Below, piece by piece: positions 1 to 64,000 of a stretch of DNA of 64,000 nt (position 1 is the stretch's first letter; each line of letters begins with the position of its first letter). The stretch covers positions 310,001 to 374,000 of the forward strand of contig CAJTCL010000002.1 of assembly GCA_910575005.1 (NCBI GenBank), in the 5' to 3' direction. Below the pieces are notes generated by a model. That model did no database searches, had not been told where the DNA came from, and saw nothing but the letters and a program-made list of their open reading frames with translations. A program made the position numbers and the translations under genes. Source of the stretch: Lachnospiraceae bacterium (GTDB taxonomy: Bacteria > Bacillota > Clostridia > Lachnospirales > Lachnospiraceae).

Positions 1-1
1 T

Positions 2-1027
2 CGACAGGGGCAGATGGAAGAACAAACGATTCTAGCAGCGGGAGCGAATAAACATGCTTCTAGTTATATCAATCTTACAGCGCAGTGGAATGCTTACCCT
101 ACTATTGTAGTGACACCAGGAGAAGAGCTGGAATTTTATGAGGGGGAAGAGGTCAAAAAAGAAGACCTAATCCGTCATCTGACAGCACATGATACAGAGG
201 ATAACGGTGGAGAGGCAGACAGATTGAATCCAAACTATCAAGCCTTAAATCAAAAGATCCGAATTATAAAGATTTCTTATCCAGCCTCAAAAAACGGTAC
301 ACGCAAGGCAAGCGAAAAAGTATATCAAAAGGATGTGCCCAAAAGTTTTCTCTTAGATACCTATTATTTAAAATTGGAAAAAGGGGAAAACGTGGATATT
401 TTAGTGACTTTTGCGGTCACAGACAGTGATGATCAAACGACAGAGGAAGTACTGAAAGTTAAGGTGAAATACAATCATCCGCCCAAAATCAGTTGTGATC
501 AGCCATATTATTATCTCAAAGAAGAGGTAAACCAAGGGCAGATTACGGAGAAGACATTATTATCACGGGCAGCGGCAAAGGATGTGGAGGATGGAATTTT
601 AACAAAAAAATTAAAATTGATCGATTTTAATCCTATGGCATTGAAAATGCAGACAGAGTATAAAACAGAATTTCCAATTACATATCAGGTGACAGATGCA
701 TATCGAAAAACCACGATCTGTACAGCAAAGGTGATTGTATGGGATGAGATGGCTTATCAGGCAGAAGAAAATAAGAATTATGTTCGTTTTATATCAGAGG
801 AATATCTGTGGACACTAGAAAAGGAATCCATTTGGAGAGACAAAGAAAATATATCATATCTAAAAGCAGTCTTAGGGAATACATCACCAATGGAAACCTG
901 GAAATTTACACACCAGGATGTACTTGCCATACAAGCATGGATTACAGAACATGGAGAAGGCCATTGGAAAGCAGGTTCAAAAGCCAATCAGGAATTTCTA
1001 AATAAATTCGCCTATTGCAGACAATAA
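2..1027 (+). CDS. C-terminal part of a surface/Ig-like repeat protein (5' truncated by window)
   Basis: The reading frame is open back to the window edge, so the first ATG at 14 is probably internal and the true start lies upstream. The visible part (about 340 residues) holds two bacterial Ig/cadherin-like modules, with phrases such as HDTEDNG, AVTDSDDQT, AAKDVEDG and QVTDAYRKTT, typical of DUF5011-like domains in secreted Gram-positive proteins. The last 90 residues form a different, Trp-rich helical tail (YVRFISEEYLWTLEKES, then WKFTHQDVLAIQAW) which resembles the ends of other Lachnospiraceae surface proteins. No LPXTG motif is present. The substrate or partner cannot be named. A hairpin follows the stop codon. 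Confidence 0.6.
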   Translation, partial: RQGQMEEQTILAAGANKHASSYINLTAQWNAYPTIVVTPGEELEFYEGEEVKKEDLIRHLTAHDTEDNGGEADRLNPNYQALNQKIRIIKISYPASKNGTRKASEKVYQKDVPKSFLLDTYYLKLEKGENVDILVTFAVTDSDDQTTEEVLKVKVKYNHPPKISCDQPYYYLKEEVNQGQITEKTLLSRAAAKDVEDGILTKKLKLIDFNPMALKMQTEYKTEFPITYQVTDAYRKTTICTAKVIVWDEMAYQAEENKNYVRFISEEYLWTLEKESIWRDKENISYLKAVLGNTSPMETWKFTHQDVLAIQAWITEHGEGHWKAGSKANQEFLNKFAYCRQ

Positions 1028-1062
1028 AGCTTTTTGAAAGAATCTTAGTAAGTGATTAGAGC

Positions 1063-1103
1063 ATCAGGGACGCCAAAAATTTTATGTGTTTGACGTCCCT
1101 GAT
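1063..1103. terminator. hairpin between convergent genes, probable terminator
   Basis: A 15-bp stem (1063-1077 with 1089-1103, one mismatch; core ATCAGGGACG/CGTCCCTGAT) with an 11-nt loop lies between the convergent surface-protein gene and the solute-binding protein gene. The T-run is poor on either side, so termination efficiency is uncertain. Confidence 0.55.
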
Positions 1104-1116
1104 AAGGTGATTGTAA

Positions 1117-2133
1117 TTATTTGCCGGCAGCTTTTTCGGCGTAGGAGCAATCTACTAAGTCTTGATAGGAGGGACTATTGGCAAGTTCTCCGGCATCGGA
1201 CAAGATATCTAACAGTAGTTCATAGCTGTCTTCTCCAAAAATCAAGTTTTCTTTCCAGGTGTCCTGTTCATGATATCGGTTTACAATGGCGGTCAGAGTT
1301 TTGGAATCTGTCTCTTTAAATTGAGGAGCAATCACAGTTGCAATTTCTTCGGCTGTGTGAGTTTGTGTGTAATCTAAACCTTTTTGCAGAGCATTGGTAA
1401 ATTTTTGAATGGCTTCGGGATGCTTTTTCATAAAATCTGCTTTTGCGCTGAATGCAGTATAAGGAACATAACCAGAATCTATGCCAAGAGAAGCCACAAC
1501 AAAACCCTTATCTTCTAATTCGAGAGTGGTGGCACCTGGTTCAAATTCAACAGAGAAGTCCCCTTTTCCTCCCGCAAATGCAGCAGCAGTGGAACCAAAA
1601 TCAATGCTCTGGTCTATGACAAGATCTGCAGATGGATCAATATCATGCTGTCTTAAAATATACTCAAAGATCATTTCTGGCATTCCGCCTTTTCTTCCGC
1701 CTAGAACATTCTTGCCTTTGAGGTCAGACCAGGTAAAATCGGGCATTTGTTCTCGGGCAACTAGGAAATTTCCCGCACGTTGAGTTAATTGGGCAAAGTT
1801 TACCACATAATTTTGAGCACCTTCATTGTAGGTGTAAACGGTGGTTTCAGGTCCCATAAAACCAATTTCAGCCTCTCCAGAGAGTACTGCAGTCATGGTT
1901 TTATCAGCGCCAAAACCAGTGACGAGTGTAAGATCAATGCCTTCATCCTCAAAATATCCTTCCTGGATTGCCACATAAAGCGGAGCATAGAAGATGGAAT
2001 GTGCCACTTCATTCAATGTCAGTTTTATGGAATTGTTTTTAGTGTTGCCAGAGCATCCGCTCAGTAGAGAGGCGCTCAAGATTGCAGTGATACACAACAG
2101 CATAGTGAAAAAGCGCAGATAATATTTTTTCAT
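1117..2133 (-). CDS. ABC transporter substrate-binding lipoprotein, SsuA/ThiY/NMT1-like
   Basis: The N-terminus is a lipoprotein signal peptide: KKYY, a hydrophobic core, then the lipobox LLSGC, so the protein should be anchored on the outer face of the membrane. The mature part fits the NMT1/SsuA periplasmic-binding fold: NEVAHSIFYAPLYVAIQEGY, then EDEGIDLTLVTG, GADKTMTAVLSGEAEIGFMG, and LKGKNVLGGRKGGMPEM. This family binds nitrate, alkylsulfonates, taurine or pyrimidine precursors; the ligand cannot be told here. The start at 2133 is chosen because GGAGG lies 5 bases upstream; an upstream in-frame Met at 2157 has no such site. No permease or ATPase gene is adjacent, so it is an orphan binding protein. 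Confidence 0.85.
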   Translation of the reverse strand: MKKYYLRFFTMLLCITAILSASLLSGCSGNTKNNSIKLTLNEVAHSIFYAPLYVAIQEGYFEDEGIDLTLVTGFGADKTMTAVLSGEAEIGFMGPETTVYTYNEGAQNYVVNFAQLTQRAGNFLVAREQMPDFTWSDLKGKNVLGGRKGGMPEMIFEYILRQHDIDPSADLVIDQSIDFGSTAAAFAGGKGDFSVEFEPGATTLELEDKGFVVASLGIDSGYVPYTAFSAKADFMKKHPEAIQKFTNALQKGLDYTQTHTAEEIATVIAPQFKETDSKTLTAIVNRYHEQDTWKENLIFGEDSYELLLDILSDAGELANSPSYQDLVDCSYAEKAAGK

Positions 2134-2262
2134 ATTTTCCTCCATGACACATAGCATGTGCCATCAATTCAGGGATTGGCAATTTTTTATCTTTGTTGTG
2201 CCCGCACCCTGTTTTCTTTTCTATATGGTATGTAAAAAGAAGGTAATGTGTTATTTCTTATC

Positions 2263-2291
2263 TTGTATTTTTGAGGCAAAAAGGCTAAAAT
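2263..2291 (+). promoter_or_regulatory. sigma-A promoter for the PHP gene
   Basis: TTGTAT, a 17-bp spacer and TAAAAT precede the PHP-domain gene by about 40 bp. The match is good, but it is a prediction from sequence only. Confidence 0.5.
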
Positions 2292-2331
2292 ATGATAGGA
2301 TATCAAAATATATGGTAGAAAAGAGGAAAAA

Positions 2332-3048
2332 ATGATAGATAACATAGATTTGCACACACATACCATTGCCAGCGGTCACGCATATAATACTAGAAATGAG
2401 ATGATTGCAGCTGCTTATCAAAAGGGGATAAAGGTATTTGCGATTACAGAGCATGCGCCAGCTATGCCTGGAAGCTGCCAGCGGATTTATTTTACTAATT
2501 TTCGGGTATTGCCAAGAAAATATAAAGACATGACCGTATTATATGGTGCAGAACTGAATATTCTTGATTATCAAGGACATGTAGATTTGCCGGATTCACT
2601 GTTACAGGAGATGGATGTGACACTGGCAAGCATACATCCACCTTGTTTTGTGTCAGGCACTGTGGAGGAAAATACAGATGCCTATATCGGGGCAATGAAA
2701 AATCCATATATCAATATTATTGCTCATCCTGATGACAATCGTTTTCCAGTTGATTATGAAGCTTTGGTCAAGGCAGCAAGGGAATATCATGTTGTGTTGG
2801 AGGTAAATAATGCATCTTTGTCACCGAGCAGCTTTCGAGGCAATCCTAGGGAGTGTTATCAGCAAATGTTAAAGTTATGTATCAAATATCAGGTTCCAGT
2901 AGTGATGGATTCGGACGCTCATGTAGATTTTATGGCAGGAAATCATGATTATGCAAGGGAGATGCTTGAAATGGCAGATTTTCCAGAAGAATTAATTTTA
3001 AATAGCCAGGACGGGATGTTATATGAGTATATCAATTACAAACCTTAG
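2332..3048 (+). CDS. PHP-domain phosphatase, YcdX-like
   Basis: A 238-residue single-domain PHP protein, the usual length for the YcdX family of trinuclear-metal phosphatases. Metal ligands are visible in order: DLHTHT near residue 6, the TEH of AITEHAP, GAELNI, SIHPP, IAHPDD, and the terminal MDSDAH. These residues hold the metal cluster that hydrolyses phosphoester bonds in the cytoplasm. The physiological substrate of this family is not well established. The gene stands alone between an orphan lipoprotein gene and the yerC-pcrA region and has its own predicted promoter just upstream. Confidence 0.85.
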   Translation: MIDNIDLHTHTIASGHAYNTRNEMIAAAYQKGIKVFAITEHAPAMPGSCQRIYFTNFRVLPRKYKDMTVLYGAELNILDYQGHVDLPDSLLQEMDVTLASIHPPCFVSGTVEENTDAYIGAMKNPYINIIAHPDDNRFPVDYEALVKAAREYHVVLEVNNASLSPSSFRGNPRECYQQMLKLCIKYQVPVVMDSDAHVDFMAGNHDYAREMLEMADFPEELILNSQDGMLYEYINYKP

Positions 3049-3069
3049 TTGAAATTAATGCGTGAACTA

Positions 3070-3098
3070 TTTACTTTATGACTTTAATATGTTAAAAT
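3070..3098 (+). promoter_or_regulatory. sigma-A promoter for yerC
   Basis: TTTACT, 17 bp, TAAAAT. It lies about 38 bp before the yerC start codon. Confidence 0.5.
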
Positions 3099-3135
3099 CA
3101 CTACAGTGTGAGAAATACATAAAAGGAGCATGGAT

Positions 3136-3450
3136 ATGAGCAAGAAATTGAGGACGGAAGCCGTAGACGATTTATTTGAAGCCATATTAAGCTTGAAAAA
3201 TAAAGAGGAATGTTATACATTTTTTGAGGATGTATGTACGGTAAATGAGTTATTGTCATTATCTCAGAGATTTGAAGTCGCAAGGATGCTAAGAGAACAA
3301 AAGACATATCTGGATATTGCAGAGAAAACAGGAGCTTCTACAGCTACAATCAGCAGGGTCAATCGTTCCCTGAATTATGGAAATGATGGATATGATATGG
3401 TATTTGCCAGGATTGGACTTAACAGGCAAAGTGAGAAGCAGAGTGTGTGA
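3136..3450 (+). CDS. yerC: YerC/YecD family TrpR-like DNA-binding protein
   Basis: A small (about 104-residue) helical protein of the TrpR superfamily. The order VDDLFEAILSLKNKEECYTFF, then ELLSLSQRFEVARML, then the helix-turn-helix YLDIAEKTGASTATISRVNR, is diagnostic of YerC/YecD. Members are presumed DNA-binding regulators; the target is not known. The start is set at the second ATG (3136), because AGGAG (3124-3128) sits 7 bases before it and would be only one base before the first ATG at 3130. As in many Firmicutes, the gene lies next to pcrA, although here a DUF1836 gene on the other strand intervenes. Confidence 0.85.
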   Translation: MSKKLRTEAVDDLFEAILSLKNKEECYTFFEDVCTVNELLSLSQRFEVARMLREQKTYLDIAEKTGASTATISRVNRSLNYGNDGYDMVFARIGLNRQSEKQSV

Positions 3451-3500
3451 TATGTGTTTGCTACATAAAGGTTCTTTTGCATAGAACAAATAAAATGTAC

Positions 3501-3531
3501 ACAAGCCCCTCAATCATGAGAGGCTTGTTTC
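3501..3531. terminator. bidirectional terminator, yerC / DUF1836
   Basis: Arms ACAAGCCCCTCA and TGAGAGGCTTGT (one mismatch) with a 4-nt loop, followed by TTTCTGTT, between convergent genes. Confidence 0.75.
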
Positions 3532-3533
3532 TG

Positions 3534-4196
3534 TTATTCTTTTTTGAGATTAGTATCTGATTTGTCATTTTTATTTTTTTTGGAGGAGGCTGCTTTTTTA
3601 GGGTTATTTCCAGCTAGTTTAGCATCAATCAGGTTTTCAATTAACTGTTTCTTGAGATAGACATCAAAGCTGAGCATACATATAAAGGAAAAACGCTGCA
3701 GGTTTTCTTGTTCTTCTTTGGGCAGATCTGTAAAAGTCTGCTGGCTGGTCTGATATTTTCTGGTCAGATCTTTTTGCATATTTAAGATCTCAGATTTTTC
3801 CAAACGAAATACCTCTGAATAAATAGCTTCTAAATTAAAATCTAGATTGGAAGCAAAATATTTATCTGTGATTGGATTTAGGATCTCTTGGATATCACCG
3901 ATACTTAAAATATTTTTAAAGTAGTAAATAAAAATCAGCGCCAGCAAGTGTTCTTTGGAATATTTTTTCTTGACTGGAGGAGGCAGCAGATTATTCTTGG
4001 CATAATTGTTAATCATCGTTTTGGTCAACACTTTGTCATCTGGGTGGCGCTTGGAAATGGAGAGCTGATCATCCATAAATGTTGTTACTTGATCCATATA
4101 TAAGTCGATATTGGGCAGTTCTTCTGGCTTGATGTAGTCAATGCGGGATAGGCTGTCCAAAATGCTGTTTAGTAAATCTTTTTCGTCTATTTTCAT
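3534..4196 (-). CDS. DUF1836 domain protein
   Basis: About 220 residues of DUF1836 type. Recognisable signatures are the early IDLYMDQVTTFMDDQL segment, TKTMINNYAKNNLLPPP, and KKYSKEHLLALIFIYYFKNILS. The arrangement resembles a MerR-like winged helix (the 'INNYAKNNLLPPP' turn), so a DNA-binding role has been guessed for the family but is not established. The C-terminus is a Lys/Asn/Ser-rich tail. It is transcribed away from pcrA, and its stop codon touches the terminator shared with yerC. No signal peptide or membrane segment is seen. Confidence 0.8.
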   Translation of the reverse strand: MKIDEKDLLNSILDSLSRIDYIKPEELPNIDLYMDQVTTFMDDQLSISKRHPDDKVLTKTMINNYAKNNLLPPPVKKKYSKEHLLALIFIYYFKNILSIGDIQEILNPITDKYFASNLDFNLEAIYSEVFRLEKSEILNMQKDLTRKYQTSQQTFTDLPKEEQENLQRFSFICMLSFDVYLKKQLIENLIDAKLAGNNPKKAASSKKNKNDKSDTNLKKE

Positions 4197-4284
4197 CTAT
4201 TTTCACCTCAAAAAATATTATATAGTATGAAAAACTAGCTGACAAGTATTTTGTGTTTTTTTCAGGAGAATGGCAGAAAATAGG

Positions 4285-4313
4285 TTGAAATTTGGCGATT
4301 AATCCACTATAAT
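4285..4313 (+). promoter_or_regulatory. sigma-A promoter for pcrA
   Basis: TTGAAA, exactly 17 bp, TATAAT, ending about 32 bp before the pcrA start codon. One mismatch to consensus. Confidence 0.7.
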
Positions 4314-4345
4314 AAACATACGTTTGAAGTTTGAGAGGAAGAGAT

Positions 4346-6595
4346 ATGAGTATATATGATAATTTAAATTCTATGCAGCAGGAGGCTGTATTTCATACAG
4401 AGGGGCCACTGTTGATTTTAGCTGGGGCGGGTTCAGGAAAGACCAGAGTATTGACGCACAGAGCTGTCTATTTGATTGAGGAAAAGGGGATAAATCCTTA
4501 TCATATCATGGCGATTACTTTTACCAACAAAGCGGCTGGCGAGATGCGGGAACGAATTGACCAGTTGGTGGGGGTAGGGGCAGAGAGTATCTGGGTATCT
4601 ACATTTCACTCAACTTGTGTGCGGATTTTACGGCGACATATTGACCGTTTGGGATATGATACACATTTTACTATTTATGATACGGATGATCAGAAGAACT
4701 TGATGAAGGATATCTGTAAGCGTATGGAAATTGATACCAAGCTCTATAAGGAGCGGAGTTTTTTAAGCGCGATTTCCAAGGCAAAGGATGAGCTGATCTC
4801 TCCAGAGGAGTTTACATTGCGTGCAGCAGGTGATTTTGTAAAAGAGAGACAGGCAGCGGTTTATCGGGAATATCAGGCAATGCTTTACAAGAATAATGCA
4901 CTGGATTTTGATGATTTGATTGTCAAGGCAGTGGAGCTTTTGCAGCAGGATGGGCAGGTGCTTGATTATTATCAAGAGCGTTTTCGCTATATTATGGTGG
5001 ACGAGTATCAAGATACCAATACCGCACAATTTCAGCTTATTAAGCTTTTGGCTGCCAAGTACCAGAATTTGTGTGTGGTGGGGGATGATGACCAGTCGAT
5101 CTATAAATTCCGCGGTGCTAATATTAAAAATATTTTGGATTTTGAGGAAGTATATCCAGATGCCAAGGTAATTAAGTTAGAACAGAATTACCGTTCTACT
5201 CAGAATATTTTAGATGCTGCCAATATGGTGATTGCTAATAATATAGGACGTAAGGCCAAGGAGCTGTGGACAGATAATGGTGTGGGAGAAAAGATTGATT
5301 TTGATCAGCTTGACTCGGCCTATGAGGAAGCGGAATACATATTGAGGGATATCCAAAAAAAGGTACGAAATGGAAGATATCGGTATGGAGAATGTGCAGT
5401 GCTTTACCGTACCAATGCCCAGTCACGTCTGTTTGAAGAACAGTTTGTGGTCAATAATATCCCTTATAAAGTAGTTGGCGGCGTTAATTTCTATTCCAGA
5501 AAGGAAATTAAAGATTTGCTTGCCTATCTAAAGACAATTGATAATGGCAGGGATGATCTTGCAGTGCGCCGTATTATCAATGTGCCAAAGCGCGGCATTG
5601 GCGCCACAACGTTAAGCCGTGTACAAGAATATGCAGATCAGGAAGGTATCAGTTTCTATCAGGCTTTGAGAATGGCTGATGATATTTCAAATATTGGAAG
5701 GGGCGGAGTTAAGATTAAGCCCTTTGTAACTTTTATTCAGACAATGCGCAGCAAAGTGGAATTTTTAAGCGTTTCTCAATTACTGCAGGAAATTATAGAA
5801 CAGACAGGCTATGTGGAGGAGCTTGAGGCAGAGGATACAGATGAATCCAAGGCACGTATTGAGAATATTGATGAATTGATCAGTAAGGCTGCTGCTTATG
5901 AGGAGGCTGAGGAAGCTCCGACATTAAGTGGATTTTTGGAGGAGGTTGCCTTGGTTGCAGATATCGACAGTCTTGAGGATGGCAGTGATTATGTGGTACT
6001 TATGACACTGCACAGCGCCAAAGGGTTGGAATTTCCCAATGTGTACTTAGCTGGCCTTGAGGATGGCTTATTTCCAGGTTATATGGCTATTACCGCAGAT
6101 GACCCAATGGAATTAGAAGAAGAACGGCGGCTGTGTTATGTGGGAATTACCAGGGCAATGACAGATTTGACAATTACATGTGCCAAACAGCGTATGATTC
6201 GAGGAGATACGCAATATAATAAGATATCAAGGTTTGTGGAGGAGATTCCAGGCAATCTACTGACAAGAGCAGCCAAGCAGAAGCCTGCTGTAAAATCACA
6301 ATCGGAAGCTTCTATCCAATCCTTTGGGCGTGCAGGAGCTAAGCTAAATCCACTTTTTAACACCAGGAATGTCTATCAGAATAAGTCGTACCAGAGCACT
6401 TCATTTGCCACCAAAAGTACCAGTAAAATTTCACTGGAATATACGAATGGAGATCGGGTGAAACATATTAAATTTGGAGAAGGAACGGTGCAACAGATTG
6501 TAGAAGGTGGCAGAGATTATGAAGTGACAGTGCAATTTGATAAGGTGGGAACCAAGAAAATGTTTGCCTCGTTTGCAAAACTAAAAAAAGTATAA
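4346..6595 (+). CDS. pcrA: ATP-dependent DNA helicase PcrA (UvrD/Rep family)
   Basis: A superfamily 1A 3'-5' helicase of about 749 residues, the normal PcrA length, acting in replication restart, nucleotide excision repair and removal of recombinase filaments. Motifs in order: Q-motif region NLNSMQQEAV, Walker A AGAGSGKT at 26-33, TFTNKAAGEM, Walker B DEYQD, GDDDQSIYKFRGA, the TLHSAKGLEF motif V, and VGITRA motif VI. The C-terminal GDRVKHIKFGEGTV stretch is the Tudor-like domain that contacts RNA polymerase in PcrA. ATG 4346 is chosen over the upstream TTG at 4331 since GAGGAA lies at the right distance. A sigma-A promoter sits directly upstream. Confidence 0.97.
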   Translation: MSIYDNLNSMQQEAVFHTEGPLLILAGAGSGKTRVLTHRAVYLIEEKGINPYHIMAITFTNKAAGEMRERIDQLVGVGAESIWVSTFHSTCVRILRRHIDRLGYDTHFTIYDTDDQKNLMKDICKRMEIDTKLYKERSFLSAISKAKDELISPEEFTLRAAGDFVKERQAAVYREYQAMLYKNNALDFDDLIVKAVELLQQDGQVLDYYQERFRYIMVDEYQDTNTAQFQLIKLLAAKYQNLCVVGDDDQSIYKFRGANIKNILDFEEVYPDAKVIKLEQNYRSTQNILDAANMVIANNIGRKAKELWTDNGVGEKIDFDQLDSAYEEAEYILRDIQKKVRNGRYRYGECAVLYRTNAQSRLFEEQFVVNNIPYKVVGGVNFYSRKEIKDLLAYLKTIDNGRDDLAVRRIINVPKRGIGATTLSRVQEYADQEGISFYQALRMADDISNIGRGGVKIKPFVTFIQTMRSKVEFLSVSQLLQEIIEQTGYVEELEAEDTDESKARIENIDELISKAAAYEEAEEAPTLSGFLEEVALVADIDSLEDGSDYVVLMTLHSAKGLEFPNVYLAGLEDGLFPGYMAITADDPMELEEERRLCYVGITRAMTDLTITCAKQRMIRGDTQYNKISRFVEEIPGNLLTRAAKQKPAVKSQSEASIQSFGRAGAKLNPLFNTRNVYQNKSYQSTSFATKSTSKISLEYTNGDRVKHIKFGEGTVQQIVEGGRDYEVTVQFDKVGTKKMFASFAKLKKV

Positions 6596-6631
6596 AATTT
6601 GAAAAAACCGGTATGCTAATCGGTAGAGATG

Positions 6632-6866
6632 TGGTATACTTAAAATAACCGTTTTTGGAAATTTTCACCACAGATTATGAGGAAAAGGAGCGGCAAAGGG
6701 GAGCGATCTGTAAATTCCCCGCTAAGTGTCTGATGACACATGGATATGGAAGAAAAGGTGAAAGAAAAAAAGAAGAAAGGACAAATGCAAACACACATCT
6801 TTCACCCTTTGTGTTTGCGCCTCAAATGAAAATGTAAGTATTTTCGCTTGAGGCTTGGTGCAAATC
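6632..6866 (+). ncRNA. candidate structured leader RNA upstream of the DUF4366 gene
   Basis: An extended -10 (TGGTATACT, 6632-6640) would start a transcript near 6647, giving a leader of about 220 nt before the next gene. The leader is dense in complementary segments: TTTCACC 6663-6669 with GGTGAAA 6757-6763; ACAGAT 6670-6675 with ATCTGT 6706-6711; GGGGA 6698-6702 with TCCCC 6716-6720, or alternatively AGCGG 6689-6693 with CCGCT 6719-6723; GTGTC/GACAC 6727-6740 with a TGAT loop; GCAAACACA 6787-6795 with TGTGTTTGC 6810-6818; and a 14-bp stem 6819-6832 with 6841-6854. It matches no riboswitch class that I recognise. Confidence 0.45.
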
Positions 6867-7121
6867 ATGAATAGAGAAAAGATTGATGAATTATTGAGTT
6901 CAGTGAAGCTGAATGAGTTGTTACACAAGCAGGATTGTGAGAAGAAGAAATCCAAGGTACTTTGGATCTGCGCGATTGCAGGGGCTGTTGTGGCAGTAGC
7001 AGCGATTGCATATGGCATCTATCGTTTCTTTACCCCAGATTATCTGGAAGATTTTGAAGATGACTATGATGACGATTTGGAAGATGATTTCTTTGATGAT
7101 GAGGATGATAGCGAGGACTAA
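6867..7121 (+). CDS. small membrane protein, DUF4366-like
   Basis: An 84-residue protein with an N-terminal KIDELLSSVKLNELLHKQD segment, one transmembrane helix (about residues 31-54, LWICAIAGAVVAVAAIAYGIY), then the motif RFFTPDYLEDFEDD followed by an almost purely Asp/Glu tail. This is the pattern of DUF4366-type proteins of Lachnospiraceae. The topology suggests an acidic tail on one membrane face; function unknown. ATG 6867 is preferred by similarity of the MNREKIDELL start, but the only nearby Shine-Dalgarno-like bases (GAGG, 6850-6853) lie inside the leader hairpin, so translation may be controlled by RNA folding. Upstream TTG/GTG starts at 6855/6858 are less likely. Confidence 0.7.
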   Translation: MNREKIDELLSSVKLNELLHKQDCEKKKSKVLWICAIAGAVVAVAAIAYGIYRFFTPDYLEDFEDDYDDDLEDDFFDDEDDSED

Positions 7122-7142
7122 ATCTTCGTTGTAACATGGAGC

Positions 7143-7223
7143 CCTTTGCATGAATATGCAAAGGTGCCAAAAGTTTATATTGAATTTGAGTAGAGACGGC
7201 ATGGCTTTGGTCATGCCGTTTTC
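7143..7223 (+). terminator. two hairpins after the DUF4366 gene, second is a rho-independent terminator
   Basis: The first is a perfect 9-bp stem CCTTTGCAT/ATGCAAAGG (7143-7164, loop GAAT) with no T-run. The second is ACGGCATG/CATGCCGT (7196-7219) followed by TTTTC, a classical terminator. It isolates the restriction island from upstream transcription. Confidence 0.75.
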
Positions 7224-7255
7224 TAATATTATTTAGGGAGGAAGGAGAGATTAAA

Positions 7256-8140
7256 GTGTTTGATGAAAAAAGAAAAATTTTATTTCCAAAATATAATACA
7301 GCACGAGATTATTTTATACAAAATTCGGATTTATTAATTCAACTGGAATATTATGTTACTTGTCTTATTAATAGTATTATTAGTGAAAACTATGTTGAAA
7401 TGGAGCGTGATTATAATGAAGCAACTTATCTAAATCCTTTTTGGGCTAATTACCCGCCTGATGATAGAGGTAGAGCACCCATTGGAGATCAGATTCCGTG
7501 GATAGAAGTTGGTGAACATTCAGTTGGACATAAAATCAGCAGGCTTATTTCTCAACATTATAGAATTGCCAAGGTTGGTCTTCCTTCAGGAGCAGATAAT
7601 CGTTTTTTGCTATATTCCGATGAAATACTTAGTATCACGAAAGGATTAACAACTTGTGTATTTATTCATTTAGACATTAAATCAGTTGGACCACGGGATA
7701 ATTTTGATCATACTGTCGTTTCTCCATATCAAATATCTGGTGATGGTATATGGAATAGATGGAATAATAACATGGAAAATTCAATCGTACATGCTTTTGG
7801 GAGACGTACCTCGCACAATTTTTATCCTGCAATTTCTCCAATTTATGTTTTGAGCGATGGAGAGATTGCACCTACAATGCATTTGTTTGTAAAGCCTGTT
7901 TATCATATGCTTAGTTTAGTTGCAGATCACAAAAGAGGGCAACCATTAGAATCAATAAAAAGTATTTGTGTTCCAAATGGAATATTATTAACATGTAACC
8001 CTAATTATCTCCAGATATATCCAGGGTTATTTTTCCCTGGAAAGGATGATAAGAAAAAGGATCCCCGAAAGATTCGGGTAAGAGTTTCTTTTGAAATTCT
8101 TAGGAAAATCGGGAAATGGAGAGTATCTCAATTTTCATAA
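7256..8140 (+). CDS. type II restriction endonuclease, BglI-like
   Basis: A 294-residue protein that I recognise as a homologue of BglI (299 residues, recognising GCCNNNNNGGC). Shared blocks include the YNEA..L.PFW.NYPP.DRG region, GDQIPWIEVGE, the catalytic run with D114 (GADNRFLL) and D140-I-K142 (HLDIKSVGPRD), SPYQISGDG, and SDGEIAP..HLF.KP.Y. These match the PD-(D/E)XK catalytic Asp, Asp and Lys of BglI, so the enzyme should cut DNA with Mg2+. GTG at 7256 is the start, behind GGGAGGAAGGAG. It sits 33 bp after a terminator and faces the methyltransferase gene convergently. Codon use is more AT-rich than in neighbours, suggesting transfer. Confidence 0.88.
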   Translation: MFDEKRKILFPKYNTARDYFIQNSDLLIQLEYYVTCLINSIISENYVEMERDYNEATYLNPFWANYPPDDRGRAPIGDQIPWIEVGEHSVGHKISRLISQHYRIAKVGLPSGADNRFLLYSDEILSITKGLTTCVFIHLDIKSVGPRDNFDHTVVSPYQISGDGIWNRWNNNMENSIVHAFGRRTSHNFYPAISPIYVLSDGEIAPTMHLFVKPVYHMLSLVADHKRGQPLESIKSICVPNGILLTCNPNYLQIYPGLFFPGKDDKKKDPRKIRVRVSFEILRKIGKWRVSQFS

Positions 8141-8296
8141 TTCAGTCATAACTTGGTATATCAAATAATAAATAATTGACTGACGCATTTACTTGCCTAA
8201 TTGTTCATTTGTTGTGTTAGAATTAGGAACTTATAAAACACAGTTTTAGATTCTGATAATAAAATAAATTATTTGGCTGAGATTCCAACTATAAAG

Positions 8297-9283
8297 TTAT
8301 TTGGAAGATGTTATACTAGTTGGTAATGCTATCTCAAATATATTTATTTGTGTGGCTTGTGAAGAATAGATTTTTATATTTTTCTTTGCAAGTTGTACGT
8401 ATTTTTCCTCTTTCTCTATACCAATATAATGTCTTCCTTCAGCTAAGGCCGCGATTGCAGTAGTGCCACTACCCATAAAACAATCTAAAACAGTTTCACC
8501 TGTGTCTGAAAAAAGTTTAATGATACGTCGGGGAAGTTCAAAAGGAAATTTTGCCTCATGATCGTCGTTTTTTTGTACAGAACGGATATTCCATACAGCT
8601 CGACTTCCCCATTCAGACCATTCTTGTTTTGATAATCGTTTTCTATCAATCTTTGTTACGCCTGGTTTCCAGAAAATATAGATGTATTCAAATTCGTCTA
8701 CAGCTTTATAGGAATTTGTTGTCCAGTTACTATTAGCCCAAGCAGCATCTTTAACCCATATTCTCCTATCATATGGAAATAATCCAGCGTCAATAGTCAT
8801 TTCTTCAAGCATACCCCCAACAATTTTTACTCGTGTCTGAGTGCTGTATTTACCTCCACGAATGTTATTTCCATGTAGACGACGGTCCACTGTTTGCTCA
8901 CTGCATCCAAGAATTTTTGCAAGCTGATGGCGATTAAAATTTGGATGTTCAGCTTGCGCTTTTTGAACATCTTCCTCTGTTACACTGCATCTTCTCATAC
9001 TAATATTATTTGCTTGAATACGTGGCATATCTGTATCAGGAAAACAAAGAATGTCTCCAATGTTGATAGCAAGAAAGCCGCCTGGTTTAAGAATAGTGAC
9101 ATGCAATTTAATAATATCACGAAGCATTTTTACCCAATCATTATAAGATTGGCCACTTTCATAGCTTTTACCTACATGATAGGGAGGCGACCAAACACTT
9201 ACTGCAATAGAATTTGGTTCAATCATTTGCATAAGTTGTTCAGAGCGTCCACAATAAATATCATCATTTTTTAAATATTCCAT
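8297..9283 (-). CDS. DNA (cytosine-N4)-type methyltransferase, beta class, partner of the BglI-like nuclease
   Basis: A 328-residue beta-class amino-methyltransferase: catalytic motif IV is SPPY at 32-35, near the N-terminus, and the AdoMet-binding motif I, FMGSGTT at 269-275, is near the C-terminus. The Ser in SPPY points to N4-cytosine rather than N6-adenine as target. Between them, about residues 95-165, is an insert with a helix-turn-helix appearance (FNRHQLAKILGCSEQTVDRRL), perhaps part of target recognition. It presumably protects host DNA from the adjacent BglI-like enzyme; BglI-site specificity is an inference from the partner. It is transcribed behind the small HTH gene, 15 bp downstream. 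Confidence 0.88.
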   Translation of the reverse strand: MEYLKNDDIYCGRSEQLMQMIEPNSIAVSVWSPPYHVGKSYESGQSYNDWVKMLRDIIKLHVTILKPGGFLAINIGDILCFPDTDMPRIQANNISMRRCSVTEEDVQKAQAEHPNFNRHQLAKILGCSEQTVDRRLHGNNIRGGKYSTQTRVKIVGGMLEEMTIDAGLFPYDRRIWVKDAAWANSNWTTNSYKAVDEFEYIYIFWKPGVTKIDRKRLSKQEWSEWGSRAVWNIRSVQKNDDHEAKFPFELPRRIIKLFSDTGETVLDCFMGSGTTAIAALAEGRHYIGIEKEEKYVQLAKKNIKIYSSQATQINIFEIALPTSITSSK

Positions 9284-9298
9284 TATTGGCCCTCACCT

Positions 9299-9508
9299 TC
9301 AGTATTTATATGGAACAAAATCCATAATATCTTCAATATTACAATCTAAAGCTGTGCAGATTTTTTCTAGAGTATCAAGAGAGACGGATTCATTTTTTCC
9401 TAACTTGGCAACAGCGTTGGTACTTATATGTGCAGTATTTTTCAATTGAGTTTTATTCATATGTTTATCGATCAGCAATTTCCAAAGTTTTGAATAGTCA
9501 ACTGGCAT
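9299..9508 (-). CDS. small XRE/YozG-type HTH regulator of the restriction island
   Basis: A 69-residue Cro/C1-type helix-turn-helix protein: MPVDYSKLWKLLIDKHM, then NKTQLKNTAHISTNAVAKLGK and SLDTLEKICTALDCNIEDIM. It belongs to the YozG-like group that often accompanies restriction-modification or phage genes. The start at 9508 has GGAG eight bases upstream. It is the first gene of an operon with the methyltransferase, which differs from classic C proteins encoded before the nuclease. It likely represses its own promoter, which contains TTGTAA-16-TATAAT and nearby ATATCAA half-sites. The binding target is inferred. Confidence 0.85.
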   Translation of the reverse strand: MPVDYSKLWKLLIDKHMNKTQLKNTAHISTNAVAKLGKNESVSLDTLEKICTALDCNIEDIMDFVPYKY

Positions 9509-9531
9509 GAATATTTCTCCTTTCAAAAACT

Positions 9532-9559
9532 ATTATAGAAACAATAACATATATTACAA
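9532..9559 (-). promoter_or_regulatory. sigma-A promoter for the HTH-methyltransferase operon
   Basis: On the minus strand: TTGTAA, 16 bp, TATAAT, about 24 bp before the HTH gene start. Confidence 0.55.
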
Positions 9560-9597
9560 TAAATATCAAGGAATTATCAGTATATATTTAAAAATAT

Positions 9598-9611
9598 TTG
9601 ATATATATCAA
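9598..9611. promoter_or_regulatory. palindrome, candidate operator of the restriction island
   Basis: A perfect 14-bp palindrome TTGATATATATCAA lies about 40 bp upstream of the -35 box of the HTH operon. A further ATATCAAG half-site occurs at about 9563-9570. The remainder of 9509-9808 is very AT-rich and holds no gene that I can support. Confidence 0.3.
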
Positions 9612-9808
9612 GAATTTGTTTATGTGTAGAATTATAAATTATGGTATAGTTTTATTATAGAAAAAAGGAAAAAAATGGTATCATCAGCAAAAAGAATGAA
9701 ATATGGTTAATTTTGTGTTATACTGATGAATAGTGTGTTATTATTACATTTTGGACGAATGATATTTATCCGCCATTGGCGTTTGGGAATGAGAAAGGGT
9801 CAAATCAT

Positions 9809-10672
9809 ATGGTGAAAAGATATTTATGTGCATTGTCAGGAGTTATATTTTTGCTTTTGCTGATTGGCCTGGCTGGATATGACAGAGTTAAAGTGAGATC
9901 CATTCAGGTAAAAGAATCCAAGATTCCTATTGAAACAGATATCCAAGAGTATCATATTTATCTTGGTTCTGATGGCTGTCTAGATCAGATGTTTTCAGAG
10001 AAGGACAAGAAGGCATTGATTCGGGCATTTAGTTTGAAAGAAGATGAGATTTATACCTTTCTGCAAGGTCCCAGAGCCTGGAACGAAAAAATTCCCTGGT
10101 CTGGAGAGTGGTGCATGAATGGAGTCAATGGCAATCCTTTTGGAGGTTTTGGCTGTGGATTGTGTTGTCTGGCGAATATTTACAATACGATTACTCCTTA
10201 TGAGGTTTCTCCCTGGAATATGTGTGAATATGCGATGGCAGTCTCTGAATATTCGCCTACTGGAAAAGTAGGAGCCATTGACTGGGAACATATGCAGGAT
10301 GTCTTAGAACATTGCGGTTTTGAATGCAGCATTCAAAGAAAACCAAAGTCTTATAAAAAGTTTCAAGAGGAAATAATGCAGATCAAATCTGCGGTAGTAT
10401 TGGTCAGCAGCAGTAATGATGACACATATTGGCAGAATACACCAGGACATTATGTAAATATTTGGCTGTATCGGGAAGAGGATGATACGATATTTTTGGC
10501 AGAACCAGGAAGTCCAGAAAATAATCGCAGCCGCATTCCGCTGCGATATGTATATGATGCCTTAAAAACAAAGAGTAGATATCAATATTTGGCGGTAGAG
10601 GATTATCAGGAGCGAAAAAATCAGTGGAGAGCGGATGGGATCAATGAGAATTGGAATCCGCCCAAAGATTAA
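9809..10672 (+). CDS. membrane-anchored or secreted C39-like (papain-fold) protein
   Basis: About 287 residues beginning with a signal/anchor helix (MVKRYLCALSGVIFLLLLIGLAGY). The body has features of peptidase C39-like domains: a Cys-containing stretch GNPFGGFGCGLCCLANIYN (nucleophile candidate), a His in NTPGHYVNIWLY, and an Asp/Asn-type third position near LAEPGSPENN. Such domains cleave peptides or act as degenerate binding folds. The protein should lie outside the membrane. ATG 9809 is chosen because the signal peptide begins there and GAGAAAGGG lies upstream; the TTG at 9776 is less likely. It stands alone between the restriction island and ilvN. The substrate is unknown. Confidence 0.6.
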   Translation: MVKRYLCALSGVIFLLLLIGLAGYDRVKVRSIQVKESKIPIETDIQEYHIYLGSDGCLDQMFSEKDKKALIRAFSLKEDEIYTFLQGPRAWNEKIPWSGEWCMNGVNGNPFGGFGCGLCCLANIYNTITPYEVSPWNMCEYAMAVSEYSPTGKVGAIDWEHMQDVLEHCGFECSIQRKPKSYKKFQEEIMQIKSAVVLVSSSNDDTYWQNTPGHYVNIWLYREEDDTIFLAEPGSPENNRSRIPLRYVYDALKTKSRYQYLAVEDYQERKNQWRADGINENWNPPKD

Positions 10673-10781
10673 TTCTGTTTGAGAATGTCTAAGGAGCGTT
10701 AGTCCCCGTTTGATATAACTTCAGGGAATAGAAGTTAAAAATAATCGGTATGGATGCAGAAAAAACAAGGCTGGGAAAGTA

Positions 10782-10809
10782 TTGACAAACCGAGGTAATA
10801 TGCTAAACT
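10782..10809 (+). promoter_or_regulatory. sigma-A promoter for ilvN-ilvC
   Basis: Perfect TTGACA, 16 bp, TAAACT. It gives a leader of about 60 nt before ilvN. No T-box or Leu/Val/Ile-rich leader peptide was seen, and no clear CodY box. Confidence 0.65.
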
Positions 10810-10879
10810 AAGTAGTGATCACCAAAGTCAAGAAGCATTCTTGAATTCGAGAAATGGAAAGAAAAGGCAGGTTTTGCAT

Positions 10880-11380
10880 ATGGAGAGACAGGCATTATCA
10901 ATTTTAGTTGAAAATACCCCAAACGTGCTCAGTCATGTATCTGGTCTATTTAGCCGCAGAGGGTACAATATTGACAGTATTTCAGCCGGTGTGACAGCAG
11001 ATCCAAGATTTACTAGGATTACAATCGTTTCTAGTGGTGATGAACTGATTTTGGAACAGATTGAAAAGCAGCTTGCCAAGCTGGAGGATGTGGTGGATAT
11101 TAAGAAGCTGGAGACTGGCAGTTCCGTATGTCGGGAATTGATTTTAATCAAGATTCGTGTCAAGAATACAGAACGTCAGGCAGTAATCTCCCTGGCAGAG
11201 ATCTTTAAGACCAAAATTGTGGATGTAACCAATGATTCTATGATGATTGAGTTGATTGGGAGCCAGAGCAAACTGGATGCTTTTCTGGAATTGCTGGAAG
11301 GCTATGAGATCTTAGAGCTTGCAAGAACTGGTATTACAGGGCTTACAAGAGGTTCATCGGATGTCAAAATGTTTGATTAG
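10880..11380 (+). CDS. ilvN: acetolactate synthase small (regulatory) subunit
   Basis: The 166-residue regulatory subunit of acetohydroxyacid synthase, which catalyses the first shared step of valine, leucine and isoleucine synthesis. The N-terminal ACT domain is clear: ALSILVENTPNVLSHVSGLFSRRGYNIDSIS, followed by TRITIVSSGDE. A second ACT-like half (LIKIRVKNTERQAVISLAEIF) ends with the usual ELARTGITGLTRG. It binds valine for feedback inhibition in this family. ATG 10880 fits the family start best; an in-frame TTG at 10841 would add 13 residues. The catalytic subunit gene is not in this window. ilvC follows 79 bp downstream. Confidence 0.95.
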   Translation: MERQALSILVENTPNVLSHVSGLFSRRGYNIDSISAGVTADPRFTRITIVSSGDELILEQIEKQLAKLEDVVDIKKLETGSSVCRELILIKIRVKNTERQAVISLAEIFKTKIVDVTNDSMMIELIGSQSKLDAFLELLEGYEILELARTGITGLTRGSSDVKMFD

Positions 11381-11447
11381 ATTTAACATATGGGTATTTT
11401 ATCTGTCAGCTTTTTAAGGCTTGACAGAGGTATCATAAATATTCTAG

Positions 11448-12479
<1,032 letters not shown>

Positions 12480-12544
12480 TTGTTAGAAATGATTTTTGGA
12501 TAAGGAAGTGCTTGAGGTATTTTCCTCAAAATTACACTTTTTAA

Positions 12545-12579
12545 GCGTAGCAGTTTTGATGGCTGCTACGCTATTTTTG
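12545..12579 (+). terminator. terminator after ilvC
   Basis: GCGTAGCAG/CTGCTACGC stem (12545-12571) followed by TATTTTTG. Confidence 0.85.
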
Positions 12580-12647
12580 TCTGATAGGATTAGAGTATCA
12601 AAAGGTTATTGATCTTTTGATCATCCTAACCCAATATGAGAAATTCT

Positions 12648-12857
12648 CTAATCAAAATAGAATAAATCCTCAAATTTTTTGTCCAAGGCAATACACAAGA
12701 TTAAGGCCAGTTTTGCTGTGGGATTGAACTGTCCTGTTTCAATAGAGCTGATGGTATTTCTAGAAACGCCTACCATATCTGCTAGTTGAGCTTGTGACAA
12801 TTTTTTCTCAGTTCTTGCTTCTTTCAAGCGGTTTTTTAATATAAGTTTTTCTTTCAT
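12648..12857 (-). CDS. small XRE-family transcriptional regulator
   Basis: A 69-residue single-domain helix-turn-helix protein: KNRLKEARTEKKLSQAQLADMVGVSRNTISSIETGQFNPTA, then LALILCIALDKKFEDLFYF. This is the YgzD/YozG-like group of stand-alone repressors. It is the second gene of a two-gene operon with a DUF6442-like membrane protein, 11 bp downstream of it. A palindrome in the promoter of that operon (13194-13211) is a good candidate for its own operator. The regulated process is unknown. Confidence 0.88.
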   Translation of the reverse strand: MKEKLILKNRLKEARTEKKLSQAQLADMVGVSRNTISSIETGQFNPTAKLALILCIALDKKFEDLFYFD

Positions 12858-12868
12858 GATCTACTACT

Positions 12869-13171
12869 CTAATGTCCCAAAAAGAATCGTATTGTGGCAA
12901 ATACTGCTATAAAAGCAGTAATGACAGCTAGAATAAGCTTGTCATGCTCTTTTGTTTTAATAAAATGATAAATCTGTCCGACAGAAACAGAGATACATAC
13001 CGTGGCACACAGATCCATTATGGGTTGATTGTTTAAGTCTCGGATAAATGCAAATACAGCAGCGCTTAAGACAAGCGCAAGATAAGTATATTTCATCGCT
13101 TTGTCACGCGTCTGTACTATCATCTCATCTTTTTCCTTTTGTGCCTTTGCCAAAATGGAATCTTTGTCCAT
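12869..13171 (-). CDS. small membrane protein, DUF6442-like
   Basis: A 100-residue protein with a charged cytoplasmic N-terminus (MDKDSILAKAQKEKDEMIVQTRDKA), followed by three hydrophobic helices (about 31-47, 54-70 and 80-96). This fits DUF6442-type proteins regularly found beside small XRE regulators in Clostridia. ATG 13171 is chosen because GGGAGGG stands nine bases upstream; the longer frame to 13225 would run through the operator. Function unknown; the pairing with a repressor suggests the two form a regulatory unit, possibly with the protein modulating the repressor at the membrane, which is speculation. Confidence 0.65.
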   Translation of the reverse strand: MDKDSILAKAQKEKDEMIVQTRDKAMKYTYLALVLSAAVFAFIRDLNNQPIMDLCATVCISVSVGQIYHFIKTKEHDKLILAVITAFIAVFATIRFFLGH

Positions 13172-13193
13172 TGTAATTCCCTCCCAATAGTAT

Positions 13194-13239
13194 TGCAAAG
13201 TGTTCTTTGCATTATACTGCTGCAAAGTTTACTTGTCAG
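13194..13239 (-). promoter_or_regulatory. promoter plus palindromic operator of the DUF6442-XRE operon
   Basis: On the minus strand: CTGACA (13239-13234), 17 bp, TATAAT (13216-13211). Overlapping the -10 and start is the palindrome TGCAAAG-TGTT-CTTTGCA (13194-13211), and a third half-site TGCAAAG lies in the spacer (13221-13227). This is a typical autorepressor layout. Confidence 0.7.
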
Positions 13240-13263
13240 TATTATTTTTGAAATTTATCTTTA

Positions 13264-13536
13264 TCAAGGGATCGCCATAAGCAGAATCGCAATAGCTCCA
13301 GTGGCATAAATACTGTTGATAACAGTACAGATCTGCATCCATTTATTTTTCACTTTGCCTATCGTGTAGACAAGGATGGAGAACACTCCAGAGAAAATCA
13401 TAAAGGCCGTATAGCTAAAAATCAGGATCTCTGCTGTGGGTGATTCTAAGGCCCAGTCAAAAGTTCTCACTAACAAAATTGTCCAGGGAACACACAGCAT
13501 AATAGTTGCAATGGCAGTGCATATTTTATTTTTCAC
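13264..13536 (-). CDS. small integral membrane protein of the ABC exporter operon
   Basis: A 90-residue protein with three predicted membrane helices (about 5-24, 38-59 and 69-88). It begins with GTG at 13536, behind AAAGGAG. The gene starts only 6 bp after the ABC permease stop codon, so it is almost certainly co-transcribed with the exporter. I do not recognise a family. A role as accessory subunit of the exporter is an inference from position alone. Confidence 0.6.
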   Translation of the reverse strand: MKNKICTAIATIMLCVPWTILLVRTFDWALESPTAEILIFSYTAFMIFSGVFSILVYTIGKVKNKWMQICTVINSIYATGAIAILLMAIP

Positions 13537-13542
13537 GATAAA

Positions 13543-14313
13543 TTATCTCCTTTCAGATACACCAAATCGAATACAGGAAATGGCTAGTGCGGTAATGGTA
13601 ATCAGCATAGCGGTTGGCAGCCAGGGGAGCCAGGCGATTTCTGTTTCATAAATCCCTTCTGCTGCCTTTCCATATGCTGTCATCAATAAATAAAAAGGGT
13701 AACTCATGGGGTAGAGAAACCAAAACTTTGTGTTAATCATTAAAATAGAGGGTACCAGGGAGGCAAGCCCAGTGCCTACAAAAAAAACAGGTGCTTGAAT
13801 CAATGTGGCAATCATCCAGAACACAGCCGCTAGAGGAATTGCTCCAGCGTATATTTGCAGAACGTTTGAAATGACATAGAGCGGTTCCAAGATGAAATTG
13901 TAATTTTGAAGCTGTGAGACAGTAGCGCAACAGAGATAATATGTTCCAATGCTCATAACCATCTGCACAGTGGCAAGCAGGAGCAGTATGGTAAATTTGG
14001 CCAAGCAGAGTTTGGTACTGCTTAGCGGTAGGGAGAGCATTTTGAGGAATCCCTTATGGTTTCGTTCTGTCTGAACAAGTAGTGTTGTGCAAATTAGCAG
14101 AGAAGCAGGAATCATAAACCATGCCATCCCCATAAATCCCTGAATAAAGAAATTATGTTCTGGGGTGATGGGAATTCCTTGCAGATTAAAATTGATTTTT
14201 GCGTTTAAAATGCTTGGGATCCACATGATAACTACCGGAGTCAGCAAGATCAAAATGATTTTAGAACGGCGCAGTTTGGTCAGTTCTACACCAATCAGTG
14301 AAATAAAATTCAT
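13543..14313 (-). CDS. ABC-2 type permease, lantibiotic/bacitracin exporter family (second permease)
   Basis: A 256-residue membrane protein with about six hydrophobic helices. It begins FISLIGVELTKLRRSKIILILL, the classic start of the ABC-2 permeases of lantibiotic self-protection systems (SpaE/SpaG, MutE/MutG, BcrB-like), and has the LVQTERNHKGFLKMLSLPLS segment typical of the cytoplasmic coupling helix. It overlaps the preceding permease gene by 4 bp. With the other permease and the ATPase it should form an exporter that removes cell-envelope antibiotics from the membrane. Regulation is probably by the divergent two-component system. Confidence 0.85.
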   Translation of the reverse strand: MNFISLIGVELTKLRRSKIILILLTPVVIMWIPSILNAKINFNLQGIPITPEHNFFIQGFMGMAWFMIPASLLICTTLLVQTERNHKGFLKMLSLPLSSTKLCLAKFTILLLLATVQMVMSIGTYYLCCATVSQLQNYNFILEPLYVISNVLQIYAGAIPLAAVFWMIATLIQAPVFFVGTGLASLVPSILMINTKFWFLYPMSYPFYLLMTAYGKAAEGIYETEIAWLPWLPTAMLITITALAISCIRFGVSERR

Positions 14314-15035
14314 GAAAAATACCTCCTGACATGTTCCAATTTATGTGCTGCAATTCCCAAAAGAATTGTTTCTGCTATACAGGTTACTAAAAAGATATAT
14401 TCCTTTCCTTTTTCAGTGACAAGTGCCAGTGTCTGGTAGGGGGAATTGAACGGACACAAGCTTAAAAACAGATTTTCTTTTGGAAAAACGGAAACAGTAA
14501 ATACCAAAATTACGCCAATTCCCAGAGATACCCACATATTTTGGCAGGCAGAGGCAATCAGCAGCATGAGTATGATTGTGGGTAAGGATGCGATTAGTGA
14601 AAAGCAAAAGTTTTTGGTCAGATCTGTCAACTGTACCTGATAATCTGAAAACCAGTGCAGTGCACATAATTCAAGTATGATAATTTCAAATAGCAGCATT
14701 CCTGATAAGGCCAGTACCGTAATCATAAATTTTCCCCCAAAGATATGATTGTCACAGACAGGGAGAACAGCCATTTTCTGTGCGCCATTGTCAGAATATT
14801 CAGTGTGATAGATGATACAGGCACATAAGATTATGGTGAGGATATTGAGCATGGTCATCATTTGCCAATTTGCATCATAGAGGATATTCAAAGGTTCTCC
14901 AGGCAGAACGATGAAAGTTTCAGAACGAACCAGCATATGCAACAGCGGGACGGCTGCTGCCAGAACTGCACCGCCTAAAAAAGCAGGCATGTAGCCGGTG
15001 CGTTTTAATTTTTTAAGTTCCAGTGAAAATATCAT
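14310..15035 (-). CDS. ABC-2 type permease, lantibiotic/bacitracin exporter family (first permease)
   Basis: A 241-residue integral membrane protein with six hydrophobic segments. Its N-terminus (MIFSLELKKLKRTGYMPAFLGGAVLAA) again has the lysine-rich start followed by a long helix, and the YHTEYSDNGAQKMAVLPV block corresponds to the conserved coupling region of this permease family. It overlaps the ATPase gene upstream and the second permease downstream by 4 bp each, showing translational coupling and an equimolar complex. The exported compound cannot be deduced. Confidence 0.85.
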   Translation of the reverse strand: MIFSLELKKLKRTGYMPAFLGGAVLAAAVPLLHMLVRSETFIVLPGEPLNILYDANWQMMTMLNILTIILCACIIYHTEYSDNGAQKMAVLPVCDNHIFGGKFMITVLALSGMLLFEIIILELCALHWFSDYQVQLTDLTKNFCFSLIASLPTIILMLLIASACQNMWVSLGIGVILVFTVSVFPKENLFLSLCPFNSPYQTLALVTEKGKEYIFLVTCIAETILLGIAAHKLEHVRRYFS

Positions 15036-15787
15036 CTTACCTGCCCTCGCTTTCTGTTATCTGCATCAATCATAGCTAAAAAAGTGTCCTCTAAATTGTC
15101 TGTGGGCAACCCATTAGCTTTGGCATTCTCTTTTAGCTGTTCCATAGTACCCTCAAAAAGCAGCCGTCCGTGGTTGAGGATGCCGATATCGTCAGCCATC
15201 AATTCCACTTCAGAGAGCAGATGTGAGGAAACTAGAACCGTGCAGTTGAACTGTTTTGGCAGTGAGCGGATGAGTGAGCGGATTTCGTGAATACCCACTG
15301 GGTCAAGTCCGTTGGTCGGTTCATCAAGAATCAGAATTGGAGGATGGCCAAGTAAGGCTCCGGCAAGTCCAAGACGCTGTTTCATGCCAAGGGAATATTT
15401 TTTGGCAAGCCGTTTTTTAAATTGTGTCAGTCCCACAAGCTCCAGAGCATCTGTTACACTTTGTTTGGGAAGGCCAAGAATCTTTTGGATGATTTCTAGA
15501 TTTTCTTCGCCAGACAAATTGCCATAGAAGGCAGGGGTTTCAATAAAGCAGCCAATCATTTTTAAGATTTGTATCCGCTCTTTGGGATAAGTTTTGTTAT
15601 CAATTGTGAAGTTGCCGCTCGTTGGCTGTGTCAAACCAAGAAAAAGCTTCATGGTGGTGGATTTTCCAGCACCATTCGGCCCTAAAAATCCATAGATGCG
15701 GTTCTTTTGGATGTGGAGATTGATGCCGTTTACCGCTGTAAAATTGCCATAAATTTTAGTTAGATTGTTTGTCTCTATCATATTCAT
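15032..15787 (-). CDS. ABC transporter ATP-binding protein, bacitracin/lantibiotic type
   Basis: A 251-residue ATPase with Walker A GPNGAGKS near residue 36, a signature-like YSLGMKQRLGLAGALL, Walker B LILDEPTNGLD, and the H-loop SSHLLSEVE. It is most similar to BcrA/SpaF-type ATPases, which couple to two ABC-2 permeases, as here. The start at 15787 has GGAGAGG upstream. It is the first gene of the exporter operon and is divergent from a response regulator-histidine kinase pair, an arrangement usual for antibiotic-sensing and detoxification modules. Direct repeats in the intergenic region probably mediate control. Confidence 0.93.
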   Translation of the reverse strand: MNMIETNNLTKIYGNFTAVNGINLHIQKNRIYGFLGPNGAGKSTTMKLFLGLTQPTSGNFTIDNKTYPKERIQILKMIGCFIETPAFYGNLSGEENLEIIQKILGLPKQSVTDALELVGLTQFKKRLAKKYSLGMKQRLGLAGALLGHPPILILDEPTNGLDPVGIHEIRSLIRSLPKQFNCTVLVSSHLLSEVELMADDIGILNHGRLLFEGTMEQLKENAKANGLPTDNLEDTFLAMIDADNRKRGQVR

Positions 15788-15847
15788 TTGACCTCTCCTT
15801 TCCTATGGGAAAATTAGATTTTGTTGTGATAAAAAAAGGATAGATCA

Positions 15848-15893
15848 GTAACTTTACATTATCATTTTCGTAACTTTACATTTACTTTAAATT
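15848..15893. promoter_or_regulatory. phased direct repeats, probable response-regulator sites
   Basis: A 13-bp perfect direct repeat GTAACTTTACATT occurs at 15848-15860 and 15870-15882 (22 bp apart, two helical turns). An imperfect third copy, ACTTTAAATT at 15884-15893, is 11 bp further. The spacing suits tandem binding of an OmpR-family dimer between the divergent ABC and two-component operons. Confidence 0.6.
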
Positions 15894-15925
15894 TGGTTGA
15901 GAAAAATGGAAAATATAAAGATAAA

Positions 15926-15934
15926 TGGTATAAT
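15926..15934 (+). promoter_or_regulatory. extended -10 promoter for the response regulator gene
   Basis: TGGTATAAT (TGN + TATAAT), 88 bp before the response regulator start; no good -35 at 17 bp, as expected for an extended -10 or activated promoter. Confidence 0.5.
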
Positions 15935-16021
15935 AAAACTAAAATAACAACAAGAAAGATAATCCTAACTGGCTGTTAGGTATATCAGCCATAAATATAT
16001 TGTTAGAAAGAAGGTAATGGT

Positions 16022-16726
16022 ATGTTTTCTTCCCAATTAAAAAGCAGGCGCATTCTGTTTGTGGATGATGAGCAGGCTCTTTTGGATATGGCAGTGTCAA
16101 TCTTAAAAGACTCTGGTTTTGAGAATATAAAAACAGCTGCAACTGTGAGAGAGGCAGTGGAGATTGCCAAAAGTTTTTCGCCGGAGCTGGCAGTTTTAGA
16201 TGTGATGCTGCCGGATGGAAATGGTTTTACACTCTATGAAAAGCTACGGACATTTACGGATATTCCAGTTTTATTTCTGACCGCACTTGGCGAGGATGCA
16301 GATCGGATTCGGGGATTGGAGATTGGTGCAGATGACTATATGGTGAAACCCTTTTTGGGCAAAGAACTTGTTCTTAGGATTGGTAATATATTGAAGCGAT
16401 ATTATGGAAAAGAGGATCCACTGGTACAGCTTGCAGGATGTGTGATTGATTTTGCCAGAGCCGAGGTCATAAAAGGTGAGGAGAGATTGTCATTGACTGC
16501 CAAAGAATATAATATTTTACAGGCATTGTGCCGAAACGAGGGAAGAATTGTTACTATAGATCAGTTGTGTGAAGCTGCCTGGGGAGAAAATCCATATGGA
16601 TATGAAAATAGCTTGATGGCACATATCTGCAGGATCCGTGAAAAAATTGAGCATAATCCCTCGAAGCCTGTTTCTCTGACTACTGTCAAAGGTTTGGGCT
16701 ATAAATTGACTGTGAGGAAAGATTGA
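16022..16726 (+). CDS. OmpR/PhoB-family response regulator
   Basis: A 234-residue regulator. The receiver domain has the acidic pair D15-D16, the phosphoacceptor D60 (LAVLDVMLPDGNG), the T of FLTALG, and the K of MVKPF. The C-terminal winged-helix DNA-binding domain shows LTAKEYNILQALCRNEGRIVT, then MAHICRIREKIE and TVKGLGYKL. It pairs with the histidine kinase encoded 1 bp downstream and should control the divergent ABC exporter by binding the direct repeats at 15848-15893. No target beyond that is evident. Confidence 0.95.
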   Translation: MFSSQLKSRRILFVDDEQALLDMAVSILKDSGFENIKTAATVREAVEIAKSFSPELAVLDVMLPDGNGFTLYEKLRTFTDIPVLFLTALGEDADRIRGLEIGADDYMVKPFLGKELVLRIGNILKRYYGKEDPLVQLAGCVIDFARAEVIKGEERLSLTAKEYNILQALCRNEGRIVTIDQLCEAAWGENPYGYENSLMAHICRIREKIEHNPSKPVSLTTVKGLGYKLTVRKD

Positions 16727-16727
16727 T

Positions 16728-18149
16728 ATGAAGGGTATGGCAAAATTGATTCGGCATTGTGTGGGAATTCTGTTCGTCAGCACAATCTTGATTTTGGTGC
16801 TTAATGTGTGTTTATTTGTGGCGATTTTCATGAAACAGACAGCTAATATTGAACCTTGGACAACCGCCCAAGAAACTGCGCTGGCACTGCGTCAGGAAAA
16901 TAATGGGTATGTGCTTTCGCGAGAAATGGAACTGGAGTTAGCGTCAGAACATGCATGGGCAATTTATATTGACAATGAAACATTAAAGGTAAAATGGCAT
17001 ACAAAAGAGCTGCCCCAAATGGTTCCCATGAGTTATACGGCTTCAGAAATTGCGCAATTGACCAGAGGATATATAGATGGTTATCCTACCTATACTGGAG
17101 TCACAGAAGACGGCTTGATGGTGTTAGGCTATCCCAAAGACCGCTTCTGGAAACATATGTCTCCCAGTTGGGATTATGATTTTATTAAAAATGTCCCAGC
17201 AATATTGTTAATTGTTCTGGGAGTCAATATCGCCGCAATCGGTTTGATTTATCTTGTTACCAATACAAAATTTCTTAAATCTGTGACACCACTTGCCAGA
17301 GCAATTGAGGAACTTCCTTCTGGTCAATTGGAAGAACTCAAAGAGCAAGGTCTACTGGTTGGTTTGGCAGTAAAAATAAACCAAACAGCACAGATTTTAC
17401 AGGTGCAGCAACAAAAGCTGCGAAAGAAGGAGATGGCACGTGCAAATTGGATTTCTGGTATATCTCACGATATACGCACACCGCTCTCTTTGGTGATGGG
17501 ATATGCAGGACAGTTAGAGGAGAATCTGCTACTGTCAGAGGAAGACAGAATGAAAGCAAATATGATTTGTCATCAGAGTATCATAATCAAAAATTTAATC
17601 AATGATCTTAATCTTGCATCTAAACTAGAATATCATATGCAGCCATTTGAGGAAAAAGAGATCAATCTCTGTACTGTGGTTCGGCAAAGTGCCGCAGATT
17701 TTGTAAATTCTGATTTTGCAGGTATATATAGAATAAAATTGGAAACTACAAAAGATGCAGAGGTTTGCAGAGTAAGGGGGGATCAAAGATTACTTGCGCG
17801 GGCAGTCCGCAATTTGCTCGATAATTCTCGTTCTCATAATCCGAAAGGGTGTTGTATTTGGATCACAATTCAAACTGAGAGGGAGGCATGTCTGCTTTCC
17901 GTGGAAGATGATGGTGTGGGAATATCCAAAGAAAACCTTCATAAGTTGCGTAATACTTTCCATTATATGATGGATGATACAGGGATTGAGGAGCCAAGAC
18001 ATGGGCTGGGGCTTCTGATTGTACAGCAGATTGCCACGGCGCACAATGGTGCAGTTTTCTTGGATCATGGGAAAAATGGCGGGTTTCAGGTGCTGATGAA
18101 AATTCCATTGTTGAACAAGGAAGCGGATGGCAGAACTACAGATTTGTAA
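16728..18149 (+). CDS. sensor histidine kinase
   Basis: A 473-residue membrane kinase with two transmembrane helices (about 8-36 and 152-178) enclosing an extracellular sensor loop of about 115 residues, so it is not one of the loop-less BceS-type kinases. The HAMP-like linker is followed by the phosphoacceptor H247 in SGISHDIRTPL, the N-box RNLLDNSRSHN, G1 box DDGVGIS, and G2 region HGLGLLIVQQIA. The N-box lacks the more usual Ala-Xaa-Lys spacing (Ser-Arg-Ser-His instead), which is tolerated in this subgroup. It is translationally coupled to the response regulator. The signal is probably an envelope-active antibiotic, judging from the neighbouring exporter. Confidence 0.93.
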   Translation: MKGMAKLIRHCVGILFVSTILILVLNVCLFVAIFMKQTANIEPWTTAQETALALRQENNGYVLSREMELELASEHAWAIYIDNETLKVKWHTKELPQMVPMSYTASEIAQLTRGYIDGYPTYTGVTEDGLMVLGYPKDRFWKHMSPSWDYDFIKNVPAILLIVLGVNIAAIGLIYLVTNTKFLKSVTPLARAIEELPSGQLEELKEQGLLVGLAVKINQTAQILQVQQQKLRKKEMARANWISGISHDIRTPLSLVMGYAGQLEENLLLSEEDRMKANMICHQSIIIKNLINDLNLASKLEYHMQPFEEKEINLCTVVRQSAADFVNSDFAGIYRIKLETTKDAEVCRVRGDQRLLARAVRNLLDNSRSHNPKGCCIWITIQTEREACLLSVEDDGVGISKENLHKLRNTFHYMMDDTGIEEPRHGLGLLIVQQIATAHNGAVFLDHGKNGGFQVLMKIPLLNKEADGRTTDL

Positions 18150-18153
18150 AGGG

Positions 18154-18244
18154 ACTGTGGCATTAAGGACAAAAATATAAAATATAGTTATTATCTGAGA
18201 ATAAAATTTCTACATTTTGTATTTGGATTCCTTAATGCCACAGT
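18154..18244. repeat. 16-bp perfect inverted repeat with 59-bp spacer
   Basis: ACTGTGGCATTAAGGA at 18154-18169 and its exact complement at 18229-18244, just after the histidine kinase gene. It may be a long-loop terminator or the ends of a small vanished element. Confidence 0.6.
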
Positions 18245-18324
18245 TCTTTGTTATTTTATATTCATATTTAAAAGATAGAGTTTAGTAAAAAATGGAAGGA
18301 ACTGGAAAAATATGGAAATTTTTG

Positions 18325-18353
18325 TTGAGATGAAAGGTTGGAAGTAGTATAAT
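18325..18353 (+). promoter_or_regulatory. sigma-A promoter for the ibrA-ibrB-like operon
   Basis: TTGAGA, exactly 17 bp, TATAAT. It gives a leader of about 120 nt. Confidence 0.7.
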
Positions 18354-18359
18354 AAAAAA

Positions 18360-18482
18360 CGGTACAAATTTACATCATATGGGGAGTAGCCTTCGCCTTT
18401 GGGCAGTGCGCAACAAATCAATTCTTTAGAATCAAGAATGACAGAATAAAAAGTACAGATGGCAAAGAAGGTGAGACACAAG
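18360..18482 (+). other. leader region of the ibrA-like gene, possibly structured
   Basis: The transcript would begin near 18360. The leader contains a locally GC-rich stretch at 18380-18411 (GGGGAGTAGC through GTGCGCAAC) in an otherwise AT-rich region, and a short stem TTCTTTAGAATCAAGAA. GGGGAGTAG and CAACA also occur in manganese (yybP-ykoY) riboswitches, but the second half of that motif is missing, so no assignment is made. The rest of 18150-18482 holds only the inverted repeat and the promoter. Confidence 0.35.
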
Positions 18483-19802
18483 ATGGTACGGCAATATCAA
18501 GAAGACAATGTATATGAAGCACTTCAAAAACGTTTTCATTTTTTATTTGAGGAATTTGAAAATATCTATGTTTCTTTTAGTGGAGGAAAAGACAGTGGCT
18601 TACTGTTGAATCTGCTGTTGGATTTTAAACGAGCAAATTATCCAGATCGTCAAATCGGTTTATTTCACCAGGATTTTGAAGCACAGTATACGGTGACAAC
18701 TGAGTATGTGGAGCGGACATTTCGGCGTCTAGAAAAGGAAGTGGAACCATACTGGGTGTGTCTTCCTATGGCGACGAGGACAGCGCTCAGCAGTTATGAG
18801 ATGTATTGGTATCCCTGGGATGACACCAAGAAGGATATATGGGTGAGGCCGATGCCCAAATATCCTTATGTGATTAATATGACAAATCCATTTCATCATT
18901 ATCGTTATCGAATGCCTCAGGAGGATTTGGCGAAACAGTTTGGCAGATTCTACAAGGAACAGCATAGAAAAGGGAAAACGGTGTGTTTACTGGGAATGCG
19001 GGCAGAGGAATCTTTGCAGCGTTACAGTGGATTTCTCAACAAAAAATATGGTTATCAAGGGGAATGTTGGATTTCCAAACAGTTTAAGGATGTTTGGTGC
19101 GCTTCGCCAATCTATGATTGGACAAATAATGATGTCTGGGCGGCAAATTATAAGTTTGGGTATGACTATAATGGTTTATATGACTTGTATTACAAGGCAG
19201 GGCTCAAGCCAAGTCAAATGCGTGTGGCTTCCCCTTTTAACGATTATGCTAAGGACAGTTTGAATCTTTATCGGATCATTGATCCAGAGATTTGGACGAA
19301 ACTGGTGGGACGCGTACAGGGAGCAAATTTTGGTGCAGTGTATGCCAGGACAAAGGCACTGGGCTATCGGAATATTACATTGCCGGAGGGTCATACTTGG
19401 GAATCCTATACAAAATTTTTGCTCGATACGCTTCCTGTGCGGCTTCGGAATAATTATGTAAAAAAGTTTCGCACTTCAATTAAATTCTGGCATGAGACGG
19501 GAGGCGGCCTGCCAGAGGAGACCATTGAGGAACTGATAGATCATGGATATCACATTCAGAGAAATGGTGTGTCAAATTATACAGTAAACAAAAATTCCAG
19601 AATAATTTTTGTTGGAAAGATACCAGATGACACAGACGATATCAAATCCACAAAAGATATTCCAAGCTGGAAGCGGATGTGTTACTGTATCTTGAAAAAT
19701 GACCATATCTGCCGTTTTATGGGATTTGGTTTATCTAGAAAAGAACAGGAACAGATTGATATCATACGGAGAAAGTACGGAGGATTTGTAAATGAGCGAT
19801 AA
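18483..19802 (+). CDS. IbrA-like phosphoadenosine phosphosulfate reductase-fold protein (DUF3440)
   Basis: A 439-residue protein with an N-terminal PP-loop ATPase domain: FENIYVSFSGGKDSGLLLN, with SGGKDS at 33-38, as in PAPS reductases and N-type ATP pyrophosphatases. Further family blocks are IGLFHQDFEAQY, VCLPMATRTALSSYE, LLGMRAEESLQRYSG, SPIYDWTNNDVWAA and a DUF3440-like C-terminus. Homologues include IbrA of E. coli, found with IbrB in mobile islands and required there for immunoglobulin-binding protein expression; the chemistry is unknown. ATG 18483 is preferred over 18459 because GAAGGTGAG lies at the right distance. It overlaps the ParB-like gene by 11 bp, indicating a functional pair. 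Confidence 0.82.
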   Translation: MVRQYQEDNVYEALQKRFHFLFEEFENIYVSFSGGKDSGLLLNLLLDFKRANYPDRQIGLFHQDFEAQYTVTTEYVERTFRRLEKEVEPYWVCLPMATRTALSSYEMYWYPWDDTKKDIWVRPMPKYPYVINMTNPFHHYRYRMPQEDLAKQFGRFYKEQHRKGKTVCLLGMRAEESLQRYSGFLNKKYGYQGECWISKQFKDVWCASPIYDWTNNDVWAANYKFGYDYNGLYDLYYKAGLKPSQMRVASPFNDYAKDSLNLYRIIDPEIWTKLVGRVQGANFGAVYARTKALGYRNITLPEGHTWESYTKFLLDTLPVRLRNNYVKKFRTSIKFWHETGGGLPEETIEELIDHGYHIQRNGVSNYTVNKNSRIIFVGKIPDDTDDIKSTKDIPSWKRMCYCILKNDHICRFMGFGLSRKEQEQIDIIRRKYGGFVNER

Positions 19803-20400
19803 GAGATATAAAAGTCCTGCTTATCAGGTAATATCAGTACCTGTGGAAAAAATTGTGCCTAATTCATATAATCCCAATGCTGTGGCGCCGCCGGAAATGC
19901 GTCTGTTATATGACAGCATCAAAGAAGATGGATATACCATGCCGATTGTCTGTTATTATTCTCAGGCACAGGATGTATATGTGATTGTGGATGGATTTCA
20001 CCGTTATCGCATTATGTTGGATCACAAAGATATCTATAAACGTGAAAATGGAATGCTTCCCGTGACCGTGATTGATAAGCCGCTGTCCAATCGAATGGCA
20101 AGTACGATAAGACATAATCGGGCGCGTGGTACACATGACGTAGATTTGATGAGTAATATTGTCAAAGAGCTTCATGAAATTGGAAGATCGGATGCCTGGA
20201 TTTCCAAACATATGGGTATGAGTCGGGATGAGATCTTGCGTCTTAAGCAGATTACGGGTCTGACAGCCTTATTTCGGGATATCAAGTTTGGACAGGCTTG
20301 GAAGCCAGTGGAGGAAGAAGAGGCAAGAGAGGCTCAGAAAAGCGCTGAAAAAAGGGAAATGCAGGAGAGTGAGAAGGAAGAAACTTTGGGAGAAATCTAG
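19792..20400 (+). CDS. IbrB-like ParB-domain protein
   Basis: A 202-residue protein with a ParB/Srx-like N-terminal domain: VEKIVPNSYNPN, LLYDSIKEDGYTMPIVCYY, and the box VIVDGFHRYRI, then ASTIRHNRARGTH. In modern ParB this domain binds and hydrolyses CTP; in others it is a nuclease or kinase. A helix-turn-helix (SDAWISKHMGMSRDEILRLKQ) follows at about 143-163, and the end is a Glu/Lys-rich tail. It is not the chromosome-segregation ParB, which is longer and paired with ParA. The 11-bp overlap with the PAPS-reductase-like gene marks the two as one unit, as for IbrA/IbrB. Confidence 0.82.
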   Translation: MSDKRYKSPAYQVISVPVEKIVPNSYNPNAVAPPEMRLLYDSIKEDGYTMPIVCYYSQAQDVYVIVDGFHRYRIMLDHKDIYKRENGMLPVTVIDKPLSNRMASTIRHNRARGTHDVDLMSNIVKELHEIGRSDAWISKHMGMSRDEILRLKQITGLTALFRDIKFGQAWKPVEEEEAREAQKSAEKREMQESEKEETLGEI

Positions 20401-20418
20401 CGTCATTTACATGGATAA

Positions 20419-20452
20419 AAATCCCCTGCGGCAAAGCTGCGGGGGATTTGAT
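20419..20452 (+). terminator. terminator after the ibrB-like gene
   Basis: AAATCCCC/GGGGATTT with an inner TGCGGC/GCTGCG-like stem and an AAA loop; weak T-run (TTTG). Confidence 0.7.
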
Positions 20453-20500
20453 CTCTGTAACAAAATACATTTTATGAAGGAGTGCCGTATTTTTCGATCG

Positions 20501-21232
20501 TTATTTTATTTTTGAGCTTCTCTTTGTATTGCTCCATGTTCCATATAATTTCTGACTCTTATTTTTTGTGTAAGAACGTACTCTCACATAATACTGTTTT
20601 CCCTTTTTTAAGTTTGAGATTGTCTTTGATGTTGTTTTATTGTTACTGATGGTTATGCTCTTTACGCTCTTTTTAAATTTTTTGTCAGTACTGTATTGAA
20701 TCTGATATCCGTTTGCTTTACTGTCCTTTTTCCAGCTCACTTTCAGTTTCTTGCCTTTTTGTGTCTTTAATGATTTTATAGTCTGTTTGCCAGGGCGGGT
20801 TGCTTTTAAAGTGATATATGTAATTTCAGGGGTTGGACACTCATACCAGCTATAGTAAGTATAGAACTGCATATTTGCAACGACTGTATATTCTCCGGCT
20901 TTTTCCCCTTTGGTATCCCATGTAACCGCATAATTTATTGGTGTGTCATATACATGATAGAAATCTTTCTCAGCCCATGCAACAATCTTACCGGAACTAT
21001 CATAAACATCAATGCTCATTTTCTCATTGACATATTCTGGGAAAATCTCGTATTCGAGCTTTATGTTATCTCCTACTTTTGCCGTTATAAAAAGATCTTC
21101 TGCAAAAAAGAGCGGGTAATCTGCTGCCTGCACAGGTATGCTGTTCAATGATGTAATCAGTAATGCTCCAATTAAACATAAGATGATTTTGTTACGAAAT
21201 TTTGTTATCTTTTGTAATTTTAAAGTTTTCAT
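20501..21232 (-). CDS. secreted protein with C-terminal fibronectin type III domain
   Basis: A 243-residue exported protein. The signal peptide is at 1-36 (KITKFRNKIILCLIGALLI, then SIPVQAAD with an AxA cleavage site). The middle part (37-145) is beta-rich and resembles an Ig-like fold (VGDNIKLEYEIFPE, WDTKGEKAGEYTV). The last 95 residues are a Lys-rich Fn3 module (LKVSWKKDSKANGYQIQYSTDKKFKK, then GKQYYVRVRSY) often used as a wall-binding or spacer domain in Lachnospiraceae secreted proteins. No enzyme domain is seen. A related Fn3 module occurs in the gene at 23320-24531. Role unknown. Confidence 0.75.
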   Translation of the reverse strand: MKTLKLQKITKFRNKIILCLIGALLITSLNSIPVQAADYPLFFAEDLFITAKVGDNIKLEYEIFPEYVNEKMSIDVYDSSGKIVAWAEKDFYHVYDTPINYAVTWDTKGEKAGEYTVVANMQFYTYYSWYECPTPEITYITLKATRPGKQTIKSLKTQKGKKLKVSWKKDSKANGYQIQYSTDKKFKKSVKSITISNNKTTSKTISNLKKGKQYYVRVRSYTKNKSQKLYGTWSNTKRSSKIK

Positions 21233-21956
21233 ATTGCTTTACTCCTTTCATTCCCTTCCCTGTTCTTTCATGATCTGAATTATTCACAAGGCTTATAAGA
21301 ATAATCTCTCCCTATCTCTATACCTGCAGATTTGGCACTCCATAAATGAAATTATTCAGGCAGTGGATATGGAATTTGTTTTTGTCGTTATTACTCTGAT
21401 AGATTAGAACTTTTTCATATTAATCTCAAAGTAATAATGATAAAAAAATGTGTTTTTTGGATCTGTAGCGCTTTTCTCAACGAATTCCAGGTACTTTTCT
21501 GTCAAGTCGCTTGGCAAAAGGGCGTATAGAAAAATGACAGCGGACATAGTACCATGAATGCCATAAATACATGATCTAGGGGATACCAGCATAGATAAGA
21601 TTTAAGGCAGATTTTGTGGTAGTATGTGCATAAAGCTGATTTTTGTTTACTTTAAAAATAACAACAGATAGAAAAGTGTATGAATTTCACGTAAAAATTA
21701 GAGAAAAATTGGTTAAAATGTCCACAAAACCCATTTCATATATTATTATATCTTTGACACAACTGAAAATCAATACTTATTTTGATTATAAAAGGAAATT
21801 TTTTTACATAATATGGGTATATTTTGACTAATTTACATAATATAATGCTAGATATAGTACAAAAAAACAACAATAATAACTATTAAAACCACACAGTAAT
21901 AGTCATTATTGTTGTACATTAATGAAAAGATATATTTTTCTTAAATTTAGAACATT
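21233..21956. other. AT-rich intergenic region without a supported gene
   Basis: 724 bp with very high AT content. Short open frames (for example 21404-21592 minus and 21643-21831 plus) have no ribosome site or recognisable sequence. The only feature that can be supported is the aroA terminator at its right end. It may be a decayed gene or an island scar. Confidence 0.5.
21861..21915 (-). terminator. terminator after aroA
   Basis: 18-bp stem with one mismatch (21867-21884 with 21898-21915; outer part ACAACAATAAT) and, on the minus strand, a run of seven T. AT-rich but long and perfectly placed. Confidence 0.7.
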
Positions 21957-23267
21957 CTATTTTGTAAGCGACTCAATATCCGTGAAAAAAGATGGATAGG
22001 AAATTGTAACACAGTCACGATCATCCAAGATCATTTCACCTGCTGCATTCAAACCCGCCACCGTAAATGCCATTGCAATGCGGTGATCTTGGAAGGTATG
22101 GATATTGGCGTTGTGCAAGGGTCTGCCGCCTTCAATTACCATACCATCTTCGGTCGCAGTAATGGAACCACCCATAGCGCTTAAGTTTTCTGTGATAGCA
22201 GCAATACGGTCTGATTCCTTTACCCTCAGTTCTTTGGCATCACGAATAATTGTAGTTCCTTCTGCAAAGGCAGCCATCACTGCAATCACAGGAATCTCAT
22301 CAATGAGAGTGGGAATGATCTCTCCCTCCACAGTAATACCATGCAAAGTACTGCTCTTAACCAGGATATCTGCCACAGGTTCTCCAGAAACTATCCGTTT
22401 ATTTAAGAGGGTTATATCTGCACCCATAGCCAATGCTACCTGTAAAATCCCATCACGGGTGGGGTTGATGCCTACATTCTGAATGAGAATCTCTGAGCGA
22501 GGTGTCACCAGTCCAAGAGCAATAAAATATGCAGCAGAGGAGATATCCCCAGGCACATGAATCTTTTGTCCTTCCAATGTTGGCTGTGGTTTAACTACAG
22601 CGGTGGTACCATAGGAGCGAATATCGGCACCAAAGCCAGTGAGCATCAATTCAGTATGATTTCTGGATAGAACCGGTTCTGTGACACTGGTTTCTCCCTT
22701 GGCATATAATCCTGCCAGAAGCACAGCAGATTTTACCTGCGCCGAAGCCACAGGGGATTGATAGTGTATGCCTTGCAGCTGTCCGCCGCGTACCGTAAAG
22801 GGGGCACAGCCAGAATCTGAGACAGTCAGGGAAGCAGGGAAAGATTCTTTGTCCCAGCATTGGAAATTAGCTCCCATTTCAGAGAGTGGTGTAAAAATAC
22901 GTTTCATGGGACGTCTGCGGATCGAATTGTCGCCGTCAAGGGTGCTCTCAAAGCACTGTCCAGCTAGAATCCCAGAGATCAAGCGGGTGGTAGTTCCACT
23001 GTTGCCCACATCCAAAACTTGAGAGGGGGCAGTCAGTCCATGCAGTCCTTTTCCATAGATATGTACACAGTCACCTAAGTTTTCAATGGATATTCCCAGT
23101 TTTTGAAAACAGGAGATTGTGGACAGGCAGTCAGCTCCTTGTAAAAAACCTGTCACTTCTGTGTGGCCTTTAGAGATGGCACCAAACATAATGCTTCTGT
23201 GTGAAATGGATTTGTCACCGGGAACCGTAAGTTCTCCGTGGAATGAATAGTTATTTGTAATTTGCAT
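21957..23267 (-). CDS. aroA: 3-phosphoshikimate 1-carboxyvinyltransferase (EPSP synthase)
   Basis: A 436-residue EPSP synthase, the sixth shikimate-pathway step joining shikimate-3-phosphate and phosphoenolpyruvate; the target of glyphosate. Visible motifs are VPGDKSISHRSIMFGAIS, the PEP-binding loop LDVGNSGTTTRLISGILAG, DGDNSIRRRPMKRIFTPL, SSAAYFIALG, and the terminal KELRVKESDRI and FQDHRIAMAF. The sequence is of the Gram-positive type. Two genes upstream on the same strand is tyrA, so the aromatic amino acid genes form a cluster interrupted by a secreted protein gene. Confidence 0.97.
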   Translation of the reverse strand: MQITNNYSFHGELTVPGDKSISHRSIMFGAISKGHTEVTGFLQGADCLSTISCFQKLGISIENLGDCVHIYGKGLHGLTAPSQVLDVGNSGTTTRLISGILAGQCFESTLDGDNSIRRRPMKRIFTPLSEMGANFQCWDKESFPASLTVSDSGCAPFTVRGGQLQGIHYQSPVASAQVKSAVLLAGLYAKGETSVTEPVLSRNHTELMLTGFGADIRSYGTTAVVKPQPTLEGQKIHVPGDISSAAYFIALGLVTPRSEILIQNVGINPTRDGILQVALAMGADITLLNKRIVSGEPVADILVKSSTLHGITVEGEIIPTLIDEIPVIAVMAAFAEGTTIIRDAKELRVKESDRIAAITENLSAMGGSITATEDGMVIEGGRPLHNANIHTFQDHRIAMAFTVAGLNAAGEMILDDRDCVTISYPSFFTDIESLTK

Positions 23268-23319
23268 CTTAAATACCTCGTGTTTCTTTTCGTGTCAGCC
23301 CAATAAGCGGATGCGAAAA

Positions 23320-24531
23320 TTATTTTAGAATGATAGTATTGGGAGCTGTGGCAAAGCTGACAACGGAACTTCCCAAGGATTTCATATACTTCTTATTTTC
23401 TGGTGTGGTATAAGTTCCATTCCAATTCTGCATCAGCCAGGCAGGGGCATCAAAAAATGCTATATTTGGTTTTACCAATTTATAGAAATTCTTTTTCAGT
23501 CCGCCATTTCCATGATGTCCCATCTGAATGTAATCGGATTTCAATTTTTTTCCATATTTATTTTTTAAATAATCGCTGGGTCTTTTTCCAACGTCTGCAC
23601 AAAACAGCATGGATTCATTTTTGCCATATACTTTGAACATCATAGAACCGTCATTTAAGAGGTCGGAGGAAATTATGTCGATTTTCTTTTCATATGCGCT
23701 CAATATCTCTACTTTCAAGCTTTTGATTTTGAACTTATTGCCTCTGTGCACGTATTTTAATTGTCGGATGTTCATGGAACGGAATTTTTGATAGGCGTCC
23801 ACATTATCCCACGGTGCATTGGCCAGACAGAGTCTGGGAGAAGCCATTTTTACAGCGTAGACTTTATCAATGGATATGTTTCTTGGATTCTCATAAATTG
23901 CACAGAATGCACCGATATGGTCTGCGTGTGGATGTGTCAGAAACCATGCGTCTACATGTCCGCCGTTGCTGTTGATAATTTTCCGCACCATATCAGCATC
24001 TTCAGTCCAGCCTCCGTCTATTACAATTAAATGTCCATAAGTATCTTTGATCGTGTAAAACATGGATTGACGACCTTTGTTATTTCCATATTGTGTAATC
24101 TTAAAATCCGAATCCATCATTATGTTTTCAACGGTCATTGCCTGTGAATAAGCACCATATTTTTTAGAATTTCCGTTTGTACAGACAGCTCTTATTTTAT
24201 AATAATAGCGTTTTTTAGGTCTGGTGGTTTTGTCCGTGTAGCTTAACGTTTTCCTAGAAGAAATCTTTTTGATAACCTTATATTTGCTGTTTTTCTCAGT
24301 GGCCCTTGCGATTTCGTATCCATTTGCACCAGAAACTTTCTTCCATTTTAGATTCCATTTTTTATCAGAAGTTAGTTTTATGCTGCGGATCTGTACTTTA
24401 GACAAGGGTTTGTCGCGTTGACTGTCAGCATATGTTGAGTCAAGCATAGTTGCTGTGGATTCTGCCAGATATATTTCTGAGGGTGCTGTCATGCAGAGAA
24501 TAATCATGCAAAAGATAGAAAATAATCGCAT
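23320..24531 (-). CDS. secreted Fn3 + metallo-beta-lactamase-fold (ComEC-like) hydrolase
   Basis: A 403-residue exported protein: a signal peptide (1-23), then one Fn3 module (about 45-130, WNLKWKKVSGANGYEIARA), then an MBL domain from about 145. The metal motif is clear, LTHPHADHIGAF, preceded by IVIDGGWTED and followed by FCADVGK and MGHHGN, the order seen in ComEC-type extracellular MBL domains. These hydrolyse phosphodiesters such as nucleic acids or related substrates; the target here is not known. It lies between tyrA and aroA and is transcribed with them or from its own promoter; the 104-bp gap upstream allows either. Confidence 0.85.
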   Translation of the reverse strand: MRLFSIFCMIILCMTAPSEIYLAESTATMLDSTYADSQRDKPLSKVQIRSIKLTSDKKWNLKWKKVSGANGYEIARATEKNSKYKVIKKISSRKTLSYTDKTTRPKKRYYYKIRAVCTNGNSKKYGAYSQAMTVENIMMDSDFKITQYGNNKGRQSMFYTIKDTYGHLIVIDGGWTEDADMVRKIINSNGGHVDAWFLTHPHADHIGAFCAIYENPRNISIDKVYAVKMASPRLCLANAPWDNVDAYQKFRSMNIRQLKYVHRGNKFKIKSLKVEILSAYEKKIDIISSDLLNDGSMMFKVYGKNESMLFCADVGKRPSDYLKNKYGKKLKSDYIQMGHHGNGGLKKNFYKLVKPNIAFFDAPAWLMQNWNGTYTTPENKKYMKSLGSSVVSFATAPNTIILK

Positions 24532-24634
24532 TTTGTATCACTCCAAAGTAAATAAATTTTTCATAAAAATAAGATATAGAACAGAGGGTACGTAAGCAAA
24601 AACAAAACCAATTTTTTACTAACACCTTTCTTTT

Positions 24635-25732
24635 CTATCGCTCGTAAATGGTATATTGGCAGTTCCGTAACAGTATCACGGCTTTCTTCTTGGCGTTCTC
24701 GTCATAAAATTCGATGTGCAGCACACCATCTTGAAATTCCCGATTATGGATAATGCCAATATTTTTAATATTAATGTTATTGTCTGAGAGAATCGTTGCC
24801 AACGCTGCGATACCTCCAGTTTCATCTATCAAATCACAATAGATCTCATATACTTTTGGGATAGGTCCCAAACTGTTAATGGTGATCGAATCCCGATAAT
24901 CTTTGGCTGTTTGAAAAAAGTCAAACAATTCCTGGCTGTTGGTAGAAGAAATGCGCTCTTTTGTCTGAATCAGTGAATCGATAAAAAGGTCAATCAATTT
25001 TAAAATTTGTTCCTGATTGGTGAGGCAGATCTGCTGCCACATCACAGGGGAAGAAGAGGCAATTCTAGTAATATCCTTAAAACCGCCGGCAGCGACAGCT
25101 TTCATAGTCTGCGATTCATCATCAATATCCTTGACCAAATTGACCAAGGTAGAGGCAAGAATGTGGGGCAGATGACTGATTGCCGCTGTGATAAAATCAT
25201 GTTTCTGATAATCCAGAACAATGGGGATGGTACCCAAGGAATCCAGAAAAGTTTGAAAGTTTTCTACAGCTTTTTGAGATGTCCCAGGATTTGGCGTCAG
25301 AATATAGTAGGCATTTTCCAACAGATAGGGTGTGGCGTGTTCATATCCATTTTTTTCTGAGCCAGCCATAGGATGCCCACCAATGAAATAGGAAGAAATT
25401 CTAGTCTGAGCAATCTTGTGATGGATGGAAGATTTTACGCTGCCCACATCTGTGATCATGCACGTTTCCCCTGCAAAATCAGATAGTCTGTCAAGAAAAT
25501 CAGTATTTTTCCTGACAGGTGCACATAAGAAGATATATTGACATTCTGAAAAATCCTCACTCAGTTCATGGAACCCTTTGGAAATCACTTGTTCCTCCAC
25601 AGCAAGTTGTAAGGATTTCTGATCTATGTCATATGCAATCAATGTAATCTCTGGATAGATACGATGAATGGTCTTGGCAATGGAACCCCCAATCAGGCCA
25701 AGGCCGATAAAACCAATTTTTTCAGGTTTCAT
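24635..25732 (-). CDS. tyrA: prephenate dehydrogenase with C-terminal ACT domain
   Basis: A 365-residue TyrA: the NAD-binding motif FIGLGLIGGSIAK at the N-terminus, the catalytic His region IGGHPMAGSEKNGYEHA, then AAISHLPHILAS and AVAAGGFKDITRIASSSP. The last 75 residues are an ACT domain (DLIDETGGIAALATILSDNNINIKNI), usual in Gram-positive TyrA and used for tyrosine feedback. It converts prephenate to 4-hydroxyphenylpyruvate for tyrosine synthesis. The start is set at 25732 because GGAGG lies five bases upstream; the in-frame start at 25762 has none. Confidence 0.95.
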   Translation of the reverse strand: MKPEKIGFIGLGLIGGSIAKTIHRIYPEITLIAYDIDQKSLQLAVEEQVISKGFHELSEDFSECQYIFLCAPVRKNTDFLDRLSDFAGETCMITDVGSVKSSIHHKIAQTRISSYFIGGHPMAGSEKNGYEHATPYLLENAYYILTPNPGTSQKAVENFQTFLDSLGTIPIVLDYQKHDFITAAISHLPHILASTLVNLVKDIDDESQTMKAVAAGGFKDITRIASSSPVMWQQICLTNQEQILKLIDLFIDSLIQTKERISSTNSQELFDFFQTAKDYRDSITINSLGPIPKVYEIYCDLIDETGGIAALATILSDNNINIKNIGIIHNREFQDGVLHIEFYDENAKKKAVILLRNCQYTIYER

Positions 25733-25794
25733 AATGTCCTCCGAAAGCAGGTGAGAAATCACCAGCTGTTATTGTAAAAGATGTTTTGAATGGT

Positions 25795-25823
25795 GTTATA
25801 ATCAAAAATTTGATAAAGGTCAA
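25795..25823 (-). promoter_or_regulatory. sigma-A promoter for tyrA
   Basis: On the minus strand: TTGACC, 17 bp, TATAAC, about 60 bp before tyrA. Confidence 0.6.
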
Positions 25824-25951
25824 GACTAACTATTATCGTAAGGGAAAAAGACAGAAAAGTCAACAACTTGGAAATTGAGTTGCTGGATTGTTATGGATTT
25901 TTTTATGAATATGTGCCAAAGGGGTTTGCTGTACGAGTGGGGATGTAGCAG

Positions 25952-26146
25952 TAATATCTTCACTCGTTCAAAAGGGGTTGTCGCACTAACGGTAAGCTTA
26001 GTTTCGTTCAAAAGGTTTACATTGCAGAGCAATGTAAACAATATGCACAAAAATCATTCTGGGAAGCTAGCTTCCCAAGATAATTTTTGTGTATTCTGTC
26101 TTTGCTGCTTTAGCGGCAAGACCTTTTGAACGAGTAAATATAATAA
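25952..26146. repeat. palindromic, MITE-like repeat element
   Basis: The ends are 14-bp perfect inverted repeats ACTCGTTCAAAAGG (25962-25975) and its complement (26122-26135), with weaker similarity outside. A second direct copy, TCGTTCAAAAGG, is at 26004-26015. Inside are an 11-bp hairpin (GTTTACATTGC, 26015-26039), a long hairpin 26046-26091 with core TGGGAAGC-TA-GCTTCCCA, and TTGCTGC/GCGGCAA (26102-26119). No gene. A diverged partial copy is at 31293-31345, which supports a mobile or dispersed family. Confidence 0.65.
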
Positions 26147-26228
26147 TGCTACAGTTCCTCAAATCTGGACAATTTTAATACAAAATACAAACAAAAATGA
26201 AATTGTCTGTAAAAAATCAATAAAAAGG

Positions 26229-26257
26229 TTGTAAATTTCTAAGAATTTTAGTAGAAT
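26229..26257 (+). promoter_or_regulatory. sigma-A promoter for the EF-G-like gene
   Basis: TTGTAA, 17 bp, TAGAAT, about 36 bp before the start codon. Confidence 0.55.
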
Positions 26258-26293
26258 ATAAACATCGAAAAACTTGTATTGGAGGAAGATATT

Positions 26294-28384
26294 ATGAACG
26301 TTTTTACAACTGATAAGATAAGAAACGTGGTCCTTTTGGGGCATGGCGGCAGCGGCAAGACGACTTTGGCAGAAGCTATGGCATATCTGTCTGGTATTAC
26401 CACACGTATGGGAAAGATTACAGATGGTAATACCATAAGCGATTATGACAAAGAAGAAACCAAGCGTCTTTTTTCAATTAATACTTCTGTAGTGCCAGTG
26501 ATCTGGGAAGATACAAAGATCAATCTGTTAGACACACCAGGTTATTTTGGATTTGTCGGGGAAGTAGAGGAAGCGGTCAGCGTTGCGGATGCAGCAATTA
26601 TTGTGGTATCTGGCAAGAATGGAATTGAAGTGGGGACTCAGAAGGCATGGGATATCTGTGAGAAATATAAGATACCACGTATGGTATTTGTAACAGAGAT
26701 GGATGATGACAATGCAAGTTTTCGTCAGGTAGTGGCGGATTTACAGGAAATGTATGGCAAGAGGATTGCGCCATTCCACCTGCCAATTCGCGAAAATGAA
26801 AAATTTGTCGGTTATGTCAATGTGGTGGCTCAGACAGGTAATCGCTGGAATGATAAGGGCGAGGTTGTGGAAATTCAGATTCCAGATTATTCCAAAGAAA
26901 ATCTGGAATTGTGCCGTGAGGCTTTGATGGAAGCAGTGGCTGAGACCAGTGAAGAATTTATGGACCGTTATTTTGCAGGAGAAGAATTTTCAGAATTTGA
27001 GATTCGTTCTGCATTGCGCACAAATGTGGTAGATGGCAGTATTGTTCCCATCTCTATGGGTTCTAGTACTTTGGTACAAGGCGTATACACATTGCTGGAT
27101 GATATTATCAAATATTTGCCAAGCCCAGAGAAACGTCCCTGCAAAGGGGTTAATATGAAGACAAATGAAGTCTTTGAGGGCGATTATGATATTGCAAAAC
27201 CTAAGAGTGCCTATATTTTTAAGACAATTGCAGATCCATTTATTGGAAAGTATTCTCTGATTAAGGTAAATTCTGGTGTCTTAAAGACAGATGACGTATT
27301 GTACAATGCGGATAAGGATCTGGAGACTAAGATCGGTAAGATTTATGTGATGCGGGGAAATAAATCGGTGGAAGTGCCTGAGCTTCATGCAGGGGATTTA
27401 GGCGCACTGGCGAAGCTCAATAAGTCGACTACAAGAGATACTTTGTCCACAAAAGCAACTCCTGTGGTCTATGGAAAGACCCAGATTTCCACTCCATATA
27501 CATATATGCGCTACAAAGCTAAGAAAAAGGGCGATGAGGATAAGATTTCGCAGGCGCTGCAGAAGCTGATGCAGGAGGATTTGACCTTAAAGACAGAAAA
27601 CGACAGTGCCAATGGACAGACCTTGATTTATGGAATTGGCGATCAACATTTGGAGGTTGTAGTCAGCAAGCTTGCCACTCGTTATAAGGTGGAGATTGAG
27701 CTGAGCCGTCCGAAAATTGCATTCCGTGAGACGATCCGCAAAAAATCAGATGTGGAATATAAGTATAAGAAACAATCCGGCGGACATGGACAGTATGGCC
27801 ATGTAAAGATGACATTTGAGCCAAGTGGTGACTTAGAGACGGCGTTTGAGTTTGAACAGCAGGTAGTGGGCGGCGCTGTGCCGAAGAATTATTTCCCAGC
27901 AGTGGAAAAGGGACTACAGGAATCGGTATTGAAAGGACCTATGGCAGCATATCCCGTTGTGGGTATTAAGGCAGTACTCTATGATGGTTCCTATCATCCA
28001 GTGGATTCCTCAGAGATGGCGTTTAAGATGGCTACGATTCAAGCCTTTAAGAAAGGAATTATGGAGGCTTCCCCTGTATTGTTAGAGCCGATTGCAACTA
28101 TGAAAGTGGTGGTACCTGACAAATATACAGGTGATGTTATGGGAGATTTGAACAAGCGGCGCGGTCGCGTGCTGGGTATGAATCCGGTGGAGACTGGTAA
28201 GACAGAGGTAACTGCCGATGTGCCTTATATGGAGATTTACGGATATATGACAGATCTGCGTTCTATGACAGGAGGAAGTGGATTATTCTCCTATGAATTT
28301 GCTCGCTATGAACAGACACCTTCTGATATTCAAGATAAGGAAGTTGCCTCCAGAATCAATAAGCTGGAGAAGGGCGACGAGTAA
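26294..28384 (+). CDS. EF-G-like translational GTPase (EF-G2 type)
   Basis: A 696-residue five-domain EF-G relative. G1 is GHGGSGKT (16-23), switch II is D80-T-P-G-Y84 where EF-G has a catalytic His after Gly, and the G4 position reads T134-E-M-D137 instead of NKxD. Domain IV (QSGGHGQYGHVKM, AVPKNYFPAVEKGLQES) and domain V (PVLLEPIATMKVVVP, RRGRVLGM) are intact. This resembles the EF-G2 paralogue (also with a Gly-Tyr switch II) whose role is not settled; the canonical EF-G gene would sit near rps12/rps7/tufA elsewhere. ATG 26294 has GGAGG eight bases upstream. The loss of Lys/Asn in G4 suggests altered nucleotide handling. Confidence 0.9.
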   Translation: MNVFTTDKIRNVVLLGHGGSGKTTLAEAMAYLSGITTRMGKITDGNTISDYDKEETKRLFSINTSVVPVIWEDTKINLLDTPGYFGFVGEVEEAVSVADAAIIVVSGKNGIEVGTQKAWDICEKYKIPRMVFVTEMDDDNASFRQVVADLQEMYGKRIAPFHLPIRENEKFVGYVNVVAQTGNRWNDKGEVVEIQIPDYSKENLELCREALMEAVAETSEEFMDRYFAGEEFSEFEIRSALRTNVVDGSIVPISMGSSTLVQGVYTLLDDIIKYLPSPEKRPCKGVNMKTNEVFEGDYDIAKPKSAYIFKTIADPFIGKYSLIKVNSGVLKTDDVLYNADKDLETKIGKIYVMRGNKSVEVPELHAGDLGALAKLNKSTTRDTLSTKATPVVYGKTQISTPYTYMRYKAKKKGDEDKISQALQKLMQEDLTLKTENDSANGQTLIYGIGDQHLEVVVSKLATRYKVEIELSRPKIAFRETIRKKSDVEYKYKKQSGGHGQYGHVKMTFEPSGDLETAFEFEQQVVGGAVPKNYFPAVEKGLQESVLKGPMAAYPVVGIKAVLYDGSYHPVDSSEMAFKMATIQAFKKGIMEASPVLLEPIATMKVVVPDKYTGDVMGDLNKRRGRVLGMNPVETGKTEVTADVPYMEIYGYMTDLRSMTGGSGLFSYEFARYEQTPSDIQDKEVASRINKLEKGDE

Positions 28385-28401
28385 AGATATGATGATGTAA
28401 G

Positions 28402-28444
28402 GTGGGCAGACGCCCTGCAGCAGCAGAGGCGTATTGCGCCACCG
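28402..28444 (+). other. GC-rich hairpin between the EF-G-like and chemoreceptor genes
   Basis: GGTGGGCAGACGCC pairs with GGCGTATTGCGCCACC (two small bulges) around a loop of CAG repeats. There is no T-run after it, so it may act as an mRNA-stabilising or attenuating stem rather than as a terminator. Confidence 0.45.
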
Positions 28445-28470
28445 TTTGATAGAAGGGTGGAAGTTTTATT

Positions 28471-30522
28471 ATGAAGAAGAAAGACAGTAAGGCAGCAGCA
28501 AAGAAACATGGAGGCATACAGGAACTCAAGCGATTATATCATGAGACAATTAAGGGAAAAATTACAGTGTCGGTGTTGGTATTGGTAATCATTTCTCTGT
28601 CGCTTTTGGGAATTATTTCTTGTGTGCTCAACAGCCATAGTACAAACTCTACCTTGGAGCGAAATATGAAAGCTACAGCCAAAGTATCTGCCGAACGTGT
28701 GGAATGGGAGATTACTTCTTATAAGAATCTGGCAGAGGACTTAGGATTGATGGCTCGTCTTGCCAATGAGGAGGTGGATATAGAGGAGAAGAAAACGCTG
28801 GTCGATGAACGTGTGAAACTCAATGAAATGGCGTATGGGGATATTTTGGATAGTAAAGGAATCAGTATTTTTACCGGAGAGAACTGGGGAGATACGGCTT
28901 TCTTTCAGGAAGCATTTAAAGGATCAGTATATGTGTCAGAGCCAATAACCAGTGGAACACAAGGATATTTACAGATTGCAATCGCTGCACCATTGTGGAA
29001 GGATGGACTCTATGGAACAGAGGTTGTGGGGGTAGTTTACCTGGCTCCAGAAGAAAACTTTCTCAATGATATTATGGTGGCAACAAATGTCAGCGAACAT
29101 GGTTCTGCTTACATGATTGACAACACTGGAAATGTCATCGCCCATAAGGATATTGAATTGGTGAAAAATAGGGACAACAGCATTGAAGCGGCAAAGACAA
29201 ATTCTGCCTTAAAGCCGCTTGCAAAGCTGGAACAGAAGATGGTAAAAGGGGAGTCTGGATTTGGAACTTACCGTTATGGCGGAGTCAAAAAGATTATGGC
29301 ATATGCACCAGTGAAAAACAGTAATGACTGGAGTATTGCCATTACTGCACCACTTTCTGATTTTATTGGGGAAACTATTATAGGGATTGTAATAACCATT
29401 TTGATTGTGGCAGCAGCCATTGCAGTAGCTGTTGTGATGGTAAAAAAACTTGCAGAGAATATTGGAACCCCAATCCGGCTGTGTGCGGAACGTTTAAAGA
29501 CTTTAGCGCAGGGAGATTTACATACAGAAATTCCTTCTGTGTCCTCTAAGGATGAGACTTTAATTTTGGTAAATGCCACTGAGGATATTGTCTCTGGTAT
29601 GGGACTTATTATCAGGGATGTAGATTACATTTTAAATGAGATGAGCAATAATAATTTTAATGTCCATTCTCAGTCCCTAGAATCTTATGTGGGAGATTTT
29701 GAAGGTATTCTTAAGGCAGTTCGTAGAATCAAATATTCTCTCAGCAGTACCTTAATACATATCAGAGAAGCAGCAGATCAAGTTGGATTGGGAGCATCGC
29801 AGCTTGCAGAGAGCGGGCAGGCTTTAGCAGAAGGAGCCACAGATCAGGCCGCATCGGTAGAGGAACTTCTGGCCACAGTAAACAGTATTGCTGATCAGGT
29901 AGAGCGCAATACAGAAAATGCAATGTCAACCAGTCAAAGAGCAACACAGATTGGCAAAGAGGCAGATACAAGCAGTGCTTATATTAGAGAAATGATGCAG
30001 GCAATGCAGAGGATCAGTGATGCATCTATGCAAATTTCCAATATTATCCAGACCATTGAAGAGATTGCAGATCAGACCAATCTATTATCTTTGAATGCTT
30101 CGATAGAAGCCGCAAGAGCTGGAGAGGCAGGGCGTGGTTTTGCCGTGGTTGCGGGTGAGATTGGCCATCTTGCTAATCAGTGTACGGAATCTGTGGAGGA
30201 CACCAGAAAGCTGATTGAAGCTGCCCTCAATGAAGTAGAAAGTGGAAATCAGATTGCAGGTGAGACAGCAAAGGCTCTGCAGAAAGTGATTGCTGGTATG
30301 GAGGAAATTGTGAAATCTGTTGAGCAGGTGGCTGAGAACTCCAATGAGCAGAATAATTCCATGCAGCAGATCAATGAGACAATTGAGATGATTTCTGAGG
30401 TTGTGCAGACGAATTCAGCGGCAGCAGAGCAGGGTTCAGCGACCAGCGAAGAGTTATCGGCACAGGCTACAGAATTGAATGATTTGATTGAAAGTTTCCA
30501 GCTTTCAGAGGAGACAGTATGA
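28471..30522 (+). CDS. methyl-accepting chemotaxis protein with double Cache sensor
   Basis: A 683-residue chemoreceptor. Two membrane helices (about 32-54 and 303-326) enclose a periplasm-side dCache-type sensor with [27 protein letters not shown] and [14 protein letters not shown]; the double Cache fold usually binds amino acids or other small ligands. A HAMP-like segment follows ([17 protein letters not shown]), then the MCP signalling domain with the hairpin tip [20 protein letters not shown] and [13 protein letters not shown]. It would signal to CheA/CheW and the flagellar motor encoded from 56 kb. GAAGGGTGG precedes the start. Confidence 0.95.
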
Positions 30523-30548
30523 GAAGATAGGATGAAGGATTGTGGCGT

Positions 30549-30616
30549 TGAAATACCCCTTTCTAGGTGACAAGTAGATGAGATAAAAACTTGTTGCTTT
30601 AGAAGGGGGCATTTCA
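30549..30616. terminator. long bidirectional hairpin between chemoreceptor and sodC-like genes
   Basis: Two arms of 27-28 bases (TGAAATACCCCTTTCTA and TTAGAAGGGGGCATTTCA plus inner ACAAGT/ACTTGT) form an almost continuous stem between the two convergent genes. Confidence 0.75.
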
Positions 30617-30650
30617 TATTAGGAAAATTTTTTAAATATAATAGTTCCGT

Positions 30651-31169
30651 TTAGATTGCGCGAATGGTGCCGCAAGCAATTTTATCTCCTGAATTGCCGG
30701 ATGGCTGTGTAGTAAAATCATCTGGTTTGCTGTGAATAATAACCGTTTTGCCAATTAAGTCAGAGATTTGAAAACGGTCGCTGACATACATCATCCAAGC
30801 GGTTCCATGATTTCCAAATAGTGGGGGCAGATCCCCTTTATGGGCGGGGTGTGGGCAGTTAGAAGGATTGTAATGAGATCCTGCATTTGCATAAGGATCA
30901 TTGGAATTGCCTGTACAGGAGTTGCCCTCATGGATATGAAAACCGAAAATTTCAGAGTCGCAGCGATCAGCAGCTATTGGCAGTCCATATACCTCTGCAT
31001 TTACTAAGACCCCATGATTGGTTGGATAAAAGCGTACAATGCCGTTGATTTCACCATTTCCTGGATTTCCAGTAATCTCTGCATAGGCGGTTGGCATATG
31101 ATAAAGGGCTGTTTTTAGAAAATCAAGCCCAGGATTTTTATAAAAATTGTTGGAATTTGTATCAGTCAT
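30651..31169 (-). CDS. Cu/Zn superoxide dismutase family protein
   Basis: A 172-residue SodC-family protein without signal peptide. Metal ligands are visible: FGFHIHEGNSC (two Cu His and the first disulfide Cys), AGSHYNP (bridging His), HPAHKGDLPPLFGN (Zn His and Asp), IIHSKPDDF (last Cu His), and the terminal SGNSGDKIACGTI with the second Cys and the catalytic-loop region. The conserved Arg near the end of classical SODs is replaced in position by Lys (GDKIACG). It should dismutate superoxide in an anaerobe's oxygen defence, although family members in gut Clostridia are not well tested. Confidence 0.87.
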   Translation of the reverse strand: MTDTNSNNFYKNPGLDFLKTALYHMPTAYAEITGNPGNGEINGIVRFYPTNHGVLVNAEVYGLPIAADRCDSEIFGFHIHEGNSCTGNSNDPYANAGSHYNPSNCPHPAHKGDLPPLFGNHGTAWMMYVSDRFQISDLIGKTVIIHSKPDDFTTQPSGNSGDKIACGTIRAI

Positions 31170-31449
31170 AAAATCTCCTGAAAAGATGTTGTTGCTATTA
31201 TAATATTGCTTCTGAATAGATGGGTGCGTATATTTTTATTTGAGTTTCTTATGTTGAAAATATTACATGTATTGTTCATGAGGAGGCCGTACTAATATAT
31301 TTATTCGTTCAAAAAGTCTGCTGCTAGAGCAGTAAAGATAAAATAAACAAATCTATGTTGTATAAATATACATAAGTATAATAGTTTAGGCTTATAGTAC
31401 TAATGTGATAACCAAATAAAAAATAGAAAAACTCAGAGTAGTTTCACTC
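31170..31449. other. intergenic region with a repeat remnant
   Basis: AT-rich, no gene seen. It contains the diverged partial copy of the 25952-26146 palindromic element and the start of the leuS regulatory region. Confidence 0.5.
31293..31345. repeat. partial, diverged copy of the palindromic element
   Basis: Roughly 50 bp match the right end of the element at 26086-26147 in reverse complement: TATTCGTTCAAAAAGTCTGC, then CTGCTAGAGCAG and AAAGATAAAATA, versus TTACTCGTTCAAAAGGTCTT, GCCGCTAAAGCAGC and AAAGACAGAATA. Confidence 0.55.
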
Positions 31450-31477
31450 TTGACAAAACCTTGCTGTGTGATAAAAT
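31450..31477 (+). promoter_or_regulatory. sigma-A promoter for leuS
   Basis: TTGACA, 16 bp, TAAAAT, giving a leader of about 175 nt. The leader holds hairpins TTCCA/TGGAA and CACCAG/CTGGTG, but no T-box core sequence was found. Confidence 0.65.
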
Positions 31478-31660
31478 TTTAAGAAGCATCAATATTATTC
31501 CAGTTCCAGTTAGATTTGGAAGTGAATGATAACAAACAGTAAATATATCATCAGGGAGAGGCACCAGTGTAATAATTGCAGAATATCTGGTGAAACTTTG
31601 CAGCACAATTATCTCAACATAGCGGCTGATGCAGTTCCCGATGAATTTAGGAGGATAAAG

Positions 31661-34069
31661 ATGGCAGCACCATATAATCACAGAGCATTAGAGGAAAAAT
31701 GGCAGAAAATTTGGGATCAGGAGAAGGCATTTGCTGCAACAAATGATTACTCCAAGCCCAAATATTATGCATTGGTGGAATTTCCATATCCATCTGGACA
31801 GGGACTTCATGTAGGGCATCCAAGGCCATATACCGCTTTGGATATTGTGGCAAGAAAAAGAAGAATGCAGGGCTACAATGTGCTCTATCCTATGGGATGG
31901 GATGCATTTGGACTTCCCACAGAAAATTTTGCGATTAAAAATAAGATTCATCCTAAAGTGGTGACAGAAAATAATGTGAAGCGTTTTAAGGGACAACTTC
32001 ACGCTTTGGGATATTCTTTTGACTGGGAGCGGGAAGTAAATACTACCGATCCAAACTATTATCACTGGACACAGTGGATTTTTCTGAAATTATTTCAGGA
32101 AGGGTTGGCATATAAAACAGAGATGCCCATCAATTGGTGTACTTCTTGTAAAGTAGGTCTGGCAAATGAGGAAGTGGTGAATGGTGTCTGCGAGCGCTGC
32201 AATTCGCCGGTAGTCCGCAAGGTTAAGAGCCAGTGGATGCTGAAAATTACAGAGTATGCACAGAAGCTTTTGGATGGTTTAGAGGATGTAGATTATATTG
32301 AACGGGTGAAGGTTTCCCAGAAAAATTGGATTGGAAAGAGCCAGGGAGCAGAGGTGGATTTCCAGATTGCAGGGAAGGATGAGAAACTTACCGTTTACAC
32401 CACAAGACCAGATACCTTATTTGGTGCTACTTACATGGTGGTTTCACCAGAACATCCCGTATTGGATAAATATCAGGAGCAGATCGGCAATTGGGAGCAG
32501 ATTGTGGCCTACCGTGAACAAGCAGCCAGAAAATCCGATTTTGAGCGTTCTGAGCTTGCAAAAGAGAAGACAGGTGTGGAAGTTGACGGTTTAAAAGCCA
32601 TTGATCCTGTAAACGACAAAGAGATTCCCATCTGGGTGTCTGACTATGTATTGATGAGTTATGGTACAGGAGCAATTATGGCTGTGCCAGCACATGATAC
32701 CCGTGACTGGGAATTTGCCAAGAAGTTCAATCTCCCCATTATAGAGGTAGTGGCAGGCGGAGAGGATGTCCAGAAAGAAGCATATACCGACGTTGCCACA
32801 GGCAAATTAGTGAATTCTGGTTTCTTGGATGGGCTTGAGGTTGCCCAGGCAAAGAAGAAAATTATTGAATTTTTAGAGGAAAAGAAGATTGGAAAAGGAA
32901 AGACCAATTTTAAGCTGAGAGATTGGGTATTTTCTCGTCAGCGTTATTGGGGAGAGCCGATTCCGATTGTTCATTGTGAGAAATGCGGTTATGTGGCATT
33001 GCCAGAAAGTGAACTGCCACTGCAGCTCCCAGAAGTGGACAGCTATATGCCTACGGATAATGGAGAATCGCCGTTGGCTGCTATGACAGATTGGGTTAAT
33101 ACAACTTGTCCTTGCTGTGGAGGACCTGCAAAGCGTGAGACAGATACCATGCCGCAGTGGGCAGGCTCCTCCTGGTATTTCTTACGTTATACGGATCCAG
33201 ATAATTCAGAAGCGCTTGCAAGCAAAGAGGCATTGGAATACTGGCTTCCAGTAGACTGGTATAATGGCGGTATGGAGCATACCACACTGCATTTATTATA
33301 TTCCCGTTTCTGGCATAAATTCCTCTATGATCAAGGGGTTGTGCCGACATCAGAGCCATATCAGAAGCGGACTTCTCATGGCATGATTTTAGGAGAAAAT
33401 GGGGAGAAAATGTCCAAGTCCCGTGGAAATGTCGTGAATCCAGATGATATTGTGATGGATTATGGTGCAGATACCCTGCGTACCTATGAGATGTTTATTG
33501 GAGCCTTTGAATTAAGTGCATCTTGGTCTGAAAATGGTGTCAAAGGCTGCCGCAGATTTCTAGATCGTGTGTGGAAGCTGCAAGATATGCTTGTGGATGG
33601 GGACAGTTACCGTGATGAGTTTGAGACAAAAATGCATCAGTTGATCAAAAAGGTAAGCTCAGATTATGAGAATTTGAAATATAACACAGCAATTGCAGCA
33701 ATGATGTCCATTTTAAATGATTTCTCTAAGGCAGGAACGATCAATCGTGCGGAATTTAAAACTTTCTTATTGCTGTTGAATCCAGTAGCGCCTCATATTA
33801 CAGAGGAATTATGGGATATTTGTGGTTATGATGGCCGCGTATATCAAAATACCTGGCCAGAATATGACGAGGCCAAGACGGTAGAACAAACGGTTGAGAT
33901 CGCCGTTCAGATCAATGGCAAGACACGTGCCACAGTGTCAGTTCCGGTTGATGTTGATAAAGAGGCGGCAATTGCAGCCGGCAAAGAAGCTCTTGGCGAT
34001 AAACTGAATGGAAATATTGTCAAAGAAATCTATGTTCCTGGCAGAATTATCAATCTGGTAGTGAAATAG
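31661..34069 (+). CDS. leuS: leucyl-tRNA synthetase
   Basis: An 802-residue class Ia synthetase charging tRNA-Leu. The HIGH-type signature is [17 protein letters not shown], the editing (CP1) domain has [20 protein letters not shown], and the KMSKS loop is [10 protein letters not shown]. The C-terminal [12 protein letters not shown] domain is the usual LeuRS ending. ATG 31661 is clearly the start (AGGAGG six bases before, [15 protein letters not shown] begins the family alignment); a longer in-frame reading to 31526 through the leader lacks support. It is cotranscribed with a small gene that starts 1 bp after its stop. Confidence 0.98.
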
Positions 34070-34070
34070 G

Positions 34071-34580
34071 ATGACTGAAGAAATAGAAAATACACTGGAT
34101 AAAAGAGAGGAATTATGCGAGCTGCTGCATGGGTACTCCTATGAGATACATCAGAAGGATGATGGGGAATACCACTATTTAGAAGATGGCGATCTCTGTA
34201 TTACTGTGCAGAATACAGAGGGCAGTAAGGTAATGTATCTTGATCTACAAGAAGAGTTTACATTGTCATTTGGTGCGTATCATGAACATTTTGGCTGTTT
34301 TTTAATTAATTACCAGGAATTTACAGATGAAATAAAAGGAATTTTAACAAATAAGGTGGCTTCTGCGTCCATTTACTGTCATTATGAAGAACAATTAGAA
34401 TGGATGGGAAGCTGTACCATAGCTGCGGATGAGGTGGAACATAAATCCGTAGAACAGGTTTTTTCTTATGTATATCAGATAAGAGAATTTCGTGATAGAC
34501 TGGAAAAATATGGCGGGGAAGTCCACTATATTTTTTGGGATTCTGCTTATGATAGAGTAATTAACATTGAAAAGAGATAG
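34071..34580 (+). CDS. uncharacterised acidic protein cotranscribed with leuS
   Basis: A 169-residue, cytoplasmic, acidic protein starting 1 bp after the leuS stop, with no membrane segment or signal peptide. The N-terminal 70 residues (LCELLHGYSYEIHQKDDGEYHYLEDGDL, LDLQEEFTLSFGAYHEHF) look like a small mixed alpha/beta domain; the C-terminal third has VEQVFSYVYQIREFRDRLEKYGG. I do not recognise the family with confidence. The tight spacing to leuS implies translational coupling but not a shared function. Confidence 0.6.
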   Translation: MTEEIENTLDKREELCELLHGYSYEIHQKDDGEYHYLEDGDLCITVQNTEGSKVMYLDLQEEFTLSFGAYHEHFGCFLINYQEFTDEIKGILTNKVASASIYCHYEEQLEWMGSCTIAADEVEHKSVEQVFSYVYQIREFRDRLEKYGGEVHYIFWDSAYDRVINIEKR

Positions 34581-34692
34581 TTTTATCAGCAGAATATTGA
34601 TTATCAAAAGTGCTGTTATGTGAGATAAAAGGATAGGATTAGCACTTGTGCGAAAAGAATTATGTCATTAAAACAGCCACATTTGACACAGA

Positions 34693-34737
34693 AAAGCCTC
34701 CAAGTCCCTCATTTATGTAGGACTTGGAGGCTTTATT
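34693..34737. terminator. bidirectional terminator, leuS operon / DUF1292 gene
   Basis: 15-bp perfect stem AAAGCCTCCAAGTCC/GGACTTGGAGGCTTT (34693-34734) with a 12-nt loop, next to the stop codon of the minus-strand DUF1292 gene. Confidence 0.85.
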
Positions 34738-35088
34738 CTATTCGTCGCCTAACAATTCTTCCCATTCTGCTTCATCGAGAAGTTCATCAAAACAGTCAGC
34801 TACAGCCTCATATTCGTCTTCATTGTCAATATTTTCAAGGCCAGGTGTTCCGTCTTCATCCTCAAAGTAGCGGAAGAGATATACCTCTCCTTCTTCATTG
34901 TCTTCTCCATCTTCATCCAAGGGCAGCAGTGCAATGTAATCCTGATCTTCTAATTCAAAAATTGTGAGAATACGGCATTCTGCCTCGCTGTCATCCTCCA
35001 ATGTCAGAGTAACGCGGATATCATTCATATCATCATCTTCATCATCATCCATGTTATTGATGGGGCTTGTATTTGGCTTATCGCTCAT
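34738..35088 (-). CDS. DUF1292 (YrzB-like) protein
   Basis: A 116-residue, extremely acidic protein. The DUF1292 core is visible: ITLTLEDD-like ..VTLTLEDDSEAECRILTIFEL, then QDYIALLPLDE and EVYLFRYFEDEDGT, ending with ADCFDELLDEAEWEEL. These proteins are widespread in Firmicutes, often near the holliday-junction resolvase gene, and have no proven role. Here it lies after an HD-GYP gene (28 bp gap) on the same strand, so the two may be cotranscribed. Overall Asp/Glu richness suggests a soluble protein with disordered N-terminus. Confidence 0.88.
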   Translation of the reverse strand: MSDKPNTSPINNMDDDEDDDMNDIRVTLTLEDDSEAECRILTIFELEDQDYIALLPLDEDGEDNEEGEVYLFRYFEDEDGTPGLENIDNEDEYEAVADCFDELLDEAEWEELLGDE

Positions 35089-35116
35089 ATCAATACCTCG
35101 TTCTTTCTTAAATTTG

Positions 35117-36208
35117 TTAAATGATTGCCTGAATGTAAAGTTCAGGATGTTTTATAAGATTTAAGTATTCGCCATTGTTGAGACGCAGCAATGGGCGGGA
35201 AAGCTTCTGACTGTTGATCAGCAGGATATTTCCAGTAGAGCCGTCGTTTAAAAGTACAGAATTGCCCATATAAGTATCAATGATACGGGTCAAAAAGACT
35301 AGAATATATTCTGTACCATATTTTTCCAATCCCTCACGCTCAAAGGTGGCAATTACCTCAAAGGGACACAAACCCTTGCGGTAACAGCGGCTGGAGGTCA
35401 TGGCATCATATACGTCAGCGATTGCGATGATTTTTGCAAAGTCAGAAATCTCATTTGCCTTAAGTTTAGAAGGATAACCGCTGCCGTCGCAGCGTTCATG
35501 ATGCATTAGAGCTGCTTCAATAATACGCTTGTCCAGTTTTTGGGAGGCAAGGATATTGGCTCCATTTTTGGGGTGCTGCTTTACCTGAGAAAATTCTGTG
35601 GGGGTGAGAGCACCTGGTTTGGAAAGAATTTTTTGATTGATGGTGCATTTTCCAATATCGTGCAAAAGTCCAGCAGCTGTCAGTACGTTCAACTCTTCCT
35701 CTGGTAAATGAAGCCATTCGCCCAACATGCGCGCAATCAATGCGACATTGATGCTGTGAGCATAGGTGGAATCATCTACCTGGCGCATATTGTGCAACAT
35801 GTCAAATACAGAAAGTGAAGTAAAATTGTTGACATACAGACTGCTTACCTGCTTGATCAGTTTATCTGGTTCCACTGGAGTACTTTTGGTGAGAAGATTA
35901 TCAAAGGATGATTCCAAAAACTGTGTTTGTTTTTTATAATCTACTTTAAAGGTGTGAAATTCCCTGCTTTTGCGTAATTTCTGCGAAAAAGATACAAATT
36001 CTTCTTCTTGTGCAGAAGTATCTGCATCAGCAACAGGATCTGAAGGATCCTGGATATTTACCCAATCAATTCCATAAAACTCTAAACGGGAAATCTGTTG
36101 TGTCGTCAGAAGGGTATGTGCAGGAAGTATCATCTGTCCAGTTTTACTGTACACAGGCGTAGCATTATAAGTGCCTGCCAGTAAGTCTTTTATTGCTGTC
36201 TTAGTCAT
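35117..36208 (-). CDS. HD-GYP domain protein, probable cyclic-di-GMP phosphodiesterase
   Basis: A 363-residue protein with a C-terminal HD-GYP domain. The metal motifs are intact: the HD of LLHDIGKCTINQKIL, the HxxxxH of ALMHHERCDGSGYPSKL (the GYP motif follows the second His), and AIADVYDAMTSSRCYR. Such enzymes linearise cyclic-di-GMP. The N-terminal 120 residues contain a DUF3391-like start (MILPAHTLLTTQQISRLEFYGIDWV). No membrane helix, so it is cytoplasmic. The start has AGGAGG eight bases upstream. Lowering cyclic-di-GMP would favour motility, which fits the flagellar operon in this window, but it is an inference. Confidence 0.93.
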   Translation of the reverse strand: MTKTAIKDLLAGTYNATPVYSKTGQMILPAHTLLTTQQISRLEFYGIDWVNIQDPSDPVADADTSAQEEEFVSFSQKLRKSREFHTFKVDYKKQTQFLESSFDNLLTKSTPVEPDKLIKQVSSLYVNNFTSLSVFDMLHNMRQVDDSTYAHSINVALIARMLGEWLHLPEEELNVLTAAGLLHDIGKCTINQKILSKPGALTPTEFSQVKQHPKNGANILASQKLDKRIIEAALMHHERCDGSGYPSKLKANEISDFAKIIAIADVYDAMTSSRCYRKGLCPFEVIATFEREGLEKYGTEYILVFLTRIIDTYMGNSVLLNDGSTGNILLINSQKLSRPLLRLNNGEYLNLIKHPELYIQAII

Positions 36209-36231
36209 AGTAACCTCCTTTATTTTTAGCT

Positions 36232-36259
36232 CGCGGGAGCGTATGCACGCGACGCGGGA
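36232..36259 (-). promoter_or_regulatory. GC-rich direct repeat in the HD-GYP leader
   Basis: CGCGGGA occurs twice, at 36232-36238 and 36253-36259, 21 bp apart, with CGCG/GCGT segments between, about 25-50 bp upstream of the HD-GYP start. Strikingly GC-rich in AT-rich surroundings. Possible protein-binding or RNA element. Confidence 0.3.
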
Positions 36260-36336
36260 ACAAAAGGTGTGCTTTCTAATATATATAGAATAACATAATT
36301 ACGGATAAATTTCTACTTGTAAACGGATTTTTTTAG

Positions 36337-36381
36337 TTGACAGCAAAAAGTATCTGTGATATATTTTGATTATCAAAATAT
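36337..36381 (+). promoter_or_regulatory. FASII operon promoter with FabT-like operator
   Basis: Promoter TTGACA (36337-36342), 17 bp, TATATT (36360-36365). Overlapping the -10 and the start point is a perfect 21-bp palindrome (36361-36381; arms ATATTTTGAT and ATCAAAATAT around one T). It matches the TTTGA-N3-TCAAA type of box bound by FabT, the MarR-family repressor of fatty acid synthesis. fabT is not in the window. Confidence 0.8.
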
Positions 36382-36407
36382 TTGAAAGCAAAAAGGAGAT
36401 TTGAGAT

Positions 36408-36638
36408 ATGTTGGAGAGAATGAAAGAAATTATTGCAGAGCAGTTGAGTACAGAGACAGAGGGCATTACGCTGGAGACTTCTTTTAAGGAAGATTTAGGA
36501 GCAGATTCCCTGGATTTGTTTGAGTTGGTAATGGCACTGGAAGATGAATATTCTGTGGAGATTCCTTCCGAGGATCTGGAAAAATTAAACACCGTTGGGG
36601 ATGTTGTTGATTATTTAAAAGAAAAAGGCGTGGAATAA
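36408..36638 (+). CDS. acpP: acyl carrier protein
   Basis: A 76-residue acidic four-helix acyl carrier protein. The phosphopantetheine attachment serine is S34 in the conserved [15 protein letters not shown]. It carries the growing acyl chain through all the enzymes encoded downstream. GGAG lies nine bases before the ATG. It is the first gene of the FASII operon, directly after the FabT-like operator. In many relatives fabT and fabH stand upstream of acpP; here the upstream neighbour is an HD-GYP gene on the other strand. Confidence 0.98.
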
Positions 36639-36641
36639 AAG

Positions 36642-37577
36642 ATGAAAACAGAAATTACAGAGTTGTTGCAGATAGAGAAGCCTATTATCCAGGGAGGTAT
36701 GGCTTGGGTAGCAGAGCACAATTTGGCCGCAGCGGTTTCGGCCGCTGGAGGATTGGGAATCATTGGTGCGGCAAATGCCCCGGCAGATTGGGTACGCACA
36801 GAGATTCGCAAGGTACGGGAAATCACTGATCTGCCAATTGGCGTCAATGTGATGCTTTTAAGTCCTTATGCTGATGAGGTGGCACAGGTGCTGGTGGAAG
36901 AGAAAGTTCCGGTAATTACGACTGGAGCAGGAAATCCTGGGAAATATATGGAGATGTGGAAATCATCTGGCAGTAAAGTGATTCCAGTAGTGGCGAGTGT
37001 GGCATTGGCAAGAATGATGGAGCGTGGCGGCGCAGACGCTGTGATTGCAGAGGGAACAGAATCAGGAGGGCATATCGGTGCAGCTACCACTATGACTTTA
37101 GTTCCGCAGGTTGTGGATGCTGTTTCGATTCCAGTGATTGCCGCTGGAGGTATCGGTGATGGCCGAGGAATGGCGGCGGCATTTATGCTGGGTGCCAAGG
37201 CAGTACAACTTGGAACACGATTTGTGGTTGCCAAGGAATCGATCTGTCACGCAAGCTACAAAGAGCGCATTATTAAGGCTAAGGATATCGATTCTGCGGT
37301 GACTGGAAGAAGCCACGGACATCCGATTCGTCAGCTCCGCAATCAGATGACAAAAGAATATTTGAAAAAAGAACAGGAAGGAGTGCCCTTTGAGGAATTG
37401 GAACTTATGACAGTGGGGGCGCTTCGCAATGCTGTGATAGATGGGGATGTAAAGAATGGAACCGTGATGGCAGGTCAGATTGCAGGATTGGTTAAGAAGG
37501 AACAGACTTGTCAAGAAATTATAGATGAAATCATGAAAGAAGCTACAGCTTTGCTGCAAGGAGCACAATATGGGTAA
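36642..37577 (+). CDS. fabK: enoyl-ACP reductase II (FMN-dependent)
   Basis: A 311-residue FMN-containing TIM-barrel reductase of the FabK type, which replaces the NADH-dependent FabI in many Firmicutes and catalyses the last step of each elongation cycle. Visible: PIIQGGMAWVAEHNLAAAVS, GGLGIIGAANAP, VITTGAGNPG, the FMN-binding VIAEGTESGGHIGA, and IPVIAAGGIGDGRGMAAAFM. The start is 4 bp after acpP, and its stop overlaps fabD by 8 bp. FabK enzymes are insensitive to triclosan. Confidence 0.97.
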   Translation: MKTEITELLQIEKPIIQGGMAWVAEHNLAAAVSAAGGLGIIGAANAPADWVRTEIRKVREITDLPIGVNVMLLSPYADEVAQVLVEEKVPVITTGAGNPGKYMEMWKSSGSKVIPVVASVALARMMERGGADAVIAEGTESGGHIGAATTMTLVPQVVDAVSIPVIAAGGIGDGRGMAAAFMLGAKAVQLGTRFVVAKESICHASYKERIIKAKDIDSAVTGRSHGHPIRQLRNQMTKEYLKKEQEGVPFEELELMTVGALRNAVIDGDVKNGTVMAGQIAGLVKKEQTCQEIIDEIMKEATALLQGAQYG

Positions 37578-38499
37578 AATAGCGTTTATTTTTCCAGGCC
37601 AGGGAGCTCAGTATACTGGAATGGGAAGAGATTTTTATGAGAAATTTGACCGTGCCAAAGAGGTGTTTGCGGTTGCAGACAAGGTATCTGGCATGTCAAT
37701 GGAAGAATTGATTTTCCAGGAGAATGAGAATCTTCATATTACAAAATATACACAGGTGGCAATGCTGACAGTAGAACTTGCCATTTTAAGAGTGTTAAAA
37801 GAATATGGAATTACATCTGATATCAATGCAGGTTTAAGTCTTGGAGAATATGCTGCTGTGACAGCATCTGGAGGTTTGTCTGTACACGATGCACTGGAGC
37901 TGGTGGTAAAACGTGGATTGTTTATGCAGGAAGCAGTACCAACAGGTGGTGCAATGACAGCAGTTATGGGACTTGACAATGCACAAATCGAAGAAATTTG
38001 CAAACAGACCGAAGGAATTGTCACAGTTGCCAATTATAACTGTCCAGGGCAGACGGTAATCAGCGGCGAGGAAGTGGCAGTAGCACAGGCAGCACAGGCG
38101 ATGAAAGAAGCAGGTGCAAAGCGCTGTATGCCATTAAATGTCAGCGGTCCTTTTCATTCTCCGATGCTCACAAATGCTGGCAAAAAGCTGGCAGAGGAAC
38201 TGGCAAAGGTAGAGATTGGTGAGATTACTACACCTTACATAGCAAATGTAACTGCAGACTATGTGCGTGACAAAGCCGATGTGAAGGATTTATTGGAGCG
38301 TCAGGTTTTCTCATCTGTGCGTTGGCAGCAGAGCGTGGAGCTTATGATTGCTGATGGAGTAGATACCTTTGTTGAGATTGGACCCAAGAGAACATTATCT
38401 GGTTTTCTGAAAAAGATTGCTCCTAAGCTGCAGTCTTATCATGTGGAGACCGTTGAGGATGTGGAGCAGTTAAAGACCGTTTTAGCATCAGCAGAATAG
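37570..38499 (+). CDS. fabD: malonyl-CoA:ACP transacylase
   Basis: A 309-residue malonyltransferase loading malonyl groups on ACP. It starts IAFIFPGQGAQYTGMGRDFY, has the nucleophile S90 in the elbow GLSLGEYAA (Leu where E. coli FabD has His, as is common in Clostridia), the catalytic His in NVSGPFHSPM, and the end FVEIGPKRTLSGFLKK. It overlaps fabK by 8 bp. A 9-bp hairpin lies in the 112-bp gap before fabG. Confidence 0.97.
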   Translation: MGKIAFIFPGQGAQYTGMGRDFYEKFDRAKEVFAVADKVSGMSMEELIFQENENLHITKYTQVAMLTVELAILRVLKEYGITSDINAGLSLGEYAAVTASGGLSVHDALELVVKRGLFMQEAVPTGGAMTAVMGLDNAQIEEICKQTEGIVTVANYNCPGQTVISGEEVAVAQAAQAMKEAGAKRCMPLNVSGPFHSPMLTNAGKKLAEELAKVEIGEITTPYIANVTADYVRDKADVKDLLERQVFSSVRWQQSVELMIADGVDTFVEIGPKRTLSGFLKKIAPKLQSYHVETVEDVEQLKTVLASAE

Positions 38500-38503
38500 G
38501 AAT

Positions 38504-38525
38504 CAAGAACGCTTTGGCGTTCTTG
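38504..38525 (+). other. hairpin inside the FASII operon (fabD-fabG gap)
   Basis: CAAGAACGC-TTTG-GCGTTCTTG, perfect 9-bp stem with a 4-nt loop, not followed by a T-run. Likely a processing or stability element rather than a full terminator. Confidence 0.5.
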
Positions 38526-38611
38526 CCTTCAGAGTGGTCTCTTAAGGTATAGAAGTGGGAGTCTTCTTTGATTGAGATAAATAGCCTTTTGTGTGAAAAT
38601 AGGAGGAAGCG

Positions 38612-39355
38612 ATGAGATTTGAAGGAAAGACAGCTTTGGTGACAGGAGCATCCAGAGGAATTGGAAAAGCAATTGCCAAGGCATTGGCAGCCGAGGGAGC
38701 GATGGTAATTGTAAATTATAATGGTTCCCAGGAGGCAGCAGAACAGACTGTGACAGAAATTCAGGCAGAAGGCGGGCAGGCCGTAAGCTATGGGTGCAGT
38801 GTAGCGGATTCAGAGGCAGTGGAGGCCATGATGAAGCAGATTATCGCAGATCATGGGCGGTTGGATATTTTGGTCAATAATGCTGGAATTACCAGAGATA
38901 ACCTGATACTAAAGATGAAAGAAGAGGACTTTGATGCTGTTTTGAATACAAATTTAAAGGGTGTGTTTCATACCTGTAGATATGTGGCGCGTCAAATGTT
39001 AAAGCAGAAATCAGGATGTATTGTCAATATTTCCTCGATCTCTGGCGTAATGGGAAATGCAGGGCAGACAAATTATGCGGCTTCCAAAGCAGGGGTAATT
39101 GGATTTACCAAATCGTTGGCCAGAGAGCTTGCTTCCAGAGAAATTCGGGTCAATGCGATTGCACCAGGTTTTATTGAGACGGAAATGACAGATAAGCTTT
39201 CCCAGGCTGCTTTGGATGCAGGAAAAGGACAAATTCCGTTTGGCAGATTTGGGAAAGCGCAAGAAGTGGCCAAAGCTGTCTGTTTTTTGGCTTCTGAAGA
39301 TGCCTCCTACATTACTGGGCAGGTGCTCCACGTAGATGGCGGTATGGGAATGTAA
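38612..39355 (+). CDS. fabG: 3-oxoacyl-ACP reductase
   Basis: A 247-residue classical short-chain dehydrogenase reducing beta-ketoacyl-ACP with NADPH. The cofactor motif is TALVTGASRGIGKAIAKAL, followed by LDILVNNAGITRDNL, the catalytic Ser in NISSISGVMGNAGQTNYAASKAG (Tyr and Lys in YxxxK), and NAIAPGFIETEMT. GGAGG lies six bases before the start. It sits between fabD and fabF in the operon. Confidence 0.97.
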   Translation: MRFEGKTALVTGASRGIGKAIAKALAAEGAMVIVNYNGSQEAAEQTVTEIQAEGGQAVSYGCSVADSEAVEAMMKQIIADHGRLDILVNNAGITRDNLILKMKEEDFDAVLNTNLKGVFHTCRYVARQMLKQKSGCIVNISSISGVMGNAGQTNYAASKAGVIGFTKSLARELASREIRVNAIAPGFIETEMTDKLSQAALDAGKGQIPFGRFGKAQEVAKAVCFLASEDASYITGQVLHVDGGMGM

Positions 39356-39369
39356 AGAAGGAGAATCAT

Positions 39370-40605
39370 ATGAAAAGAGTAGTTGTGACTGGTATGGGTG
39401 CCATTACCCCTATTGGATTGAATACAGAAGAATATTGGGAAAGCCTGAAAGCTGGTAAGATAGGTTTTGGTGAGATTACCCAATTTGATACCACAGATTT
39501 CAAAGTGAAGGTGGCAGCGAGTGTCAAGGGCTTTGAAGGAAAAAATTATATGGATGTAAAATCGGCAAGACGTATGGAATTATTCTGTCAGTATGCGGTT
39601 GCAGCAGCAAAAGAAGCAATGCAGCAGTCGGGAATTGATATGGAAACAGAAGATCCTTATCGTGTCGGTTGTGCCATAGGTTCTGGTGTCGGCAGTCTGC
39701 AGGCAATGGAACGGGAACACAAGAAACTTCTGGAAAAGGGGCCTGGCCGAATCAATCCGTTGCTTGTTCCTTTGATGATTACCAATATGGCTGCAGGAAA
39801 TGTCTCCATTCAGTTTGGATTAAAAGGAAAGAGCATCAATGTAGTAACAGCCTGTGCAACTGGCACACATTCCATTGGAGAGGCATTCCGCACCATACAA
39901 GTAGGAGATGCAGATATTATGGTTGCAGGCGGAACCGAGAGCTCCATCACTCCAATTGGAATTGGTGGTTTTACGGCGTTGACTGCTCTTTCTTCTAGTA
40001 ACGATCCAGCACGCTGTTCTATTCCTTTTGACAAAGACCGCAGCGGATTTGTGATGGGAGAAGGTGCAGGCGTGGTTGTGTTGGAGGAGTTGGAACATGC
40101 CAAGAAGCGCGGTGCACATATTCTTGCTGAGGTTGTAGGATATGGCGCCACAAGCGATGCCTTTCATATTACTTCTCCAGCCGAGGATGGTATGGGAGCA
40201 GCAATGGCAATGAAAAATGCGCTAAAAGATGCTGGAGTTTCCACTGAGGAAGTGGAATATATCAATGCACATGGAACCAGTACCCATCACAATGATCTTT
40301 TTGAGACCAGAGCGATCAAGCTTGCATTTGGAGAACATGCACATGAGATGAAAATCAATTCCACAAAGTCCATGATTGGACATCTTTTGGGCGCAGCAGG
40401 TGCGGTTGAGGTTATCGCATGTATCTTGCAGTTAAATCACAGTTATATCCATGCAACTGTGGGACTTCAGGAATCAGAAGAAGAGTTGGATCTGGATTAT
40501 ATGAAAGGCGAGGGGATGGAAAAAGAATTTAATTATGCTTTGACAAATTCTCTTGGCTTTGGCGGGCACAATGCCAGCTTGCTTTTAAAGAAATTTAAGG
40601 AGTAG
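39370..40605 (+). CDS. fabF: beta-ketoacyl-ACP synthase II
   Basis: A 411-residue condensing enzyme elongating acyl-ACP. The catalytic triad is visible: C162 in NVVTACATGTHSIG, His in NAHGTSTHHNDLFE, and His in KSMIGHLLGAAGAVE. The terminal NSLGFGGHNASLLLKK is also typical. It follows fabG by 14 bp. Because no fabH (initiating synthase) is in this window, initiation must be encoded elsewhere or carried out differently. Confidence 0.97.
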   Translation: MKRVVVTGMGAITPIGLNTEEYWESLKAGKIGFGEITQFDTTDFKVKVAASVKGFEGKNYMDVKSARRMELFCQYAVAAAKEAMQQSGIDMETEDPYRVGCAIGSGVGSLQAMEREHKKLLEKGPGRINPLLVPLMITNMAAGNVSIQFGLKGKSINVVTACATGTHSIGEAFRTIQVGDADIMVAGGTESSITPIGIGGFTALTALSSSNDPARCSIPFDKDRSGFVMGEGAGVVVLEELEHAKKRGAHILAEVVGYGATSDAFHITSPAEDGMGAAMAMKNALKDAGVSTEEVEYINAHGTSTHHNDLFETRAIKLAFGEHAHEMKINSTKSMIGHLLGAAGAVEVIACILQLNHSYIHATVGLQESEEELDLDYMKGEGMEKEFNYALTNSLGFGGHNASLLLKKFKE

Positions 40606-40609
40606 CGTT

Positions 40610-41074
40610 ATGGAATTTGAAAATCTTGTGAAATTGATTCAGGCTGTCTCAGATTCGCAACTGACACAGTTTTCCTATGAGGAAAATGGAGTCTGCCTGA
40701 ATATGAAAAAGGAAAAGAAAGAAAAGCTGGTGGCAGTCAGTCAAACTGAGTCTGGAACCGCGGCTGCGGTACAAGTTTCATTAGCAGAAATCAATGGCGA
40801 TTCTGATACTCATACATCTGCAGGTTCAGGAGCAATGGAAGGAAATGTTGTGAAATCTCCATTGGTAGGTACTTTCTATGCTTCACCTTCTCCAGATCAG
40901 GAACCTTTTGTCAAAGTGGGGGACCATGTAAGCAAAGGGCAGGTTCTGGGCATTGTGGAAGCTATGAAATTGATGAATGAGATTGAGAGTGATTATGACG
41001 GAGTTGTAAAACAGATTTTGGTATCAAATGAGGAAGTGATTGAGTTTGGCCAGCCTCTGTTTGTGATCAGTTAA
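40610..41074 (+). CDS. accB: biotin carboxyl carrier protein of acetyl-CoA carboxylase
   Basis: A 154-residue carrier. The N-terminal helix ([23 protein letters not shown]) is followed by a linker (about 50-85) and a C-terminal biotinyl domain with [21 protein letters not shown] and the biotinylated K120 in [11 protein letters not shown]. It carries CO2 between the carboxylase encoded by accC and the transferase encoded by the fused accDA gene downstream. It starts 4 bp after fabF. Confidence 0.97.
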
Positions 41075-41093
41075 TCATAAAGGAGAGAACACA

Positions 41094-41522
41094 ATGTCTT
41101 TAATGGGAACAAAGGAGATTATGGAGATTATTCCTCATAGACAGCCGTTTTTGCTGTTAGATACAATTGAGGAATTAGAGCCAGGAAAGCGGGCAGTGGG
41201 CAAGAAATGTGTCACATATAATGAACCGTTTTTTGCAGGACATTTTCCAGGGGAGCCAGTGATGCCAGGTGTTCTGATTGTAGAGGCTTTGGCACAGGCA
41301 GGAGCAGTGGCAATTTTGAGTAATCCAGAGTTTAAAGGGAAGACAGCTTATTTTGGCGCAATCAACAATGCAAGGTTTAAGCAGAAAGTTGTGCCAGGAG
41401 ATGTATTGATGTTAGAGCTTGAGATTATCAAACAAAAAGGTCCTGTAGGAGTTGGAAAAGCTACAGCAACTGTGGATGGAAAGATAGCAGTGGCAGCAGA
41501 GCTGACGTTTGCTATTGGGTAA
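41094..41522 (+). CDS. fabZ: 3-hydroxyacyl-ACP dehydratase
   Basis: A 142-residue hot-dog-fold dehydratase. The catalytic His region is [16 protein letters not shown], and the central helix is [26 protein letters not shown] with the catalytic Glu; the end is [19 protein letters not shown]. It removes water from 3-hydroxyacyl-ACP. GGAGAG precedes the start. A 100-bp gap with a hairpin separates it from accC. Confidence 0.97.
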
Positions 41523-41553
41523 GAGGAATCGTGACAGTGGCATTTTAGAAGTC

Positions 41554-41585
41554 TCATACTCCACAGAAAAGTTGGCGGGGTATGA
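41554..41585 (+). other. hairpin in the fabZ-accC gap
   Basis: TCATACTCC (41554-41562) pairs with GGGGTATGA (41577-41585), one G-T pair, loop of 14 nt; no T-run. Second intra-operon stem, near the change from fab to acc genes. Confidence 0.4.
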
Positions 41586-41622
41586 AGTCACTCGTTGGAA
41601 TATAAGTTAAAGGAGCATTTAA

Positions 41623-42966
41623 ATGTTTCAAAAAATATTGATTGCCAATAGGGGAGAGATTGCTGTACGTATCATTCGTGCCTGTCGGGAGATGGGAATT
41701 TTATCTGTTGCGGTCTATTCAGAAGCAGACAGGGATGCGCTTCATACACAGCTTGCAGATGAAGCGGTCTGTATAGGTACGGCGGCGCCAGCAGACAGTT
41801 ATCTAAATATGGAACGTATTTTGAGCGCTGCCATTGCTACCAAGGCGCAGGCGATTCATCCAGGTTTTGGTTTTTTGTCCGAAAATGAACATTTTGCAGA
41901 TATGTGTGTGAAATGTGGGATTGCATTTATTGGTCCTTCCGGTGAATTGATTGGAAAGATGGGAAATAAATCACAGGCACGTGCTACAATGATGGAGGCC
42001 AAGGTTCCGGTGGTGCCGGGGACAAAGGAGCCAGTATTTGAGGCAGCACGTGGATTGGAAATAGCAGATGATATGGGTTATCCAGTCATGATCAAGGCTT
42101 CCTCAGGAGGCGGTGGAAAAGGAATGCGGATTGCTAAAAGCCGAGAAGAATTTGAAAATCATTTTCAATTGGCACAGCAGGAATCCGTCAATGCCTTTGG
42201 TGATAATACCATGTATATTGAAAAATATATTGAAAAACCCAGACATATTGAGATTCAGATTCTTGCGGACCGATATGGAAATACCGTATGGCTGGGGGAA
42301 CGGGATTGTTCTATTCAGAGGCGTCATCAAAAAATGATGGAGGAATCTCCCTGTGTAGCCATAGATGATGCATTGCGCCAGCGTATGGGGCAGACAGCAG
42401 TAAAGGCGGCTAAGGCAGTAAAATATGAAAATGCAGGTACGATTGAATTTTTATTGGATGCAGATAAAAACTTTTACTTTATGGAGATGAATACTAGAAT
42501 TCAGGTAGAGCATCCGGTAACAGAAATGGTGACAGGTATTGATCTAGTTAAAGAGCAGATTCGTATCGCCGCAGGTGAGAGGCTTAAAATTAATCAGGAG
42601 GATATTCAGCTCAAAGGTCATGCGATTGAATGTCGAATTAATGCAGAAAATCCAGAAAAAAATTTTATGCCATGTCCTGGAACAATTGAAGAATTGCATT
42701 TTCCAGGAGGCAACGGTGTGAGAATTGAGTCAGCTCTTTACAATGGTTATACCATTCCTGCTTGTTATGATTCTATGGTTGCAAAGGTGATTGTGCATGG
42801 GGAAGACAGGGAAGACGCGATTCGAAAGATGCGCAGTGCCTTAGGCGAGGTTGTGATAGATGGGATTACGACGAACCTTGATTTTCAGTATGAGATTTTA
42901 AGTCATCCAGTCTTCTTGTCAGGAGAGGTCAATACACATTTTATACCAGATTATTTTGAAAAGTAA
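41623..42966 (+). CDS. accC: biotin carboxylase subunit of acetyl-CoA carboxylase
   Basis: A 447-residue ATP-grasp enzyme that carboxylates biotin on AccB. Visible: KILIANRGEIAVRIIRACREMG at the start, the flexible glycine-rich loop KASSGGGGKGMRIA, IEKYIEKPRHIEIQI, GERDCSIQRRHQKMMEE, and EMNTRIQVEHPVTEM. Length and motifs are standard. It is preceded by AAAGGAG. Confidence 0.98.
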   Translation: MFQKILIANRGEIAVRIIRACREMGILSVAVYSEADRDALHTQLADEAVCIGTAAPADSYLNMERILSAAIATKAQAIHPGFGFLSENEHFADMCVKCGIAFIGPSGELIGKMGNKSQARATMMEAKVPVVPGTKEPVFEAARGLEIADDMGYPVMIKASSGGGGKGMRIAKSREEFENHFQLAQQESVNAFGDNTMYIEKYIEKPRHIEIQILADRYGNTVWLGERDCSIQRRHQKMMEESPCVAIDDALRQRMGQTAVKAAKAVKYENAGTIEFLLDADKNFYFMEMNTRIQVEHPVTEMVTGIDLVKEQIRIAAGERLKINQEDIQLKGHAIECRINAENPEKNFMPCPGTIEELHFPGGNGVRIESALYNGYTIPACYDSMVAKVIVHGEDREDAIRKMRSALGEVVIDGITTNLDFQYEILSHPVFLSGEVNTHFIPDYFEK

Positions 42967-43043
42967 TAATGACAGTGGGAACGCCAATGTGTTCTTTAAT
43001 ATAGATAAAATTTTATATGTTTGGGCAGAAAGTAGGGAAGTAA

Positions 43044-44726
43044 ATGCTGAAATTTAAGAAAACCAGTTATATTCCGGTACAGGGAAAAGAACCACAGGTA
43101 CCAGAAGGTTTATGGATTAAATGTGATTCTTGCGGAGAATTGCTTTATAAGGAAGATGTGAAGCAGAATCACTATGTGTGTTACAAATGTGGAAAATATT
43201 TTCGCATCACCACAAGGAAACGTCTGAGATTGGTTGCGGATAAAGGAAGCTACGAGAAGTGGGAAGAAGGTCTGGAAAATCAAAATCCCCTGGACTATCC
43301 TGGTTATCCAGAGAAAATTACAGCATTGAAGGAACGGTTTCGGATTGATGAGGCTGTCACCTGCGGCAAATGTACCATTCATGGTGAGGAAGCTGTATTG
43401 TGTGTCTGTGACTGCCGGTTTTTAATGGGAAGTATGGGTTATGTAGTAGGTGAGAAGATTACAAGAACTGTTGAACGTGCCACAGAATTGAAACTTCCAG
43501 TTATCATATTTGCCTGTTCTGGTGGTGCCAGAATGCAGGAAGGAATGGTTTCCTTAATGCAGATGGCAAAGACTTCGGCAGTGCTAAAGCGGCATTCCAA
43601 TGCAGGACTTTTGTATATTTCTGTGCTTACAGATCCGACTACTGGAGGGGTTACGGCAAGTTTTGCAATGCTGGGTGATATTATTCTCGCTGAACCGGGC
43701 GCACTGGTAGGCTTTGCCGGTCCAAGGGTGATTGAACAGACCATCCGTCAGAAATTACCGGAGGGATTTCAGCGTGCTGAGTTTTTGGTAGAACATGGGC
43801 TGATTGATGGTATTGTAGAGCGGGAAGAGTTAAAGGAAACGCTTGCAAAATTGATTGTCATGCACAGAAAGGTCGATCCAAAGGAGGCTTTGATTCCCAA
43901 TCGAAGAAAAGAGCGTATTCCCTATTCCAGCAGAAGAAAGGAATCTGTGACTGCATGGGAGCGTGTGCAGCGCGCGAGAGATCAGGAACGTCCCAGTGCA
44001 CTAGATTATATTCAGGAAATATTTACTGACTTTATGGAACTGCATGGGGATCGTCATTTCTCGGATGATGGAGCAATTGTTGGCGGTATTGCTTATTTTG
44101 ATGGCTGTCCAGTTACAGTAATTGGTCAGCAGAAGGGAAAAACCACCAAGGAAAACATTACTCGTAATTTTGGAATGCCTTCTCCAGAAGGGTACCGTAA
44201 AGCTCTGCGGCTTATGGAACAGGCTCAGAAGTTTGGTCGTCCAATCATCTGTTTTGTAGATACACCTGGAGCGTTCTGTGGCATGGAAGCAGAGGAACGA
44301 GGACAGGGAGAAGCCATTGCTCGAAATTTATTTGAAATGTCTGATCTCACCGTGCCAGTTTTAAGTATTGTGATTGGTGAGGGAGGCAGTGGCGGTGCCT
44401 TGGCACTAGCTGTGGGAAATGAAGTATGGATGATGGAAAATGCCACTTATACCATCTTATCACCAGAGGGATTTGCATCAATTTTATGGAAAGATTCCAG
44501 TAAGGCAGCACTGGCAGCAGAGCAGATGCGAGTGACTGCAAAGGAACTGAAGGAACTTGGAATTATTGAGAAAATAATTCGCGAGCCGCAACCGGCAGAT
44601 CACCAAAATGTGGAGGCAATTGCCGCGGATATGGCGGAGGAGATTCGAAGATTTATTCATCGCTATCTGCCAATGGAGCCAGAAGCATTGGCGCAGTTAC
44701 GATATGAGAGATTTCGCAAAATGTAG
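43044..44726 (+). CDS. accDA: fused acetyl-CoA carboxylase carboxyltransferase (beta + alpha)
   Basis: One 560-residue frame carries both carboxyltransferase halves. Residues 1-275 are AccD: the zinc ribbon CDSCG...CYKCG near 28-50, then [16 protein letters not shown] and [16 protein letters not shown]. Residues 300-560 are Acc[56 protein letters not shown], and [14 protein letters not shown]. In E. coli these are separate subunits. No stop codon, gap or frameshift lies between them. The enzyme transfers CO2 from biotin to acetyl-CoA giving malonyl-CoA. Confidence 0.95.
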
Positions 44727-44736
44727 GAGAAAAAGA

Positions 44737-45837
44737 ATGGGCAGAGCATTGGTAATCGGTGATTTGACAGCGTCTGTCCCTGTGATACAGGGAGGTATGG
44801 GCGTTGGTGTCAGTCTTTCAAGGCTGGCAGGGAATGTGGCAAAATGCGGTGGGATTGGAATTATTTCTACCGCGCAGATTGGTTATCAGGAACCAGAATT
44901 TGAGGAAAACCCCATAGAGACAAACTTGAAGGCAATTGCAAAGCACATCAACAAGGCCAAGGAGATTGCCCAAGGAGGGATTGTGGGTGTAAATATTATG
45001 GTAGCCACCAGACGTTATGAGGACTATGTTAAGGCGGCGGCTAAGGCGGGTGCAGATTTGATTATCTCAGGTGCAGGGCTTCCAGCTAAGCTTCCGGCAT
45101 TGGTGGAACAATTTAAGACAAAAATAGCTCCCGTAGTATCTTCTGTGAAATCAGCAGCCGTCATTTGTAAGCTCTGGGATCGAAAATATCAACGTTGTCC
45201 AGACCTGGTGGTAATAGAAGGACCCAAAGCAGGCGGTCATTTGGGATTTACCAGGGATGAGGTGGAACAGTCCACAGATGCAGGTTATGAACAGGAAATC
45301 CAGGGAATCATCAAGGTCATACAGGAATATAGTAAAAAATATGAGCGCCATATTCCGGTGGTGGTTGCTGGAGGAATTTATGATGGGGCTGATCTCAATC
45401 ATGCCATAGAGCTTGGAGCAGATGGAGTGCAGGTGGCGACCCGATTTGTTACTACTTATGAATGTGATGCCAGTGATGCTTACAAACAGGCATATATTCA
45501 AGCAGAAAAAGAAGATATTGTGTTGGTGAAAAGTCCAGTGGGTATGCCTGGACGGGCAGTGAGAAATGCATTTATCCGCCAGGAGGAGAGTGCTGCACAG
45601 GGAGCACAAGAAGGGATAGAACGTACAAATACTTGGAAATGTTACCAATGTTTAGAAAAATGTAATCCAGCAGAAATTCCATATTGTATTACCAGAGCGT
45701 TAGTGAATGCGGTGAAAGGAAATATTGATCAGGGATTGATTTTTTGTGGCACAAACGCTTATCGAGCCAGGAAACTGGAACATGTGTCAGAGGTAATGGA
45801 GGAATTTAGAAGCAGTGCAGAGGCATGTCATTCGTGA
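44737..45837 (+). CDS. second FabK/nitronate-monooxygenase-like flavoprotein at the operon end
   Basis: A 366-residue FMN TIM-barrel protein of the 2-nitropropane dioxygenase/FabK superfamily: VPVIQGGMGVGVSLSRLAGNVA, GVNIMVATRRYEDYV, LIISGAGLPAKLP, VIEGPKAGGHLGF and IPVVVAGGIYDG. It differs from the fabK product by a C-terminal extension with clustered Cys (CYQCLEKCN, then PYCITRA), possibly a metal or disulfide site. ATG 44737 is 6 bases after AGGAGA; the frame upstream overlaps accDA. Its conserved place at the end of the fatty acid operon suggests a role in lipid metabolism, but the reaction is unknown. The stop codon lies inside the terminator. Confidence 0.85.
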   Translation: MGRALVIGDLTASVPVIQGGMGVGVSLSRLAGNVAKCGGIGIISTAQIGYQEPEFEENPIETNLKAIAKHINKAKEIAQGGIVGVNIMVATRRYEDYVKAAAKAGADLIISGAGLPAKLPALVEQFKTKIAPVVSSVKSAAVICKLWDRKYQRCPDLVVIEGPKAGGHLGFTRDEVEQSTDAGYEQEIQGIIKVIQEYSKKYERHIPVVVAGGIYDGADLNHAIELGADGVQVATRFVTTYECDASDAYKQAYIQAEKEDIVLVKSPVGMPGRAVRNAFIRQEESAAQGAQEGIERTNTWKCYQCLEKCNPAEIPYCITRALVNAVKGNIDQGLIFCGTNAYRARKLEHVSEVMEEFRSSAEACHS

Positions 45838-45850
45838 CATGCCTTTTTTA
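45821..45850 (+). terminator. terminator of the FASII operon
   Basis: AGGCATGTCA-TTCG-TGACATGCCT followed by TTTTTA; perfect 10-bp stem with a TTCG tetraloop. The last gene's TGA stop (45835-45837) is part of the stem. Confidence 0.95.
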
Positions 45851-45893
45851 TACCACAAAAAAGTTCTTTCCAAATTACATGCAAATTGTTATA

Positions 45894-46178
45894 ATAAAAA
45901 TAGTAAACTCGAAAGAACCTCGTAAACTATTTTTAAATGCATCGCACGTAAGCGTCTAAAGAACAGACGCCAAGTGCTCATAGCGATAAAAATAGTAAAC
46001 TCGAAAGAACCTCGTAAACTATTTTTAAATGCATCGCACGTAAGCGTCTAAAGAACAGACGCCAAGTGCTCATAGCGATAAAAATAGTAAACTCGAAAGA
46101 ACCTCGTAAACTATTTTTAAATGCATCGCACGTAAGCGTCTAAAGAACAGACGCCAAGTGCTCATAGCGATAAAAATA
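45894..46178. repeat. three identical 92-bp tandem repeats
   Basis: Units 45894-45985, 45986-46077 and 46078-46169 are identical by eye, and a 9-bp fourth start follows. Each unit has two stems: AAAAATAGT...ACTATTTTT (38 bp overall) and GCGTCT/AGACGC, the latter nested in ATCGCAC...GTG-GCGAT. No frame is open through the unit (92 is not a multiple of 3). A TATAAT-like box (45890-45895) overlaps the first copy. It lies between the FASII terminator and the GH13-like gene, filling the 375-bp gap. Confidence 0.95.
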
Positions 46179-46213
46179 AGCAACAGAATGAACAGACATC
46201 ACAGGAGGAGCAT

Positions 46214-48199
46214 ATGAATTTTCAAATCTGTACCGGGATTCAGGAAAAAGCAGGCGTAACAAAGCAGAAGGACACTATATTATTTTCCAGTCAGGCATCA
46301 GAACATGCCGACTGTCAGTTATTATTATATCCCAGAGAAAATGGAACGGTTCTGAAAATTCCTATGAAAGCACAAGAAAGTCAAAAAACTCTGTATACTG
46401 TGGGTATACAGGGGCTGGATTGGGAGAAGTATGATTATAATTTTGAGATAAATGGGCAGGAAGTGGTAGACCGCTATGCCTATAAAATTACAGGTCGGGA
46501 AATCTGGGGAGATGAGAGACGAAAGCCAGCTTTGAGGCAGACAGAGCCTTTTGTGCCAAAGCGGGAGCGAAGAGAACAGAAGCAGACAGAAGCCAAAGAA
46601 ACCGTGGTAAGTCAAGTATTGTCAGAAGAAGAATTGACAAAAATAAAAGTTAAGGGGTCATTTTATTTTTCGGAATTTAATTGGAATAATGATAAACTTC
46701 CAAGAATAAAAAAAGAGGATATGGTGATTTATAAACTTCATGTCAGAGGTTTTTCTATGGGAACAAGAGCCAATGAAAAAAAGCGGGGAACCATTGATGT
46801 AATAGGAGAGAAGCTTGACCAGTTAAAAGAAATGGGTATTACGACATTGTTGTTTATGCCTTTGTACGAGTTTGAAGAATTTCTGCTATTGGATCAAAGC
46901 AAGAAGCAGGAACATCCCAAAAATATGATCAATTGCTGGGGATATACTGAGGGAAGTTATTTTGCGCCCAAGGCATCTTTTTTGAGAGATCATAATCCAG
47001 ATGAATTGAAATATTTGATCAAGAAAATGCATAAAAAAAAGATGGAGTGTATTTTGGAATTTTATTTTTCAGACAGCATTAATCCACATTTTATGTTGGA
47101 TATCATGCATTATTGGTATAAAGAATATCATGTAGATGGATTTCGCATTCTTGGAAATCCTGCCTGGGCGAATTTACTTGCTATGGACCATATATTGGGA
47201 GGATGTAAACTGTTTTATTCAGGATTCCCAGAAGATTTGGCACAGGACACAGAACGGTTTGGACCAGAATTATTTTCATATAATGAAGAATTTCTCTATG
47301 CGGTTCGTAAAGTACTCAATCATCAGGGTGGCAGTATCTATGAGTTTGCCTGTCAGATGCGCAGACAGCAGTCACACCAAGGATTTGTAAATTACATTAC
47401 AGAAAACAACGGATTTACCTTGTGGGATGTCTTTTCATATGAACACAAGCATAATGAATTAAATCAGGAAGAAAATCAGGATGGCAATGACTGGAATTAT
47501 AGCAGTAACTGTGGTGAGGAGGGAATCAGCCGCAAACGTCAGGTTCTGGACTTTAGGAGAAGGCAGATGCGCAACGCACTGGCAGTGCTTTTTTTCGCTC
47601 AGGGCATTCCTATGTTGTGGATGGGGGATGAATGTGCCAATTCCCAGGAAGGGAATAATAATGCCTACTGTCAGGACAATCAGATTGGCTGGAAAGATTG
47701 GAGAAATAATGCTCTTAGCAGGCAGATCACCAATTTTATCCGACAGCTTGCGAAATTAAGAACAAAATATCCAGTACTGCGCAGTCCTAATCCGTATCAG
47801 ATGATGGATTATGAGAATTTAGGCAATCCTGACTTATCTTACCACAGTGATGGAGGCTGGAAGATTGATTTTGGTATGAATCGTGGTTTTATTGGTATGT
47901 ATTATGCAGGAGCCTATGCACAGTCACAAGAGAATCTTTATATTGCATATAATTTTCAATATATATCACAAAAATTTGCTCTGCCTGGCGGGATGGAGTG
48001 GACACTGCTGCTAGATACTGGAAGGGAATTGGCAGTATTAGAGGAACCTAAAAATTTGGGTGAGATTTGGGAATTTCAGGTGGAAGAACAGGCAATCTGC
48101 CTTCTTTTGGGACGGAATGTCACGGAGAAAAAGAAAAAATCAAAGAATAGGAGGAAAGAATGTCGGAAAAAGCCTTTGGAATCAATGGATTTACCTTAA
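46214..48199 (+). CDS. GH13 (glycogen-debranching-like) protein with degenerate catalytic motifs
   Basis: A 661-residue homologue of GlgX/isoamylase: a CBM48-like N-terminus (about 1-100), then the barrel with KLHVRGFSMG, and a strongly GlgX-like stretch GFTLWDVFSYEHKHNELNQE, GEEG, FFAQGIPMLWMGDE, GNNNAYCQDNQI, WKDW. However, the catalytic regions are altered: region I reads CILEFYFSDSINP (no DxxxNH), region II VDGFRILGNP (no nucleophile Asp after GFRx), region III has YSGFPED where the acid Glu should be, and region IV reads ITENNGF instead of the His-Asp. It is probably a pseudoenzyme that binds glucan. GGAGGAG precedes the start, which follows the 92-bp repeats. Confidence 0.85.
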   Translation: MNFQICTGIQEKAGVTKQKDTILFSSQASEHADCQLLLYPRENGTVLKIPMKAQESQKTLYTVGIQGLDWEKYDYNFEINGQEVVDRYAYKITGREIWGDERRKPALRQTEPFVPKRERREQKQTEAKETVVSQVLSEEELTKIKVKGSFYFSEFNWNNDKLPRIKKEDMVIYKLHVRGFSMGTRANEKKRGTIDVIGEKLDQLKEMGITTLLFMPLYEFEEFLLLDQSKKQEHPKNMINCWGYTEGSYFAPKASFLRDHNPDELKYLIKKMHKKKMECILEFYFSDSINPHFMLDIMHYWYKEYHVDGFRILGNPAWANLLAMDHILGGCKLFYSGFPEDLAQDTERFGPELFSYNEEFLYAVRKVLNHQGGSIYEFACQMRRQQSHQGFVNYITENNGFTLWDVFSYEHKHNELNQEENQDGNDWNYSSNCGEEGISRKRQVLDFRRRQMRNALAVLFFAQGIPMLWMGDECANSQEGNNNAYCQDNQIGWKDWRNNALSRQITNFIRQLAKLRTKYPVLRSPNPYQMMDYENLGNPDLSYHSDGGWKIDFGMNRGFIGMYYAGAYAQSQENLYIAYNFQYISQKFALPGGMEWTLLLDTGRELAVLEEPKNLGEIWEFQVEEQAICLLLGRNVTEKKKKSKNRRKECRKKPLESMDLP

Positions 48200-48822
48200 A
48201 ATGTATTGCCATGATCTGTATGCTGATTGATCATACAGGTGCGGTTTTGTTTCCACAGTATTTAGAGTTGCGAATGGTGGGAAGGCTTGCCTTCCCTATC
48301 TATTGTTTTCTGTTGGTGGAAGGAGCGATGCATACCACAGATATCCGTAAATATGAAAGGCGTCTATTTTTATTTGCTCTGATTTCAGAGGTTCCCTTTG
48401 ATCTTGCGTTTTATGGAGGAACTTCTTGGGTGCACCAAAATGTATTTTTTACGTTGTTTTTTGGAGTATTAGCAATTGATTTGGCACAGCGAATTAAAAA
48501 TAAATTAAGTGTAATTATAATTTTTTTCCTAATTATTATAGCAGCAGAGCTCTTACATACAGATTATAGTGGGGCAGGAATTGTATTTATTTTATGTTAT
48601 TACCTATTATATGAGAAGAAAATTTTGAAACAGCTAATGTTTGTGTTGGAAAATTATTTTCTTTATCAAGGCGGAGTTCAGCTCTATGCTTCTTTTGCAG
48701 CTCTGCCAATGTTATTATACAATGGTAAAAAAGGACCATCTATGAAATATTTGTTTTACGTTTTTTATCCTGGTCATTTGTTAATATTATATTTAATAGT
48801 TAGATTTAAGATTTTATATTAA
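48160..48822 (+). CDS. TraX family membrane protein
   Basis: A 220-residue integral membrane protein with about seven hydrophobic segments, starting GINGFTLKCIAMICMLIDHTGAVLFP, the hallmark TraX opening (KxIAxxxMxIDH). Further matches are RMVGRLAFPIYCFLLVEGA and RRLFLFALISEVPFDLAF. TraX acetylates F-pilin in plasmid F; chromosomal relatives in Firmicutes are presumed membrane acyltransferases of unknown substrate. It overlaps the GH13-like gene by 40 bp, so the two are cotranscribed. GGAGGAA precedes the start. Confidence 0.88.
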   Translation: MSEKAFGINGFTLKCIAMICMLIDHTGAVLFPQYLELRMVGRLAFPIYCFLLVEGAMHTTDIRKYERRLFLFALISEVPFDLAFYGGTSWVHQNVFFTLFFGVLAIDLAQRIKNKLSVIIIFFLIIIAAELLHTDYSGAGIVFILCYYLLYEKKILKQLMFVLENYFLYQGGVQLYASFAALPMLLYNGKKGPSMKYLFYVFYPGHLLILYLIVRFKILY

Positions 48823-48854
48823 GTGATTTATAAAATGATTTTATGAGGTAAGAT

Positions 48855-49421
48855 ATGAAAGCTTGGCAACATTTAAAAACAATAAACCATCATAAAATGC
48901 TGGTACTGAAAGGTTGCTTTCGAGTCGGTTTATATAAACAGGGACTGCTGCATGATTTGTCTAAGTATACTCCCACTGAATTTTTGGTGGGCTGTAAATA
49001 TTTTCAGGGGGACATAAGCCCTAATAATATTGAGCGTAGGGAGAAAGGATATTCGTCTGCATGGCTACATCACAAAGGCAGAAATAAACATCATATGGAA
49101 TACTGGATTGATTATGGGGTGGGACAGCAGCGAGGAATAACTGGGATGAAGATGCCGCTCAAATATGTGGTGGAAATGTTTATTGACCGAATGTCAGCAT
49201 CGAAGAATTACCTAAAAGAGAAATATACAGATCGCAGTGCTTTGGAATATTATGAGCATGGCAAAGAGTACCATATTTTGCATGATGACACCAGAATGCT
49301 GTTGGAACAACTGCTGCATATGCTGGCAGAACAAGGAGAAACTGCTGTGTTTTGTTATATTAAGGATGTGCTTCTTGAGCAAAAAGATTATGGCGCGTCT
49401 TACTCGAAACGGCAGAGTTAA
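48855..49421 (+). CDS. DUF5662-like protein
   Basis: A 188-residue soluble protein with an HD-like helical start: TINHHKMLVLKGCFRVGLYKQGLLHDLSKYTPTEF, then WLHHKGRNKHHMEYW and MPLKYVVEMFIDRMSAS, all typical of DUF5662. The HD (LLHDLSKY) and the later His-rich HHKGRNKHH give a metal-dependent phosphohydrolase flavour, but no activity is established. It lies 32 bp after the traX-like gene with its own RBS (GAGGTAAG) and probably shares its transcript. Confidence 0.7.
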   Translation: MKAWQHLKTINHHKMLVLKGCFRVGLYKQGLLHDLSKYTPTEFLVGCKYFQGDISPNNIERREKGYSSAWLHHKGRNKHHMEYWIDYGVGQQRGITGMKMPLKYVVEMFIDRMSASKNYLKEKYTDRSALEYYEHGKEYHILHDDTRMLLEQLLHMLAEQGETAVFCYIKDVLLEQKDYGASYSKRQS

Positions 49422-49500
49422 AAATTTAATTGTATATGGAAAGGCACTTTAAAGCTTGATTTTTCATAGAATGTAATAAATCAGCTAAGAGGTGCTTTTT

Positions 49501-50127
49501 TTGAAAACTTTTTTATTGCCGCTGAATGCAGAGGAAGAAAAATATTATCTGGAAAAAATGAAAGAGGGCGACCTTGAGGCTAAACATATCCTGATCGAAC
49601 GGAATCTGAGGCTGGTAGCTCATATTTCTAAAAAATATCAAAATGGGGAAGAAGATATGGAAGATCTGATTTCAATTGGGACAATTGGACTGATCAAAGC
49701 GATCTCTACCTTTAACTATGAGCGGGGGAATCGTCTTGCCACATATGCTGCACGTTGTATTGACAATGAATTGCTGATGTATTTTCGTGGCAAAAAGAAG
49801 ACTTCCAGAGAAGTGTCTTTGTATGAACCAATTGGGACAGATAAGGAGGGAAATCAGATTAGTCTGATGGACGTAGTGGAGAGTACAGACAGGGATGTTT
49901 TTGAGATTATTGAGTTAAAAGGCAATAGCAGAAAAGTCTATGAGATGATTCCGAAAGTCTTGACTCAAAGGGAGCAGGAGATCATTGAGTGGCGTTATGG
50001 GCTGTATAATCAAAAGCCAGTGACACAGCGGGAGATTGCCGATAAGCTGGGAATATCGCGTTCCTATGTAAGCAGGATTGAGAAACGTGCGCTGGAAAAA
50101 TTAAAGAGTTGTTTTGAATCAACGTAG
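49501..50127 (+). CDS. sigK: RNA polymerase sporulation sigma factor sigma-K, without pro-sequence
   Basis: A sigma-70 family factor of about 208 residues: region 2 ERNLRLVAHISKKYQNGEEDMEDLISIGTIGLIKAISTF and LATYAARCIDNELLMYFRGKKK, and region 4 LTQREQEIIEWRYGLYN, QREIADKLGISRSYVSRIEKRALEKLK. This is the mother-cell late sporulation factor. TTG 49501 is chosen (AGAGGTG six bases before); an in-frame TAA at 49486 excludes a longer N-terminus, so the membrane-bound pro-sequence of Bacillus pro-sigma-K is absent, as in Clostridioides difficile. The gene is continuous, not split by a skin element. A CATAGAAT box at 49465-49472 could be a sigma-E -10. Confidence 0.92.
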   Translation: MKTFLLPLNAEEEKYYLEKMKEGDLEAKHILIERNLRLVAHISKKYQNGEEDMEDLISIGTIGLIKAISTFNYERGNRLATYAARCIDNELLMYFRGKKKTSREVSLYEPIGTDKEGNQISLMDVVESTDRDVFEIIELKGNSRKVYEMIPKVLTQREQEIIEWRYGLYNQKPVTQREIADKLGISRSYVSRIEKRALEKLKSCFEST

Positions 50128-50341
50128 AACTTGATGAAGAAGAAGGCAAATGCCCAGGCTTATGCATTTTACATATTTTGTGTGTTTTTTAATTGTGACA
50201 GAAAGTAATTTTGCATAAGTTCTGTGCCGGGTTGCTGCAGAAACTACTTTTCAAATAAATAAAAACATGTTATGATAAAACCATCTTTTTTCATGGGCGT
50301 GTCTGCCCACATATCCCAAGCCAGCACAAAGGGAGGTAACT

Positions 50342-51892
50342 TTGTATAGTATTGTATCGACAGCCATCGTCTGCGGCATCCAGAGTATTTTGATTCAGGT
50401 GGAGGCAGATGTGTGTGATGGGATGCCTGCATTTGAAATGGTAGGTGTATTGTCCTCTGAGGTTAAGGAGGCCAAGGAGCGGGTTCGGGCGGCAATCCGC
50501 AACAGTGACATTCGTTTGGCGCCAAAAAAAATCACAGTAAATCTTTATCCAGCGGATCTCAAGAAGAGCGGCACGGTATTTGATTTGCCGATTGCCCTTG
50601 CTATATTGTCGGCATATGGCAGGATTCCCCAAACATATCTGGAAGGAATTTTGTTTGCTGGAGAAATCAGTCTTAATGGAGAGATTCGTCCGACTTCCGG
50701 CATTTTGCCAATGGTATTGGCAGCACGGGAAGCAGGAAAACGAACAGTCTGCGTTCCAAGAGAAAATGTGCGGGAAGCTCAAATTGTCAAAGAGATTACC
50801 ATTTTGCCCGCAGATAGTTTGCTTCAAGTGATGGAGATGATTGCCAAATTCGCTGAGGAATCATCAAAAGAAGTGTTAAATAACAGTAATAATATAGAAG
50901 AAACAGGATTAAAATATGGCAGTACAGAATATGATTTTGCTGCAATTCATGGGCAAAAAATATTAAAGAGAGCCTGTGAGATTGCAGCAAGTGGGAGGCA
51001 TAATATGCTGATGCTAGGTTCTCCTGGTGCAGGCAAGACGATGGCAGCAAGGGCAGTGGCTACGATTTTGCCACCTTTGACAGAGGAGGAAGCATTAGAG
51101 CTTGCCAAGGTATACAGTGTAACAGGATTATTTGAACAGCGAGAAAATAATTTTAGAGAACGGCCGTACCGCAGCCCGCATCATACGATCAGTGTGGCTG
51201 GTCTTGCCGGAGGTGGTGCCACGCCCAAACCAGGAGAAATCAGTCTAGCTCATAAAGGGGTACTTTTTTTGGACGAACTGACCGAATTCCAGAAACCAGT
51301 ATTGGAGGTGCTGCGTCAGCCATTGGAAGAGCGGGGGATTCGGCTCGTACGAAAAAGCGGCACTTATTTTTATCCTGCAGATATTATGTTGATTGCGGCG
51401 ATGAATCCTTGCCATTGCGGATACTTTCCAGATCGAAACCGCTGTACCTGTTCTAGAACGATGATTGAGCGTCATTTGAATAAAATCAGCCGGCCGCTGT
51501 TAGATCGAATGGATCTCTGTGTGGAAGTGCAGCGTCCAGCACTCCTAGATTTGACGACAAAGGAGCCAGAGGAATCTTCAGCACAGATCCGCGGCCGTGT
51601 CGAGCAGACACAGCGTATTCAGCAACAGCGGTTTGCTGGGAGTGGGATCTTATATAACAGTCAAATTCCTGTTTCTGTGATCGACAAATGGTGTCCTATG
51701 CAACCAGATGGAGAAAAATTATTAAAAGAATCTTTTGATCGTCTAGAATTGACGGCCAGAGGTTACTATCGGATTATAAGGGTGGCGCGTACCATTGCAG
51801 ATATGGAAGGGGCAGAGCAGATTTGCAAATCTCATATTCAAGAAAGTCTTTTGTACCGCGGCATTGATAGAAAGATGTGGGATTGGGAATGA
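50342..51892 (+). CDS. comM: ComM/YifB family AAA+ ATPase (Mg-chelatase-like)
   Basis: A 516-residue protein with an N-terminal Lon-like domain (SAIVCGIQSILIQVEAD-type start, SLNGEIRPTSGILPMVLAAREAG) and a central AAA+ domain: Walker A LGSPGAGKTMAARAVA, Walker B VLFLDELTEFQ, FRSPHHT-like YRSPHHTISVAG, and the sensor region AAMNPCHCGYFPDRNRCTC with conserved Cys. ComM is a branch-migration helicase aiding integration of foreign DNA in transformation; in Firmicutes its role is less tested. TTG 50342 follows GGGAGG. Its stop overlaps dprA (ATGA), linking it to another transformation gene. Confidence 0.95.
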   Translation: MYSIVSTAIVCGIQSILIQVEADVCDGMPAFEMVGVLSSEVKEAKERVRAAIRNSDIRLAPKKITVNLYPADLKKSGTVFDLPIALAILSAYGRIPQTYLEGILFAGEISLNGEIRPTSGILPMVLAAREAGKRTVCVPRENVREAQIVKEITILPADSLLQVMEMIAKFAEESSKEVLNNSNNIEETGLKYGSTEYDFAAIHGQKILKRACEIAASGRHNMLMLGSPGAGKTMAARAVATILPPLTEEEALELAKVYSVTGLFEQRENNFRERPYRSPHHTISVAGLAGGGATPKPGEISLAHKGVLFLDELTEFQKPVLEVLRQPLEERGIRLVRKSGTYFYPADIMLIAAMNPCHCGYFPDRNRCTCSRTMIERHLNKISRPLLDRMDLCVEVQRPALLDLTTKEPEESSAQIRGRVEQTQRIQQQRFAGSGILYNSQIPVSVIDKWCPMQPDGEKLLKESFDRLELTARGYYRIIRVARTIADMEGAEQICKSHIQESLLYRGIDRKMWDWE

Positions 51893-53007
51893 AAACTGGA
51901 AAAATACATAATAAATACGATTATTGGCTTGCAGGAATTACCATATTGCCAGGAAGAAAGAAGATTTGCCTTAAGCGTATGTTTGAGGAGACAAAAATGC
52001 TCTATCACGCAAAATCTAAAACCTTGGAGCATATTTCTTTTATGACAGACAGGGAGAGAGAAGGATTTTTGGCTGCTCAGAATAAGTCGGAGCAGGAACT
52101 AGAACGAGAGTGGGAATATTGTATCAAAAATCAGATTTGTCTGACATTGTGGCAAGAACAGACATTTCCCAAAAAGCTTAAAAACATTTATAATCCGCCC
52201 TACGGTTTGTTTTATCAGGGAAGACTTCCAGATCACAGGCAGCCAACAATTGGCGTGGTAGGAGCCAGGAATTGTTCTGCTTATGGAAAAACTGTGGCCA
52301 AGAAGATTGGCGAAGAACTTGCTAAATCAGGGATTGAAGTGATTAGTGGCATGGCGGCAGGGATTGATGGGGCTGCGCAAAAAGGTGCTTTAGATGCAAA
52401 TGGATATACTTGTGGTGTTCTTGGCTGTGGGACAAATATTTGTTATCCTGCAGCTAATCGAGAACTTTATCAGAGATTGATAGAAAAGGGAAGTGTATTG
52501 TCAGAATATCCACCCCATACAAGACCATTGGCAATGTATTTCCCTCAGCGAAACCGTATTATCAGCGGACTTTCAGATGTAGTAATTGTAGTGGAAGCCA
52601 GGGAACGCAGCGGTTCTTTGATTACAGCAGATTTTGCATTGGAGCAGGGCAGAGAGGTCTATGCGATTCCGGGAAGGATTTGTGATGTCTGCAGCCAAGG
52701 GACAAACCGTCTGATCAGTCAGGGGGCTGGGATCTTTTTAAATATGGAAGATTTTCTCAAAGAGATGCATATTTTTATGAAAACAGAAGATAATTCTGCT
52801 GGAAAAGAAAAAATAGTTCTTGAAAATTTGGAAAGGTTGGTGTATAGTTGTCTGGATTTAACTCCCAGGAATTTAGAAACCCTGATGATAGAAACAGGGT
52901 TGAGACTAGGAGCATTGATAGAAAATTTGGAGGCACTGCAGCAGATGGGCATTGTTTCTGAAATATATAAGAATTATTACATTCGTTCTGATACCTTGGA
53001 ATTATGA
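51889..53007 (+). CDS. dprA: DNA-processing protein DprA
   Basis: A 372-residue DprA (Smf). The N-terminal helical part is followed by the Rossmann-like core with GVVGARNCSAYGK, EVISGMAAGIDGAAQKGAL, VLGCGTNICYPAANREL, SEYPPHTRPLAMYFPQRNRII and SGSLITADFALEQGREVYAIPG, then a small winged-helix C-terminus. It binds single-stranded DNA and loads RecA during transformation. The start overlaps the comM stop by 4 bp (ATGA), indicating coupled translation; the longer GTG start at 51877 is possible. Confidence 0.96.
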   Translation: MKTGKIHNKYDYWLAGITILPGRKKICLKRMFEETKMLYHAKSKTLEHISFMTDREREGFLAAQNKSEQELEREWEYCIKNQICLTLWQEQTFPKKLKNIYNPPYGLFYQGRLPDHRQPTIGVVGARNCSAYGKTVAKKIGEELAKSGIEVISGMAAGIDGAAQKGALDANGYTCGVLGCGTNICYPAANRELYQRLIEKGSVLSEYPPHTRPLAMYFPQRNRIISGLSDVVIVVEARERSGSLITADFALEQGREVYAIPGRICDVCSQGTNRLISQGAGIFLNMEDFLKEMHIFMKTEDNSAGKEKIVLENLERLVYSCLDLTPRNLETLMIETGLRLGALIENLEALQQMGIVSEIYKNYYIRSDTLEL

Positions 53008-53040
53008 ACAGATTGATGGGGAAAAAGAAGGAGCAGACAC

Positions 53041-55116
53041 ATGGCAAAATATCTTGTAATCGTGGAATCGCCAGCTAAAGTAAAGACGATCAAAAAATTT
53101 CTTGGAAAAAATTATGAAGTGGCAGCATCTAATGGACATGTTAGAGATTTGCCAAAGAGCCAGCTTGGAATAGATGTGGAGCACGGTTTTGAACCAAAAT
53201 ATATTACAATTCGCGGCAAGGGGGATATTCTCGCCAATCTTCGCAAGGAGGTAAAGAAGGCGGATAAAGTTTATCTGGCAACTGACCCGGACCGAGAAGG
53301 GGAGGCAATTTCTTGGCATTTATCCAAGGCTTTGAAATTAGCAGATAAGAATGTCTATCGTATCAGCTTTAATGAGATTACTAAAAATGCAGTAAAAGCA
53401 TCTTTAAAGCAAGCACGTGAAATTGACATGGATTTGGTGGATGCACAACAGGCTCGCCGTATGCTTGACCGTATGGTGGGGTATCGGATTAGTCCTGTGT
53501 TGTGGGCTAAGGTAAAGCGAGGTTTAAGTGCTGGACGTGTGCAGTCAGTAGCGCTACGTATTATTTGTGACCGAGAAGAGGAGATCAATGCATTTATTCC
53601 AGAAGAATACTGGACATTGGATGCAAAATTTGCAATTCCAGGTGAGAAGAAACGATTGATTGCCAAATTTTATGGAGATGAAAACGGAAAGCGTACAATC
53701 GGCTCTCGAGAAGAACTGGACGGAATATTAAAAGATCTGGCACAGGAGACGTTTCAGGTGCTGGATGTAAAGAAAGGAAAGCGGGTAAAAAAGGCACCGC
53801 TGCCTTTTATTACCAGTACCTTGCAGCAAGAGGCAGCCAAAAGACTGAATTTCTCCACACAAAAAACCATGCGTCTGGCACAGCAGTTATATGAGGGAAT
53901 TGATATCAAAGGTCAGGGAACAGTTGGTATTATCACTTACTTAAGAACAGACTCAGTGCGTATTTCTGAGGAGGCGGACGCAGCGGCCAGGGAATATATT
54001 AGTTCTGCTTACGGAGAAAATTATGTTGCAAAAGAAGGACAGGGTAAGAAAAGCAGTACTAAAATTCAGGATGCACATGAGGCAATTCGTCCTTCTGATA
54101 TCACCAGGACACCAGTAAAGATCAAAGAATCCTTGAGCAGAGATCAGTTTCGTTTATATCAACTAATCTGGAATCGATTTGTGGCCAGCCGTATGAGTAA
54201 TGCGGAATATGAAACTACCTCTGTCAAGATTGGAGCTGGAATTTACCGTTTTCATGTATCAGCTTCTAAGATTACCTTTGAAGGTTTTTTATCAGTCTAT
54301 ACCAGCGATGACGACGACAAAGGAGAAAATAATGTCCTGCTGGGAGCTATTGACACTGAGACAAAACTAAATCTAAAAGAGCTGGAGGAAAAACAGCATT
54401 TCACACAGCCGCCGGCGCATTTTACGGAAGCTTCTTTGGTGAAGGCCTTAGAGGAACTTGGTATTGGACGTCCCAGTACTTATGCACCTACCATTACGAC
54501 ACTTCTCGGCAGGCGTTATGTGACAAAAGAAAATAAGAATCTCTATATCACAGAGTTGGGGGAAGTGGTCAATTCCATTATGACAGAGGCATTTCCAACT
54601 ATTGTAGATGAGAAGTTTACCGCAAATATGGAATCTTTGCTGGATAAAGTGGCAGAAGGAAGTGTTGGCTGGAAAGCAGTGGTCAGTAATTTTTATCCAG
54701 ATCTGGAAGAGGCTGTTCAAATTGCAGAAAAAGAACTAGAAAAGGTGAAGATTGAGGATGAAGTGACCGATGTAATTTGTGAACAATGTGGCAGAAATAT
54801 GGTGGTTAAATATGGACCACATGGTAGATTTTTGGCATGTCCAGGTTTTCCAGACTGCCGCAATACGAAACCTTATCTGGAGAAGATAGGAGTAGAGTGT
54901 CCGAAATGTGGGAAGGAGGTTGTGCTCAAGAAGACTAAAAAAGGAAGAAAATATTATGGCTGTGAGGATAATCCAGACTGTGATTTTATGTCATGGCAAA
55001 AGCCCTCGAAAGAAAAATGTCCGCAGTGCGGCGGATATATGGTAGAGAAGGGGAATAAGCTGGTCTGTGCAGATTCACAGTGTGGATTTGTAAAGGAAAA
55101 AGAAAAGCAAAAATAA
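53041..55116 (+). CDS. topA: DNA topoisomerase I
   Basis: A 691-residue type IA topoisomerase relaxing negative supercoils. The Toprim domain begins LVIVESPAKVKTIKKFLG and has the DPDREGEAISWHL acidic motif; the catalytic Tyr is Y300 in GIITYLRTDSVR; FTQPPAHFTEASLVKALEELGIGRPSTYAP is the conserved hinge. Three C-terminal zinc ribbons are visible: CEQCGRNM...CPGFPDC, CPKCGKEV...CEDNPDC, CPQCGGYM...CADSQC. It follows dprA by 33 bp, the usual dprA-topA-codY order of Firmicutes. Confidence 0.98.
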   Translation: MAKYLVIVESPAKVKTIKKFLGKNYEVAASNGHVRDLPKSQLGIDVEHGFEPKYITIRGKGDILANLRKEVKKADKVYLATDPDREGEAISWHLSKALKLADKNVYRISFNEITKNAVKASLKQAREIDMDLVDAQQARRMLDRMVGYRISPVLWAKVKRGLSAGRVQSVALRIICDREEEINAFIPEEYWTLDAKFAIPGEKKRLIAKFYGDENGKRTIGSREELDGILKDLAQETFQVLDVKKGKRVKKAPLPFITSTLQQEAAKRLNFSTQKTMRLAQQLYEGIDIKGQGTVGIITYLRTDSVRISEEADAAAREYISSAYGENYVAKEGQGKKSSTKIQDAHEAIRPSDITRTPVKIKESLSRDQFRLYQLIWNRFVASRMSNAEYETTSVKIGAGIYRFHVSASKITFEGFLSVYTSDDDDKGENNVLLGAIDTETKLNLKELEEKQHFTQPPAHFTEASLVKALEELGIGRPSTYAPTITTLLGRRYVTKENKNLYITELGEVVNSIMTEAFPTIVDEKFTANMESLLDKVAEGSVGWKAVVSNFYPDLEEAVQIAEKELEKVKIEDEVTDVICEQCGRNMVVKYGPHGRFLACPGFPDCRNTKPYLEKIGVECPKCGKEVVLKKTKKGRKYYGCEDNPDCDFMSWQKPSKEKCPQCGGYMVEKGNKLVCADSQCGFVKEKEKQK

Positions 55117-55226
55117 TCGTTTTATAGGTGAAATTAACATATATATAGAATAAATAATACCATTTGAGCAGATAAGAATTATGTAGAATATTGTAGAAGA
55201 AAAATAGTGGAAATGACAGAAAGTTG

Positions 55227-55255
55227 TTGAAATTCAATGCGAAATATGGTAAAAT
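55227..55255 (+). promoter_or_regulatory. sigma-A promoter for codY
   Basis: TTGAAA, 17 bp, TAAAAT, about 46 bp upstream of codY. Confidence 0.6.
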
Positions 55256-55301
55256 TTAAAACAGTTTAGAGGAAAGTGTAGATTTTATCAGGAGGTATCG
55301 T

Positions 55302-56090
55302 ATGAGTGTTCAGTTATTAGACAAGACAAGAAAGATTAATAAGCTGCTGCACAATAACAACTCCTCGAAAGTGGTATTTAATGATATCTGTAAAGTCTTA
55401 GCTGAGATATTAGCCTCCAATATACTGGTAATCAGCAAGAAAGGGAAGGTGCTTGGCACCAGCAGATGTGACACAGGAGGAGAGCTGCAAGAGTTAATTG
55501 CCGATGAAGTTGGCGGGTTTATTGATGCTATGCTCAATGAGAGGCTCTTGGGAATTCTTTCCACTAAGGAAAATGTTAATTTGGAGACGTTAGGTTTTGT
55601 ATCAGAGGATGTAAAGCTCTATCAGGCAATTATTACACCAATAGATATTGCCGGAGAACGTCTGGGGACTTTATTTGTGTACCGTTTAGAGAGACAGTAC
55701 GATATTGATGATATTATTTTAAGTGAATATGGGACCACGGTTGTCGGTTTGGAAATGATGCGTTCTGTTAATGAGGAGAATGCAGAGGAGAGCCGAAAGG
55801 TACAGATTGTGAAATCTGCGATTAGTACGCTTTCGTTTTCTGAATTAGAAGCTATCACCCATATTTTTGATGAGATGGAAGGCAAAGAAGGGATCTTGGT
55901 TGCAAGCAAGATTGCAGATCGCGTGGGGATCACTAGAAGCGTGATTGTGAATGCATTGCGCAAGTTTGAGAGTGCCGGAGTGATTGAATCCCGTTCTTCT
56001 GGTATGAAGGGAACCTACATCAAGGTGCTAAATGATGTAGTGTTTGAAGAATTGGAACAGGTCAAAAAGCAGAATATGAAACACAGCTAA
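55302..56090 (+). CDS. codY: GTP-sensing transcriptional pleiotropic repressor CodY
   Basis: A 262-residue global regulator. The N-terminal GAF domain (TRKINKLLHNNNSSKVVFNDICKVLAEIL, SRCDTGGE) binds branched-chain amino acids, and GTP acts as second effector in many species. The C-terminal winged helix is ILVASKIADRVGITRSVIVN with RKFESAGVIESRSSGMKGTYIKVLN, the highly conserved CodY DNA-contact region. It represses amino acid synthesis and stationary-phase genes when nutrients are rich, and likely controls ilvN-ilvC here and the flagellar operon just downstream. AGGAGG precedes the start. Confidence 0.97.
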   Translation: MSVQLLDKTRKINKLLHNNNSSKVVFNDICKVLAEILASNILVISKKGKVLGTSRCDTGGELQELIADEVGGFIDAMLNERLLGILSTKENVNLETLGFVSEDVKLYQAIITPIDIAGERLGTLFVYRLERQYDIDDIILSEYGTTVVGLEMMRSVNEENAEESRKVQIVKSAISTLSFSELEAITHIFDEMEGKEGILVASKIADRVGITRSVIVNALRKFESAGVIESRSSGMKGTYIKVLNDVVFEELEQVKKQNMKHS

Positions 56091-56110
56091 ACGGATTTGG
56101 CAGTGAGATG

Positions 56111-56149
56111 AAAAAAGGAATTTGCAGGTAACTACAGATTTCTTTTTTT
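56111..56149 (+). terminator. terminator after codY
   Basis: AAAAAAGGAATTTG (56111-56124) pairs with CAGATTTCTTTTTT (56135-56148) with two wobble pairs, ending in a seven-T run. Confidence 0.8.
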
Positions 56150-56478
56150 GCCCATTTTCCATATTTTGGAAAAAGTTTGTACATATTTTGCCATTCAGTA
56201 CAATATAATTGGAAAGGAAGCAGGGAGAACGGCTGTGTCTTGATAGGAATGCTATGTATAGAACACAGCAAAAAGTAAGGGTATTTTTAGATTTTTTATA
56301 CAAAGAAATCGTCCTTTTTATTAGCGTTTCCTTCGACAAAATGACACAAGATCGTGTTGCAGTTGTGAAAAAATTACAAAAAAGTACTTGCATTATGAGA
56401 GGGTTTGCGCTAATCTATAAAAGGATAGATTCGTATATGGGTATCGGAAAATACGAAGGACGGAAGGAGCGGGATATC
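56150..56478 (+). other. flagellar operon leader region
   Basis: Between the codY terminator and flgB. A promoter TTGCAT (56388-56393), 17 bp, TAATCT (56411-56416) is likely, followed by a small hairpin AATCTAT/ATAGATT (56412-56431) that overlaps the -10. A frame open from 56209 in phase with flgB is not supported as coding. No sigma-28 box (TAAA-N15-GCCGATAT) was seen. Confidence 0.45.
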
Positions 56479-56868
56479 ATGTTAAACAGTGGTATTTATG
56501 ATTATATTGATGTATGGAATAAAGCAGCAGATGCGGCATGGCTGCGAGATACTGCGATTGTCAATAATATTTCCAATGGCGACACACCTGGTTATAAACG
56601 GCAGGATGTAGACTTTGAGGGTGTGCTTGAACGGGAATTGGGAAAAACAAAATATGTGTCACTGGACGATAAGGTGAGCAATCTACATATGAATCATCTG
56701 AATGTATCAATTTATACAGATGCAGAGAATTATTCTTACCGTTTGGATGAGAATAACGTTGACCCAGAACAGGAACAGGCAAAGCTTGTATCAAATAGGA
56801 TCAAATATAATGCCCTGATTGATACCATGTCAAAGGAATTTGCCAGAATTAAGAGTGTGATCAAATAG
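56479..56868 (+). CDS. flgB: flagellar basal-body rod protein FlgB
   Basis: A 129-residue proximal rod subunit: AAWLRDTAIVNNISNGDTPGYKRQDVDFE is the conserved rod-protein N-terminus (helical zone with the Asn-Ala/Asp-Thr-Pro-Gly-Tyr motif), and the C-terminus is the rod-type VDPEQEQAKLVSNRIKYNALI. It is exported by the flagellar type III system. ATG 56479 has GGAAGGAGC upstream; the open frame further upstream is not supported. First gene of the operon. Confidence 0.95.
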   Translation: MLNSGIYDYIDVWNKAADAAWLRDTAIVNNISNGDTPGYKRQDVDFEGVLERELGKTKYVSLDDKVSNLHMNHLNVSIYTDAENYSYRLDENNVDPEQEQAKLVSNRIKYNALIDTMSKEFARIKSVIK

Positions 56869-56913
56869 GCTGGATAAGAATGCCTGAGGGCAGAAAGTTT
56901 GGAGGAAAGGGAT

Positions 56914-57354
56914 ATGTCATTATTTCAATCATTTAATATCAGCACATCCGGTTTGACCGCACAGCGGTTCCGAATGGATGTGATATCTGAGAATGTTGCT
57001 AATGTAACTACGACGAGAACAGAGGACGGGACGCCTTATACCAGGAAAATTGTCAGTTTTCAGGAGAAGCAGGTGACACCTTTTAGCAAGGTGCTAGATA
57101 ACACCAGAGAAGCTCTGATTGGAAATGGTGTGAAAGTCAATAGGGTAGCTGAGGATACTACAAGCGATTATATTATGAAATATGAGCCCTCCCATCCCGA
57201 TGCGGATGAGAATGGATATGTGTCTTATCCGAATGTGAATATCATTACGGAAATGACTAATTTAATTGATGCTAGCCGTTCTTACGAAGCAAATATTACA
57301 GCGTTTGATACCAGTAAGGCGATTGCTTTAAAGGGATTGGAACTAGGAAAATAA
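56914..57354 (+). CDS. flgC: flagellar basal-body rod protein FlgC
   Basis: A 146-residue rod protein: SFNISTSGLTAQRFRMDVISENVANVTT at the N-terminus, PYTRKIVSFQE, then the C-terminal ANGYVSYPNVNIITEMTNLIDASRSYEANI typical of FlgC. ATG 56914 is preceded by GGAGGAAAGG. It lies between flgB and fliE, the standard order. Confidence 0.96.
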   Translation: MSLFQSFNISTSGLTAQRFRMDVISENVANVTTTRTEDGTPYTRKIVSFQEKQVTPFSKVLDNTREALIGNGVKVNRVAEDTTSDYIMKYEPSHPDADENGYVSYPNVNIITEMTNLIDASRSYEANITAFDTSKAIALKGLELGK

Positions 57355-57375
57355 CAGGATAGGGAGGCTATTTAA

Positions 57376-57687
57376 ATGGATATTTCAGCGTTAAGTAATG
57401 TAACATCGGCTTACATTAAGAATGCTGCCGAGCAAAATCCGCAGCTCACTACAGAAGACAGAGGTTTTGAGAGCGTTTTAAAATCGGCAATGGATATGGT
57501 AAATGAGGCAAGTGATCTGCAAAACCAAGCGGAAGAGGCGACTATGCAATTTGCACTTGGTTATGCGACGAACACCCATGACCTGAATGACATTCAGACA
57601 AGGGCTGACATTGCATTAAATTATACGACAGCAGTCAGAGACAGAATGTTAGAGGCTTATAAAGAAATTATGAATATGCAGATTTAA
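57376..57687 (+). CDS. fliE: flagellar hook-basal body complex protein FliE
   Basis: A 103-residue protein linking the MS ring to the rod. The C-terminal half FESVLKSAMDMVNEASDLQNQAEE, ALGYATNTHDLNDIQTRADIALNYTTAVRDRMLEAYKEIMNM is the FliE signature. It follows flgC by 21 bp and is preceded by GGGAGG. Confidence 0.95.
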   Translation: MDISALSNVTSAYIKNAAEQNPQLTTEDRGFESVLKSAMDMVNEASDLQNQAEEATMQFALGYATNTHDLNDIQTRADIALNYTTAVRDRMLEAYKEIMNMQI

Positions 57688-57720
57688 TGCTGTAATTAGG
57701 AGAATGGGTAGGAGAGTCAC

Positions 57721-59328
57721 ATGCAGGAGAGAATAAAAAATATTCCCAAACAGATTTTAGAGTGGTGGAATAAATTTTCAGTAAAACAGAAAACGTTGAT
57801 TGCCAGTGTTGCTCTGGCTGTCATAGTTGCTCTGGTGATTGTTGTCAGGGTATTGACAACACCTACACTTGTACCGATTAGAAATTGTGAGAATACCAAA
57901 GAAGCGGCACAGGTAAAGGAATTGTTGACTGGGGAGGATATTGATTATGAGGTTTCCAGCGATGGGCTGAACTTTTCTGTAAAAGCGGAAGATGAGGCGA
58001 ATGCGGCGATTTTATTAGGCCAGAATGGAATACCAGCTTCCCGATATGAATTTGATAATGTATTTAGTGGTGGATTCAGTACTACTGAGGCAGATAAGAC
58101 CAAGAAGTATCAGCGTTATCTGCAAGAGGAGCTGGCAGAACATTTAGAGAATTTAGATACAGTGCAGAGGGCAAATGTGAAGCTCAGTATGCCGATTGAT
58201 GATGGAACTGTGCTGGCACTGGAAGAAGATACATATGCAGCTGTTACTTTGACTCTCACAGAAGACATGGATGAAGAGAAAGCGAGCGGTCTGGCAAGGT
58301 GGATTGCCACAGCAGTTGGAAATAGTAGTACTGATGATATTTCTATTATGGATACTTCCGGCAATGTCTTGTTTGCAGGTGGAGACACTGCAACCTCTAT
58401 GGGAGCAGCGAGTAGTCAATTATCCTATAAGACAAAAGCAGAAAATATGGTAAAGAATCAGGTCAAAGATGTGGTTCTTGGCACAGGAGTGTATGACAGT
58501 GCATCTGTAGGCTTGAATTTGAATATGAGTTTTGACGAGAGGGAAGAGACAGATCACAATTATTATTTAGATGGTGACGCAGAACATGGTCCGACAGCAA
58601 GAGAACGTGTTTTTGAGCAGGAGACCACAGGCGGAGATGGTGGTGTACCCGGAACCGATGCAAACGGAGAAGATACCACTTATGTCTTGCCAGATGGTGC
58701 AGTAAGCAACAATACGATTTCTGATGTAGACAGAGATTATAATACCAGTGAACGGATTACCAAGACCAAAGGCGTTGGAGGAGAAATTGATTATGATAAT
58801 TCTTCCATCACTGTAGTGGCAAATCAGTACCGCAACTATAGTGAGAGTGCTTTGAGAGCCAGTGGTGAGCTGGATAATATGACTTTTGATGAGTTTGTGG
58901 CAGCGAACAGAGAGAAAGTTAAGCTGGATGTAGATGAAGATTTTATTCAGATGGTGTCCAAAGCAACTGGATTTTCTGAAGATAATATTGTGATTGTGGC
59001 ATACGAAGTTCCATTTTTTGAATATGATGGCGACGGTGGACGGGACGTTTTTGATTATCTCCCGATCATAATTGCAGCTGTAATTATGTTAATGCTGGGA
59101 TATGTGGTGTTTCGCAGTACCAGAAGAGAACAGACAGCAGCACCAGAGCCAGAACTTTCTGTTGAATCTTTGCTGGCTTCAACAAAGGAAGCGCAGGAGG
59201 AGACTTTGGAAGATATTGGATTCTCAGAGAAGTCTGAGACACGTATTTTGATAGAAAAATTTGTAGATGAAAATCCCGAGGCAGTGGCGTCACTGCTTAG
59301 AAATTGGTTGAATGAGGAGTGGGAGTGA
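57721..59328 (+). CDS. fliF: flagellar MS-ring protein FliF
   Basis: A 535-residue ring protein, a membrane platform for the rotor. Two transmembrane helices (about 25-46 and 442-463) flank the ring-building motif domains: TPTLVPIRN, GLNFSVKAEDEANAAILLGQNGIP, RYLQEELAEHLENLDTVQRANVKLSMP and ISVVAN-like ITVVANQYRNYS. The cytoplasmic C-terminus (LIEKFVDENPEAVASLLRNWL) is the FliG-binding tail. It is somewhat longer in the insert than B. subtilis FliF, with an acidic loop near 290-320. Confidence 0.97.
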   Translation: MQERIKNIPKQILEWWNKFSVKQKTLIASVALAVIVALVIVVRVLTTPTLVPIRNCENTKEAAQVKELLTGEDIDYEVSSDGLNFSVKAEDEANAAILLGQNGIPASRYEFDNVFSGGFSTTEADKTKKYQRYLQEELAEHLENLDTVQRANVKLSMPIDDGTVLALEEDTYAAVTLTLTEDMDEEKASGLARWIATAVGNSSTDDISIMDTSGNVLFAGGDTATSMGAASSQLSYKTKAENMVKNQVKDVVLGTGVYDSASVGLNLNMSFDEREETDHNYYLDGDAEHGPTARERVFEQETTGGDGGVPGTDANGEDTTYVLPDGAVSNNTISDVDRDYNTSERITKTKGVGGEIDYDNSSITVVANQYRNYSESALRASGELDNMTFDEFVAANREKVKLDVDEDFIQMVSKATGFSEDNIVIVAYEVPFFEYDGDGGRDVFDYLPIIIAAVIMLMLGYVVFRSTRREQTAAPEPELSVESLLASTKEAQEETLEDIGFSEKSETRILIEKFVDENPEAVASLLRNWLNEEWE

Positions 59329-59330
59329 GT

Positions 59331-60341
59331 ATGTCAGGTTCAGATGAATTTACAGGAGTTCAGAAAGCGGCGATATTGCTGATTGCATTAGGGCCGGAAA
59401 AATCGGCCTCCATTTTTAAACATTTAAAAGAAGAAGAAATTGAAGAACTGACTCTGGAAATTGCCAATACCAGAAGTATCTCCCCTCAGACAAAAGAGGA
59501 TGTGTTGAATGAGTTTTACCAAGTCTGTCTGGCACAGCAGTATATTGCCGAGGGCGGTATTGCTTATGCAAAGGAGTTGCTGGAAAAGGCTTTAGGCGAA
59601 GAGAAGGCACAGGGAGTGATTTCCAAGTTGACTGCTTCCCTTCAGGTACGTCCATTCGAGTTTGTGCGTAAGACGGATCCATCTCAGTTATTGAACTTTA
59701 TTCAGGACGAGCACCCGCAGACAATTGCTATGATTTTGTCCTATTTATCTGCAGGGCAGGCGGCTGTGATTATCGGTTCATTAGTACCAGAGAAACAAGC
59801 GGATGTGGCAAAACGTATCGCTATGATGGACAGAACTTCACCAGACGTGATAAAGGAAGTGGAACGAGTATTGGAACGTAAACTTTCTGCTTTGGTAAAT
59901 CAGGATTACACCATTGTTGGTGGTGTGGATGCCGTGGTAAATATTTTGAATACAGTAGACCGCGGAACAGAAAAACATATTATGGAATCTCTTGAGATTG
60001 AAGAACCAGAATTGGCAGATGAGATCCGTAAGAAGATGTTTGTATTTGAAGATATTCTTCTTCTGGATGACCGTGCAATCCAGCGTGTGCTTCGTGATGT
60101 TGATAACAACGACTTGGGAGTGGCGCTGAAGGCGGCAAATGAAGATGTGCAGAATGTTATCTTCAAGAATATGTCCAAGCGTCTAGCAACCATGATCAAG
60201 GAAGATATGGAATATATGGGACCTGTCCGTATGAAGGATGTTGAAGAGGCACAGCAGAAAATCGTTGGTATTATACGTAAACTGGAAGATTCAGCAGAGA
60301 TTGTAATCTCCAGAGGCGGAGGTGACGAGATCGTTGTCTAA
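59331..60341 (+). CDS. fliG: flagellar motor switch protein FliG
   Basis: A 336-residue switch protein: the N-terminal FliF-binding domain (AAILLIALGPEKSASIFKHLKEEEIEELTLEIA), the middle EHPQTIAMILSYL (EHPQ motif), and the torque-generating C-domain with MFVFEDILLLDDRAIQRVLRDVDNNDL, whose charged residues face MotA. ATG 59331 follows the fliF stop by 2 bp. The last 8 bp overlap fliH. Confidence 0.97.
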   Translation: MSGSDEFTGVQKAAILLIALGPEKSASIFKHLKEEEIEELTLEIANTRSISPQTKEDVLNEFYQVCLAQQYIAEGGIAYAKELLEKALGEEKAQGVISKLTASLQVRPFEFVRKTDPSQLLNFIQDEHPQTIAMILSYLSAGQAAVIIGSLVPEKQADVAKRIAMMDRTSPDVIKEVERVLERKLSALVNQDYTIVGGVDAVVNILNTVDRGTEKHIMESLEIEEPELADEIRKKMFVFEDILLLDDRAIQRVLRDVDNNDLGVALKAANEDVQNVIFKNMSKRLATMIKEDMEYMGPVRMKDVEEAQQKIVGIIRKLEDSAEIVISRGGGDEIVV

Positions 60342-61149
60342 TTTGTATAAGCAGAGATATGTGGTTCCAGATGACAGCGGAACGCGAGTGATCAATTCAA
60401 ATTCTAGAGTGGCAGAACGAATACAGGAGCTTGAACGGCTGCAGATGCAAAATATCCCTACGCAGCAGGGAACCGTAGATGGTTTTGTAGCAGGTCTTAA
60501 TTTGGAAGTGGTAGATGCTGTACCCAAAGAACCGGAGCTGTCTCCCGAGGAAATCAGGGAACAGGCGAAGGAGGAAGCAGAAACTTTACTTTCAGATGCT
60601 AAAAATCATTCGGATGCTTTACTTGCAAACGCAAACCGTGAGGCAGAGCTTATCAGGGAGAAGGCGAGAGAGGAAGGCTTTGAAGCAGGACAACAAGAAG
60701 GGAATGCGAGAGCAGATGCAGAACTGGCAAGAATGCGCAGACAGTTAGAGGAAGAAAAACGTCGCCTGGAGCTGGATTACCAACAAAAGCTTCAGGAAAT
60801 GGAACCATATCTAGTGGGAATTATCTCTAATGTGTTTGAAAAAGTGTTCCATGTACAGTTTGATGATAAGAAAGAAATTCTGATCTATCTGATTCAGAGA
60901 GTAATTTTGGGAGCAGAGGGTACCAAAGAATTTCAAGTTAGGGTGAGTTTGAAAGATTATGAGTTTGTGGAAGAACACAAAAGAGAGATTACCGAGCGGG
61001 TCGGGGCGTCTGTGCATGTGGAGATTATGGCAGATGCAGCTTTACAAGAGCGGCAGTGTATGATTGAGACAGATTCCGGCGTCTTTGACTGTGGTATGGA
61101 TGTTCAGTTAGATAATCTGATGAAAGCATTGCAGTCATTAAGTTTGTGA
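60334..61149 (+). CDS. fliH: flagellar assembly protein FliH
   Basis: A 271-residue regulator of the export ATPase. A long charged coiled coil (about 70-165, EIREQAKEEAETLLSDAKNHSD and LARMRRQLEEEKRRLELDYQQKL) is followed by the C-terminal FliH/HrpE domain (ILIYLIQRVILGAEGTKEFQVRV). The start TTG 60334 is chosen because a full GGAGGTGA (60318-60325) lies eight bases before it; the GTG at 60322 is inside this site. It overlaps fliG by 8 bp. It holds FliI inactive until docking at the export gate. Confidence 0.93.
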   Translation: MSNLYKQRYVVPDDSGTRVINSNSRVAERIQELERLQMQNIPTQQGTVDGFVAGLNLEVVDAVPKEPELSPEEIREQAKEEAETLLSDAKNHSDALLANANREAELIREKAREEGFEAGQQEGNARADAELARMRRQLEEEKRRLELDYQQKLQEMEPYLVGIISNVFEKVFHVQFDDKKEILIYLIQRVILGAEGTKEFQVRVSLKDYEFVEEHKREITERVGASVHVEIMADAALQERQCMIETDSGVFDCGMDVQLDNLMKALQSLSL

Positions 61150-61159
61150 GGAAGATAAT

Positions 61160-62464
61160 GTGACATATAATTTTGATAAATATGATCAATTGACAGATAT
61201 GAATTATTACAGACATCTGGGAAAAGTAGTAAAAATTGTAGGACTTACGATAGAATCTGTGGGCCCTAACGCCAAACTGAATGACCTTTGCCGTATTATC
61301 ATTGATAAGAACAGAAATGTTTCCATTATGGCAGAAGTAGTGGGATTCAGGGATAAAAGACTGCTTCTTATGCCATATGAGAGCGTAGAAGGTCTAGGCG
61401 TAGGATGTATCGTAGAGAATACGGGACATCCTTTGTCTGTTTATGTGGGAAATGAAATGCTGGGGCATACCTTAGACGGCATGGGAAGGCCGACAGATAT
61501 TGAGGAGTTGACACTGAGAGAAGAATATCCAGTAGATGCAGCTCCCCCAGATCCAATGGCAAGAGTAATTATTGATGAGGTTCTTCCATTGGGAGTAAAA
61601 GCAGTGGATGGTCTGATCACTGTAGGAAAAGGACAAAGAATTGGGATTTTTGCAGGTTCTGGTGTTGGTAAGAGTACCTTGCTTGGCATGTTTGCCAGAA
61701 ATACACGTGCAGATATCAATGTAATAGCGTTGATTGGCGAGCGTGGCAGAGAGGTAAGAGAATTTATTGAGCGCGATATGGGAGAAGAAGGCATGCGTCG
61801 TTCCGTAGTGATTGTTGCCACTTCTGACCGTCCAGCATTACTTAGGCGTAATGCTGCTAAGACGGCAACGGCGATTGCAGAGTATTTTCGAGATCAGGGC
61901 AAAGATGTCTTATTGATGATGGATTCTTTGACACGTTTTTCTATGGCTCAGCGAGAAATTGGGCTGGCCTCCGGGGAACCGCCTGTGACCAGAGGATATC
62001 CGCCCAGTGTGTATTCTGAGATGCCAAAGCTTTTGGAGCGTGCTGGAAATTCCGATAAAGGTTCCATTACTGGATTGTACACCGTTCTGGTAGATGGAGA
62101 TGATTTTAATGAACCAATTACAGATACTGCAAGAAGTATTTTAGATGGGCATATTATGCTAGACCGAAAACTAGCACATAAAAATCATTATCCTGCGATT
62201 GATGTCTTACAGAGTATTTCCCGTGTTATGAGTTCTATTGTAGACAGAGAACACAAGGAAGCGTCAGGTAAATTAAAAAATGTCCTAGCTACTTATCAAG
62301 AAGCAGAAGATTTAATCAATATTGGTGCATATAAAAAAGGTTCGAATCGTAATATTGATTATGCCATTGAAAAGATTGATGAAGTAAATCAGTTTTTGCT
62401 GCAAGAAACACATGATAAGTTTACCTTTGAAGAAATACTTGACATGATGGAACATATTTTTTAA
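61160..62464 (+). CDS. fliI: flagellar export ATPase FliI
   Basis: A 434-residue F1-type ATPase: Walker A [43 protein letters not shown]-type region ([16 protein letters not shown]), Walker B [22 protein letters not shown], then ATSEP-like [26 protein letters not shown]. It energises export of flagellar proteins. GTG 61160 is behind GAGGAAG; the ATG at 61158 is out of frame. Confidence 0.97.
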   Translation: [434 protein letters not shown]

Positions 62465-62497
62465 AACATATGGATTAAGAATAGAATAGAGGAAATC

Positions 62498-62947
62498 ATG
62501 GCTAAGTTTACATATAGAATGCAGAATATCCTCAATATTAAATATAAGCTGGAAACGCAGGCAAAGACAGCTTTTTCTGTTGCCGCTGCAAAGTTGGATC
62601 TGGAGGAAGAAAAGCTTGAGGGACTGCGGCAGCGCAAAAATGCCTACGAGGTACGAGCACAGGAATTGATCGCTGACCGACTTGATTTTCAGGAAATTAA
62701 GATAAATCGGGTAGCCATTGAAACCATGAAAGGCGCAATCCGAAATCAGACGCTTGCTGTCCATGTGGCAGAGCGAAATTTAGAAAACGCCAGAATACAT
62801 TTACAAGAAATTATGACAGAGCGCAAAACGCATGAGATCTTGAAGGATAAAGCATTTGAGGAATTTAAGAAAGAACTGGAAAAGGAAGAGAGCAAGGCAG
62901 TGGATGAGCTGGTGAGCTTTACCCATAACCATGTAGAAGAAGGATAG
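62498..62947 (+). CDS. fliJ: flagellar export chaperone FliJ
   Basis: A 149-residue, almost entirely coiled-coil protein: FTYRMQNILNIKYKLETQAKTAFSVAAAKLDLEEEKL and HVAERNLENARIHLQEIMTERKTHEILKDKAFEEFKKEL. FliJ sits in the centre of the FliI hexamer and links it to the export gate. Sequence conservation in this family is low, so the call rests on length, coiled coil and position after fliI. Confidence 0.9.
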   Translation: MAKFTYRMQNILNIKYKLETQAKTAFSVAAAKLDLEEEKLEGLRQRKNAYEVRAQELIADRLDFQEIKINRVAIETMKGAIRNQTLAVHVAERNLENARIHLQEIMTERKTHEILKDKAFEEFKKELEKEESKAVDELVSFTHNHVEEG

Positions 62948-62959
62948 GCGGTGACAGAT

Positions 62960-63799
62960 ATGGCAGACCAGGTGTTAGAACAAGGAGAAAATGGGGCCTT
63001 GGATAAAAAGGCACAGAGGAAAGCTGAAAGAGCAAGAAAAAAAGAAGAGAAAAAAAATAGGCAACAGATGCAGGAAGAAGTAACAGAAGAGGAAGAAAGC
63101 GGCGGAAAAGTTGCAGTTATTCTGGCAACTATTGTCTTTATCGTAATCTGGCTTGCAATTCTGGCGCTGGTAATTAAAATGGATATCGGTGGATTTGGTT
63201 CTACAGTGTTGCAGCCGATTCTCAAGGATGTACCTTATATTAACAAAATTTTGCCGGACAGCGCTAAGAAAGAGGAAACAAAAGATGTCCAGTATCCTTA
63301 TACTACTTTAGATGAAGCAATTGACCGCATCAAAGAACTGGAGAAGGAATTATCCAGCAGTCAGTCAAAATCTAAAGGAAAGTCAGACAATGTGAAGCAG
63401 CTGGAAGCGGAAGTGGCAAGGCTCAAGGAATTTGAAAATAAGCAGGCAGAATTTGAACAGGAAAGATCAGATTTTTATAAAGAGGTAGTGTTTAACGAGA
63501 AAGCGCCCGATATATCAGAATATAAAGCATATTATGAAAGTATTGATCCTGCTAATGCAGAGGCTTTGTATAAACAGGTAGTTCAGCAGCAAGAAGGGGA
63601 TCAGCAGATCGAGGAATATGCCAATACTTATGCATCTATGAAGCCGAAACAGGCGGCAGCGCTGATGGAACAGATGACAGATGATTTGAAATTAGTGGCT
63701 AAGATTTTACAGAATATGGACACAGATTCGCGCGCCAAGATTTTAGATGCGATGGATTCCGAAGTGGCAGCAAGACTCACAAAGATCATGGAACCATAA
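62960..63799 (+). CDS. MotE/MgtE N-terminal-domain-like flagellar protein
   Basis: A 279-residue protein with a Lys/Glu-rich N-terminus, one transmembrane helix (about 49-75, VAVILATIVFIVIWLAILALVI), a coiled coil (about 115-170) and a C-terminal MgtE-N-like domain (EYANTYASMKPKQAAALMEQM, VAKILQNMDTDSRAKILDAM). This is the layout of MotE/YlxF, a chaperone or stator-associated protein found between fliJ and fliK in Firmicutes. ATG 62960 follows GGCGGTGA; a GTG at 62951 is an alternative start. Confidence 0.85.
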   Translation: MADQVLEQGENGALDKKAQRKAERARKKEEKKNRQQMQEEVTEEEESGGKVAVILATIVFIVIWLAILALVIKMDIGGFGSTVLQPILKDVPYINKILPDSAKKEETKDVQYPYTTLDEAIDRIKELEKELSSSQSKSKGKSDNVKQLEAEVARLKEFENKQAEFEQERSDFYKEVVFNEKAPDISEYKAYYESIDPANAEALYKQVVQQQEGDQQIEEYANTYASMKPKQAAALMEQMTDDLKLVAKILQNMDTDSRAKILDAMDSEVAARLTKIMEP

Positions 63800-63866
63800 T
63801 ATATTAGGTTATAAGATCCTTTGAGATTTTATAATAAATAAAAATAATCAGAAAGGAGGAATAGGC

Positions 63867-64000
63867 ATGACAACCAGTAAAATAGCTCAGATGGCGTCTC
63901 TTTTAAACAGTCCAGACTTAATGAATACACAGAAACAAACGCAGCAAACAGATTTGGCGTTTGGAGCTTTCTTAAGTCAGACATCAGGCAATACCAGACA
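63867..64000 (+). CDS. fliK: flagellar hook-length control protein FliK, N-terminal fragment cut by window end
   Basis: Only the first 44 codons are in the window (MTTSKIAQMASLLNSPDLMN, then QKQTQQTDLAFGAFLSQTSG). The Gln/Thr-rich, low-complexity start, AGGAGG upstream and position after fliJ-motE fit FliK, whose order in relatives is the same. The conserved C-terminal domain is outside, so the call rests mainly on position. Confidence 0.65.
   Translation, partial: MTTSKIAQMASLLNSPDLMNTQKQTQQTDLAFGAFLSQTSGNTR

Follow-up and report, generated by a model that had tools for sequence, protein, structure and literature searches.

What does a PP-loop enzyme do beside a ParB-like protein in a Lachnospiraceae chromosome? 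We addressed this question for the ibrA–ibrB pair in a window of 64,000 nt (the whole stretch of DNA analyzed; contig CAJTCL010000002.1, positions 310,001–374,000, forward strand), and all coordinates below are window-based. A preliminary description had presented the pair as an autonomous cassette traveling in mobile elements, had suggested DNA modification, anti-phage defense or transcription control as its job, and had called it the best candidate in the window for an undescribed system. The last point falls, because ibrAB of E. coli ECOR-9 was already reported in 2002; those genes reportedly activate prophage eib genes (Sandt et al. 2002), and no other phenotype of the pair is known to have been reported. 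In the open-access literature, outside which subscription papers mostly lie, we found no tested biochemical function of IbrA or IbrB.

Layout of the ibrAB operon and its upstream region

The two-gene overlapping operon is real. ORF calling in the window gave two intact frames on the forward strand (Table 1); the earlier phrase 'fused by overlap' is right about the overlap, which measures 11 nt, and wrong about fusion, as the ORFs are separate. The second ATG of ibrA, at 18483, is a likelier start than 18459 because AAGGTGAG directly precedes it and several relatives use the equivalent position. Among 80 genome-contig relatives (the best 80 among 515 confirmed matches in genomes), ibrA and ibrB overlap in 66 of 78 measurable loci, by exactly 11 nt in 38.

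Table 1 Features of the ibrAB locus in window coordinates
Feature	Position	Strand	Remarks
Operator-like tandem TGGAAAAATATGGAAA (TGGNA-N5-TGGNA)	18303–18318	+	Just upstream of promoter
Sigma-70-type promoter TTGAGA-17-TATAAT	18325–18353	+	11/12 consensus matches
ibrA, predicted PP-loop nucleotidyl-transfer-type enzyme with DUF3440	18459–19802	+	447 aa; likelier start 18483
PP-loop SGGKDS, IbrA residues 41–46	18579–18596	+	In 66/66 aligned sequences
DUF3440 region with C-terminal PSWKRMC-ILKNDH-C motif	19200–19751	+	Pfam residues 248–431
ibrB, predicted ParB/KorB-like NTP-switch and DNA-binding protein	19792–20400	+	202 aa; overlaps ibrA by 11 nt
ParB/Srx nucleotide-binding core, IbrB ~residues 11–112	19822–20127	+	DGFHR and HNRARG motifs; predicted fold
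Helix-turn-helix region, IbrB ~residues 113–162	20128–20277	+	
14-bp hairpin 3′ of ibrB	20419–20449		Read from sequence; two G-T pairs, AAA loop

The promoter and terminator proposed earlier fared differently. The promoter stands and ranks first among 11 sites in the window, compared with a mean of 7.5 sites in shuffled sequence. A terminator scan of the window flagged nothing at the hairpin that we read 3′ of ibrB, because no T-run follows the stem on the forward strand; this hairpin may be a terminator shared with, or serving, the convergent gene at 20501–21232. The GGGGAGTAGC run in the ibrA 5′ leader resembles the start of a yybP-ykoY riboswitch. A leader riboswitch was rejected: nothing in the window reached an Rfam gathering score, 11 of the 12 weak Rfam matches in 18100–18560 track a long inverted repeat, and the leader sequence is not conserved among relatives.

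Just upstream of the promoter, the tandem TGGAAAAATATGGAAA is the sole TGGWAA-N4-TGGWAA site of the window, where chance predicts 0.07. Its arrangement agrees with the AbrB pseudo-consensus TGGNA-XXXXX-TGGNA (PMC11497800) and with the bipartite TGGNA motif named in PMC11135676, making it a candidate AbrB-type operator. The same genome encodes two PF04014 (AbrB/SpoVT/MazE-type) matches. Tandem or palindromic forms precede 41 of 106 unique chromosomal ibrA genes versus 53 of 1199 ORFs in the same loci (all called ORFs of at least 120 aa, ibrA itself included), counts that favor the pattern since it was chosen after viewing the ibrA upstreams. By our own count, they occur in 19 of 22 loci fetched as genus and in 22 of the other 84. 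Across the window's own genome, the pattern gives 17 matches versus 5 for its reverse. Read from the ORF list, operator-placed sites precede ibrAB and a small cysteine-rich protein, and one match overlaps the start of a gene taken by eye for RNase E/G; these sites are too few to name a regulon.

Fold and motifs of IbrA and IbrB

The earlier assignment to the IbrA/IbrB family, with DUF3440, a PP-loop and a ParB region plus HTH, was right by Pfam, PHROG and predicted fold. IbrA matches DUF3440 (292.7 bits against a cut-off of 25, E = 1.3e-87) and PAPS_reduct (36.2 bits, 8.1e-9) in Pfam, as well as PHROG 2302 (3.4e-99), labeled 'phosphoadenosine phosphosulfate reductase'. The SGGKDS loop is present as described, and N414 and D415 are invariant across the 66 aligned rows. 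Conserved cysteines are limited to C101 and C418 (65/66 each), with no Fe-S-type conserved cluster in the alignment. PAPS reductase (CysH) carries the catalytic cysteine signature ECG[LI]H, which occurs in 0 of the 66 sequences, and IbrA scores 14 bits against the CysH model, below its cut-off of 165.1. The AF2 model of IbrA (pLDDT 86.1) lies nearest to FAD synthase, CysD and PAPS reductase. IbrA is predicted to adopt a PP-loop nucleotidyl-transfer-type fold that lacks the reductase cysteine.

IbrB matches the phage ParB-like PHROG 2159 (9.8e-80) and resembles the ParB portion of phrog_498, a family of phage DNA methyltransferases (1.8e-10). Its Pfam ParB_N score is sub-threshold (23.1 bits, cut-off 26.3), and the partition-protein model TIGR00180 gives 22.9 bits, below the cut-off of 58.45. 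The motifs DG.HR and HNRARG occur in all 36 aligned sequences. The predicted fold is that of ParB/KorB including the HTH, with matches to ParB, Noc and Srx folds. In a gapless by-eye alignment of ParB IENIQREDL with IbrB RHNRARGSH, His falls at the position of the catalytic Glu; with HNRAR standing for the ENxQR-type motif, IbrB seems to have an invariant His where ParB has its catalytic Glu. IbrB would share the N-domain and HTH fold of the KorB/Noc/ParB CTP switches, whereas past the HTH it has a single helix (residues 173–200) and no recognized dimer domain. Since the catalytic cysteine is missing and residues have changed, the annotations 'PAPS reductase' and 'partition protein' are doubtful.

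E. coli IbrA/IbrB (ECOR-9 island) and YbdN/YbdM have the same gene order, overlap, DUF3440 and IbrB-like protein, and IbrA and IbrB from a copy on an E. coli plasmid are 33% and 45% identical, respectively, to those of the window. Whereas ybdNM sits beside citR, and other copies lie on phages, on plasmids or, judging from the name, on an island, the window pair adjoins aroA-tyrA as a near-core operon and has a different candidate operator. The Dnd, Ssp and type-4 BREX systems share the PP-loop superfamily with IbrA through DndC, SspD and BrxP, and Dnd, like IbrAB, places a PAPS-reductase-like enzyme beside a ParB/Srx-fold protein. The preliminary comparison with DndC holds at superfamily level only: IbrA scores 26.4 bits (2.9e-6) against the NCBIfam DndC cut-off of 290.4 and lacks the conserved cysteine cluster. 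DndC coordinates a [4Fe-4S] cluster by cysteine (PMC11662687). IbrAB also differs from Dnd, Ssp and BREX as a two-gene operon without a sulfur-donor or DNA-processing partner.

Chromosomal residence, phage relatives and a third viral protein

Within the genus, 27 of 29 genomes contain DUF3440 (26 above the cut-off, one match being a short fragment). The domain is rarer in the family, where 43 of 250 genomes have it (40 above the cut-off), and in the phylum, with 4 of 398, the own genome counted. By ORF order, aroA follows ibrAB in 19 of 24 genus loci fetched (20 of 24 by tblastn); the five exceptions comprise two short contigs or contig ends, two loci with other neighbors and one where the ORF caller skipped IbrA. 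The two genus genomes without DUF3440 keep aroA-tyrA together; a protein search of these two came back empty, although, unlike the DUF3440 search, it ran without a positive control. A chemotaxis-receptor gene adjoins aroA in these pair-less genomes (MCPsignal, tested in one of the two), and in some carriers related genes separate ibrB from aroA. Median pN/pS against the window is 0.11 for both ibrA and ibrB, 0.22 for aroA, 0.23 for tyrA and 0.066 for a neighboring EF-G-like gene (18–24 comparisons each), ratios that are comparative only because pS is near saturation. ibrAB is under stronger purifying selection than aroA and tyrA.

A mobile cassette at the genus locus was rejected by synteny and by the two pair-less genomes with aroA-tyrA intact. 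The autonomous traveling cassette of the preliminary description does not apply to the window copy, which is resident, near-fixed, mostly at one chromosomal place and under purifying selection; travel in mobile elements holds for its relatives, which occur in 215 of 50,697 phage records and 589 of 72,556 plasmid records. A blastn match is also present in 5372 of 5426 E. coli genomes, with at least 80% query coverage in 4841.

At least 583 viral stretches are confirmed DUF3440/IbrB relatives (583 of 600 among the matches listed). Phage pairs belong to the same PHROG families as the window pair (2302 and 2159), and differ in that 18 of 76 carry N-terminal extensions on IbrB. Among the matches listed, the nearest phage IbrA proteins (L175, L176 and L199) are 63–64% identical. 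In a quick tree of 60 of 76 rows, with the far viral clade thinned by hand and SH-aLRT as the only support, one clade (100*) unites the 17 Lachnospiraceae-type rows from chromosomes or plasmids, and a starred set (99*) joins this clade to six phage rows; FastTree before thinning again placed the chromosomal clade beside L175–L179 and L199. Because the chromosomal clade groups with phage proteins, we read the window operon as domesticated from a phage. With E. coli-type IbrA as outgroup, transfer from phage to chromosome is the likely direction; a very long outgroup branch and the sparse sampling of chromosomal copies from other phyla keep it short of proof.

Viral ibrAB loci often contain a third protein of ~140 residues, which we call IbrC for convenience. 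It is a same-strand neighbor in 41 of 79 viral loci by strict clustering (looser settings lumped IbrA and IbrB with antisense frames) and is present in 45 of 80 by profile search. Its core pattern reads YHPY..WE....GM ... W..SCE..LT....NR.AW.G.AA; at an E threshold of 0.01, 14 diverse members matched neither Pfam nor PHROG families, and three members gave no credible NCBIfam match. The same clustering placed an SF2 helicase beside ibrAB in 28 of 79 loci and a mini-protein of ~83 residues repeating the DUF3440 end in 15 of 79, some frames labeled IbrA included; at one locus (L191, 10279–10971) a single protein joins IbrC and this mini-protein.

A search with the IbrC alignment itself returned 80 loci that lean to the query lineage, being the best 80 of 592 relatives of one query; by a name check, 74 lie on contigs outside the first set. 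Within this sample, the 74 new contigs carry IbrB in 74 cases and IbrA in 73, with IbrC and IbrB frames within 300 nt of each other in every case and no more than 400 nt between the matched stretches. IbrC is on the IbrB strand in 73 of 74, and the gene order is IbrB-IbrC-IbrA in 63, IbrA-IbrB-IbrC in nine and IbrC-IbrB-IbrA in one. IbrC shares the stop-to-stop frame of IbrB in 33 of 74 (18 distinct proteins at 90% identity, against 46 for all 74), an apparent natural fusion. Conversely, loci brought by an IbrB search, some on contigs already seen, contain IbrC in 35 of 70 and IbrA in 70 of 70. IbrC is absent from all 120 chromosomal loci (some genomes twice) and from the eight phages nearest the chromosomal clade. 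The tie of IbrC to IbrAB in viruses is a new observation.

Gene control weighed against other roles

At a probability of about 0.4, we read ibrAB as a phage-derived gene-control pair that is now a resident, near-fixed chromosomal operon of the genus. Transcription control, the third option of the preliminary description, fits best because a KorB-like DNA-binding protein and a nucleotide enzyme lie under an operator predicted to be growth-phase-like. An AbrB-family regulator would time ibrAB to transition or stationary phase. IbrA would spend ATP to adenylylate a target, or would synthesize or use up a nucleotide-linked compound; IbrB would bind nucleotide and DNA in a KorB-like manner, and together they would switch promoters on or off, which agrees with the eib activation reported for E. 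coli ibrAB. Several points weaken the gene-control reading. Spread through phages of many hosts, the IbrC tie and the SF2 helicase suit a DNA-acting enzyme equally; the operator was defined post hoc, is missing from most out-of-genus loci, and most of its 17 own-genome matches lie in or across coding frames; the EF-G-like gene is more constrained than ibrAB; and the quick tree is rooted on one very long branch, with Listeria, E. coli core and most Bacteroides chromosomal lineages hardly sampled.

DNA modification ranks second and is the main rival, possible if doubtful, in view of its precedents in Dnd and Dpd and of the partners seen in viruses. IbrA would activate a group with ATP and IbrB would bring it to DNA; in phages, IbrC and the SF2 helicase would assist and the module would mask the phage DNA, and in the genus it would be retained as an epigenetic mark. 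A PP-loop enzyme and a ParB/Srx-fold protein recur in Dnd, and a ParB-like ATPase serves in Dpd (PMC11662687, PMC12839542); the weak DndC match, the likeness of IbrB to phrog_498 and the frequency of IbrC and helicase in viral loci point the same way. However, IbrA lacks a conserved Fe-S cysteine set and falls far short of the DndC cut-off, a scan of seven flanking genes in the window showed no cysteine desulfurase, methyltransferase or restriction gene, and the chromosomal clade has no IbrC. An unlikely extension joins both ideas: IbrA, IbrB and IbrC would form a new phage DNA-marking system, whose two-protein derivative was domesticated in gut Lachnospiraceae as a switch. The mark could be adenylyl-, sulfur- or amino-acid-derived, on DNA or a DNA-bound target; IbrA would activate the group, IbrB, sometimes in frame with IbrC, would load it on DNA, IbrC would supply acceptor or specificity, and the domesticated IbrAB would act as a resident epigenetic or transcriptional switch.

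An anti-phage defense cassette is improbable, and the proposal is unsupported for the window copy. Relatives are common on phages and plasmids, and the superfamily kinship to DndC and BrxP would suit defense; however, PADLOC gave IbrA and IbrB weak DndC/BrxP or SIR2 matches alone (best DndC 3.4e-7, 27.6 bits), and the pair is near-fixed, syntenic and under purifying selection in the genus. We scanned 120 of a random 150 from 471 neighbors of 84 out-of-genus chromosomal loci (L107–L174 judged so by identity below 81%), two long proteins being removed by hand; the same genome may occur twice, as loci were drawn from two collections. Controls were the first 120 of 203 shuffled proteins from 15 arbitrary stretches of pair-carrying genomes. 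In these small samples, 8 PADLOC models matched among the 120 neighbors versus 26 among the 120 controls, so the neighborhood statistics proposed earlier show no enrichment. Neighbor matches were mad3 (4), mad8 (2), AriA (2), GlgB, mad2, two WYL and one CARF-type model; 14 of the 25 control models shown were AbiEi models, one match each and perhaps one protein, and others included SspH, RT and viperin models. Still less probable is a sulfur-metabolism (auxiliary metabolic) enzyme reducing PAPS, as annotated. The predicted fold near PAPS reductase and the PHROG label favor it, while the absent ECG[LI]H signature, the low CysH score and a DNA-binding protein as regular partner (IbrB in 118 of 120 chromosomal loci) speak against it. 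Further in its favor, E. coli CitR represses ybdNM (PMC9068703), and a citR mutant raises ybdN (log2 5.5) and ybdM (2.5) together with cysA, C, D, H, I, J, N, U and W (2.0–3.2) and flagellar genes. Since this mutant has many other changes (flagella, lrhA), the cys response is not attributable to ybdNM; ybdNM may be linked to sulfur nucleotides, though the data are confounded. A toxin–antitoxin pair is the least probable reading: Listeria lmo1309/lmo1310 is a TASmania core-genome candidate, with the toxin called by guilt by association only (PMC7020466), whereas the window operon encodes two large proteins with intact nucleotide-binding motifs, and its absence from two genus genomes with aroA-tyrA intact gives no sign of addiction.

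DUF3440/IbrB is a common uncharacterized pair of phages and mobile elements, annotated as PAPS reductase and partition protein. Its near-fixation in one genus, under a candidate operator, offers a host for learning the job of IbrAB, and IbrC in viruses offers a handle on the phage version.

Proteins and domains that accompany viral IbrB

A protein of ~140 residues, here called IbrC for convenience, adjoins phage IbrB or shares its reading frame in viral contigs of both sets (L175-L254 and L294-L373). Among the 74 new viral contigs, drawn from the best 80 of 592 relatives of one IbrC query, IbrB accompanies IbrC in all 74 and IbrA in 73, and the two proteins IbrC and IbrB lie in one frame in 33. 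No known family was matched by 14 diverse IbrC members searched against Pfam and PHROG at E 0.01. Extensions are also found on IbrB itself, with more than 90 residues preceding the core in 18 of 76 viral proteins; one such protein is the cupin-bearing IbrB of viral contig L217, and gp104 of Mycobacterium phage Gaia carries the same annotation.

Mini-proteins of ~83 residues in viral loci duplicate the C-terminal motif of DUF3440. Their occurrence, in one case joined to IbrC, suggests that the motif is a separate module for docking or binding.

Features of the window and of viral contigs (L, contig number)
Feature	Position	Remarks
Inverted repeat	window 18146-18250	~20-nt arms, ~60-nt loop; 3' of histidine kinase gene
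fn3-domain protein	window 20501-21232	convergent, 3' of ibrB
EF-G-like GTPase	window 26279-28384	adjoins aroA-tyrA
DUF3440-motif mini-protein	L187:7762-7998	
DUF3440-motif mini-protein	L189:5169-5423	Pfam match 2.6e-9
DUF3440-motif mini-protein joined to IbrC	L191:10279-10971	single such case
IbrB with N-terminal ectoine-synthase/cupin domain	L217:9338-10234	domain match 1.3e-32

Surroundings of ibrAB in the window

The inverted repeat may be a terminator or a MITE-like remnant; one further genomic copy of part of it shows 84% identity across some 41 nt. Of 24 loci of the genus, 18 gave a tblastn match to the EF-G-like GTPase, which is very conserved, with a median identity of 92%. In another genome of the genus (L051), proteins resembling the fn3-domain protein are encoded on the upstream side of ibrA.

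Distribution in E. coli

DNA resembling ibrAB/ybdNM was found by blastn in 5372 of 5426 complete E. coli genomes, 4841 of which have a single match that spans 80% or more of the query; each genome has one to five matching places, short pieces among them. This pattern suggests that E. coli carries a core ybdNM together with mobile ibrAB copies.
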